In this document: positions 1 to 33,753 of the stretch, one piece after another
Position numbering within the stretch: the first letter of the stretch is position 1
Layout of the letters: each line of letters opens with the position of its first letter
IMG/VR virus record: IMGVR_UViG_3300047297_000133
Location: 1-33,753 of that record
Length of the DNA stretch: 33,753 nucleotides
DNA from: a virus
Direction: 5' to 3' (one strand)
Notes under the pieces: model-generated
Database searches by the model: none
What the model was told of the DNA's origin: nothing
The model's input: the letters and a program-made list of their open reading frames with translations, nothing else
Translations under genes and position numbers: made by a program

Positions 1-1
1 T

Positions 2-157
2 ATGTATGACGCCACCCCTGAGATGATTCTTAACGACATACGAAACAATCTATACGCTGCTTGCGAATCATTAATTCAAGACGCTATAGATCAATACAAT
101 GACGAGGTTCGTGAGCGTGAATGCGAGCCAGCGAGGCCAGATAGTGGCTACCACTAG
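2..157 (+). CDS. Hypothetical 51-aa protein, possibly cut at the left edge
   Basis: An open frame runs from the ATG at position 2 to TAG at 155-157 and is still open at the window edge, so the true start may lie outside. The peptide is polar and acidic, with a helix-like stretch around residues 8-37, and ends in a charged tail. I recognise no family. Its end overlaps the start of the next plus-strand gene, as in the rest of this compact operon. The ribosome-binding site cannot be judged because the upstream sequence is missing. Confidence 0.5.
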   Translation: MYDATPEMILNDIRNNLYAACESLIQDAIDQYNDEVRERECEPARPDSGYH

Positions 158-305
158 CAATATCTTACACAATGACGCCTATAACCGAGGCGTCTATGAT
201 TTTAAGAGTGGCGGGTTAGACGTTAACCCATTTTGTAAAACCGATATTCGATATTACTGCGCGTGGAGTGCGGGTTATTTTGACGCTAAAAGGGGTTTTG
301 TATGA
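144..305 (+). CDS. Small RMF-like (ribosome modulation factor-like) protein
   Basis: A 53-aa protein whose C-terminal half has the spacing G-x-D-x-N-P-F then Y-x2-C-A-W-x2-G-Y, resembling the short 'NP..W..G' proteins of phages that look like ribosome modulation factor (an inference from pattern, not a search). The frame is open from an ATG at 99, but that ATG has no Shine-Dalgarno sequence and would overlap the preceding gene by 59 nt. The GTG at 144 has GAGG seven bases upstream (133-136), so I prefer it. The stop overlaps the next ATG (ATGA at 302-305), suggesting coupled translation. Function in phage biology is unknown. Confidence 0.5.
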   Translation: MATTSNILHNDAYNRGVYDFKSGGLDVNPFCKTDIRYYCAWSAGYFDAKRGFV

Positions 306-556
306 AAATTAAATTATTGATTTTGTTGTGTTGCATTGTAGATATCGTTTTGTGGATTGGAATGATTGCGTTAATTGTGGAAAGCTCTATGCCGATACAT
401 TGGATGTTATTCGCTGCTTTTTTTGGTGGATTGCTTATCGTTATTTTTGGCGGCTGGGTGTGCCAGAATTTGGCGATTAGCAACAAAAAACGGCATGCAA
501 CTCTTTTGACACCTGAAGAGCTTCGTGAACAACTTAGAAAGTTTATGGTGGTCTAA
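302..556 (+). CDS. Small membrane protein with two predicted TM helices
   Basis: An 84-aa protein with a hydrophobic segment at about residues 4-27 and a second at about 33-55, followed by a charged cytoplasmic-type tail (SNKKRH, then an acidic/basic helix). GGGG lies six bases before the ATG. The start overlaps the stop of the RMF-like gene (ATGA) and the stop overlaps the next start (TAATG at 554-558). No family recognised. The two-helix hairpin could resemble a small holin or superinfection-exclusion protein, but position in an early-type cluster does not favour a lysis role. Confidence 0.65.
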   Translation: MKIKLLILLCCIVDIVLWIGMIALIVESSMPIHWMLFAAFFGGLLIVIFGGWVCQNLAISNKKRHATLLTPEELREQLRKFMVV

Positions 557-693
557 TGAATATTGATGATATCAAACAACGCTATGAGCCGCGTGATGCA
601 AAAGTATTTAATAAAAATAACTCTGCATTGAAATATCTTGCGTATGCGATTGTGACACACGATAGAGCGTTAAACGGTAGGCTAAATGATTGA
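556..693 (+). CDS. Hypothetical 45-aa protein
   Basis: A short ORF starting in a TAATG overlap with the preceding membrane-protein gene and ending in an 8-nt overlap with the next gene. The peptide begins MNIDDIKQRYEP and is basic overall. Evidence for coding is the perfect fit between its neighbours: without it 130 bases would be empty in an otherwise gapless operon. No family recognised. Confidence 0.55.
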   Translation: MNIDDIKQRYEPRDAKVFNKNNSALKYLAYAIVTHDRALNGRLND

Positions 694-940
694 GCGGCTT
701 CAGCGTGAGACAAAAATGAAGTGGTCAATTCATGAAGACACGAAGGAGCCATTTGCTAACGGCGATAACTATTTTTACTGGGTTGAGCCGTTCAACGACG
801 GGTACAAATTGCAGTGGGCAAATATGTTCGTCGCTCGCTCACCTGAACGCGTCATGAGTTTTGAAGAGCTTGTTTTAAAAATTAATCGGCTTGAGGGGTT
901 TATTGTGAATTCTTCGTGTGATGAATGTACGCCGAGCTAA
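686..940 (+). CDS. Hypothetical 84-aa protein
   Basis: A soluble, aromatic-rich protein with no signal peptide and a Cys pair near the end (SSCDEC). The ATG at 686 has AGG four bases upstream; an internal ATG at 716 is an alternative. The last codons and the stop lie inside the first attC-like site: the stop TAA at 938-940 is in the inner stem arm. This suggests the 3' end was formed by, or has co-evolved with, cassette insertion. No known family. Confidence 0.6.
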   Translation: MIERLQRETKMKWSIHEDTKEPFANGDNYFYWVEPFNDGYKLQWANMFVARSPERVMSFEELVLKINRLEGFIVNSSCDECTPS

Positions 941-1009
941 AGCGCGGCTGACTGAGCCTGATTTAAAACTACGACTTAAATTCCGTCGCTTTTGAGCGAC
1001 TTGTTACAT
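925..1009 (-). other. attC-like recombination site A
   Basis: On the minus strand: R'' ATGTAAC (1009-1003), 5-nt spacer, L'' GCTCAAAAGCGACGG (997-983), variable terminal loop, L' (948-936), 5-nt spacer, and R' GTACAT (930-925), which lacks one T of GTTACAT. The arms pair except for extra C/A and A bases in L'', the extrahelical-base arrangement of integron attC sites. The L'-to-R' part reads TTTAGCTCGGCGTACAT, close to the familiar attC ending. The deletion in R' may reduce recombination. Confidence 0.75.
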
Positions 1010-1037
1010 TTACTTTTAACTGAGGAGCACAAACAAA

Positions 1038-1247
1038 ATGGCAGAAACTAGAGCGTTATGGTCAATAAGCTTGGATTGCACATGCCCAGAATGCGGGCAC
1101 GATTATGACATTCTTGAAGCTGATTCTGATTTTTTTAATACCGATTACAGGATTGAGCCGATTGAGCACAGCACCGAGCGAACAAAAGATTTTGAAACTG
1201 TTTGCCCAGAGTGCGAGCATGAATTCAGAGTTGATTTTGAATATTAA
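1038..1247 (+). CDS. Zinc-ribbon-like 69-aa protein (cassette A)
   Basis: Two cysteine knuckles, CTCPECG at residues 14-20 and CPECEHEF near residue 56, frame an acidic middle, giving a likely four-Cys zinc site typical of small phage zinc ribbons (inference). The start is well supported: GAGGAG lies ten bases before the ATG. The gene fills the interval between attC-like site A and the half site at 1256, so it is the ORF of one cassette. It is encoded opposite to the cassette's attC direction. Small acidic zinc ribbons can bind nucleic acid or host proteins, but no partner is visible. Confidence 0.7.
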   Translation: MAETRALWSISLDCTCPECGHDYDILEADSDFFNTDYRIEPIEHSTERTKDFETVCPECEHEFRVDFEY

Positions 1248-1255
1248 GCGAGTGA

Positions 1256-1284
1256 ATGTAACGCCAAGCTCAACAGGTTTGGCG
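1256..1284 (-). other. Degenerate attC half site B
   Basis: ATGTAAC (1256-1262) followed by GCCAAGCTCAAC is the same R'-plus-L' half (GTTGAGCTTGGCGTTACAT on the minus strand) seen in the full sites, but no matching R''-L'' half follows. Instead CGCCAA (1262-1267) can pair with TTGGCG (1279-1284), and a new ORF starts at 1302. It is probably a site that lost its distal half and fused with the neighbouring cassette. Confidence 0.6.
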
Positions 1285-1301
1285 ATCCTACAAGGGCGGT
1301 A

Positions 1302-1451
1302 ATGATTACTAGCTATGGGTTTGATGGTGACAGGTATCCAATTCTTGAGGCTAGGTCAGAATGGGACGTAACGCATGAGTACAGGGTGACAGCAAAAAGG
1401 GAAAACGAAACGCACAAGTATTGGCTGTGTGTTGCAAAGTACGATGGTTGA
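1302..1451 (+). CDS. Hypothetical 49-aa protein (cassette B)
   Basis: A complete short ORF beginning MITSYGFDGDRYPILEA, with AGGGCGG a few bases before the ATG, and ending in TGA immediately before the outer box of site C. The peptide is mixed alpha/beta in character, with several aromatic residues and no membrane segment or cysteine motif. No family recognised. It is supported by its exact fit between two cassette sites and by its ribosome-binding site. Confidence 0.5.
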   Translation: MITSYGFDGDRYPILEARSEWDVTHEYRVTAKRENETHKYWLCVAKYDG

Positions 1452-1452
1452 A

Positions 1453-1540
1453 ACACATAACGCTTAGCTCAAAAGTGCGCTGGGAGTAGTCATTAAAACG
1501 CGGATTTATGCCGCATCTTTTGGAGCGTATTGTTATGTGT
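1453..1540 (-). other. attC-like recombination site C (best preserved)
   Basis: The outer boxes ACACATAAC (1453-1461) and GTTATGTGT (1532-1540) are a perfect 9-bp inverted pair. Inside are unpaired 5-nt spacers (GCTTA, 1462-1466; GTATT, 1527-1531), then arms GCTCAAAAGTGCGC (1467-1480) and CCGCATCTTTTGGAGC (1511-1526), which pair with single extra bases (C and A on the minus strand). A 30-nt terminal segment follows. R box, central spacer, L box and extrahelical bases are the hallmarks of a folded attC. The minus-strand R'' side begins CATAACAATACGCTC, like classical sites. Confidence 0.8.
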
Positions 1541-1717
1541 GATGCTGATGAAGAAAAGGAAGCAGAGGAATTTTATACAGATTGCATTGGGGTTGATAAC
1601 AAAAAACACATTTGCAAGCCTCACGAAAAAGAAACCCTGTGTGGTATTGCGATAAAAAGGAAAACATTGTTAAAAAATGACTATAATTTGTTTAGTTGTT
1701 ATGAGTGTACGTACTAA
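1535..1717 (+). CDS. Cys-rich hypothetical 60-aa protein (cassette C)
   Basis: An acidic N-terminal third is followed by a basic segment and a final CYEC pair; cysteines are also near residues 2, 17, 27 and 36, compatible with metal binding. The frame extends upstream to 1508, but the ATG at 1535 lies inside the outer box of site C (GTTATGTGT), so the recombination site itself supplies the start codon; TGGAG at 1521-1525 precedes it by nine bases. The stop is followed at once by site D. This one-ORF, wall-to-wall fit is typical of a cassette. Function unknown. Confidence 0.6.
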   Translation: MCDADEEKEAEEFYTDCIGVDNKKHICKPHEKETLCGIAIKRKTLLKNDYNLFSCYECTY

Positions 1718-1803
1718 CACATAACGCCGAGTTAAAGCGCGGCATGAAGATACCAGAACATAAAACAAATTTACGAACCGTCGCTTTGAGTGACTGGTTA
1801 CAT
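1718..1803 (-). other. attC-like recombination site D
   Basis: On the minus strand: R'' ATGTAAC (1803-1797), 5-nt spacer, L'' ACTCAAAGCGACGG (1791-1778), 34-nt loop, L' (1743-1731), 5-nt spacer GCCGA region (1730-1726), and R' GTTATGT (1725-1719). The extra C and A of L'' fall at the same places as in sites A and C. The R' end reads CTTTAACTCGGCGTTATGT, very close to the classical attC ending. It begins directly after the stop codon of the cassette C ORF. Confidence 0.75.
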
Positions 1804-1821
1804 TTACCGATGGAGGTTTCA

Positions 1822-2034
1822 ATGTTTAACAATAGTGATGAGGTTTTTAATAAACCGCTAAATGTGTATGGAAAGGCTGAAACTGCGGAAAGATTAAAGA
1901 ATGAGGCTTTTGCAGCTTTACGCGAGGCAGAAGCGAAAATGTATTCTTTTGCTGCATTCTTGGACGTTGGCGATGAGCGAACAAAGGCTTTTGAGGTATT
2001 TGAAAATATTAGAAATGCTGCCCGTGTTGGGTGA
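1822..2034 (+). CDS. Helical hypothetical 70-aa protein (cassette D)
   Basis: The frame is open from 1705, but the ATG at 1822 has a strong GGAGG five bases upstream, and the longer version would run through attC-like site D. The protein is largely alpha-helical by composition (residues 18-45 rich in Ala, Glu, Lys; then a second amphipathic stretch). No cysteines, no membrane segment, no recognised family. The stop TGA directly abuts the lone outer box ATGTAAC at 2035-2041, which marks the start of cassette D. Confidence 0.65.
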   Translation: MFNNSDEVFNKPLNVYGKAETAERLKNEAFAALREAEAKMYSFAAFLDVGDERTKAFEVFENIRNAARVG

Positions 2035-2077
2035 ATGTAACATTTGCATCTAAGTCGCCGAGGCCGTTATCTCGGTG
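2035..2077. other. Lone cassette-end box and hairpin
   Basis: ATGTAAC (2035-2041) is the outer box expected at the upstream end of cassette D. It is followed not by an attC arm but by a separate hairpin, CGCCGAG (2056-2062) with CTCGGTG (2071-2077), seven pairs including one G-T, loop of eight. No T-run follows, so it is not a normal terminator. It may be the remnant of another site or an RNA processing/stability element. Confidence 0.4.
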
Positions 2078-2120
2078 ATATTTGCGTAAACAATCTATTT
2101 TTATTTTAAGTGGTGGAGTG

Positions 2121-2303
2121 ATGCCGATCAAATGCGTGCCGACAAAGTTTGAGGCTTATGACGATACAAATGATTTAATTTTCACTATTGAATTATTTGA
2201 CGAAGCGTCTGCCTCAGTGAAAATACTTTCTATTGTGAATTATGAGAGTTTTTGTGAAATCAGCGATGAGATTAAGCAAGCATTGCTATTGATGAAATTA
2301 TGA
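2121..2303 (+). CDS. Hypothetical 60-aa protein
   Basis: A soluble acidic protein beginning MPIKCVPTKFEAYDD. The frame is open from a TTG at 2082, but GGTGGAG just before the GTGATG at 2118-2123 favours the start at 2121 (GTG at 2118 is possible). The pattern of alternating hydrophobic and polar residues in the first half suggests a small beta-rich fold, with a helical C-terminus. No family recognised. It lies just outside the cassette array. Confidence 0.5.
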   Translation: MPIKCVPTKFEAYDDTNDLIFTIELFDEASASVKILSIVNYESFCEISDEIKQALLLMKL

Positions 2304-2316
2304 GAATAGTGGCGCC

Positions 2317-2454
2317 ATGAACTTCAGAAAAAAACAAAGTATTCGATACGAAAAAAGATTTAATGTGTATAAAATTCATTTTTACACGCACGAAGAAATT
2401 AAGAATGCTAAAAAGAAAGCTCAAGAATATTGTGACTTTTTCAATATAAAATAA
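2317..2454 (+). CDS. Hypothetical basic 45-aa protein
   Basis: A short, strongly basic peptide (MNFRKKQSIRYEKRF at its start) with a second Lys-rich helix near residues 27-37. It fits the interval between two genes with only 13 bases on each side. No clear Shine-Dalgarno sequence, so the start is uncertain. Such small basic proteins in early phage operons often bind nucleic acid or host enzymes, but nothing here proves that. Confidence 0.45.
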   Translation: MNFRKKQSIRYEKRFNVYKIHFYTHEEIKNAKKKAQEYCDFFNIK

Positions 2455-2467
2455 GGTGTATTTGTAG

Positions 2468-2713
2468 ATGAACCAATCAAAACTAGAATCACTAGCTGAA
2501 AGTATTATTAATGTGCTTATCGGCTACGGCGTAGCACTTGCAAGCCAGCTTTTAATATTCCCAATGTGCGGCATATTTATTTCATTAACGACAAACTTAT
2601 GGATAGGGGCGTGGTTTACGGCTATCTCATTAGTGCGTAGTTATGTTATCCGTAGGTGGTTTAATGCTGGTATACATAAAGCGGTTATTTCGTTTGTTGG
2701 TATATTAAAATGA
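2468..2713 (+). CDS. Membrane protein, DUF7220-like
   Basis: An 81-aa protein with the ordered pattern ESIINVLIGYGVA, SQ, FP, GI, NLWIGAWFTAISL and RSYVIRR, which I associate with the phage and prophage DUF7220 family (from memory, not searched). Two membrane segments are visible, about residues 13-35 and 42-58, with a positively charged end. AAGG lies about eleven bases before the ATG. The stop overlaps the next start (ATGA). Function unknown; the family is found in accessory regions of many phages. Confidence 0.65.
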   Translation: MNQSKLESLAESIINVLIGYGVALASQLLIFPMCGIFISLTTNLWIGAWFTAISLVRSYVIRRWFNAGIHKAVISFVGILK

Positions 2714-2931
2714 GCATGATAATTAATGTTGAGTTTGTAGCGGGAACCGATATTAATTCGGCTGTTTCTCAGGCAAAACAAAAGGCATCACAATGGGGAG
2801 TTAGCTATGTTTGTTTTAATTTCAATGGAATTAGTTTTTCAATAGGATGCAGTGCCGATATTGAATCTGTAATTAATCAATATACTAGACATAATAAAGA
2901 TGAAATTAAATATGGAATTGTATCCAAGTAG
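2710..2931 (+). CDS. Hypothetical 73-aa protein
   Basis: Starts in an ATGA overlap with the DUF7220-like gene; a second ATG two codons on (2716) is an alternative. The protein has a beta-strand-like N-terminus (INVEFVAG), a helix with AVSQAKQKASQWG, then strands containing two cysteines, a layout like a small alpha/beta domain. No known family. The tight overlap suggests coupled expression with the membrane protein upstream. Confidence 0.55.
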   Translation: MSMIINVEFVAGTDINSAVSQAKQKASQWGVSYVCFNFNGISFSIGCSADIESVINQYTRHNKDEIKYGIVSK

Positions 2932-2959
2932 AAATAACCAATAAACTAAAGAGGCATAT

Positions 2960-3136
2960 ATGGGATTAGAGCTTTTGTACCAATTAAATTATGTGCTTGC
3001 TGTAATTTATATTTTTAAATGCCTTACAGTTGGCAGTGATTTTAGTTTTTACTACTGGCTAACTCGTGGATCAGAATACAACGAGTGGTATTTTAAAAGA
3101 GAGAAGTTTTCTGATTTTGAACGTAATAGGAGTTAG
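2960..3136 (+). CDS. Small hydrophobic-start protein, 58 aa
   Basis: A complete ORF with GAGG five bases before its ATG and its TAG two bases before the next gene. Residues 3-22 are hydrophobic and could be one membrane helix. The rest is aromatic and charged (YYWLTRGSEYNEWYF), ending in a basic and polar tail. No family recognised. One-helix membrane peptides with this topology are common in phage early regions. Confidence 0.6.
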   Translation: MGLELLYQLNYVLAVIYIFKCLTVGSDFSFYYWLTRGSEYNEWYFKREKFSDFERNRS

Positions 3137-3138
3137 AT

Positions 3139-3363
3139 ATGAGTTTTACACATTCGCAAACCGTACCAAGAAACAAGATTGATGACAAATATGACGAACT
3201 ACTTTTGCAGAGAAATGAAGCAACTCGACATGCTGCAATAATAGCGAATGTTTTTTTAGATTTGCATAATGAATATGGTGAAGTACCAGAAATTAATGCA
3301 GCTTATAAAAAAGTTAAAATCCTAATTTCAGAATATGCAGGGCTTGAAATGGTGGGATTATAA
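3139..3363 (+). CDS. Hypothetical 74-aa helical protein
   Basis: AGGAG lies six bases before the ATG, inside the end of the preceding gene. The protein is mostly helical, polar at the start, with a central segment RHAAIIANVFLDLHNEYG. It ends in a TAATG overlap with the next gene. No cysteine or catalytic motif and no recognised family. Confidence 0.6.
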   Translation: MSFTHSQTVPRNKIDDKYDELLLQRNEATRHAAIIANVFLDLHNEYGEVPEINAAYKKVKILISEYAGLEMVGL

Positions 3364-3530
3364 TGACCAAAAAAGAACTGATAAAAGCATTAGATAAATA
3401 TGAAGATTATGATGTTGTCGTCTGTATTGGCGGTGATGGCGCATGGGATAATATTGAAAAAGTAGAGGATTTCCGAGATTCAATTGCGATTTGCTTTGGT
3501 GGTGGCTCACCATTTACTGATGAGCAATAA
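3363..3530 (+). CDS. Hypothetical 55-aa protein
   Basis: Starts in a TAATG overlap and runs to TAA at 3528-3530. The sequence has a helix (KKELIKALDKY), a strand (DVVVCIGG) and a second strand (SIAICFGGG), as in small phage proteins often annotated only as hypothetical. It is acidic and soluble. After it comes a 34-base AT-only spacer before the next gene. Confidence 0.6.
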   Translation: MTKKELIKALDKYEDYDVVVCIGGDGAWDNIEKVEDFRDSIAICFGGGSPFTDEQ

Positions 3531-3564
3531 TAAATAATTTAAATTTTTTTTATTTGGGTAAAAA

Positions 3565-3993
3565 ATGGCACGTGATAAAAACAAAATGCTAAAACGCGCA
3601 AGGGCTGGCATTAAGGGCTTAATATTAAGCTGGGTTGATAAAGACCCGCTAAAGGATCAGAGTGAAGTTATACCATGCGGCGTAACCCATAGAAACCCAG
3701 TTTACAAACTAACAGCGGCTAAAATATTTGAAGATTTTGGCGATTTTATTACCAATAAACAACGTTTTCGATGGTTAATAAAAATAGATGTGATTTTCGA
3801 TTATGATAACGGCCAGCGTCAAATTGAAACACGCGAGCTTGAAGCGTTTGCAACAATATCAGAAATGAATGAAGTTGCGCTTGATGAGGTTCGAGACGCA
3901 CAACGGCATGGTGATATTAAAAAATACGTACACACGAAGTTTACTGTTGAGTGTGTGGCATTAAATCCTAAATATGACTTGGTGAAAAAATGA
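3565..3993 (+). CDS. Hypothetical 142-aa phage protein
   Basis: A soluble alpha/beta-type protein. The N-terminus is very basic (ARDKNKMLKRARAG), the middle has several strand-like segments (RWLIKIDVIFDYD), and the C-terminal half is helical and charged. No catalytic motif or cysteine cluster is evident. GGGT lies just before the ATG after an AT-rich spacer. Its stop overlaps the next start (ATGA). The basic N-terminus could bind nucleic acid, but that is only inference. Confidence 0.6.
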   Translation: MARDKNKMLKRARAGIKGLILSWVDKDPLKDQSEVIPCGVTHRNPVYKLTAAKIFEDFGDFITNKQRFRWLIKIDVIFDYDNGQRQIETRELEAFATISEMNEVALDEVRDAQRHGDIKKYVHTKFTVECVALNPKYDLVKK

Positions 3994-4292
3994 AAAAAAC
4001 ACTAGAAAAATGGCAAGACACAATCCTTGATACTAATTTGCAGATTAAAAAGTTGCGCGACTTTTTCGGCTGTACTGAAAACGATTTTATCGACTCAATG
4101 GAACGTTTACAGATGGAGTATACGCGCTCAATTGAAAATCTGATTGGTGATGAGTTCGGAACATTGGATTGGTATTGGCTTGAAAATGAAATGGGAGAAC
4201 GTGGTCATAAGGCTGGCGCAAACGGCAATTTAAAAAACATAAAAAACATAGATGATCTTGTGTGGCTTCTCGAATTAACCGTGGGTGAATGA
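3990..4292 (+). CDS. Hypothetical 100-aa helical protein
   Basis: Almost entirely helical by composition. Residues 1-30 are an amphipathic helix, followed by EYTRSIENLIGDEFG and a Trp-rich segment LDWYWLE near residue 59. It is translationally coupled at both ends (ATGA at 3990; GTGAATGATG at its stop). No family recognised. Confidence 0.6.
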   Translation: MKKTLEKWQDTILDTNLQIKKLRDFFGCTENDFIDSMERLQMEYTRSIENLIGDEFGTLDWYWLENEMGERGHKAGANGNLKNIKNIDDLVWLLELTVGE

Positions 4293-4486
4293 TGACTAGA
4301 AATAACGCGATAAAATTACTTAAAGAAGCTGGGTGGCATAGTGATTTTCAAAAAGAAAAGGTAGTGGCCGACATTGCAGAATTAAATCCTAATAAAGCAC
4401 GCGATTACTTTGATATTGGTGCTAGTAATCGCGTGGATGGAAGGCCGTGCACTTGCGAAAGATGTAATTTAAATACAACTTCTTAG
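4289..4486 (+). CDS. Hypothetical 65-aa protein with C-terminal Cys cluster
   Basis: Begins at ATG 4289 or the adjacent ATG 4292 and ends with CTCERC close to the C-terminus, a possible metal-binding knuckle. It is the last plus-strand gene of the early-type block, and its stop overlaps the stop of the convergent tail gene by a few bases. No intrinsic terminator is visible at this junction, so antisense read-through is possible. Confidence 0.55.
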   Translation: MMTRNNAIKLLKEAGWHSDFQKEKVVADIAELNPNKARDYFDIGASNRVDGRPCTCERCNLNTTS

Positions 4487-5067
4487 CTTGGCCAACCAGT
4501 GCTTACATCGTAATTATTTATTTCTGACTGATTCGCAAGCGCATTAACCGCTATCAAATGATTCATTTCAGCAGTAAAGCAATCAGCTACATGTTGCGCA
4601 ATTATCGTGGCTACAGGCTTTAGTGCATCAAAATCAATTGCTGAAAATGTACCGTCGTCAGCTTTCCAATTAGTTGTTGAAATTAAACCAGAGCTAAGAG
4701 CTTGATACGCCGCTGTAACCATCGACTGTGATTCACGAGTTGTATTTATTCTTTTCCCGCCGCGAATAATTCCACCCGTTTCAACTGCATAACGCCTAGC
4801 CGCTACAGCCGAAATTAATTCTTCTTTGGTTTTGTCAGGTGCTACGTAAGGTGAGATTTCAACATCTATAGGAATCTCATCAAGCGTGTGCGGAAGCCAT
4901 TGCCCCTCAATTGCTGGTATGTATGGAGTTGCTTCAGAAATTAAAACCTGTTCGCCGTCACGATCTTCGTAAACTGCATCTTGCGCTTCAACAGCTTCGA
5001 TTCTGCCGAATTCGATCTCGCAATCAATGCCGCCGTGGAGGTTGTATATGTAGTTTCTTTTATTCAT
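4483..5067 (-). CDS. DUF4376-type tail protein
   Basis: A 194-aa protein whose C-terminal half (about residues 80-175) has the DUF4376 layout: AARRYAVETGGI, then INTTRESQSMVTAAYQAL, then W.ADDGTFSAIDFDAL, then HVADCFTAE (family recalled, not searched). Such proteins sit among tail-fibre and assembly genes and are probably structural or chaperone-like. The N-terminal 70 residues are acidic and variable. It is the last gene of the minus-strand tail module, coupled by TAATG to the fibre gene upstream. Confidence 0.7.
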   Translation of the reverse strand: MNKRNYIYNLHGGIDCEIEFGRIEAVEAQDAVYEDRDGEQVLISEATPYIPAIEGQWLPHTLDEIPIDVEISPYVAPDKTKEELISAVAARRYAVETGGIIRGGKRINTTRESQSMVTAAYQALSSGLISTTNWKADDGTFSAIDFDALKPVATIIAQHVADCFTAEMNHLIAVNALANQSEINNYDVSTGWPS

Positions 5068-6011
5068 TATGACACCCTTAAAAATTCTGCAAAATCATTG
5101 TTAGATATGCCGGTTTCTACAATGCATTTCCAAGTTCCGGCTGGTGATGATGCTATCGCTGTTATCACACCAGCAGATGTTGCATAACTTGGATATAAGC
5201 TAGAGCCTGCCACAGATGCACCGCCGGAAATTGTGCCTCCGCTTATGTTTTTCATTAGTCTTATGCTGCCAACTCCATTAACCGATTGCACGTCATGAGC
5301 TACGCCGTTAAATGAACATACGCCAGTTGCACGATTTATCTTAAGTGCATCACCGATATATGTTCCAGCATCGCTATAGTTAGAGATAACAAAATTAGAA
5401 CCAGCATTAGCGCCAGCTTCTGCCTCATTATTTTTGTAGATTTTCCAGCGATAATTTCCGTTTGTAGCCATCCCCACCGCTGTAGTCTGGCCTCCAGTTG
5501 CAGTATTTATATAGACTGTTGGATTGTTATCTGCCACGGTAAGAATTCCATTTACAACAAAACTTGATGGGGTCGAATTGATTGGCAATGTTGAATACCA
5601 AAACTGATTGCTATTTTTTGCAGCCAATAAAACGGTTTGCATTGGTTGAATAGTAATAGAGTTACCACCATCCATTTGACCGCCACCAGAGCCGGTGTAA
5701 GGGTAAACAAATAAAGGATTTACCCCACGGTTAGCAATTATTACTCTCATCGCTTGGTTGCTTGGAGGTAAGCGAACACCAGTATTTAACGCAACAGTGG
5801 TAACTTCAAACAAAGTAAAGTTATCCGACGTGCTTAGTAATGTTGCATTACCTTGCGATGTTCCGGCGGCAGTAATACCAGTCTGTGATGTAAATGATAC
5901 CAACGTATTTAGATAGTCATCGTTAGCTTGGCACACATCGAAAGCAGCTCCAATGCGGAATTTATCACCTGTATCGCCTGCGGTTCCGCGATCAATTGTT
6001 TGTATCGTCAT
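5067..6011 (-). CDS. Tail fibre / virion surface protein
   Basis: A 314-aa protein rich in Thr, Ser, Asn and Gly. The first 35 residues (RGTAGDTGDKFRIGAAF) match the common virion-attachment motif of fibres, 'N-D-G-T-G-D-x-L-R-x-A'. The middle and end are beta-rich with repeated short strands and no catalytic motif, as expected for an elongated receptor-binding or fibre segment. GAGG lies seven bases before the ATG. It follows the Tfa-like gene and precedes the DUF4376 gene. The receptor is unknown. Confidence 0.65.
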   Translation of the reverse strand: MTIQTIDRGTAGDTGDKFRIGAAFDVCQANDDYLNTLVSFTSQTGITAAGTSQGNATLLSTSDNFTLFEVTTVALNTGVRLPPSNQAMRVIIANRGVNPLFVYPYTGSGGGQMDGGNSITIQPMQTVLLAAKNSNQFWYSTLPINSTPSSFVVNGILTVADNNPTVYINTATGGQTTAVGMATNGNYRWKIYKNNEAEAGANAGSNFVISNYSDAGTYIGDALKINRATGVCSFNGVAHDVQSVNGVGSIRLMKNISGGTISGGASVAGSSLYPSYATSAGVITAIASSPAGTWKCIVETGISNNDFAEFLRVS

Positions 6012-6050
6012 TTGCTAACCTCTATGCATAATTTAATTATGTGATGTGAT

Positions 6051-6524
6051 CTATTCAGGCCATTCGAATGATGGAATTAAAGAAATAATTTCTTCTTTTG
6101 TTGGTACATGGCTTGCGTTTTCGCTATACGCAAAAATTGTAGCCCATACCTCGCCCATCCAAGACTGTAGTGCATTTCCCTCAACACGATATTTTTCTCT
6201 CTGCTTGCTAATTGGATCTGATCCAATTATTTCGAAAGCAGAGGCATAGGAGCATGCAGACTGTATTGAATTATACCCGCGCTCCTTTGCTTTATTATCG
6301 AGAGCAATTTGAATTGAGTTAATGTTATCCATATTCTTTTCATCGTCAGATATTTCACGATCTGATAACACAACAGCACCATCAATCACTTCAATTTTTC
6401 TTCCACCACCATTAATTAAAATTTTGTGCTGTTCTTCAGTGATTTCAATTGCGTCGCTTGGAATAGCAGAATGGAATCCTGATAGATAAAAACCCATTGC
6501 GCTTGGCGAGTAAAATTTTTTCAT
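6051..6524 (-). CDS. Tail fibre assembly (Tfa-like) protein
   Basis: A 157-aa protein. The N-terminus (FYSPSAMGFY...IPSDAIEITEEQHKIL) is the typical Tfa/phage fibre chaperone opening. The C-terminal half (KERGYNSIQSACSYA, W near residue 127) resembles the small domain fused to such proteins in other phages. The family helps fibres trimerise and can remain on the tip. It starts one base after the stop of the fibre gene upstream, the usual fibre-then-chaperone order. Confidence 0.75.
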   Translation of the reverse strand: MKKFYSPSAMGFYLSGFHSAIPSDAIEITEEQHKILINGGGRKIEVIDGAVVLSDREISDDEKNMDNINSIQIALDNKAKERGYNSIQSACSYASAFEIIGSDPISKQREKYRVEGNALQSWMGEVWATIFAYSENASHVPTKEEIISLIPSFEWPE

Positions 6525-6525
6525 G

Positions 6526-7383
6526 TTAATAACCTATTGCAATCCAATTTATTGAGCTGGTTGTCCTAGCCCCTGCTGTATTATAAGTGCTTACCCTCAT
6601 ATATGATGTGTTTTCTACAGCTATATATGGGGTTATGCTTCCAGTATCATAAGGAGCCGTAGGAATAAACTGTAAACGCTGACTAGTGAATGCCAGAGGC
6701 CAGCTTTGCTGGGTGTCACCGCCTGAACTAGTTGTTGTCGAACCCCAATTAATAATTAATCCGCCGGGTAATATTTGGTATCCATTTGCCGTTTTTGACT
6801 GCCCAAAAGATGACGACGGAACCAATCCGCCCGCTATTAATGCTGTGATCATCGTTGCGACGTTAATGTTAAGTGATATTTGACCACCTACATCTGACCA
6901 CGTAGCCCATGCCTCATCCGATGTGAAATTAGCAGCAAGGGGAATAATTATTAATTCCCACTCGGTAGGTGATGTAGTCGGCTCATTTCCAAGGTTTGTA
7001 TTAATCTTTGATCTGTACCAGTCCCCAGTCGAAGCCGTGACCATTTCATTTTCTTGATACGTAACAGTTTCTTGATAAATCCCGAAAGGAACAATCTGCT
7101 CATCTTGCCCAACGTTATCAATCGGCCATCCCGTTTCTGTAATGCCTGCCGCGTTCTTTAATTCAGCTTTATATAGTCCATCTAAAAAGATTGCAGGGAA
7201 TCTACCGTATTGATCCGCAACCACTGGATTAGCGTGTTGAATTGTTCCGGCTTTGTCTTGATACACAACCTTAGGCGTGCTCGACCCCGCAATCGTGAAT
7301 GTTAACGTTGCGAGAGGCAAGCTTTGTATACCGTTTGTAAAGTAGCGAACGGATGGGCTGAAGAACCTAGTTAGTGATGTCAT
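6526..7383 (-). CDS. Tail fibre / tailspike with phage-head-binding N-terminus
   Basis: A 285-aa protein. Residues about 20-80 carry the P22-tailspike-type virion-binding pattern, with VVYQDKAGTI, NPVVADQYGRFPAIFLDG and YKAEL. A linker contains residues resembling a carbohydrate-binding or spacer segment (W.S.I...LGNEPTTSP.EW). The C-terminus starts with NGYQILPGGLIINWG, a tip motif shared with many fibres. There is no lyase or hydrolase motif, and at 285 aa it is short for a tailspike, so it is probably a non-enzymatic receptor-binding fibre. ATGA overlap with the upstream ejection-protein gene. Confidence 0.75.
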   Translation of the reverse strand: MTSLTRFFSPSVRYFTNGIQSLPLATLTFTIAGSSTPKVVYQDKAGTIQHANPVVADQYGRFPAIFLDGLYKAELKNAAGITETGWPIDNVGQDEQIVPFGIYQETVTYQENEMVTASTGDWYRSKINTNLGNEPTTSPTEWELIIIPLAANFTSDEAWATWSDVGGQISLNINVATMITALIAGGLVPSSSFGQSKTANGYQILPGGLIINWGSTTTSSGGDTQQSWPLAFTSQRLQFIPTAPYDTGSITPYIAVENTSYMRVSTYNTAGARTTSSINWIAIGY

Positions 7384-9557
7384 TTATTGTTTTCCTCTGA
7401 AACTAAATAAGGTATTAATCCAACCTTTATTATTTCTGCTAATGCTTTAGGGTCTTGAGATTTTAAATAGTGTTTAAATTGTGTGGTCGTCTTTAGTTTT
7501 TGTTGTGCTGCAGATATTGTATTTCCAGATTTTTGATAATCAAGAACTGCAGTTCTAAATTCAGGGCTAGATAAAAGATCATCAGCCGCTTGTATCGCTG
7601 GAGTCTTTTCAGCTTGTGCCATCTTAAGAATACGCGATCCGACCCTAATAATAGGAGCGCCAACTGCAGCACCAACAATTGGCACTTGCGATACTTTCTC
7701 TGCAGAGTTATATAACTTATCAACCAAACCGCTAGTTGCATCGAAATTCTTGAAAGCATCGTGAACAATGCCAGTGCGAACAACTTTACTTGTAACATTC
7801 TGCAGCCCTTGAGATAACTTAAATAAATCATCTAGTCTCTGCCCTGCACCGTCAGGCAAATTACTATGAAGCAAGCTTTTATTTGTTTTCGACTTTGATA
7901 ATTCACCATACCAATTATTAAATTGAGCTGGACTCAATGATGACTCACCTTGGGCTGTTTTATTAAGAACTGCGTCAAGTCCAGACACTATAACCTTTTT
8001 CCTAAGCGCTGCAGGTATAGTATCAACTACTTCATTAAATGTTTTAGAATTCCCTTTAGCTAATTGCTTAAGGCCTTGCTCTACTTTAGGCATAACTGAG
8101 CCTTGCAAGTCTTCGCCAAATAAAAACTTGCTGTTTTCTTGTAGATCAAATCTACTTTTATCTAATGTTTTTGCTTGTTCCCATAACCTACCAGCACCAG
8201 CACCAACTTGATTGGCAACACCAGACTGCAGTTCTGTTATTTTTGAATACATATCTTTTAGCTGAGCGGATGAAGTATTTTCATAAGCTTTAGTTTCTTT
8301 GCTTATTGCGCTGCCAATAGACCGCCTAAGATTATCCAAATCAAAATAAGTAGGCTTACCTTGAAGCGTTGAATAGACTGATTGCTCTACTTGTGAAAGC
8401 CCATCAATCCCGCTTTGGCTTTTACTTGCGCGGCGATTTAATTCACGGATTAACGGCTTGGAATTTACGATTGTATCCGCAGGAACAGCACTTTCAATCT
8501 CTTTGTAAATATCCGAGCTTTGACTTTTTAACAGCTTAATATTTGCATCCATACTATCTTTTAGCTCATTACTGACAAGCCCCTTATCTATATCGCCGCC
8601 CGCATCTTTAATAAGCTGCTGTGCTTTAGATGTAAGCTGAGTATGATAATCAGACAATTGTGATGCAGCTTTCGATCCCGGGCTAGCAGCTAATGCGCCT
8701 GCAATTTCTTGCAAGCTTCGATCATTTGATAATGTTGCTATAGGTGAATCAATATCGAGCCTTTTTGCTGCAGCTAATTTTTCAGGGTCTATATTTACAT
8801 TCTTTGTTATTTCATCAATGCGGTTTTTCATTCCAGCATCAGCAAATGAAGACGTTAAGCTTTTGGTTGCTTCTGCAGGATTAATAGGCGTCTCAGTAAG
8901 TAATGTATTTGCTTTTTCTTGCACTGCAGCTTTTTCTATTTGTGCTGGCTCTGCGCGACTAATCGCACCAACTCTAGGGCCTATTGCAGCTTTAGCGGAT
9001 TGACTGATAACTCCAAGCTGAGGCGCAAGCCCACCCAGTGCCGCCATTTCTGGAGCGAATTCGGCTAGTTTATTTATGTACCGTTGACCTGATTCTGTTG
9101 TGGGCGAACGAGTAAGACTAGCACCTACATCCGCCTGCTCTTGTGCAATTCTATCTGCGCCCTCTTGAGTGCCAAAATCACCACGCTGTATGGAACTACC
9201 TGCGCCATGAAGAAACCCAGCAGCTTGACCGAATAATCCAGTAGTGGCGCCAGTCAAAGCAGTGGCTCCCGCATCTAACAAGCCAATAGGGTTTGGTATG
9301 TAACCCTTAACTTTCTCAATTAGTCCCGGCTCATTTACAGCGGCCTTTCGCGCATCGAATTCAGCAGGGCTTGCAGGTGGTGCCATAGGTTGCGGTATAT
9401 CTTCAGCACTTCCATTTGTGCCGAAATTTCCTGTTCTAACGTTTTGTTGTGTATGTATATCAGGGAAATTACGCTGTATTGCCTGCGCCATTTCATCCTG
9501 AGACATTCCATCAGGGAAATTTAATGTGCCATGCCCAACTACATTGACTGATTGCAT
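7380..9557 (-). CDS. Large DNA-ejection / internal virion protein (gp16-like role)
   Basis: A 725-aa protein. Residues 1-32 form the short motif VVGHGTLNFPDGMSQDEM found at the start of many internal virion proteins. A glycine-rich hydrophobic stretch (about 91-128) and a second at about 645-670 (VPIVGAAVGAPIIRVG) could insert in membranes. Between them lies a long helical, Gln/Lys/Ser-rich region with coiled-coil character. Order and size suggest the third ejection protein of a P22-like set, which crosses the host envelope with the DNA. No lytic transglycosylase motif was seen. TAATG overlap with the upstream gene. Confidence 0.65.
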   Translation of the reverse strand: MQSVNVVGHGTLNFPDGMSQDEMAQAIQRNFPDIHTQQNVRTGNFGTNGSAEDIPQPMAPPASPAEFDARKAAVNEPGLIEKVKGYIPNPIGLLDAGATALTGATTGLFGQAAGFLHGAGSSIQRGDFGTQEGADRIAQEQADVGASLTRSPTTESGQRYINKLAEFAPEMAALGGLAPQLGVISQSAKAAIGPRVGAISRAEPAQIEKAAVQEKANTLLTETPINPAEATKSLTSSFADAGMKNRIDEITKNVNIDPEKLAAAKRLDIDSPIATLSNDRSLQEIAGALAASPGSKAASQLSDYHTQLTSKAQQLIKDAGGDIDKGLVSNELKDSMDANIKLLKSQSSDIYKEIESAVPADTIVNSKPLIRELNRRASKSQSGIDGLSQVEQSVYSTLQGKPTYFDLDNLRRSIGSAISKETKAYENTSSAQLKDMYSKITELQSGVANQVGAGAGRLWEQAKTLDKSRFDLQENSKFLFGEDLQGSVMPKVEQGLKQLAKGNSKTFNEVVDTIPAALRKKVIVSGLDAVLNKTAQGESSLSPAQFNNWYGELSKSKTNKSLLHSNLPDGAGQRLDDLFKLSQGLQNVTSKVVRTGIVHDAFKNFDATSGLVDKLYNSAEKVSQVPIVGAAVGAPIIRVGSRILKMAQAEKTPAIQAADDLLSSPEFRTAVLDYQKSGNTISAAQQKLKTTTQFKHYLKSQDPKALAEIIKVGLIPYLVSEENNK

Positions 9558-10756
9558 TATTCAAACTTTCCTGTTTTAGGATTGTAGGTTAATGATTTTT
9601 GTGTATTATCTTTTTGAGGCTTTTCCTCTACCATTTTTGTTCCCCCATCAGCCGCTTTTCTTGCGCGAGCCCTTCCTGTTTCTATTATCCCAACAAAATC
9701 ATTGGCGGCGGAATCAAATTCTTCTACGCTTGAAGCCCTATCCATTCTGTTCACTGCTTGAGTTGCCTTCGCTCCTTCAGCCTCGGTTATTGCCCCTCCG
9801 CCTTTCAGCGACTGGAATGCCTGCAAAAATGCATCTCCCTTAATCTGGTCAAATCTATTGATGAATGCAGCCTGTTTTGTTCCCGGTATTTTTGGAACCC
9901 ATGCCGTTGTTCCGGTAGCCATATTTCTGCCGGGGTGAGCTAAAAGCTCTTTAACAAGCCCGATAGCTTCATCTGCATTTGCCTCAATTCTTGACAAATC
10001 TTTTTTAGCGTCAACTAAGTTTTCAGATGTATTCTTACCTTCAGCTTCGGCAGCAGCTTTTTTCCTTGCCAGCTCAACATCGGCGTCAGTTTTAAGTATT
10101 GGCGACCCGTCTTTGTCAGAAATCTTTTCCATTTCGCCTGTTCTAGCATTAAAAGAAAAAACTCCTTGAGCTGTAGATACTGGCTGAAAATAAGGCCTAT
10201 CCCCATCAGCACCAGCACCAGCTCGTGGATTAGTAACTATTACATTGCCATGAGCATCATATCGCGTATCTCCAAGAGTAAACGCCTCGCCTTTTTTCTG
10301 TGGGTTTAAAGACCTATGAAGTACTGCAACACTAGTCAACGCCGTAACTTTGTCTTGATCCCAAGATGCCAGCCACTTATCAAGCTGTGGAGTTTCAATG
10401 CCCTGCTTATTGCGCTGAGCTTTTATATTCATAGCGTATTCATGGGCAGATTCTGGGTCGCTTTGTGCTTGTGTGTAGATACCTTTTACATCGTCTGCTA
10501 TTTGCTGCATTTGGTCGCCAGCGTTTAATGGCACGCCTAGCGCCTTACTAAATAGCATAAAGTTTTTAGGGTCTTGCAATGCCATTTGATGCAGTGGCGA
10601 ACCTTCTTTAAGGTTTGGCGTAGCTTCAGCGATAAGCTGACCCATGCGGATCTCTTTACGCTTAGCTTCATCAGCATCTAAACGCTTTTGGCGTATATCC
10701 AAAGCGCCAGCAATATCGGCCATTTGCGGTTGTGCAATTTGATCAAGAATTCCCAT
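9557..10756 (-). CDS. DNA-ejection / transfer protein
   Basis: A 399-aa, mostly helical and charged protein. The C-terminal third has the pattern LLAHPGRNMATGTT, then FDQIKGDAFLQAFQSLKGGG, then ITEAEG.KATQAVNRM, which I know from phage internal virion/DNA-transfer proteins. The N-terminal half is a predicted coiled-coil (KRLDADEAKRKEIRMGQ). It lies between two other ejection-type genes and is coupled to both through TAATG. There is no signal peptide; delivery would be from inside the capsid. Confidence 0.65.
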   Translation of the reverse strand: MGILDQIAQPQMADIAGALDIRQKRLDADEAKRKEIRMGQLIAEATPNLKEGSPLHQMALQDPKNFMLFSKALGVPLNAGDQMQQIADDVKGIYTQAQSDPESAHEYAMNIKAQRNKQGIETPQLDKWLASWDQDKVTALTSVAVLHRSLNPQKKGEAFTLGDTRYDAHGNVIVTNPRAGAGADGDRPYFQPVSTAQGVFSFNARTGEMEKISDKDGSPILKTDADVELARKKAAAEAEGKNTSENLVDAKKDLSRIEANADEAIGLVKELLAHPGRNMATGTTAWVPKIPGTKQAAFINRFDQIKGDAFLQAFQSLKGGGAITEAEGAKATQAVNRMDRASSVEEFDSAANDFVGIIETGRARARKAADGGTKMVEEKPQKDNTQKSLTYNPKTGKFE

Positions 10757-11907
10757 TATGCATAACCCCCAAAGTTTGCGCCCGTGTTTATCGTACCTGT
10801 CGTATTTGCTTTTGGTGCTACACCGCCAGCAGGAAACGCAGCTATACCCTGCGTGATTCCACCCTGTATAGCGTTACCAATTCCAATCGTACCAGCCGCA
10901 TTTGATGCACCTATTGCCGATTGGCCTTCCGCGACTGTAGACCCTTGACCAGTTGCAATATTGGCAAGAATGGCTGCGAGGTTTTCGCTTGAATGCGTAT
11001 CTTGCAAGCCAGATTGATAAATCAAATCGGTAATGGTTGAAATATCTTTGCTCATCATATCACTGACAACAACGCCTTGTTGACTAAGCAAATTAGATAT
11101 ATTCGATGCTGCTTGCGTTGCGTTTTGCGCAATCGCCTGCCCTGCTTGCGTCCTACCCTGAGAAACTTGGCCAGCAGTTTGTGTGATTAGTCCAGCAGTT
11201 TGTATTCCAGCCGAACGCGCCGTATCTGCCAAGTCACGAGCAAGACCCGCTTTAATAGTCTGTGTGTTTAAATCGCGATCCGCAACAGTTCCTAGATTAG
11301 CAAACTGATTTTGATAGTCTTGTGACGCTATACCAGCCGCATTACGCTGAAGCTCTAACGCAACATTACCGCCCAACAATCCACCACGAGCCGCTGCACT
11401 ACGTTCGGTAGCTTGTTGCATTTGATCCAACTGGTACTGCATAGCTGGTGAGCTTTGTAGCTGTGTTCTAGCTGCTTGCTGTCTTTCGATACCGTTAGCA
11501 CCACTTAAATCAGCCTGAAGCGCCGCCGCAGGACTTGAACCGACTCCACTCATTGCGCTTGTTATATCTGATCTAGCTTGCTGGGTGCCACCTTCAATAG
11601 CATTTATGCCGCCCATTAGCCCACCCTGTAACGCCCGTTCACTGCCAATTAGCCCAGTTTGAGGAACCATTGATTGTGTAGCGTTAGGATTAATAAGTGG
11701 GGCTGCTGGCGCTGGCGCAAAGTTACCGACAGGGTTGAATTGACCCAGTACAGGATTGGCCACAGGCTGAGCCGTTGCTGGCTGAACTGCCGATTGTGGA
11801 GGTGGTGACATTGGCGCTGCGTTGACTGGCGGTATCTTTTGTGCGGGATTAGCTATGCCCATAATTCCAGACAGCAGAGCAGACTGTGTAGGTGCTATTA
11901 GTGCCAT
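10756..11907 (-). CDS. Ala/Gln-rich internal virion (ejection) protein
   Basis: A 383-aa, low-complexity protein. The first 80 residues are Pro/Ala/Gln-rich and likely disordered. Residues about 90-320 are a long Ala/Gln/Ser helical region, and the Gly-rich tail ends in GANFGGYA. Composition and position between the gp7-like and gp20-like genes point to an injected virion protein. Its coupling to the next gene (TAATG) supports a stoichiometric set. No enzymatic motif. Confidence 0.6.
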   Translation of the reverse strand: MALIAPTQSALLSGIMGIANPAQKIPPVNAAPMSPPPQSAVQPATAQPVANPVLGQFNPVGNFAPAPAAPLINPNATQSMVPQTGLIGSERALQGGLMGGINAIEGGTQQARSDITSAMSGVGSSPAAALQADLSGANGIERQQAARTQLQSSPAMQYQLDQMQQATERSAAARGGLLGGNVALELQRNAAGIASQDYQNQFANLGTVADRDLNTQTIKAGLARDLADTARSAGIQTAGLITQTAGQVSQGRTQAGQAIAQNATQAASNISNLLSQQGVVVSDMMSKDISTITDLIYQSGLQDTHSSENLAAILANIATGQGSTVAEGQSAIGASNAAGTIGIGNAIQGGITQGIAAFPAGGVAPKANTTGTINTGANFGGYA

Positions 11908-11916
11908 ATACCCGCC

Positions 11917-12513
11917 TTAAAATACTTTTTTAATAAAACGTTTAACTTCTTTTACAGTTTTTTCTGGTGCGCCTTTAATTGCACGACCAACGCCAGAATT
12001 ATCCGCTATTCCACCAAGTATTCCACCGCTACTACTAGGCTTGGCCGCTACTGGTGCAGCTACTGGAATTGCTGCAACTCTAGCCGCTTCTTGATCCGCA
12101 AATGTTTGGCCTTGCTGTGGAAGTGTAGCGCCTTGAATTCCAGTGTAATCTGCTTGAACTTGCGGTTGATTAGTAAAACTCATATCAACTGGTAGCCCAA
12201 GGATAGCGTTATTTACTTGGGTAGCACCAAGCCCTATGGCTCTCTGCGCACCTTGATTGCCTTGCAAATATGGTTGCGTTCTAGCTTGTGCATTTTGCTT
12301 GTAGAAGTCTAAAGCCGCTCCAGTTGAGGCCGCTGTTTTTTTACTGCTCATGTCAAATAGATTGATAACATCTTGACGCGCTTTGTTAGTCAATTCTAAT
12401 GACTGCGCAAGACCTGACTTAATTCCCTTAGCGCTTTCTTTGCTTGCCTTATTGGCAGAATATGCGCCGACTCCAGTTGATACTACTGTTGCTCCAGCAA
12501 TCCAGAATGACAT
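11917..12513 (-). CDS. Small DNA-ejection-type protein (gp7/gp14-like)
   Basis: A 198-aa protein. The N-terminus (SFWIAGATVVSTGVGAYSA) is a hydrophobic glycine/serine helix, followed by helices rich in Lys, Ser and Gln and an Ala/Pro linker; the C-terminus is basic (VKEVKRFIKKVF). This is the usual layout of the small first internal virion protein in podoviruses. GGAGGG lies six bases before the ATG. Its start lies within the last codons of the cupin-like gene. Confidence 0.6.
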   Translation of the reverse strand: MSFWIAGATVVSTGVGAYSANKASKESAKGIKSGLAQSLELTNKARQDVINLFDMSSKKTAASTGAALDFYKQNAQARTQPYLQGNQGAQRAIGLGATQVNNAILGLPVDMSFTNQPQVQADYTGIQGATLPQQGQTFADQEAARVAAIPVAAPVAAKPSSSGGILGGIADNSGVGRAIKGAPEKTVKEVKRFIKKVF

Positions 12514-12932
12514 GTTGAACCCTCCAATAATCTTAAATATTCTTCATGACTATTAGTCACCAAAGTATTCTCGCATTCTTCGACTGTTGTTGCATCAGTA
12601 GCATGCGTAGCAAGCCAAAGCGTATCTTCATGCATAAATAAAGCTCGTTTACTTCCAGCCTTGCCGATAAATGTACATGGCCCGACTATCCGCTCCACAC
12701 CATCGTTTGTGGCAACTGATACGTCGCCGTAAACTATGGTAACGATATGCTCTTTAACGTGTATTTTACCAGTGACAGCAGATCCCTTAGGCATGAATAA
12801 CTCTCGCGTGTATAATCCTTTACACAAATAATGCTTAGCGTTCAATTCAATTTGCGGCAGAGACAGAAGCGCTGCTTCCATATTTAAAATAGCTTGTCGC
12901 TGATCTTCTTGCTCTTTAGCTAGCTCGTTCAT
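12483..12932 (-). CDS. Cupin-fold-like virion or assembly protein
   Basis: A 149-aa protein with a helical start (about 1-25) and then a strand pattern FMPKGSAVTGKIHVKEHIVTIV-YG-DVSV, G.CTFIGKAG.KRALFMHEDT, typical of a cupin beta-barrel (GKIHVKEHIV resembles the first cupin motif, with one H pair). I infer this from pattern only. It overlaps its neighbours on both sides, between the small fibre-like gene and the first ejection gene. Known phages carry such proteins near tail genes, but the role is not established. Confidence 0.55.
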   Translation of the reverse strand: MNELAKEQEDQRQAILNMEAALLSLPQIELNAKHYLCKGLYTRELFMPKGSAVTGKIHVKEHIVTIVYGDVSVATNDGVERIVGPCTFIGKAGSKRALFMHEDTLWLATHATDATTVEECENTLVTNSHEEYLRLLEGSTCHSGLLEQQ

Positions 12933-13183
12933 ATCGCCACCCAGCCCTGTTTTCTATCGCCGCCAATATTGGACAATTGCTTGATGTATTTTACAGCACC
13001 TACGCCGCCAGTAGTATCTAAATACTCACGCCCAACTTGCGCTTCAATTACACCTTCAGGCGACCCAGTTCCGATTATAGTTTGAAGTAAAGCAATCGCA
13101 TCACTAAAGTCACTTAGATACTGAGTAGCTAGACCTTTTTCGTCTGTTACTTGTATAGTTCGACCCAATCCGCTAACTGGCAA
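12929..13183 (-). CDS. Small fibre-motif tail protein
   Basis: An 84-aa protein with the pattern PEGVIEAQVGREYLDTTGG then KYIKQLS...GWVAI, a trimer-forming end motif seen in tail fibres, needles and connector proteins. The frame is open from a GTG at 13210, but the TTG at 13183 has GGGGAG seven bases upstream, so I place the start there; the gene then overlaps the gp10-like gene by 11 bases. It could be a short tail-needle or closure-type protein. The start codon choice is uncertain. Confidence 0.55.
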   Translation of the reverse strand: MPVSGLGRTIQVTDEKGLATQYLSDFSDAIALLQTIIGTGSPEGVIEAQVGREYLDTTGGVGAVKYIKQLSNIGGDRKQGWVAI

Positions 13184-14627
13184 TTTCAATCTCCCCTTTA
13201 ACAAACACACGTTGGATAGGTTCGCTTATATCCCATCTTAGCTGACAAGAGCGAGAGAATCTACCCAAGCATGGCCACGTGATTGTTTTTTCATACTCGC
13301 CGATTTTTCCCATCTTGCGTGATATTTCAGGGGAATATGTAAGCCCGTTATTTTTAGATACTGACATTCTAATAATAGGATCCGAGCCTTGTCCGGATAT
13401 AGGAACATGACCAGTTTGCGCAACCAATTGTATTTGATTAACGCTGAATGGTTTGCCGCCATTATCAATTGCGGGTGTAGTAAAATAACCGCGTATCTCT
13501 TTGTCGAATTCGTAAGTAGATTCTTTACTGTAAGTTCCTATTCTGCCTTCGTAAGTGTCGCCAACAATGATTGACGAAAAAGCATTAATCATCGACGGTA
13601 CACGCCACGGTGCTAGATTATCGTCACGATCTAAAGACTCTCTTTTGTGCCAAAGATTAGTCGAAAAATCATAAACAACAGTACAAATATCGGGAACAGT
13701 AAACGCAACAAAGCTGTGACCATTCTCAGCCCACCTTACCGACCAAGCCAATCGAATTTGATCCAACCCACCAGAAAAAAGAATTGAATCTATGGATGCA
13801 GTCGATAGCTTTTCAGGCGGCCCACCATTCGACGCCCATATTGCTGGCTGTTCATTAATGCCTGAACCAATCCAAACAAGCATATTATTAACTTCAACAA
13901 CAGATTTTGGAGCTTCGCATCCCTTGTTATAGATTCCTGAATTTATCCTTTGATAGGGGAAACCAGCACCAGATGGCGCGTTCTGATATTGCTCAAACGT
14001 ATGCGAACCAAAAACAAAAACGATCCCGCGTAATGCGGCAATCACAACGATATTATCAGGGTCAGATTCGGCACTAGCAAAATCAGTAGCGGTATAAGCC
14101 AACCCATCACGTAAATTTGATATGAACCACTTGTTACTATCTTTTTTAGCGAAAATGAAATATCCGTCCGAATACGTCACACAACTCACTGGTCCATCAA
14201 AATCAACGTCGCTTATCTGTGCAAAAACATCTGTGTCAATATTATAAATATATGCATTGAACTGGTTTACATAGTCAGGCGCAACTATGCACATTTGTGA
14301 GCCGTTGTCAGATGTAAATACCTTGCTTGATCCACTTACAGCATTAGAAAGGTCAGTGAACAAAAAATCTAAAGGTTTTGTGAGTTCCCACAGTGATGCA
14401 CCCATTACCGCAAATGCACGATCACCAATCTCATGAAGTCCGCGACAAAAGTCATTAACGCCAGCGTCTGCAATTAGTGTACACCCGCTAACACCCAATA
14501 GAGCTGCATCTGTAATAGTCTGCGATTCTGGGATGTGCGTGTAAAAGTTCACACATTCGCGCGTTGAGATTGCTGGCGACTCGTCAACATAATATCCTGA
14601 GGCGATAGGTATAGTTGTTCTAGTCAT
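13173..14627 (-). CDS. Packaged-DNA stabilisation protein, P22 gp10-like
   Basis: 484 aa, close to P22 gp10 (472 aa). Similar features are the N-terminal IPIASGYYVDES-type strand, the repeated beta-blade spacing across the protein, and a segment DFASAESDPDNIVVIAALRG comparable to gp10's ESQPDGIIGI. The family forms a six-fold ring at the tail under gp4 and closes the portal channel after packaging. It follows the gp4-like gene by a TAATG overlap, as in P22. No catalytic site is expected. Confidence 0.75.
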   Translation of the reverse strand: MTRTTIPIASGYYVDESPAISTRECVNFYTHIPESQTITDAALLGVSGCTLIADAGVNDFCRGLHEIGDRAFAVMGASLWELTKPLDFLFTDLSNAVSGSSKVFTSDNGSQMCIVAPDYVNQFNAYIYNIDTDVFAQISDVDFDGPVSCVTYSDGYFIFAKKDSNKWFISNLRDGLAYTATDFASAESDPDNIVVIAALRGIVFVFGSHTFEQYQNAPSGAGFPYQRINSGIYNKGCEAPKSVVEVNNMLVWIGSGINEQPAIWASNGGPPEKLSTASIDSILFSGGLDQIRLAWSVRWAENGHSFVAFTVPDICTVVYDFSTNLWHKRESLDRDDNLAPWRVPSMINAFSSIIVGDTYEGRIGTYSKESTYEFDKEIRGYFTTPAIDNGGKPFSVNQIQLVAQTGHVPISGQGSDPIIRMSVSKNNGLTYSPEISRKMGKIGEYEKTITWPCLGRFSRSCQLRWDISEPIQRVFVKGEIEIAS

Positions 14628-15550
14628 TAATCACCAGATGGATAAAATGAGAAGCTCGAAAATTCATTATCCGTACCCAATGCATCCTCGATAAAATTAG
14701 CTGCTTTCTGCTCTAAAATTACCTGCTTGTTTGGATCAATGCTATACACCACGCCAAGCTCAGACGCGAGTTTATACATTAATGGCATATACCATTCTGG
14801 CGGTATTAATATGTTTTCGCTTTGATCTTCTGGTATGTATTGAGGCTTTATAAATGTAAACCTAACAACTTCATTACAATCTTGAGCAACAGGCCATAGA
14901 CTTAATTTACCAGCGGATAACTGGCGGTCGTAATACCATGAATTTGCACTACCAATTGAGCTTTTCTCAGGCTGTTCGTAATACTCTTGTCGTGATAACT
15001 GAGAAATAGTCGTTTCTGATTCATCATGTTGATTCTGGAATCTAGCATCAAGAATTCGTACAGGTTGATCAATAGCCGTGGTGTACGTGTAAACAATAGC
15101 GCCAGAATTGATAGCAGATGTAGCTCCACCTGTAGTGGTTAACGTGGTAGATGTTGGAATGGTTGCTATTGTATCCCACCAGCGCGAACCGCTAGCCAAT
15201 TCAATGCCTATAAAATCGCCAACGGTCATACCCGTAGTGGTTGCAACAGTAAACGCCGTATCACTCGCTATGTACGCCGCACTTGTGGTGGTGGCTACGT
15301 AATCAGTAAAACAATGGGCGCTAGGCAATGTATACGTTCTTTGGTTCGGATTAAGTGGCAGGAATGCTTCAGTATTCGACCATAAATGAATCTGCTTAGT
15401 CTGCAACCAAGCAAGAATATCATTTAACTTTTCTTGACCAGTGGCAAAATCACTAGCATCTACAGCTAATTGAATGCCAGATATTGATGCAGCACGCAAA
15501 GCGCTATTAATCAACTCTCCCGCTGTTTTTTGATAGACGCCTGTACTCAT
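14627..15550 (-). CDS. Tail accessory / head-tail adaptor protein (gp4-like)
   Basis: 307 aa from the ATG at 15550 (four-base overlap with the upstream stop; a longer frame starts at 15583). The N-terminal helices (GELINSALRAASISG, LNDILAWLQTKQIHLW) are typical of gp4-type adaptors that sit under the portal. The protein is longer than P22 gp4 (166 aa) because of a Thr-rich insertion around residues 75-145, possibly an inserted beta-domain. The C-terminus (SGLGVVYSIDP-like helix, FSFYPSGD) is acidic. Its position before the gp10-like gene supports the call. Confidence 0.65.
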   Translation of the reverse strand: MSTGVYQKTAGELINSALRAASISGIQLAVDASDFATGQEKLNDILAWLQTKQIHLWSNTEAFLPLNPNQRTYTLPSAHCFTDYVATTTSAAYIASDTAFTVATTTGMTVGDFIGIELASGSRWWDTIATIPTSTTLTTTGGATSAINSGAIVYTYTTAIDQPVRILDARFQNQHDESETTISQLSRQEYYEQPEKSSIGSANSWYYDRQLSAGKLSLWPVAQDCNEVVRFTFIKPQYIPEDQSENILIPPEWYMPLMYKLASELGVVYSIDPNKQVILEQKAANFIEDALGTDNEFSSFSFYPSGD

Positions 15551-15834
15551 ATAATCATATTCACGTTGAAATTTGGCGGACAATCATAAGAAAACATTTC
15601 TTCGTAGTCAGCTAGATAATCATAATACACATTACAATTATCTAAGTCTGGGTCTGCTTGATCCAATCTAACATCGACAGGCCTGCTACCATCTTTAATA
15701 GTCGGCAGAAAATCCTGAGGATGTCTTGGCTCCCAAAAATCTTTGCGAACCAGCATACCATTCCACATCATGCGTGCTTCACTACGCTTGCAAACAAACC
15801 CGCTAGCATCGCATGTGATTAAGTGGTCAGACAT
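15547..15834 (-). CDS. Small virion-associated protein with WEPRHPQDF motif
   Basis: A 95-aa protein beginning with TCDASGFVCKRSEARMMWNGM and carrying WEPRHPQDFLPTI, a pattern repeated in small genes beside head-tail connector genes of many phages. Two cysteines at the start could bind metal. The C-terminal third is acidic. Start overlaps the upstream stop (TAATG) and stop overlaps the gp4-like start (ATGA). Exact role unknown; probably a connector or head component. Confidence 0.6.
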   Translation of the reverse strand: MSDHLITCDASGFVCKRSEARMMWNGMLVRKDFWEPRHPQDFLPTIKDGSRPVDVRLDQADPDLDNCNVYYDYLADYEEMFSYDCPPNFNVNMII

Positions 15835-16448
15835 TAGCAGCTCATTTGTGTATAGCTAAGCGTTAAAGTTGCACCGTTGGTGTATGAATTAACCAGCAAA
15901 CGCACGCCCTTTGGATGGGCATCATATAAAATCGGCAAAGTGGCTGTTACACCAGACTGCGTTGTTGAGTCATCAACAGACCATGTAAAGGCCGTAGTTT
16001 TTGTCTGGATGTCGTCAAAAGTTTGCTGTACGTCGTAATTTATAGTACCTGTGACGCCTATATTCATTGCAGCACTACCGCCACGCCAATTAATCGGCAA
16101 TGTAGGCGTGACAAATTCATCAACCCAACCAATATCAAAAGTATCCGCGCCTATAGTTGCCGACGGTGTAACGCTAGTTAATGTAAGCCAATACTTAGTC
16201 GACTCAACAGTTAAAGAAGAGCCGGGAGCGGCCATAGTTTCTGTTTGAGCCTTACCGTTTTCATCGGTGCCAACGAGATCAAGTGTTTTCGCACTGTGGT
16301 CTGTAGCAGAATCATTTTTAACACTAATTTGGTGTGCTAATGAGTCACCGCTTGATGTAGCGGTCAACGTAAAAGATGCACCCGTCACGTTACTAGCAAA
16401 ACCAGTAAGGCTCACGTTTGCAGGTGTGTAGATAATTTGTGTTTGCAT
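15834..16448 (-). CDS. Beta-rich virion structural protein
   Basis: A 204-aa Thr/Ser-rich protein, almost entirely beta strand by pattern, without a signal peptide or catalytic residues. It starts with a GGGG-type ribosome site and follows a terminator. It lies between the decoration-type gene upstream and the small connector gene, which favours a head or neck surface role. No family recognised. Confidence 0.55.
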   Translation of the reverse strand: MQTQIIYTPANVSLTGFASNVTGASFTLTATSSGDSLAHQISVKNDSATDHSAKTLDLVGTDENGKAQTETMAAPGSSLTVESTKYWLTLTSVTPSATIGADTFDIGWVDEFVTPTLPINWRGGSAAMNIGVTGTINYDVQQTFDDIQTKTTAFTWSVDDSTTQSGVTATLPILYDAHPKGVRLLVNSYTNGATLTLSYTQMSC

Positions 16449-16466
16449 GTAAGACCCCGAAAGCTG

Positions 16467-16489
16467 AAATAAAGGGGCTGTTAAGCCCC
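16467..16489 (-). terminator. Intrinsic terminator after the beta-helix structural gene
   Basis: GGGGCT/AGCCCC stem of six pairs with a GTTA-type loop (16474-16489), followed on the minus strand by TTTATTTC (16473-16466). It lies just past the stop at 16497 and before the next gene starts at 16448. Confidence 0.65.
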
Positions 16490-16496
16490 ACTATTA

Positions 16497-17432
16497 TTAT
16501 GCGTCTGTAGATGCAGTCCAGTTGATTAGCATAGCTTTCTCGCCAGCCAAGTTCACAACATAAACAGGATCTATAACGACAAAAGTAGCACCAGTAATTG
16601 CTTCGGTTACGTTAGCCGCATTATCTTGCAAACGGATATTAATGTTCGGGCCAACTTGACCAGTAGACGCTGTGATAGTGTCAACAAGAAAAATATCAGC
16701 AGCATTACGAGTGCGGAAGTATTGAACATCATGAACAAATAGATCAGTAGTTGCAGTGGTGCGAACATCAATACCGCCTACCGCAAAGTTACCATCCATA
16801 CGATCAATAGTAATTTCAATATCATCACCGCCTACTATCGCAATCGCGGCATTAGTGCCAGCAGCAGCAGCGCCATCATGACGATGATTAAGAATCTTGA
16901 GTCGAGTAGCTCCAGCAGTAGTCAAAATGCCGTCAGTCATTTGACCAGTAACATCACGCAACTCATTCGCTACGATCATACAGTCAGCAGCACTAACTAC
17001 AATCGGAGAAACGACCGCATCAATACCGCCAGTGTGCAGAATGTTAATCAATTTACAGTTTGCCGCTGACATTGTTAACGTTGACGCCGTAGCTGTGTAG
17101 TTGATAGTAGGGCGTAAGGAACCACTACCTAAACCGATAACAGCAACTCCAGCAACATCTAGCGCGATTCCAGCAGCAGCACTTACTGTCTCAGTGTGAC
17201 CGGGCATTACCGCAACAATATCGCCTCGGTTAGCAGTACAACGACCAATAGCGTAATCTATAGTTGCGAATGGTTTTTGATATGTGCCTGGGTTGCCATT
17301 TGAACCAGCAGTCCCGCCATCAGCAAGAACGGATGATCCGTTTACGAAAAATACTTTGCCTGGGTGCAATTGTGTAATAGGTGCGCCGCGCAATACTAAA
17401 TCTTTAATGCCATTTGGAAAATTACTAGCCAT
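16497..17432 (-). CDS. Virion surface protein, parallel beta-helix type
   Basis: 311 aa starting at ATG 17432 (GGAG six bases upstream; an upstream in-frame TTG at 17444 has no ribosome site). Short repeated strands rich in Val, Ile, Ala and Thr, with a Gly-rich start (GTAGSNGNPGTYQKPFATID), look like a right-handed beta-helix; that opening pattern is common in phage pectate-lyase-like virion proteins. No catalytic Asp/Glu cluster is obvious. It lies between two terminators, so it has its own expression level. A head-decoration or fibre role is possible. Confidence 0.6.
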   Translation of the reverse strand: MASNFPNGIKDLVLRGAPITQLHPGKVFFVNGSSVLADGGTAGSNGNPGTYQKPFATIDYAIGRCTANRGDIVAVMPGHTETVSAAAGIALDVAGVAVIGLGSGSLRPTINYTATASTLTMSAANCKLINILHTGGIDAVVSPIVVSAADCMIVANELRDVTGQMTDGILTTAGATRLKILNHRHDGAAAAGTNAAIAIVGGDDIEITIDRMDGNFAVGGIDVRTTATTDLFVHDVQYFRTRNAADIFLVDTITASTGQVGPNINIRLQDNAANVTEAITGATFVVIDPVYVVNLAGEKAMLINWTASTDA

Positions 17433-17483
17433 TTTAAACTCCAACAGAACGGCGTTGCCGTCATAAGAATATTCTGTGTTTGT

Positions 17484-17509
17484 AAAAAAACGGGGGCTAT
17501 TACACCCCC
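17484..17509 (-). terminator. Strong intrinsic terminator after the coat gene
   Basis: GGGGG stem arms (17492-17496 and 17505-17509, eight-base loop) followed on the minus strand by a run of seven T (17490-17484). It begins eight bases after the coat-gene stop at 17517. It probably limits read-through from the highly expressed coat transcript into later genes. Confidence 0.85.
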
Positions 17510-17516
17510 ATTTTCA

Positions 17517-18434
17517 TTAAACGCCTTGAGCGCCGAAGATGCCTTGAGGATCACTGTAACCAGTACTGAAGCGCATGTAAGCCTTATAGCGCTGGTTGTA
17601 AGTGCCGAAATCTTCATCTTGGCCGAATTCAAGAGGCGTACGGTCTTTAAACTGCATGCCCTCTTCAGCATCAGTACGAATAAACCAGTTCTTAGTGTTG
17701 CTATCTAGGAACGGACTTAATACGTAACCGCCTGAAATAGTGCCTTTAACCGCGTTTTTGTCATTCTCAGCAGTACCACTGCGCAAGTTTGAGTTTAAAA
17801 CACGGTCGAATTCAAACATTTGATCAGTGTGACCAATCAAAGTTTTCGGCAACAATTTACGAGCTAGGCCGCGATCATCTTTTGCACGCATGATTAACTT
17901 CAACAAATCTTCTAATGCAGCTTCAGAGAAGTTAGCATCAATAGCAAGACGGTTTGAATAAGTGCCGCCGTTACCGTTCAAATGCGCAGTAGAGATCATC
18001 GCAATACCATCGCCGCCGGTCATTGCTGAACTAGTTGAGAATGCAGTATTATAAAGAACGTGCGCTCGAACTTCTTTAGTTAAGTTCATGCAACGGTTCA
18101 ATGCTTGCGCACCTTTTCGATAGTAGTTGTATTTGTTATCGTCAATTGCTTCACGAGTAACAACAAAACCCTTACCGTATGCAACATGGACAAACTTAGG
18201 AGCAAAAAGCTGCTTTGTTGAGTCCATCTGAAGGTCATCACCTTCGTTTTTAACGCTGGCAAGACCCATGTTTGACATTTGAACTGTCAATTCGTAAGCG
18301 GATTTTTCAGCTTTTTGAACATCAAACAACTTAGGATACATTGGCTCCCATTCTTTGTCTGCGTTATCCCATACCGCTTTAACACCTAACTGGAGTAAGC
18401 GTGGGGCTGAACCTGTATTAATAGTACCAGTCAT
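17517..18434 (-). CDS. Major capsid protein, HK97-fold type
   Basis: 305 aa from the ATG at 18434, chosen because AGGAG lies seven bases upstream; the frame is open to 18473 but the longer start has no ribosome site. The protein has the N-terminal helix and E-loop-like segment, a central region with HLNGNGGTYSN, and the C-terminal WFIRTDAEEGMQFKDRTPL...TYNQRYKAYMRFSTGYSDPQGIFG pattern of major head subunits (split here only for length). It is shorter than the P22 coat (430 aa) and lacks its telokin insertion. It is encoded two bases after the decoration-type gene and before a strong terminator. Confidence 0.8.
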   Translation of the reverse strand: MTGTINTGSAPRLLQLGVKAVWDNADKEWEPMYPKLFDVQKAEKSAYELTVQMSNMGLASVKNEGDDLQMDSTKQLFAPKFVHVAYGKGFVVTREAIDDNKYNYYRKGAQALNRCMNLTKEVRAHVLYNTAFSTSSAMTGGDGIAMISTAHLNGNGGTYSNRLAIDANFSEAALEDLLKLIMRAKDDRGLARKLLPKTLIGHTDQMFEFDRVLNSNLRSGTAENDKNAVKGTISGGYVLSPFLDSNTKNWFIRTDAEEGMQFKDRTPLEFGQDEDFGTYNQRYKAYMRFSTGYSDPQGIFGAQGV

Positions 18435-18436
18435 AA

Positions 18437-18991
18437 TTATACTCCTGCCGCGCCGGGAACAGCGGTTGACCAATTGAGGCGAACAACAGCACGGCTACCC
18501 AATACGCCATCACTGCCAGTTAATAATTTAACAATACGGAACTCAGTAAGCGCCGTAGTTGCTGCGCCTGTGCGGTTTAGTGTCATATTGGAAATTGTAA
18601 GACCGCCGGAAACAGTTGCCGCAGTAGCAACCAAAGGAGCATTTAAGCCAACTTCAGTTACAAGTAATGGACCGTTAGATACATCAACTTCGTACTCTGC
18701 GCGTGGGTCAGTGTTAACAATAACAGAACCCAGCGTGCTAGCAGCTAATCCTGTATCTGTGAATGATTCAGTTGCAAAGTTAGGAACGATACCAACGATG
18801 ATACCAGTTACGGCAGCGCCAGCAGCAGCAGCGTCAACTTCTTGATCACCAGCGGCATTTGATGTAGATGTGATGATTACAGCGTCGCCAATAGCTAGAC
18901 GTGAAGCATGACCAACTGCAACAGGAAAGGTTTTTACCGTACCACGGGGATCAGCATTCTGTGTGCCAATCCATTTAAATCCACCAGCCAT
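18437..18991 (-). CDS. Head decoration / stabilisation-type protein
   Basis: 184 aa, strongly beta-rich with Ala/Thr/Gly-rich strands (GDAVIITSTSNAAGD, EYEVDVSNGPLLVT). Its stop is two bases before the coat start, and its last codons contain the coat's Shine-Dalgarno sequence. Size and position between scaffold-side genes and the coat match decoration or capsid-stabilising proteins. GGAGG lies upstream of the ATG. No family recognised with certainty. Confidence 0.6.
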   Translation of the reverse strand: MAGGFKWIGTQNADPRGTVKTFPVAVGHASRLAIGDAVIITSTSNAAGDQEVDAAAAGAAVTGIIVGIVPNFATESFTDTGLAASTLGSVIVNTDPRAEYEVDVSNGPLLVTEVGLNAPLVATAATVSGGLTISNMTLNRTGAATTALTEFRIVKLLTGSDGVLGSRAVVRLNWSTAVPGAAGV

Positions 18992-19079
18992 AATAGCCTC
19001 CAGAATTGAAAGAAAAAGAAAAGTGTTTTATCTCTAACGTTCAATTCCGGCGGTCAGCCGCTTGAGACGGGTCTATCAG

Positions 19080-19601
19080 TTACATTGCGAACGGGTCAGA
19101 TGTGACCTTAATATTATTAGCAGCGCCATTAGGCTTATAATGCTCAACTCCTTCAACTCCAAGGCTAGCATTATCATTTTCACCAATACTATCACGATAG
19201 CGTCGCAACTGTAAATCGTCAATCTCTTTTTTCAGTGACTCTTCGATTGCCATTAAATAAATTTTTCGGCTACCCGTTTGGCGTGAAATATTTACACCTT
19301 GAGCATCGCAAACATGACCCCACCACGCGGCTAAAGCAGTATCAATCTCACCCTTTCCGCTATCGACAATCCACTGGCCAACATATCCATCTGGGATTGT
19401 TCCTGCTGGTACGCTTAGATTTAACTCTAAATCCGCACTCTGCATGCGTGGCGCGTCGCGCTTAAACTTAATTCTTGCGTCAATATCGGTGCGCATATTG
19501 TCAGCAGCTTTCGCAGTCATTCCAGCTACTGAGCGCCCACGACCGCGCTTACTTTTAGTTTCTTCTTCTTGTGATTCTTGCACTTCGTCGAATTCGTTCA
19601 T
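19080..19601 (-). CDS. Hypothetical 173-aa head-region protein
   Basis: The N-terminal 35 residues are very acidic then basic (EVQESQEEETKSKRGRGR). The middle contains a small beta domain (LELNLSVPAGTIPDGYVGQWI) and the end is helical. It starts two bases after the scaffold stop, and the scaffold's last codons carry its AAAGGGG ribosome site. No known family. It may be a second assembly factor or minor capsid protein. Confidence 0.55.
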   Translation of the reverse strand: MNEFDEVQESQEEETKSKRGRGRSVAGMTAKAADNMRTDIDARIKFKRDAPRMQSADLELNLSVPAGTIPDGYVGQWIVDSGKGEIDTALAAWWGHVCDAQGVNISRQTGSRKIYLMAIEESLKKEIDDLQLRRYRDSIGENDNASLGVEGVEHYKPNGAANNIKVTSDPFAM

Positions 19602-19603
19602 AT

Positions 19604-20434
19604 TTATACCCCTTTGCGCTGATCAGCGACAGTTTTTAGATAGTCTTTTTGTGTCATTCCACTTCGCTCAAAAAATTCATGAAACATAGTCTTTTCTTCG
19701 CCAGATAACTGACTCCAAGTAATAGACGGCGAGTCATTTCTTGATACAGATGCCGAACGAGGTGAGTCAGACATTGAAACCGCTGGCTTCTTTCTAATCT
19801 CATCATGCTTTGACTCTTGTTTGATAGCTGTGATTGCTTTGTCGGCGGCACGTAATGCGCCTGCAATGGTTTTACCAGCTTGAATAGCTTCAATGTAAGC
19901 TTTTTGTGCAATGGGGGTGCGCGGATCTGTTACATCTTCAATCCAAGTGTTTTCCTCTTCCCACTCAACAACCTCTTTCGGCTTAACTTGCTGAACTGCT
20001 GGCTTATCTTCAACAAGTTCGGCCTCCTTATCTAAGTCGTCAATCTGTTTATCTAATCGCTTAACTGTAGCCTTGTCAGCAATATCAATAGCGTCATCTC
20101 GGCGACTTATTAACTCTTCGCGCTGTCTAGCTAGTTGTGCTTGCGCCAATAAGTTGACATTCTTTAACCGATTATCAAAATCTTTTTCTCTATCTGCCAA
20201 CTCACGCTTAAGCCTAGAAGTCTCTTTAATACGTTGCGTTCGCTCTTTGAAAACATCTTCAGACACCCATTCTTTCGGGTCTTTCCCAGAGGCTTCCCAA
20301 GCTTCGATGGTCATATAACCTGAAGGCTTTGGCTCTTCTTGCTTTGCCTCATCAACTTGCTCTAACTCTGCCTGCTCATCAACTTCATCATGTAAAACAT
20401 CAGCAAAAATATGCTCTATCGTTTCTTCTTGCAT
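19604..20434 (-). CDS. Scaffolding protein
   Basis: 276 aa, highly charged and helical: residues 1-35 acidic, then a long coiled-coil around 75-140 (RLKRELADREKDFDNRLKN, then QLARQREELISRRDD). The C-terminal 50 residues are a basic helix-turn-helix type segment (GEEKTMFHEFFERSGMTQKDYLKTV), as in scaffolds that bind the coat. Position between portal and coat genes supports this. It should be present in proheads and absent from mature virions. Confidence 0.7.
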   Translation of the reverse strand: MQEETIEHIFADVLHDEVDEQAELEQVDEAKQEEPKPSGYMTIEAWEASGKDPKEWVSEDVFKERTQRIKETSRLKRELADREKDFDNRLKNVNLLAQAQLARQREELISRRDDAIDIADKATVKRLDKQIDDLDKEAELVEDKPAVQQVKPKEVVEWEEENTWIEDVTDPRTPIAQKAYIEAIQAGKTIAGALRAADKAITAIKQESKHDEIRKKPAVSMSDSPRSASVSRNDSPSITWSQLSGEEKTMFHEFFERSGMTQKDYLKTVADQRKGV

Positions 20435-20452
20435 AGGAATTATCCCCAGTTA

Positions 20453-20839
20453 TTAAAAATCGGCTTTTGTTATTTCGAACGACCCTTCAACACCATGCGT
20501 TAATTCAGTATCGGGAATGATTCTATAGTTTTTAATGCCTGCTACATTTACATCAGAACCCTCATAACGCTTTAAACCAACAGTTGCACCAATCTCAATC
20601 CCCCATATCTGGTGCGGTAGCATCTTATGGAATGGGTGCGCAGTTGGCCACTTTTCAGGATTGCAGCCATCTACACCGATAAAAGCAGTTGGCCCCACTG
20701 CAAGAACTTTTGCAAATTGTGCCGCCTTCTGTTCTTTAGTTGCATCTGTGAGAATAATCCCGCCTTTGCTTACCTCTTTTACTTCGACAAGCTCAATTAA
20801 AACATAATGGCCGTACGGCTTAACGGTTACTTCTGTCAT
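20453..20839 (-). CDS. Phage GroES-like co-chaperonin
   Basis: 128 aa with the GroES layout: N-terminal strand VKPYGHYVLIELVEV, a mobile-loop segment with GGIILTD (residues 26-32) that contacts GroEL, then QFAKVLAVGPTAF (41-53), and a C-terminal strand NYRIIPDTEL. The middle (about 54-85) is longer than in E. coli GroES (97 aa), replacing the roof loop with a Trp/His-rich segment. GAGG lies seven bases before the ATG. In the head block it could serve coat-protein folding, as T4 gp31 does. Cofactor use with host GroEL is inference. Confidence 0.75.
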   Translation of the reverse strand: MTEVTVKPYGHYVLIELVEVKEVSKGGIILTDATKEQKAAQFAKVLAVGPTAFIGVDGCNPEKWPTAHPFHKMLPHQIWGIEIGATVGLKRYEGSDVNVAGIKNYRIIPDTELTHGVEGSFEITKADF

Positions 20840-20861
20840 GCGTTTTCCTCTTGTTGTTTAA

Positions 20862-21071
20862 TTAATTCTCTAGCTCTTGCGGCTTCCACTCCAAAACCGA
20901 TTCGAAAATATTAATCGCGACATTTCTTTCATGTGCTGCTTTTATCATTTGCTCATGCGTTCCAAATATGCGCTCTTCGATAGTTGTTTTTAGTTCTGCT
21001 TTCATTTCTTCCATGAATCTATGAGTTACAGCGTTGTCTTTCCACATCTCATAAGCGTCTTTACTAATCAT
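20862..21071 (-). CDS. Small helical protein after the portal gene
   Basis: 69 aa, entirely helical and acidic (ELKTTIEERIFGTHEQMIKAAHE), of the type often found next to portal genes. AGAGG precedes the ATG. No family assigned; possibly an assembly factor. Confidence 0.6.
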   Translation of the reverse strand: MISKDAYEMWKDNAVTHRFMEEMKAELKTTIEERIFGTHEQMIKAAHERNVAINIFESVLEWKPQELEN

Positions 21072-21073
21072 AA

Positions 21074-23392
21074 TTAAACCTCTGCCTGACTGTTTCTAAT
21101 CTCTTCATTTGCCATGCGCAATTCTTCATTCTTAGCAGTTATATCGCTATATGCTGTGTAAGTATTTATTTGATTAGCAACCTGCTCAGTTTCGGCGCGT
21201 TCATAGTTAAGAATTGTCCGAGACTTAATTTCTTCAATCTCTTCAAACATCTTATCTATTTTTGCTAGCGTTTCTTTAGCTGCTACCTGAGCTTCATAGT
21301 CTTTACGCTCTTCGCCTTTCTTCAGCAATTCAGTTTGCAATTGAATCATTGCCGATTGCTGCTGAGTTTGCTCAAGTTGTGCCTGTTGCATCTGCTGCAT
21401 TTGTTGCATTTGCGCTTTATCTTCTGGCGACATTTCAGCTTCGTTCGGGAAAATCTCGTCTACGTATTGACTGCCGATCTGCTTATAGTAATTCTTAACG
21501 ATTGGCACAGCATTGCCGCCTGCCTGCATAACCATAGGCACCTGCTCTAACTCTGCTTGTGCAAGCATCATTCTCTGTGTTTTTGATGATGATTCAGGAT
21601 TAGCCCCACAAGTTACACTCATTCCGTCAGTATCAAAATCTTCGGCGAATACTGCTTCATCATCGCCAACTATTTTTTTATAGTCATCAGAATCAAGATG
21701 AGCACGATTTAATTGATACAGAATATTAAATTCGCTAGACATTGAATCAATAATCATACTCATGTGAGCTGTGTGCGGAATTAATGACTCTTGGATCATT
21801 GCCAGTGCTGTAGTCGGTGCAGTGTTAGCTTGCAACTGTCCGCCTAAATCTGAATTAGCACTAAAGCTACGCGCCGAATTTTCAAGCTTTTCATTCAGCG
21901 CATATAGCGCGGGGCTTGGCTCTTTGAATGGAAGGTTCATTATTGACGATTGCAGAGTGTCAGGTGAACATTCAGTCTGAATATACTCGCCCGGTGTGAC
22001 TGCAAAATTACCCGCTTTTTTGCGGAAGTTCTTGGCTACAATTCCGCCCTGTGTATTAGCTAGGGTGCCGCTATTTAATAGGTCATTAGTAGTCTTGTTG
22101 TGGCCTAGCGTCATTGAACCAATGAGATGATAAAAACCAACATCTAAGAATGAGCCGTCGAAACTAGGAATCATCCCGTATTTAGTTAATATTTCAATCG
22201 GTTCAATTCTTACTATCTCATACCCTGTTAAGTCATCAGGGTCAGGCATAGGGTTAGATAGTCCATATTCTTTATTATCGGCATCAATCAAAGCATTGCG
22301 TTTTTTCTGTGCACTAAGTAAAGCCATTGGCTTAATATCTTCGCGCTTAACGATTATCGAATCTTCGTCATATCGCGCAACAATACGAACAACCTTAGCC
22401 GAACCAACATGCACCGTTACAATGTACGGCTCTTCTACACCATCACTATCTAAATCTAACCAGCAATATTGTTCGTAAAATTTATCTGCGTTGACTGAAG
22501 TTGTTGCCGACTTGTTAGCTTCATCTCCTCCAGCGTCTAGATTATCAGTGTCAGCATATAAATCTGCATCAATCCAAATACCTTGCGCGATTCTTAAATC
22601 TGTCTCGGCCTTTGTGAATGCCATGATGTCAGTGAATGATCTACATGTTTTCATGCACTGCGTTTTCTGATTTACAATGAAATTTGGATAATTAATAACT
22701 TTTGATGCACTGCGACCCAAAGTAGAATCGTAGTAAGTCTTTTTGATACAGGTGCCGACATTAGGTATAGAGTACATCATGCGCTTTTGATCTCTGCGCC
22801 ACTCTTCCATCTTAACATTTACTTGCCAATTCATTAGCTCAGCAATGCGGTCAGCTCGTTCGCTCTTTTTACGCAACTCATCCTTCTTTTCTTTGATCTT
22901 TTGCGTGTTCTCTTCGATCTTCTGATTAAGCTCTGCCAATACTTTTTGCATTGCTTGAACTTGCGGATCATTTGGATCTAATTGTTTAACGCCTTCCGCG
23001 ATTCGTTCAGCTTCTTCTTTCCATCGACCAATCTCAGAAGCTTTTTTGTCGATAACATTTTTTATCGTTGCTAGGCCGATAATACTAGCCTTAACTAGCT
23101 TAGCGTCTCGCATGATCTCAATAGTTGCACGATTGCCAAAGTTGTTAGCTGCTTCAGTTAGAATTGTTGACTTGTAGTTAGCAGCGCCCGCCCAAGGCTT
23201 ATCCTTAGACTTAAATTCAGGCTTGCATAACTGAATACCATGATCTACAGATTCCCTCCACTCTTTCATTGAATCATCATCTTCATTAGCGCGACGAATA
23301 ACATCATCTGCTATAAGAGCTAGCTTTTCTTTATCTATGTCGCCAGCAATGTTAACTTTCCCGATTAGTTTTACTATGTTATCTATGCTCAT
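21074..23392 (-). CDS. Portal protein, P22-like long form
   Basis: 772 aa, comparable to the P22 portal (725 aa). The N-terminal clip/wing region is followed by a highly charged helical insertion at about residues 105-185 (EEAERIAEGVK, QKIEENTQKIKEKKDELRK). The C-terminal 120 residues are a Gln/Glu-rich long coiled coil (QMQQMQQMQQAQLEQTQQQ), matching the helical barrel of P22-type portals that extends into the capsid. It follows TerL with a 58-base gap containing a small palindrome. It forms the dodecameric DNA gate. Confidence 0.8.
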   Translation of the reverse strand: MSIDNIVKLIGKVNIAGDIDKEKLALIADDVIRRANEDDDSMKEWRESVDHGIQLCKPEFKSKDKPWAGAANYKSTILTEAANNFGNRATIEIMRDAKLVKASIIGLATIKNVIDKKASEIGRWKEEAERIAEGVKQLDPNDPQVQAMQKVLAELNQKIEENTQKIKEKKDELRKKSERADRIAELMNWQVNVKMEEWRRDQKRMMYSIPNVGTCIKKTYYDSTLGRSASKVINYPNFIVNQKTQCMKTCRSFTDIMAFTKAETDLRIAQGIWIDADLYADTDNLDAGGDEANKSATTSVNADKFYEQYCWLDLDSDGVEEPYIVTVHVGSAKVVRIVARYDEDSIIVKREDIKPMALLSAQKKRNALIDADNKEYGLSNPMPDPDDLTGYEIVRIEPIEILTKYGMIPSFDGSFLDVGFYHLIGSMTLGHNKTTNDLLNSGTLANTQGGIVAKNFRKKAGNFAVTPGEYIQTECSPDTLQSSIMNLPFKEPSPALYALNEKLENSARSFSANSDLGGQLQANTAPTTALAMIQESLIPHTAHMSMIIDSMSSEFNILYQLNRAHLDSDDYKKIVGDDEAVFAEDFDTDGMSVTCGANPESSSKTQRMMLAQAELEQVPMVMQAGGNAVPIVKNYYKQIGSQYVDEIFPNEAEMSPEDKAQMQQMQQMQQAQLEQTQQQSAMIQLQTELLKKGEERKDYEAQVAAKETLAKIDKMFEEIEEIKSRTILNYERAETEQVANQINTYTAYSDITAKNEELRMANEEIRNSQAEV

Positions 23393-23450
23393 ATTCTGTC
23401 ACTCTTGGTTAAAACCCGTGTTTTTGGCAACTAAATCATCATTTAGGTTA

Positions 23451-25109
23451 TTATGCCCAGCCATCGCCTGTTCTTTCTGGCGTATATTCTTCTTCATAAT
23501 CTTCGTAAATATCAATCGGCATTTGTAGCATCATCACGGCGTCTGCTAAGTTTGGTGATGCTATTTTCATGGCCTTCATTTCTTGCTTGCTAAGTATCTG
23601 TATTCTACCGCTTGCAACGTATTTTCGTGGTATTCTGCATACTTCAGCACGTAGTTGAGTCATCTCACTAATGCCAGAACTAAAACTTATAAGCTCATCA
23701 GGCGAGTAGTAGCGGCCTTTCTTCACTGCTAAGTAAGTTTTGAATATCCTATCACGTAAAGCCCAATAACATTGAGCGCGTAGATTGGTAAACATTTGTT
23801 CATTCGTCCGCTGTTCTTCGCCTGCCCACTTCTCGCCCTCAATGGCGTCATAAGCTTCTGTCGCTGCGTACTTCATGCCAGAACCGTGAAAAGGCACTAG
23901 CTTTATCTTCTTACCGCTTAACGCATCGTTTATTTGTCTTTTCAGCCCAAGCCCTACGCCGTCAGCATCCCACATAAACACATCAGGCTTTAACTTAATA
24001 GCGAATGATGTTGCCCAGTCTGTCGCTGTGTCAATTAATCCGGCGCTACTACTGCTTACACCTAGAACAACTGAACCATGTTGAATAGCTACCGCTTTAT
24101 CATCGCCACTATCAGCCGGATCATATGCCATCTTTTCTTGGCCTTGCGCGGTAAAGCCTAAAACTTCGTGTGCATCAATGCATGCGTCGAACCACTCGGC
24201 CTCAATAATCGAATTGTCTACAGTGTCCAAAAATGCCCCTAGCCAAACATGGTCGTAAACAGCCCTTGGTTTATTCTCGAAATCGAATAGCCGCTCTTGT
24301 TCTAATCCAGACAATGCAAACCAAGGATTATCCTTGTAGTTCATTTGAATGATTAAATGCAAATCATCTTCGTAATATCCGTTCTTGTTTAAATCCGCTA
24401 GAAACGGATTTATAAACCGCTTGCTAAAAGGATCTGAGCTTGAATTAGGGTTAGCAACAAAGAACATTTGCACGCCGCCAAGATCTTCATCATCTAAATC
24501 AATTAGTTCATCTGGCAGCCCAAACTTTGCTTTATTCCTTGCCGTTGGTGTTAGGTTGTTGATTGACGCATCGCTAAGAGTTGCCGCCTCTTCAACAAAG
24601 AACCTTCTAAAGCCTGCCGCCGACTTTACGCTTTCAGGATTCCGCGCAAGCCCTCTATATTTTAGCTCGCCGCCGCTCTCGCTGTAGATTGCCGCGTCTT
24701 GAATAGTGAAACCGTCTAGCTGTAATCGCTTTATCTCTTCTTTGTTTAGAGCGTGTACCGACTCAGCAATTGATTCTTGATACTCACGCAAACAGTAAAC
24801 TTTATCGCCGTGGTCCATGACGCCTGCTAACATGATGTCAACAACGCCTACCGACTTCATTGAGCCACGGCCACCGATCACAATCACAAACCGCTTATTA
24901 CTTTTTACCGCTCTTTCTAGCTTTTCTGCTGTGTATATGTGAGCTGGCTTGTCTGTCTCTAACCATTCGCCGCCTATGCACTCTATGCATCTTAGTAGCT
25001 GGCCATCAGGGTGAACTATTCCGAACACTGTAGATGTTCTTTGCCCTGTTACTTTAGTGATGTATTTTTCACACGCCTTTAGCGCTTCATGCGTTAGCTT
25101 TTTGCGCAT
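23451..25109 (-). CDS. terL: Terminase large subunit (TerL)
   Basis: 552 aa. The ATPase Walker A is GGRGSMKS (residues 79-86), Walker B is RRFFVEEA (168-175), and a coupling-type motif is near MFFVANPNSSSDP. The nuclease half has YDPADSGDD (329-337) and a second Asp pair at 381/383, with a late Asp near NLADAVMM. The start is the ATG at 25109, overlapping the terS stop by one base (TGATG). A headful, pac-type packaging enzyme is plausible from the P22-like head block, but the strategy is not proven here. Confidence 0.9.
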   Translation of the reverse strand: MRKKLTHEALKACEKYITKVTGQRTSTVFGIVHPDGQLLRCIECIGGEWLETDKPAHIYTAEKLERAVKSNKRFVIVIGGRGSMKSVGVVDIMLAGVMDHGDKVYCLREYQESIAESVHALNKEEIKRLQLDGFTIQDAAIYSESGGELKYRGLARNPESVKSAAGFRRFFVEEAATLSDASINNLTPTARNKAKFGLPDELIDLDDEDLGGVQMFFVANPNSSSDPFSKRFINPFLADLNKNGYYEDDLHLIIQMNYKDNPWFALSGLEQERLFDFENKPRAVYDHVWLGAFLDTVDNSIIEAEWFDACIDAHEVLGFTAQGQEKMAYDPADSGDDKAVAIQHGSVVLGVSSSSAGLIDTATDWATSFAIKLKPDVFMWDADGVGLGLKRQINDALSGKKIKLVPFHGSGMKYAATEAYDAIEGEKWAGEEQRTNEQMFTNLRAQCYWALRDRIFKTYLAVKKGRYYSPDELISFSSGISEMTQLRAEVCRIPRKYVASGRIQILSKQEMKAMKIASPNLADAVMMLQMPIDIYEDYEEEYTPERTGDGWA

Positions 25110-25528
25110 CACTTCTTATCATTGATTATTGCCTCAATAGCCTCTAAACGTTTAGCCAGCTCTGTTATTTCTTCGATGCCTAGTGATTTACTAATTGAGT
25201 CGATGAAGAGTGAGCCAAGGTCGGGAGGTATATCGCCGCAAGCCATAGAGTTTAATATGACTTCAGCTTTTTCGATGGGGGTGCCATCTTTTGGCCATCC
25301 TTCGATTGTTAAGGCTTCGAATGTCTGCTTAGTTATTGGGGAGTACCTCTTTAGTAGTTCGGTCATAAATACGCCTCCCTCTTCGATTGCCTTTACTACC
25401 AATAAATCAATAAATCCCTCTTCCGTCATGCCTTGACGCTTGAGCGATTCAATTAGTTTCTTTTTGAACCATCCGCCGGAAACACCCTTCTTGGCTGGCT
25501 GGTTTTCGCTTGAAAATTTACTAGACAT
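25109..25528 (-). CDS. Terminase small subunit (TerS)
   Basis: 139 aa. The N-terminus is basic (SSKFSSENQPAKKGVSGGWFKKKL), with a central helical oligomerisation region and an acidic end. Such proteins recognise the packaging site. The ATG is preceded by GGA and by a pair of direct repeats. The call rests on its position before terL and on size and domain character; it is not similar to P22 gp3 by eye. Confidence 0.65.
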   Translation of the reverse strand: MSSKFSSENQPAKKGVSGGWFKKKLIESLKRQGMTEEGFIDLLVVKAIEEGGVFMTELLKRYSPITKQTFEALTIEGWPKDGTPIEKAEVILNSMACGDIPPDLGSLFIDSISKSLGIEEITELAKRLEAIEAIINDKK

Positions 25529-25534
25529 TTAATT

Positions 25535-25553
25535 CCGTGATTCTGCCGTGATT
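25535..25553 (-). repeat. Tandem CCGTGATT repeats before terS
   Basis: CCGTGATT occurs at 25535-25542 and again at 25546-25553, eleven bases apart, immediately before the terS start codon. The spacing of one helical turn suggests a protein-binding site, either a regulatory operator or part of a pac site. Confidence 0.4.
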
Positions 25554-25609
25554 TACGATAGTTTACCACATATTTGGACAAATAAAAGACAGCAACAAAT
25601 ATTTATCGA

Positions 25610-25640
25610 TTGCTTTTTGTTCGCCCGCCTAGCGTATAAT
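25610..25640 (+). promoter_or_regulatory. Candidate sigma70 promoter for the isolated plus-strand gene
   Basis: A perfect -10 box TATAAT (25635-25640) lies 33 bases upstream of the TTG start at 25673. A -35-like TTGCTT (25610-25615) is 19 bases upstream of it, a long spacer. This is the only obvious promoter for the plus-strand gene. Confidence 0.5.
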
Positions 25641-25672
25641 GATATAAATTTACTTATCTTTTGGTGATTTAA

Positions 25673-26860
25673 TTGTCAATTACTAATTTCGGTATAACTG
25701 GATTTGCTGACGGATCTATAAACGTAGTTGGATTAAAAACTATATCCAATTTGCGTGAGCTACCTCGGCCTGTCAATGGTGTTATAACACTGCCCAGTGG
25801 CGCCTACATGATAACTACTACGATTGACTTGTTAGGCTCTCGCATAGTATGTGATGGCATAGTTGCAATTTTTGGTACATCATCTGAGACAGCTTTTATT
25901 CAATCCACCGGCCTAGGTGCTGGGCTTGCAATGATAACCAGCGCTTACTCATTACCTATGCGCAATATCTCCCTTACGTCACCATCTGGCGCTAAAACAC
26001 TTGACCTCGTCACATCTGACGTCACTCAGGCCATTGATTTTCATGCAGTGAATTTTGTTGACTGTGAAACAATTGGCACCGTCTCTGGCTTTAATAATTT
26101 CCTTATGAATGAGTCCGCATTTCTTGGCAGTAGTGGACTTACGTTCGATGGATCAATTGGTACGATTGGATTTAACAATACATTGATTAGAAGCTCATAT
26201 GGTACTGTTATAACAGTTGCTCCAACTTTAACTATTACACGTAGGCTGCGAATTAGTTACTGCTCTATCATCATCACTGGTGGCACTGGGATAGATTTTA
26301 GCACTTCTGCGACTGTTCCAAACGAAGGCTATATATTAGACACCGTTTCGTTTACGGGTGCTGGCACTTATCTTGCGGGTGTTGCGTACAACGACAATAA
26401 AGCTAAATTCTTGGAATGCACTGGGATAAATAACTCTAATACGATCGGTTTGGCGTTAATTACAGCTAACGCAACGGCTACCGCAATAACTGTTAACGTA
26501 CCGATAAAGGCGGCAGGAACATACACTTTAGATTCAATATCGCAACGATTTTCGCTGTCATCAAACAAACTTCTTTGTAGTAGTGCACTATTGCAAACAT
26601 ATAAAATTACTGCGCATGCGTCACTAACAAGTGCCAACACAAACGTGGTTGGTTTATATATAGCAAAAAACAATGCTGTTATATCTAGCTCAGTAAATTA
26701 CACAACAACAAACGGAACTGGTCGGTCAGAAAATGCCGCTTGTCTTACAACTGCAAATTTAACGTCTAATGATGTTATTGATGTGTGGGTAGTTAACACA
26801 ACAGGGTCAAATAATATTACAGTAGAATATTTGACCCTGCTGATTGAGCCAATCAAATAA
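25673..26860 (+). CDS. Isolated beta-helix / surface-type protein gene
   Basis: 395 aa with a TTG start (GGTGA five bases upstream; no in-frame ATG nearby). The sequence is made of repeated short beta strands rich in Ser, Thr, Asn, Gly and Ile (GITGFADGSINVVG, then TLITANATATAITVNV), like a beta-helix. The C-terminal 100 residues look like a compact jelly-roll-type domain (AHASLTSANTNVVGLYI). No catalytic motif is visible. It lies alone on the plus strand between minus-strand blocks, with its own promoter, and its stop is one base from the convergent gene. A host-binding or prophage-expressed 'moron' role is possible. Confidence 0.6.
   Translation: MSITNFGITGFADGSINVVGLKTISNLRELPRPVNGVITLPSGAYMITTTIDLLGSRIVCDGIVAIFGTSSETAFIQSTGLGAGLAMITSAYSLPMRNISLTSPSGAKTLDLVTSDVTQAIDFHAVNFVDCETIGTVSGFNNFLMNESAFLGSSGLTFDGSIGTIGFNNTLIRSSYGTVITVAPTLTITRRLRISYCSIIITGGTGIDFSTSATVPNEGYILDTVSFTGAGTYLAGVAYNDNKAKFLECTGINNSNTIGLALITANATATAITVNVPIKAAGTYTLDSISQRFSLSSNKLLCSSALLQTYKITAHASLTSANTNVVGLYIAKNNAVISSSVNYTTTNGTGRSENAACLTTANLTSNDVIDVWVVNTTGSNNITVEYLTLLIEPIK
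26802..26839. other. Long perfect inverted repeat at a convergent gene end
   Basis: CAGGGTCAAATA (26802-26813) and its exact complement TATTTGACCCTG (26828-26839) flank a 14-base loop, inside the last codons of the plus-strand gene. There is no T-run on either side, so it is not a classical terminator. It could block convergent RNA polymerases or protect mRNA ends. Confidence 0.5.
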
Positions 26861-26861
26861 C

Positions 26862-28091
26862 TTACTGTGTGATTCTACTAGTCGTAATTGCTTCAGTGAT
26901 TCCTCTGCGAGTTATTCCGCTAGAAACCGGCAATCCATTTATCAAGAATATCTGCGTTACGACTTTAGTGCTTGCGTCCCACCACCACAACGTCTGTGTG
27001 CCCGTGTAGTCTGTGTGAATCAGTGTGTCAGCGCCAATATTGCTAGTAGTCACGCCAAGTGTTGCAGGTGTGTCTGAAGTTATTTCATCAGTCGTAGCGA
27101 TTGCTAGATAGGTAGCTAATGCGCCTACGCCAGTACCCAAGCTTGTAATAGTTACGTACTGTTGCGCTGCTGCTTCAACGATGTTTATTGTAGTGTTTGC
27201 AGAGCCCAAAGAGCCTGTGATTGTAACTGTTTTCGACCCGTGGCCTGCAATCGTAGCCCCATCTACACGGGAAGGCATTGTGAATGTGCCGCTTCCGCCT
27301 GTTCCACTTACTGAAGCTACTGCAATACCATCTACGGTCATAGCGGTAATTGTGCCCAAACCAGTGTAAGTGAATGAGCCACTTCCGCCGTGTTGGATTG
27401 ATGAGGTTATTGTGTCGACTGATAGAGCAGCAGCAGCCTCAAGATAAAGCACAGCATGGGTGTACATTGGCGAGTTGGCTGATTCTGTCCAAGTGGCTGT
27501 TATATCAGCTCCAGCTCCAGCCGCAGTCTGTATATTTAGCTGATTAACCGCCTTTGTGCCAGTGTTCGTGATTGTTCCGCGTGATGTTTTATTTCCTGTC
27601 CATGTTGTCGCGGTTACATCAGAATAACCAGTATCCCATCCCATCGCAGAAAGAATACTTATTAATAATGATCCATTTGGAACGCTGGTCTTTGTAATTG
27701 TTGGTGCCGAATATGTTCCAGAATTGTAAAGATTTGTCGATACTGAAGATGGTGTAAATGCACCCACAGCAGAATCACGAGAAACCATCACAGAATGATT
27801 GTAATAAACAAAACCGTTAAACGTAGCCTCTACATTGTTAGTCGCTGATGATGCCGCCGTTAGGCCATATAGCGCAACTTTGCCCTCTGTCGTATTAATT
27901 AGAGAGCCTATAATTGTAAATGTCTGCCCACCCCATGTCGGGGCATTTAAAGTCTGCCCAGCACTATCGCGGAAACTTATGATTGAAAGAATATAATCGC
28001 CTGTTGTAGCAGCTATTGATGATACTGTTGAGGTATCGGATAGACCAGATGAATTATTTTCTAATGTTGTGCTTATATGAGATACAGTCAT
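26862..28091 (-). CDS. Large virion structural protein, beta-rich
   Basis: 409 aa, Ser/Thr/Gly-rich, with two similar halves of beta strands, a central segment with an Ala-rich helix, and a C-terminal domain rich in Thr and Trp (GTQTLWWWDA). The pattern resembles extended surface proteins of marine phages but no family was recognised. No signal peptide. It overlaps the next gene by one base and ends one base from the convergent plus-strand gene. It could be a fibre or decoration protein. Confidence 0.55.
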   Translation of the reverse strand: MTVSHISTTLENNSSGLSDTSTVSSIAATTGDYILSIISFRDSAGQTLNAPTWGGQTFTIIGSLINTTEGKVALYGLTAASSATNNVEATFNGFVYYNHSVMVSRDSAVGAFTPSSVSTNLYNSGTYSAPTITKTSVPNGSLLISILSAMGWDTGYSDVTATTWTGNKTSRGTITNTGTKAVNQLNIQTAAGAGADITATWTESANSPMYTHAVLYLEAAAALSVDTITSSIQHGGSGSFTYTGLGTITAMTVDGIAVASVSGTGGSGTFTMPSRVDGATIAGHGSKTVTITGSLGSANTTINIVEAAAQQYVTITSLGTGVGALATYLAIATTDEITSDTPATLGVTTSNIGADTLIHTDYTGTQTLWWWDASTKVVTQIFLINGLPVSSGITRRGITEAITTSRITQ

Positions 28092-29170
28092 CAGATAGCC
28101 ACTCTCTCAATTCCAGCAGATGCAACACCTGAGGCATTAACTACGTATGACCAAACTGGCTGCCCTGCTGCAATACCTGGGAATGCTCGCATTGCGGCAG
28201 TAACTGAAGTGTTGCTCCATGCCGTAGGTATTAGCGGTATTTTATTTGTGCATGCTTCCCATGTTGACGCGTTGCCCAACACTATGCGTTGCGGAGTGTT
28301 ATCAATGTAGTAATCGGCAACTCTCACGCGATATACGTCGTTAGGAGTGATCCCGTCCAATCCTGGGAAAATTGAAGCGTATTCTATCAACTCATTGCTA
28401 GTCGCTCTAAGCGGCATCGCGTCCGTGTTAAAGCCACCATTTGTGAATGGCCCAATCACAGAACCATTATGATAAGGGCGGATAAAACCATCTGAATTAC
28501 CCACCGTACCAAAGTAAGTATCAATTTCAACTAAGTTAAAATCAGATGCTCTAAATCTTGATTTATAAGTTTGGGGGAAGCTGCTTGCATCGTCTGAACC
28601 GTCATTCACTGTGGCTGTAATAAGCCCCATGTTTGTGTACGACAAAGCTGTGCATGAATGGTTATGATAAAAACTAATTGTGCTGCGAGGGGTGCCGCTA
28701 TATTCAGCTCCATAGGACGCTCGTGGGCCTTTCATTTGAGCGTTACCGCTTCCATCTGTGCCAGATATGCGCTCTATCTTGTATTGATACATCGCAAATG
28801 TGCGCGTTTGTCCGCTTGCTAGTGTGTAATAAAAATGCGGGAATCCGTCAGCGTTACCGGATGTTGAAGTCCATGTTGCACACCCATGCCCTGAAATTAT
28901 ACCGTCAGACTCTGTTAGCGTTACGCTTGCTGCACCCTGAGTAAATCCAAGCGTGCTTGCAAGCGCACCTTCCGTTATATCTGCATTATCAAAAAATTGA
29001 TAAAATAGCGGCTCTAGGCTCGATTTTGCACCAAAACCAGTACCAGAATGCACAATGTATCCGCTTGGAACCCAATCCCCATTCTCATAATTCCCATCAT
29101 AAATACCAACGCCGCCCGTAGGGTTTGTGTTTGGTAGCAATATTCCGCGTAGGTCTAGTGTGTAGGACAT
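28091..29170 (-). CDS. Large virion surface protein, lectin-like
   Basis: 359 aa, beta-rich. The middle third (about 130-260) has a layout like a concanavalin A-type sandwich, with RTFAMYQYKIERIS, ISFYHNHSC, and VEIDTYFGTVGNSDGFI-type strands followed by a return to a fibre-like end (WSNTSVTAAMRAFPG). Such folds bind sugars. No lyase motif was identified. It lies between the lysis area and a second surface protein. Confidence 0.55.
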   Translation of the reverse strand: MSYTLDLRGILLPNTNPTGGVGIYDGNYENGDWVPSGYIVHSGTGFGAKSSLEPLFYQFFDNADITEGALASTLGFTQGAASVTLTESDGIISGHGCATWTSTSGNADGFPHFYYTLASGQTRTFAMYQYKIERISGTDGSGNAQMKGPRASYGAEYSGTPRSTISFYHNHSCTALSYTNMGLITATVNDGSDDASSFPQTYKSRFRASDFNLVEIDTYFGTVGNSDGFIRPYHNGSVIGPFTNGGFNTDAMPLRATSNELIEYASIFPGLDGITPNDVYRVRVADYYIDNTPQRIVLGNASTWEACTNKIPLIPTAWSNTSVTAAMRAFPGIAAGQPVWSYVVNASGVASAGIERVAI

Positions 29171-29184
29171 TTATATCACCGTAA

Positions 29185-29565
29185 TTACATTGCCGCCAAA
29201 AACATGCCGATTAGTTTTATAGCATTTGACCCGAACAGGATATACAACATAGTACATGCTGTAATCGTGTAAGACACTCGCACCGACCATTTTTGAATGA
29301 ATGTATAATTTTGTAAGATAGGGGACATTGCGGCATTAGTTATTTTTATTTCTGCAATATCTTTGACAAGAGTATCAAGCGGGTTTTTTAACGACTCCAC
29401 GCTAGCTTTTAACTTTGCATGATCATCGCGAAATTCTTTAATATCTTTATCGTGCTGCTCCACTAATCGCTCAACACGTAGCGCATCTTCCAGCATTGCC
29501 AGTATCCTTATTTGATCGGATTGGCATTGTTGAGTGGATTTTCTTGCGTCTACATGATCCTGCAT
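29185..29565 (-). CDS. Coiled-coil protein with C-terminal membrane helix (lysis area)
   Basis: 126 aa from the ATG at 29565. Residues about 25-80 are a charged coiled coil (EDALRVERLVEQHDKDIKEF), then a linker, then a hydrophobic helix near the end (VRVSYTITACTMLYILFG). This is the layout of XhlA-type or small lysis-accessory proteins (inference). The frame is open to a GTG at 29610, and ribosome-site support is weak at either start. It follows the holin-like gene and precedes the surface-protein genes. Confidence 0.5.
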   Translation of the reverse strand: MQDHVDARKSTQQCQSDQIRILAMLEDALRVERLVEQHDKDIKEFRDDHAKLKASVESLKNPLDTLVKDIAEIKITNAAMSPILQNYTFIQKWSVRVSYTITACTMLYILFGSNAIKLIGMFLAAM

Positions 29566-29704
29566 AGTTATCTGTCCGCACGAGTGGTTTGTATGTAGAT
29601 AGATTACCACCTCTGCCCAAGTGCTTCAACTGATACAAAAGAGTTGTTAATACGGGTGACAACTCTCCAGCCTCTATTTTTCGTCTTTGCTCCCTGAGAA
29701 ACAT
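29471..29704 (-). CDS. Possible overlapping small lysis-area protein
   Basis: 77 aa from the ATG at 29704; the frame is open to 29758. The first 30 residues (REQRRKIEAGELSPV, LTTLLYQLKHLGRGG) look protein-like and helical. The gene overlaps the 3' end of the holin-like gene and the 5' part of the next in other frames, filling the 60-108 base gap between them. The C-terminal part is less convincing (Cys- and Lys-rich). A low-confidence call. Confidence 0.3.
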   Translation of the reverse strand: MFLREQRRKIEAGELSPVLTTLLYQLKHLGRGGNLSTYKPLVRTDNYAGSCRRKKIHSTMPIRSNKDTGNAGRCATC

Positions 29705-29973
29705 AATCTTTTTAATATAATCATGACCCCACACACCGCCATCGTCGCAAGTGCCCATTTTGAACGCTCCACACTAAGAAAGTGTACGAAATTATTTGTA
29801 AGTTCAGAATCTTTAGACGCCATAAACATAGCAACTCTAAATGCCAAAAACAAGCCTATTGACTCGAAAAATGTAATCTTAACTGCCGCAAGATTTAGAC
29901 TTAGCTTAATAGCTACGCCGCTTAATGTTGCAGCGATCACCATATCAAAAAATAAATATGCCATTGAATACAT
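29674..29973 (-). CDS. Holin-like membrane protein
   Basis: 99 aa with hydrophobic segments at about residues 4-22, 35-50 and 71-86, and a charged C-terminus (GSKDEK). AGGTG lies before the ATG. Size, two or three membrane helices, a charged tail and position before other lysis-type genes suggest a holin. No endolysin was recognised nearby, so the call is tentative. Confidence 0.5.
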   Translation of the reverse strand: MYSMAYLFFDMVIAATLSGVAIKLSLNLAAVKITFFESIGLFLAFRVAMFMASKDSELTNNFVHFLSVERSKWALATMAVCGVMIILKRLCFSGSKDEK

Positions 29974-29993
29974 AATACACCTTTAAATTTTTA

Positions 29994-30236
29994 TTATGCT
30001 TCTTTGCTTAAATAATCAACGACTGAAATAAGGCTCAATAGCTCACTTTTTAAATCTTTGTAGCGAGATCCATTTACTGACAAAGCCAATCGTTCTAACT
30101 TCATCTCAATGTATTTAACGTCTTTGTATTGTATCCGTTCTTTCATTAACTTTTGTTTTTTTTCTGCTGCGCAATTAATACAAAGCAGCTCGAAAGCTTG
30201 AATTGTTTTTCTTAGTTCTTGTCTGTGAGTTTTCAT
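29994..30236 (-). CDS. Hypothetical basic 80-aa protein
   Basis: Helical, Lys-rich (EKKQKLMKERIQYKD), with two cysteines (LLCINCAAE) at about residues 18-21. AAGGA precedes the ATG by about eight bases. It follows the HTH-type gene by 12 bases in the same operon. No family recognised. Confidence 0.55.
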   Translation of the reverse strand: MKTHRQELRKTIQAFELLCINCAAEKKQKLMKERIQYKDVKYIEMKLERLALSVNGSRYKDLKSELLSLISVVDYLSKEA

Positions 30237-30248
30237 GATTAAATTCCT

Positions 30249-30413
30249 TTAAGTCGTTTTTTGTTTTGATACGCACCCCAGCAAAACTATAAAAAACAAA
30301 TCCGGCTTGTCTCTGTGCCAGTTAGTCAATGTTTGTGCGCTCTGGCCTGTAAGTTGCTGAACTTGAAGAAGGTTTTTTAATCCCGCCGCTTTTGCTTGTT
30401 GGCTTGGTGTCAT
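30249..30413 (-). CDS. Small HTH-type phage protein (MTPSQQAKAAG family)
   Basis: 54 aa beginning MTPSQQAKAAGLKNLLQV and continuing with TGQSAQTLTNWHRDKPDLF, a helix-turn-helix-like pattern with the 'TLxNWxxDxPxLF' signature that I know from many short phage proteins. GGAGG lies ten bases before the ATG. The start overlaps the stop of the preceding gene (ATGA). The protein may be a small DNA-binding regulator, but no operator is known. Confidence 0.7.
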   Translation of the reverse strand: MTPSQQAKAAGLKNLLQVQQLTGQSAQTLTNWHRDKPDLFFIVLLGCVSKQKTT

Positions 30414-30547
30414 TTGTATTGATCCTCCAACAAATCTAAGCAGTCGTAAAAATACTCATTCCCCAAAGGAGAAAACAAAACATGTTTGCAATTTTCAAAG
30501 CAAATATGTTTTCTACCAAACCCATCAACACCCCAGGAAAAGCGCAT
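30410..30547 (-). CDS. Hypothetical 45-aa protein
   Basis: MRFSWGVDGFGRKHICF at the start, two cysteines, and a helical end (CLDLLEDQYK). It is joined to its neighbours at both ends by exact overlaps (TAATG at 30547 and ATGA at 30410), strong evidence that it is translated. No family recognised. Confidence 0.6.
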   Translation of the reverse strand: MRFSWGVDGFGRKHICFENCKHVLFSPLGNEYFYDCLDLLEDQYK

Positions 30548-30732
30548 TATTGCAATGCGCCATTTGATTCAATGAATGTGGTTATTTTGCTTTTTGCTAC
30601 CGGTAAAAAGCGCCCGTTGTAATTGCTGTAAAATTTCCCGTCTAGCTCAACAATAAAGCGTACAACGCCTTTTACTGTTGCTTTAAATTCTGTTGCTTTG
30701 CCTTCCATTATTGCAATCATTACTTTTGACAT
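30547..30732 (-). CDS. Hypothetical 61-aa protein
   Basis: The first gene downstream of the promoter at 30765-30792. It has a beta-rich core (VKGVVRFIVELDGKFYSNY) and a basic C-terminal part. The 5' leader is about 30 bases and contains GAGGGT before the ATG. No family recognised. Confidence 0.6.
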   Translation of the reverse strand: MSKVMIAIMEGKATEFKATVKGVVRFIVELDGKFYSNYNGRFLPVAKSKITTFIESNGALQ

Positions 30733-30764
30733 TTTTTTACCCTCGTTTATGTTTGTATGTTGTT

Positions 30765-30792
30765 AGTATATCAAACTATTTGAAGGATTCAA
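30765..30792 (-). promoter_or_regulatory. Sigma70-type promoter with UP-like tract
   Basis: On the minus strand, -35 TTGAAT (30792-30787) and -10 TATACT (30770-30765) are separated by 16 bases. Directly upstream is an AT-only tract (30793-30830) like an UP element. It would drive the 61-aa, 45-aa, HTH and 80-aa genes and probably the lysis area. Confidence 0.65.
30771..30792. promoter_or_regulatory. Operator-like overlapping palindromes
   Basis: TCAAA-CTA-TTTGA (30771-30783) and TTGAA-GGA-TTCAA (30780-30792) are two 5-3-5 inverted repeats sharing four bases. They cover the spacer and -35 box of the promoter, so a repressor bound here could shut it off. Confidence 0.5.
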
Positions 30793-30844
30793 GCTTTATT
30801 TAAAACTATTTTAATTATTTTTTAATCTGTTTTCGTATTTCTTG

Positions 30845-30985
30845 CTATCCACCACACTCTAGGCACTGAATTAAACCTACCGAGTAATAATAGACTGCGC
30901 CAGTGCCTTGTAATTTGTAGGTGTGCTTGCATTCAGTAGGATTAGTTTCTATGCTGAATGATTTAACTTTGCTGATTAGCTTCAT
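30845..30985 (-). CDS. Small Cys/His protein after ninG
   Basis: 46 aa (starts MKLISKVKSF) with C-x-H (TECKH) near residue 19 and C-x2-C at the end (CLECGG), a possible zinc site. AGGA lies six bases before the ATG, inside the end of ninG, which it overlaps by 23 bases in another frame. No family recognised. Confidence 0.6.
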   Translation of the reverse strand: MKLISKVKSFSIETNPTECKHTYKLQGTGAVYYYSVGLIQCLECGG

Positions 30986-31544
30986 TCAATTCCTTCAACT
31001 TCTTTGTGTATAGCGCATAAACATTTTTGTAGTCATCAAGTCGATAATTTGGCATTTCGTGTACACCTTCCAGCCATAAAACCTTTTCTTGTCCGTAAAT
31101 CTCAACTAATGCTGACCTGTACGCAATCAAATTACCACTTAGATGCACGTTGCAATAGCTTGAACATTGCTTGTGGCAATTAAACTCATTAAATCGCAAT
31201 GCAGAACTTCGTCCAACCGGTACATAATGGCCTGCATCATACTTAACCGTTTTTGTTGTCTGACAACTTATGCATGGCTTCATTTCATCACGCTTACGAA
31301 TGTACTCGTTAAATTTCTGTTGAGCTTTCTTCATCCAGAATGATTTATCTTTGTCGTTAGCTTCTCGCTTCATCTTACGCGTTACTTCGTTGTATTCTTT
31401 GATTGCTTTGGTCTTCCTAACCTTTACCACTGCCTTACCATAATCTAAAGCGCATGCCATGCCACAGACCAAAATCAGACTGTTAGCTGGTTTAAACAGC
31501 TCTTTGCATGACTTGCAGCGCTTTTGCTTGATGGGTTTAATCAT
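30963..31544 (-). CDS. ninG: NinG-like recombination endonuclease
   Basis: 193 aa. N-terminal zinc site C10-x2-C13 and C27-x3-C31, a basic helical linker (KKAQQKFNEYIRKRD), then CISC (91-94) and an HNH-like part with DAGHYVPVGRSSALRF, CHKQC and LSGN. This is the typical layout of phage NinG/Rap, which processes Holliday-type junctions. AGGA precedes the ATG. It is in the expected place, after NinB. Confidence 0.85.
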   Translation of the reverse strand: MIKPIKQKRCKSCKELFKPANSLILVCGMACALDYGKAVVKVRKTKAIKEYNEVTRKMKREANDKDKSFWMKKAQQKFNEYIRKRDEMKPCISCQTTKTVKYDAGHYVPVGRSSALRFNEFNCHKQCSSYCNVHLSGNLIAYRSALVEIYGQEKVLWLEGVHEMPNYRLDDYKNVYALYTKKLKELNEANQQS

Positions 31545-31558
31545 TACTTATCCTATTA

Positions 31559-31705
31559 TTAATCAATAAACTGCTCACACTGATACACTGGAATAAATAT
31601 AAACCAATACGTAACCACTCTATATAATGCGTTCTCTTTGTAGTTTTCATTCTTTCCCCTAAATATCTTTTTTACTTTTGTTTTAATTGTTTTTCTGATT
31701 ATCAT
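31559..31705 (-). CDS. Small basic/hydrophobic protein between ninB and ninG
   Basis: 48 aa: residues 1-22 strongly basic (IIRKTIKTKVKKIFRGK), then an aromatic and hydrophobic segment (VVTYWFIFIPVY). GGTGA lies about six bases before the ATG, just after the ninB stop. It fills the only gap between ninB and ninG. No family recognised. Confidence 0.55.
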   Translation of the reverse strand: MIIRKTIKTKVKKIFRGKNENYKENALYRVVTYWFIFIPVYQCEQFID

Positions 31706-31714
31706 ATCTTCACC

Positions 31715-32161
31715 CTATTGTTGTGCTTGTTTGTATGATTCATATTCTTTAAGTGCTTTCTCGCTCCAAGGTACGCCATGCAATGAGCCGAATGCGTATG
31801 TAATCTCGATCAACTCGCTAAACTCTCGCACTTTCATCTCGCTAGTGCTGCGCCCAAATACAAAAAATCCATTGCCGTTTGCGTTAGGTACTATTTCAGA
31901 CTCGCCCATCTCGCTGCTTAGAAATTCTTTCCAGAATCTTGGACACCGCTTTTTTCCATACCACTCTAAGTGCAAACTAATATCCGTCCACAATGGCCAG
32001 CCTTTTTTATTCTGCGCAATAGTTCGCTTTTCTTCGTAGCGTTCAATAGTTATCTGTACCGCACCACCTTCTAGCCCTTTGTTTACAAGGTTAAATACCC
32101 ATTCTAAAATGGATTTAAGTTGAATTGTTCCGTCGATTATCTTTATATGTTGATTTGCCAT
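31715..32161 (-). CDS. ninB: NinB-like recombination protein
   Basis: 148 aa with the NinB pattern: ITIERYEEKRTIAQNKKGW, then LHLEWYGKKRCPRFWKEFL, then STSEMKVREFSELIEITYAFG. NinB is a ssDNA-binding recombination mediator of the lambda nin region. The ribosome site is weak (AAGG at 12 bases), and an AT-only stretch lies upstream. Normal length for the family. Confidence 0.85.
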   Translation of the reverse strand: MANQHIKIIDGTIQLKSILEWVFNLVNKGLEGGAVQITIERYEEKRTIAQNKKGWPLWTDISLHLEWYGKKRCPRFWKEFLSSEMGESEIVPNANGNGFFVFGRSTSEMKVREFSELIEITYAFGSLHGVPWSEKALKEYESYKQAQQ

Positions 32162-32210
32162 TGTTATTTTTTACCTTAACTATCATATAAATAATTATAT
32201 CATAAAAACA

Positions 32211-32369
32211 TCAATTTACGCTCATGTAACATAGCCTAGCCGCGTATCTCTGCGCCTTTGCTCGCATCATAATCACGCTTCCTGATTGTGTTAGCCATCC
32301 TCTTTTTTCTTCGCTGAATCTTACCGCTGTGTTGTTTAGTATTATGTCTAGTCTGTGTTTGCGTCTCAT
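32211..32369 (-). CDS. Hypothetical basic 52-aa protein
   Basis: Very basic (MRRKHRLDIILNN at the start; KAQRYAARL near the end), so possibly a nucleic-acid-binding peptide. The ATG overlaps the stop of the 37-aa gene (ATGA). Its N-terminus recalls small nin-region proteins but the rest does not match one I know. A further short frame inside it lacks a ribosome site. Confidence 0.5.
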   Translation of the reverse strand: MRRKHRLDIILNNTAVRFSEEKRGWLTQSGSVIMMRAKAQRYAARLCYMSVN

Positions 32370-32479
32370 TTTGCCCAATCTCTACTAAAATCATCGGTTT
32401 TGTATTTTGGCTCGATTAAAACTAAGCCATAATGATCTGCCCACATCAAAAACCAATCTAAACGCTCAAAATAAGTCAT
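32366..32479 (-). CDS. Hypothetical 37-aa protein
   Basis: MTYFERLDWFLMWADHYG at the start; mostly helical and acidic. AAAGGA is about nine bases before the ATG, within the end of the upstream gene, and the stop is shared with the next start (ATGA). Short but well placed. No family recognised. Confidence 0.5.
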   Translation of the reverse strand: MTYFERLDWFLMWADHYGLVLIEPKYKTDDFSRDWAK

Positions 32480-32630
32480 AATTTTTTATCCTTTCGATTA
32501 TTGAATATACCCATTTGGAAAAATCTCTATCAGAAACTGGAGCTACGCAATTAATCTTGCATCCATTGCATAACTTAAATTTATTACAGTGATCTATTAC
32601 AAATTCAGGTATTTTTATATTTTCTTTCAT
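32466..32630 (-). CDS. Cys-rich 54-aa protein
   Basis: Starts at ATG 32630 in a TGATG overlap with the preceding stop; a longer frame begins at 32672 inside that gene. The middle has HCNKFKLCNGCKINC, a likely zinc-binding knuckle, and the end is helical. Typical of nin-region accessory proteins but not assigned. Confidence 0.55.
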   Translation of the reverse strand: MKENIKIPEFVIDHCNKFKLCNGCKINCVAPVSDRDFSKWVYSIIERIKNYDLF

Positions 32631-32773
32631 CAATAAACCCTCATTACTTTTGCACCCAAAGACTTTCTGCATTCTTTTAGCGCCTGTATTGCGTCGATCA
32701 GATCAATTGCTATCATCGTTCCGCCTTTTCCATTAACGCAGTAGAAATGCCATGCACGCTTAATTTCTATCAT
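32630..32773 (-). CDS. Hypothetical 47-aa protein
   Basis: Starts in an ATGA overlap with the P-like gene, with GGAG about eight bases upstream, and ends in a TGATG overlap. The sequence is MIEIKRAWHFYCVNGKGG then a helix with AIDLIDAIQALKE. No family recognised; coupling at both ends supports translation. Confidence 0.6.
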   Translation of the reverse strand: MIEIKRAWHFYCVNGKGGTMIAIDLIDAIQALKECRKSLGAKVMRVY

Positions 32774-33327
32774 TTCAATCTCTCCAGTTTAGCCAAATCA
32801 TCAAGCTCGGCCTGTGTTAGTTGTTTTGGCTGTTCTGGCTCTTCGAACATTGCCAGCAGTCTTGAAGCCTCTTTTCTGCCCAGCTCAATTCGTTTTTCTT
32901 TCTCTTCGGGCGATTCAACTGGAATAGGTAAAAATAACTGATGCGCTCTATCGCGTTTAACAGCCTCATCCATCAACGCTAAAATTGCGGGGATATTTGG
33001 CTCACGAAAGATTTTATTTTCTCTCTCCGGCGAAATGGCGAGGCTTGCAAGCATCTTCAAAGCCACGTCTATCTGATCGCGTGAAAACTTTCCAATTTGC
33101 TTTGCATATTCACGCTTGGCGAAATCAGCTTCTTTCAAGCTTGGGTAAACCAGATAAAACGCACCCGCATACAGAACAACAAGTTTTGCAAACAAGTACC
33201 CAGTCACATCTCGCTCGTGATCACTAAAAGTTTGTTGCTTTTGAGTAGTCTGTGAGTCCGTCGAAGAGTTCCGCCCGTTGCTCACCGTAAGATTTTTTAC
33301 CAGTTGATCCAATTCCACTTTTTGCAT
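32770..33327 (-). CDS. Replication protein P-like helicase loader
   Basis: 185 aa. The core (LFAKLVVLYAGAFYLVY, LKEADFAKREYAKQIGKF, SRDQIDVALKMLAS, EPNIPAILALM) has the pattern of lambda P-family loaders. GAGAGG lies six bases before the ATG. The gene overlaps the O-like gene by 104 bases in another frame. It would recruit host DnaB to the origin bound by the O-like protein. The N-terminal 40 residues are polar and variable. Confidence 0.65.
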   Translation of the reverse strand: MQKVELDQLVKNLTVSNGRNSSTDSQTTQKQQTFSDHERDVTGYLFAKLVVLYAGAFYLVYPSLKEADFAKREYAKQIGKFSRDQIDVALKMLASLAISPERENKIFREPNIPAILALMDEAVKRDRAHQLFLPIPVESPEEKEKRIELGRKEASRLLAMFEEPEQPKQLTQAELDDLAKLERLK

Positions 33328-33753
33328 TTTCTGCCTCTCGTCTTATCCAGTTACGCCAAGTTGCTAACCAATTTTGCTTTGTTGCGTCTTTTCCGCTTTT
33401 AGCAATCCAGTAATCTTTGAACTTGTGCGCTATTTGTTTCAGTCTTGGGCGAAGATCAATATTTAATTCATTGCAAATTAGTACGGCGGCATCCCAGTAT
33501 TCTTGGGTGGGTTCCCAGTCTTCTTGTAATCGAGTAGATTTTTTAACAGGTTTAACAATTTCTTTCGATGGAGCCGCTTGCGGCGTAATAAGCTCTTTAC
33601 TAGTTTCTAGTTCATAGTTATTAGTTTCTAGTTCATAGTTATTAGTTTCTAGTTCATAGTTATTAGTTAATAGTTTATAGTTATTAGTTAATAGTTTATA
33701 GTTAGCTTTCGATGTGGTTTCTTCTGGGTTAGCTAAAATAACCACCTTGGTTT
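33224..33753 (-). CDS. DnaT/O-like replication protein, cut by the window edge
   Basis: Open across the right edge; the visible C-terminal part has the DnaT-like ssDNA-binding pattern DWEPTQEYWDAA, then LRPRLKQIAHKFKDYW, then WLATWRNWIRREAE. Before it is a low-complexity Asn/Tyr/Glu/Leu/Thr heptapeptide region encoded by the 33601-33705 repeat. The DNA-binding N-terminus lies outside. The gene order O-like then P-like matches lambda-type replication modules. Confidence 0.7.
   Translation of the reverse strand, partial: TKVVILANPEETTSKANYKLLTNNYKLLTNNYELETNNYELETNNYELETSKELITPQAAPSKEIVKPVKKSTRLQEDWEPTQEYWDAAVLICNELNIDLRPRLKQIAHKFKDYWIAKSGKDATKQNWLATWRNWIRREAENAKSGIGSTGKKSYGEQRAELFDGLTDYSKATNF
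33601..33705. repeat. Tandem 21-bp repeats made of fifteen 7-bp TAGTTNN units
   Basis: Three identical 21-bp units (33601-33663; TAGTTTC-TAGTTCA-TAGTTAT) are followed by two variant units (33664-33705; TAGTTAA-TAGTTTA-TAGTTAT or -TAG). Every seventh base restarts TAGTT, fifteen times without a break. The array lies inside the O-like gene, the position of lambda-type origin iterons, and encodes a heptapeptide-repeat stretch. Confidence 0.85.

Follow-up and report, generated by a model that had tools for sequence, protein, structure and literature searches.

An integrase-less attC array in a tailed phage, with inverted cassettes that are probably mobilised by a host integron integrase

Why would a phage with no integrase in sight carry a row of integron-type attC sites between its small genes? 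The window analysed here is the entire IMG/VR virus record, a linear stretch of 33,753 bases. PHROG matches show that it encodes a large terminase, a portal, a head protein, NinG and NinB, and it is therefore a tailed phage. The left end of the window carries the array, on the plus strand, and the structural block lies on the minus strand. Small plus-strand ORFs of unknown function follow the array on its 3' side (2082-4486), and attC sites are absent among them. A tRNA search found none, and a DNA search of the array region among phages returned short chance matches only. The NinG and NinB proteins (30966-32161) are 81% identical to those of another phage (G007; L144 5772-6772), which has an intact two-site array with an attI-like end nearby.

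In a loose scan for complementarity, sites in the window were indistinguishable from shuffled sequences, and covariance models were therefore used, for which we built our own in place of the published IntegronFinder/HattCI models. We collected attC-like sites from four other viral contigs carrying an exact 22-base attC pattern and from L002, the closest terminase relative with an early region, giving an alignment of 33 related sites, the window's own included. Model R2 was built without any site from the window, L002 or L004, i.e., from the sites of other phages; because it still recovers the three window sites (E 5e-14 to 4e-16), these lie far beyond chance. R2 also detects sites in L002 (five) and L004 (two). 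Across the whole window it reported nothing beyond the three sites, and model R1 with filters off returned the same three. The original prediction had placed attC-like sites at 925-1009, 1453-1540 and 1718-1803 and proposed a covariance search; the search confirmed all three as real, at near-identical coordinates (Table 1).

The secondary structure tells the same story. RNAalifold, run on the 33 sites without structural guidance, returned the attC layout, with an R''/R' stem, 5-nt spacers on both sides, an L''/L' stem and one unpaired extra base. Once a second extra base was added to the structure, 93.2% of cells were paired compared with 71.8% in shuffles, covariation reached 0.520 against 0.142, and double changes numbered 105 against 37, a pairing signal that was lost when the alignment was slid by one column. 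The covarying L''/L' stem, the unpaired 5-nt spacers and the extrahelical bases are those of attC, and the boxes and matching extra bases reported from the first reading of the sequence are borne out. The AAC/GTT core of the R''/R' boxes is intact in sites 2 and 3.

Table 1 Features of the array in the window (positions of the window; R1 and R2 are covariance models).
Feature	Position	Strand	Details
attC site 1	925..1009	+	R2 65.8 bits, E 5e-14; R1 69.0 bits
Cassette A	1004..1261	+	ORF 1038-1247, 69 aa, four-cysteine zinc-ribbon-like; start TTACAT, end ATGTAA
Decayed attC	1256..1308	+	R'' ATGTAAC and part of L'' left, R' unrecognisable; sequence inspection
Cassette B ORF	1302..1451	+	49 aa; open frame from decayed site to attC site 2
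attC site 2	1455..1538	+	R'' ACATAAC, R' GTTATGT; R2 66.7 bits, E 3e-14
Cassette C	1533..1724	+	ORF best start 1535, end 1717; start TTATGT, end ACATAA
attC site 3	1719..1803	+	R'' ACATAAC, R' GTTACAT; R2 74.1 bits, E 4e-16
Cassette D	1798..2040	+	ORF 1822-2034, 70 aa; start TTACAT, end ATGTAA
Final R'' box	2035..2041	+	ATGTAAC; stem gone, R'' only

The array nevertheless looks degenerate and partly worn, and here the first description required correction. Site 1, whose polarity is that of the bottom strand relative to the ORFs, lacks one base of its R'' box (ATGT-AC; R' GTTACAT), and an ORF at 686-940 runs into it. Two further sites, near 1256 and at 2035, have decayed to remnants; the former was missed by R1 even with filters off. 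Downstream of the R'' box at 2035 stands ATTTGCATC, as opposed to the usual AG-starting attI-like end seen elsewhere. With this end unclear and three sites damaged, the window array may have lost its mobility. A CALIN is defined by two or more attC sites lying within a few kb where no integron integrase is present; the window has three within 879 bp, and the integron integrase profile TIGR02249 finds no match. It is not a complete integron with intI and attI in cis, since intI is absent and the attI-like end unclear.

Each attC site is accompanied by a single ORF, with unit boundaries at G↓TT, as in canonical cassettes. The hexamer that opens a unit, directly behind the G of GTT, and the unit's own R'' box are reverse complements. 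The start/R'' pairs of the window are 1533/1719, 1798/2035 and 1004/1256, the last of these if the decayed site is counted as the end of cassette A. This match is found in 102 of 115 cassettes, where shuffling predicts 19, and in 133 of 148 internal genes of a larger set. The separate single-ORF units of the original prediction are thereby upheld, and cassette ends in related phages are conserved at its predicted cut points. A typical phage cassette measures ~320 bp, made up of a gene of ~260 bp and its attC.

Three of the four window cassette proteins match uncharacterised phage families, which are present in enterobacterial, Aeromonas and other phages, and the closest homologues of the window cassette genes are genes of other phages. 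The cassette A ORF matches phrog_4173 (E 1.9e-13), with homologues in 48 enterobacterial and Vibrio phages; cassette C matches phrog_21598 (E 1e-15), with relatives in Aeromonas phages; the cassette D protein matches phrog_4220; and the PHROG search with the cassette B ORF gave no match. The leader of cassette D, GATGGAGGTTTCAATG, also opens cassettes in G011, in G019 and in the P2-like prophage described below. Across the pool, cassette proteins resemble RNA ligase, Lar-like restriction alleviation, repressor-like HTH and PAPS-reductase-like proteins. Small CPxCG zinc-ribbon proteins are encoded by cassettes of G010, G012 and G019; one of those in G010 matches a Lar-like restriction alleviation family (phrog_599), and the similar proteins of G012 and G019 may serve in counter-defence.

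Beyond the window, R1 detected 183 sites in 32 IMG/VR contigs of podo- and sipho-like phages, the window among them (24 contigs with 144 sites plus 8 contigs with 39). The contigs were mostly picked by attC pattern scans of viral contigs, so that the presence of sites in most of them is by construction; L002 and L004 were reached independently through their terminase. Six contigs encode terminase, portal or head proteins 51-78% identical to those of the window. Others are different phages by PHROG: G012, G018 and G019 are siphovirus-like with a phrog_145 portal, G008 has a phrog_9 terminase, and G003 and G021 are other podovirus-like phages. The lack of an integrase, already apparent in the window at first reading, extends to this group, with TIGR02249 absent from 24 related phage records and the tyrosine recombinase/phage-integrase domain (PF00589) from 22. 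A 65-kb virus record (G178; L215) has three weaker attC sites, at 35-44 bits, a score similar to that of bacterial chromosomal attC.

Do whole cassettes move between these phages? Between G003 (37.7 kb) and G023 (27.0 kb), one stretch of 459 bp is 97.2% identical and there is one 106-bp attC match; the two otherwise have no DNA-level similarity. Likewise, G173 and G180 (37.0 kb) have 491 bp in common at 95.9% and nothing else, over the 20.0 kb of the 25.3-kb G173 that the comparison covered. Both shared pieces consist of an attC stem and a gene, with identity ending at TAAC on both sides; units bounded in this way by the crossover core at both ends provide direct evidence for site-specific exchange. 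The unit sits last in G003 and G173, beside the conserved attI-like end, and in integrons new cassettes are expected to insert next to attI. Genes also become separated from their stems. In different phages, one and the same cassette gene (85-95% identical) occurs between quite different stems, and among 12 gene pairs at least 85% identical, neither flanking stem is shared in nine, the other three having the upstream stem in common, clearly or in part (0.97, 0.99, 0.79). Plain cassette movement is therefore insufficient, although in the two freshest transfers stem and gene travelled together. An exchanged unit of gene plus downstream attC was considered and dropped, as the downstream stem is not shared.

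The far end of the arrays resembles attI. Twenty arrays end in xxxTAACAG, where xxx matches the start of the last cassette, and most continue CGGAATATACGGC or TTTATTCAA, or close variants. TAACAGTTTATTCAA occurs in 87 copies in 36 of the 144 genomes belonging to the family of MAG G024, as opposed to three for the reversed control; intI is present in 111 of the 144. Eighteen genomes have a copy 247-366 bp upstream of intI, without exception on the same strand, and the adjoining intI was confirmed at 381-419 bits. On the opposite strand TAACAGTTTATTCAA reads ...TTGAATAAACTG↓TTA, which is the attI position. The other 69 copies are scattered away from any listed intI, with 11 across the chromosome of G161 alone, and may be dispersed attI-like sites or CALIN ends. 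A further motif, GGCCGTATATTTCC, occurred within one MAG on the intI contig alone and was set aside as part of a longer attI region.

These genomes also point to a host. In a Cellvibrionaceae MAG, contig JAGKXD010000019.1 carries bacterial genes up to 16.1 kb, then an integrase-like gene, called from its N-terminus and position, and then phage genes. The integrated P2-like prophage (16.4-50.6 kb; L235-L237) has a P2-like terminase and portal, and its array at 23.7-25.0 kb comprises four attC of phage type and the attI-like end TTATAACAGCTAAATATACAGCC. MAG G024 combines one intI with three contigs that look phage-like and bear attC of the phage type; they are grouped by binning, which suggests a link but does not prove it. 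The 144 genomes were assigned to Cellvibrionaceae via one member, G057, which holds JAGKXD010000019.1. Taken together, the prophage, the attI sequence and the co-binned phage contigs suggest that the host family is most likely Cellvibrionaceae, to which the host of the window phage would also belong. Chromosomal attC of this family score at most ~55 bits, below most phage sites. Near-identical cassettes in host chromosomal integrons, which the original prediction led us to look for, were not found; a scan of 84,980 genomes for an exact phage attC 22-mer gave no occurrence, and this search recovered no bacterial integron with these particular cassettes.

The bacterial loci reveal a feature that the original prediction had overlooked. 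On phage contigs, ORFs run parallel to the attC model strand in 140 of 144 intervals, whereas at bacterial loci the genes between attC sites are antiparallel to it in 31 of 36, reading away from attI. Three of the five bacterial exceptions lie in the P2-like prophage, counted as two overlapping loci. The canonical polarity, with the ORF directed away from attI and fixed relative to attC, is thus not that of the phage arrays, and the counts indicate that inversion affects the phage ORFs within cassettes that are otherwise canonical. On the minus strand, the exchanged units show the canonical order of G↓TT, antisense gene and attC. Recombination of the top strand was considered as a reason why the downstream stems are not shared and was dropped, since host integrons show that the phage ORFs, not the sites, are inverted.

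We consider the best explanation, with a probability of about 80%, to be that the phages carry an attI and inverted cassettes as a small integrase-less array (CALIN) mobilised in trans by a host IntI. Whether in infection or in prophage growth, the integrase of the host integron would bind to the hairpins that attC sites form in single-stranded phage DNA and would recombine attC with the attI-like site, if active, or with another attC at G↓TT, such that whole cassettes could move between phages meeting in one cell, possibly to their benefit. The antisense gene reads toward attI in the phage, and its expression would therefore have to come from phage or cassette signals rather than from an integron promoter. 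The original prediction, that the phage gains small genes through the integrase of a host integron, agrees with the core-bounded exchange and the attI-like ends, which make IntI the probable agent. The broader proposition, that unrelated Cellvibrionaceae phages draw on a common pool of inverted cassettes, in arrays closed by a phage-borne attI, and exchange them on co-infection through a borrowed host IntI, is one toward which we lean slightly.

The decay of the window sites is what would be expected if a single past capture from a host integron had left relics, with later variation arising by homologous recombination at attC repeats and no integrase. The repeats do supply short homology, genes and stems have often been re-paired, and phage mosaicism is common. 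However, the stems differ (mean identity ~0.61), leaving few identical bases at a junction, recently shared units end exactly at the core on both sides in contigs that are otherwise unrelated, and start and R'' hexamers remain matched pool-wide, which makes such a history unlikely. The re-pairing could also be read as a sign that each gene is a tiny mobile unit bounded by inverted 7-bp repeats, GTTAxxx...xxxTAAC, and moved by another recombinase, the stems being only landing sites; in most pairs, indeed, the repeat-flanked gene is shared while both stems differ. Against this, the stems bear compensatory changes and extra bases, which are marks of selection by an integrase, the two freshest transfers took the stem along with the gene, and searches of the phage records with TIGR02249 and PF00589 gave no candidate recombinase. 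We regard this as very improbable.

The hairpins stand between co-directional genes, where transcription terminators or operon RNA elements might be expected. As their main role this reading is refuted by the conserved R boxes and unpaired bases, the exchange by cassette, the attI-like ends, the homology to attC beside bacterial intI and an Rfam scan with zero matches; a secondary role is possible.

Our results suggest that phages apparently turn a bacterial gene-capture machine to their own gene exchange; they also predict a host family and offer an integrase amenable to testing. This would explain how small accessory genes, e.g., Lar-like anti-restriction and RNA ligase genes, spread one at a time between unrelated phages. 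The systematic gene inversion departs from the rule by which cassette orientation follows attC polarity and, if the common pool exists, would silence phage cassettes landing in the host's own integron. Class 1 cassettes such as aadA1 have the attC architecture and the G↓TT crossover in common with the phage cassettes, and differ in gene polarity relative to attC, in their resistance cargo and in having an integrase in cis. Cellvibrionaceae chromosomal integrons share with them attC ends of the form TAACGCC..GACTTGTTA and the attI core TAACAGTTTATTCAA (reverse complement); unlike the phage arrays, they possess intI, genes reading away from attI, and larger cassettes and attC.

The original prediction also regarded integron cassettes as rare in phages, a view that does not hold given at least 32 contigs here and the phage CALINs published in 2023, when Qi et al. 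reported 17 among 10,705 phage genomes and showed IntI1 recombination at five of the six phage attC sites that they tested (PMC9892861). The CALINs of the virulent and temperate phages TJE1, PH101 and P12002L resemble ours in combining attC and small cassettes with no integrase (PMC9892861). Tetrasphaera phage TJE1, however, has the canonical gene polarity, opposite to that described here, its attC match, a weak one (E 0.02), lying on the other strand from its genes. Shewanella prophage M16-3 similarly pairs a CALIN with an attI site, but it has intI, is inactive and bears attI at the start of the array (PMC9892861). Compared with these published CALINs, our set comprises unrelated lineages that share cassettes, with the attI-like end on the 3' side. 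The literature searched, with preprints and many subscription papers outside its scope, contained no report of inverted phage cassettes or of Cellvibrionaceae phage cassettes. While phage CALINs were already known, inverted cassettes pooled across several lineages, in arrays that close with an attI-like end, represent a novel variant.

Follow-up and report, generated by a model that had tools for sequence, protein, structure and literature searches.

A 7-bp repeat array within a phage initiator gene as a candidate part of a bipartite intragenic replication origin

The window analyzed here, a whole virus record of 33,753 bases, carries within its last 155 bases an array of 15 perfect TAGTT units at exact 7-bp steps (positions 33601-33703 of the plus strand; to 33705 with the last spacer). 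Comparison of related sequences indicates that this array appears to be a conserved DNA element inside a replication initiator gene, with the DNA pattern rather than the encoded peptide being preserved. In the coding direction, the array follows half-sites arranged on an 11-bp grid in the linker of the encoded protein, and it is probably one half of a theta-type origin located inside the gene of its own initiator, where the half-sites would be bound, the heptamers opened or occupied, and the helicase brought in. That the structure as a whole is an origin seems likelier than any particular division of roles between its two parts; for the division in which the half-sites are the specific part and the heptamers one form of the unwinding or loading part, we see about even odds.

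The preliminary description of this DNA reported an exact 7-bp TAGTTNN repeat inside a replication gene, and the repeat is indeed there, with 13 overlapping three-unit matches in the window versus 0 expected from 100 dinucleotide shuffles. Tandem Repeats Finder assigns the array a score of 104 for period 7 and a score of 167 for period 21 (95% matches). Because the 7-bp step brings TAG into every frame of the plus strand within 21 bp, only the minus strand is open; on that strand, the array reads AACTANN and encodes the heptapeptides TNNYELE and TNNYKLL inside an ORF at 33224-33751 (minus strand). This ORF is a 5'-truncated initiator gene, cut by the contig end, such that the window covers the array-bearing linker and the C-terminal domain, the N-terminal domain being located beyond it.

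In Pfam, the C-terminal domain (residues 74-143 of the window protein P0001; 33323-33532, minus strand) shows a weak, below cut-off similarity to PF17948 (DnaT-like; E-value 0.012), and the protein matches the PHROGs 'primosomal protein' and 'replication initiation protein'. The label 'O-like' that had been given to this gene stands as an analogy, no sequence homology to lambda O having been detected for the window protein and none of the PHROGs matched being named O-like (the C-terminus of one relative, L027, does match an O-like PHROG). The domain is 65-70% identical in L003 and L004, which are of the DUF1376 type, and in L163 (from the same contig as L002), which has an N-terminal domain of another type. 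DUF1376 is present in relatives with which the window shares the linker or the C-terminus (L003 matches PF07120 with an E-value of 4.8e-16); L002 and L163, with the same C-terminus, lack it. A PF07120 search of the window and 14 control genomes gave 0 matches, the N-terminal half of the window gene being located beyond the contig end. The putative membership of the window gene in the DUF1376 type is suggested by the linker, in which the 50 bases upstream of the array are 86% identical to those of L073, and by the C-terminal similarity; its missing N-terminal part would then be expected to contain DUF1376 and an NGKxGGRPK motif. By gene order, the 185-aa ORF that overlaps the end of the initiator gene (32770-33327, minus strand) occupies the position of a helicase loader. 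Neither Pfam nor PHROGs gave a family match for this ORF, and it shows no similarity to the neighbor proteins of Shewanella phage X14 or Thalassomonas phage BA3; ORFs that resemble it by eye come after the initiator in L002-L004. Homologs of NinG and NinB (30963-31544 and 31715-32161, respectively) are encoded in the same direction after the initiator, an order known from early operons of the lambda type.

When viral contigs were scanned for five TAGTTNN units, 59 stretches were retrieved. For 9 of them, the array is situated well within an ORF of 200 aa or more, and each of these ORFs is an initiator-type gene whose N-terminal part is DUF1376-like, the C-terminal parts being varied (L041 matches PF07120 below the cut-off only, and L040, L047 and L051 were assigned by eye, as near-copies of others). 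Most of the 59 stretches are plain one-heptamer repeats outside long ORFs (e.g., in L012, L013, L023, L037 and L045; TAGTTAG, TAGTTTT, TAGTTGT and others, up to 17 units), some of them at contig ends, with mostly uniform spacers, unlike the intragenic arrays. Two Vibrio phages matched by DNA similarity have AACCANN where the window has AACTANN, and a coding-strand linker array of the form AACYANN is present in most of the DUF1376-type phage initiator genes examined. A period-7 score of at least 12 was obtained for 65 of 80 initiators versus 5 of 311 other ORFs from the same loci, and for 138 of 148 held-out genes. Among 11 further named phages, 10 possess a 7-bp array, XC1 being the exception; other heptamer cores in the named phages are ACCCA-like in 234P9 and of the CCAG type in Rb1.

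The strongest self-match period in the range of 4-30 bp is 7 in 75, 11 in 18 and 21 in 6 of the 108 genes analyzed, a set that includes the truncated window gene and a few poor representatives of DUF1376 (L152, L154, L162). Thus, the 21-bp higher-order period that had been pointed out for the window is prominent in its 15 units but not in most relatives, for which the plain 7-bp period is the best description. The preliminary description also called for a check of copy number in relatives: among 81 representatives, arrays usually consist of 4-8 units, with a mode of 5 (27 genes), the 15 units of the window being the largest number and 9 the next; a phage added later has 10, the highest count outside the window. 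In intact relatives, the array starts at about nucleotide 344-430 of the gene, between the modeled domains, and the next gene in many of them is annotated as a helicase, primase/helicase, helicase loader, ATPase or replication protein P. In 63 relatives, the array shows an AT excess of 13.6 percentage points; no separate AT-rich tract was detected beside it in these relatives, the flanking 30-bp bins being within about 4 points of the locus mean, and the array itself may take the place of such a tract. GC skew was considered as an origin marker and gave a mixed result in three circular genomes, with a clean agreement in one: the skew minimum lies 57 bp from the array in one genome and 601 bp in another, where it falls at a change of gene direction, and the third shows no agreement. 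The 57-bp case is AbP2 (L257), in which the cumulative minimum at 42264 is located within a run of genes of the same direction.

Several tests distinguish constraint on the DNA from constraint on the peptide. The period-7 self-match exceeds that of all 50 synonymous-codon shuffles in 88 of the 108 genes. In the 55 of 81 genes where the repeat is detected at the protein level, asparagine codons split AAC:AAT as 70:1 in the core, 1:31 in the spacer and 557:429 outside the repeats, and proline in the core is encoded by CCA in 54 of 56 cases. Across 80 pairs of related genes, which are not independent, and with array detection allowing at most one core mismatch per unit, divergence is 0.9% (18/2085) in the 5-bp core, 24.6% (205/834) in the spacer and 17.3% (1243/7200) in the 90-bp upstream flank, with the core quiet at all three codon positions. 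Between Vibrio phage 1.183.O (L064) and Thalassomonas phage BA3 (L155), for instance, the core is identical at all 35 positions and the spacer differs at 9 of 14, the flank being 96% identical. The earlier suggestion that DNA and protein constraints coincide in the repeat is contradicted by these codon and substitution patterns, in which the core stays the same as DNA and the peptide changes.

For the 72 genes that have four or more units, the 110 bp upstream of the array contain a total of 138 AACCC sites, compared to 54.2 in shuffled sequences. Counted from the first heptamer, AACCC is found at -16, -27, -38, -49, -60 and -70 in 17, 23, 13, 24, 6 and 5 of these genes, respectively, versus 2.9, 12.0, 5.0, 4.9, 2.9 and 1.6 in the shuffles. 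The upstream period of 11 (score 9.16 vs 4.34) is accompanied by a period of 22, and no other period is as clear. The site is often completed to a 13-bp palindrome, e.g., AACCCAGTCGGTT at -49, the position at which the AACCnnnnnGGTT palindrome most often starts (13 genes, counting that of the window). In the window, the 13-bp palindrome AACCAAGGTGGTT starts at -49 (33740-33752), and half-sites AACCC at -27 (33726-33730) and AACCA at -16 (33715-33719) occupy grid positions, all on the minus strand. This layout, in which an AACYANN array comes after 11-bp-grid half-sites in the linker, is defined in the present analysis rather than taken from the literature. Other phages have other half-sites at the same place, namely those of the GCACG, TTCAAC/AACGG, TGCGAACGC, CAGATC and ATGCAT types. 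Palindromes were also considered as a general feature; a blind search found them moderately above shuffles (with arms of at least 5, in 35 of 72 genes versus a shuffle mean of 21.6 and maximum of 29; with arms of at least 6, in 17 of 72 versus 5.8 and 9), the 11-bp grid being the clearer signal. In Vibrio phage 1.183.O, an annotated 'CRISPR spacer 1' (L064 3096-3125; MG592549.1 27814-27843) overlies the AACCCAGTCGGTT half-site region upstream of the heptamers.

The type of half-site tracks a short basic motif at residues ~95-110 of the protein, behind the winged helix. With sites counted solely downstream of the motif codons, and with motif and site classes drawn up after inspection of this first set, 80 of 91 genes could be classified and 0 were discordant: GGR-type motifs go with AACC (58 genes), AGKASA with TTCAAC (10), EREA with GCAC (3), and xRW with TGCGAAC (5), CAGATC (2) or ATGCAT (2). 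When mapped onto a tree built from the 86 residues before the motif, the classes require 8 changes versus 21.4 with shuffled labels; the clearest switch places L078 (GGR/AACC) beside L123 (RW/CAGATC) with support of 100/95. For the held-out set, 240 loci were fetched; after exclusion of 20 without a usable gene, 17 that overlapped the first set and 55 redundant ones, 148 remained. Among them, 96 were classifiable (48 of the other 52 had none of the four motifs and 4 had no site call), and 89 of the 96 were concordant, the 7 discordant genes being counted as such even when, as in several of them, the expected site is present as well. The held-out loci were fetched by class-specific queries, and the contrast with permutations (mean 40.7, maximum 55) is inflated by relatedness. 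Because motif and half-sites adjoin in the gene, recombination that moves both as one cassette could account for their association in place of direct recognition. Nor is the heptamer core wholly constant: most classes have AACCA, AACTA or AAACA, and in the RW/TGCGAAC class ACACA or ACCCA is frequent.

YdaU of the Escherichia coli Rac prophage, also a DUF1376 protein, resembles the phage initiators in having an AGKAS-class motif and, just downstream, four TTCAA-type half-sites followed by AT-rich DNA (a count of 4 was reached in 0 of 300 shuffles, using a TTCAA pattern widened from that of the covariation test); it differs in the absence of a heptamer array. The heptamers are therefore not obligatory, and the combination seen in YdaU suggests that the half-sites are the specific element and the heptamers one form of unwinding or loading element. 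The idea that the repeat is a candidate origin is indirectly supported insofar as a conserved DNA element in the middle of an initiator gene is what an intragenic origin would look like, but the heptamers are probably not the whole of it.

A second initiator family shows a comparable arrangement. In L002, the C-terminal domain of the window protein is located behind another winged-helix N-terminal part. The linkers of 51 representatives of this type contain 7-bp units with the core CTGATTC (period-7 score 11.74 vs 4.43), ahead of which there is a 10-bp period (7.25 vs 4.07). In L163-L242, the 10-bp repeats (AATCGCGAT-like) at about nucleotide 330-415 of the gene are ahead of the CTGATTC heptamers, and in L002, a 51-bp stretch of the region encoding the DNA-binding domain (1780-1830) is repeated with 80% identity at 1957-2007. 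Thus, a block at the helical pitch and a 7-bp block both recur with different sequences, and the domain swap seen in L002 and L163 implies that the heptamer goes with the type of N-terminal part and not with the C-terminal domain. Vibrio phage 1.211.A, with a C-terminal part like that of 1.183.O and another N-terminal part, has 15-bp repeats instead; the repeat, GATAAGAGTAGAGTA, is found at the same place in the linker (L162, about nucleotide 420-470 of the gene) and is possibly a further type of origin. A broader proposition, which we offer with somewhat less than even confidence, is that two sequence-distinct families of winged-helix phage initiators share one intragenic origin grammar, in which half-sites spaced 10-11 bp would confer specificity and the following 7-bp units with a strand-asymmetric core would serve for loading. 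Under this proposition, a short basic motif behind the winged helix, itself exchangeable, would determine origin identity, and sequence alone would thus reveal the specificity of uncharacterized initiators, including E. coli YdaU.

The structural model of L003, of the DUF1376 type, contains confident winged-helix-like helices and strands up to residue 76, a long helix at 78-115, a low-confidence linker and then a helical C-terminal part; the model of the L002 type is similar, with the low-confidence linker at 127-178. Foldseek searches with both models detected no solved-structure match at E-values of 0.001 or lower. The top match for the L002-type model is 4pt7, titled 'Structure of initiator', with a non-significant E-value of 0.054; we take this entry to be pSK41 RepA. 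For the DUF1376 model, VIA-align lists winged-helix proteins with a middling best Z-score of 6.8, and these predicted fold matches may reflect merely a common arrangement. A search of solved structures by sequence detected nothing relevant.

In the tentative model that we propose, the initiator, with its predicted winged-helix DUF1376-type domain and the basic motif in which the next helix ends, would bind the upstream half-sites, which are spaced about one helical turn apart. A nucleoprotein complex would form and then open, or polymerize along, the adjacent AT-richer heptamer track, each 7 bp being engaged by one protomer or contact. Delivery of the helicase would fall to the variable C-terminal domain, DnaT-like in the window, and the product of the downstream gene. 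The binding by the protein, the assignment of its domains to the DNA elements and the unwinding role of the heptamers are, like the identity of the structure as an origin, what we infer from this arrangement.

Other readings of the array deserve consideration. The heptamers could be double-stranded iterons that the initiator recognizes first, with an unusually short 7-bp pitch, the upstream repeats being secondary. The very strict preservation of the core speaks for this possibility, as do the change of the core with the N-terminal type (AACYA in DUF1376, CTGATTC in the L002 type) rather than with the C-terminal domain and its shift to ACACA or ACCCA in the TGCGAAC half-site class. We nevertheless regard it as unlikely because the class covariation is with the upstream half-sites, which YdaU keeps without heptamers, the array is at the place of the AT-rich tract of lambda, and a step of 7 bp, shorter than a helical turn, would put neighboring subunits on different faces of the DNA. 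Less probable still is a conserved DNA-binding array that serves something other than an origin, for example autoregulation of the replication operon, recombination, packaging or the binding of a host factor. The location of the elements in the early operon near regulators in several relatives is compatible with such a role; the position between the initiator domains, the adjoining loader or helicase genes and the parallels with lambda (PMC7466680), SPP1 oriL in gene 38 (PMC6316719) and the pSK41 origin within rep (PMC5703833), as far as the consulted sections of these sources describe them, argue against it.

The least credible of the alternatives, to which we assign a very low probability, is that the array is a minisatellite made by slippage in a tolerant linker and devoid of a DNA function, or is kept for its peptide. 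The linker is predicted to be disordered or is modeled with low confidence, the 15 units of the window in their 21-bp blocks resemble recent in-frame duplications, and many plain TAGTT heptamer arrays occur in viral contigs outside long ORFs. Neither version predicts the difference between core and spacer at all codon positions, codon choice follows the phase of the heptamer and not the amino acid, and the arrays are concentrated in initiators; the slippage or peptide-level explanation was accordingly rejected on the codon test and the core/spacer divergence.

Intragenic origins as such are established, according to the consulted sections of the respective papers, for lambda (PMC7466680), SPP1 oriL (PMC6316719) and pSK41 (PMC5703833). 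The lambda origin within gene O, as described in those sections, resembles the proposed origin in its repeats midway through the initiator gene, in its palindromic sites, which are spaced by about two turns and precede AT-rich DNA, and in the presence of gene P downstream (PMC7466680). In our analysis, the lambda iterons map to nucleotides 349-433 of the O gene, and the next 30 bp are 77% AT. The two differ in that the four iterons of lambda are 18 bp long and its AT-rich tract is separate, as opposed to the 11-bp-grid half-sites and AT-richer 7-bp array of the window type, and in that the lambda O gene has no comparable 7-bp array (the best period-7 score is 9, over a 16-bp stretch). The heptamers are perhaps not the main specificity element, the half-sites upstream being those that covary with the motif. 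In pSK41, which belongs to the RepA_N initiators, a winged-helix N-terminal domain is likewise combined with an origin in the dispensable central linker of rep, and in pPR9, the N-terminal domain together with the origin forms an exchangeable module; the family and hosts are different, and the sections consulted mention no 7-bp array (PMC5703833). The SPP1 oriL in gene 38 resembles the proposed origin in its direct repeats and AT-rich unwinding element inside an initiator gene and in the involvement of loader and helicase proteins, going by the portion of the account consulted (PMC6316719).

What is already known closest to the present case is the proposal, in the consulted part of PMC10888812, that the origin of the Obolenskvirus phages Brutus and Scipio, relatives of the phages analyzed here, is formed by direct repeats, nine to about twenty bp long, midway through the replication gene; that part describes no 7-bp/11-bp layout, codon test, family-wide conservation or covariation with a motif. 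Within Obolenskvirus, five AACCA heptamers are present at this place in AbP2, and XC1 differs in lacking a clear 7-bp array. A DUF1376 protein has been noted in the AP22-like cluster of Acinetobacter phages, with no mention of an origin in the excerpt consulted (PMC5795418), and a study of an oriJ plasmid, oriJ being the Rac origin, appears as an entry in the reference list of PMC11014345. In the open-licence PMC papers that were searched, subscription papers being outside this scope, nothing was found on a 7-bp/11-bp origin layout or on DUF1376 as an initiator.

If the proposed origin is real, DUF1376, currently of 'unknown function' and present in phages of many hosts and in the E. coli Rac prophage, would be a replication initiator that reads its own gene. 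There would also be a sequence rule for locating origins in many uncharacterized phages, a testable recognition code from motif to half-site, and a natural case of a coding region in which DNA constraint overrides the protein sequence. For the question of how initiator subunits are arranged on DNA during opening, the 7-bp pitch is of relevance. Some arrays have 8-bp steps or no clear 7-bp period; L090 and L101, in which 8-bp-step arrays (AACCATAG) take the place of 7-bp ones at nucleotides 359-402 of the gene, are variants that would test the importance of the pitch.
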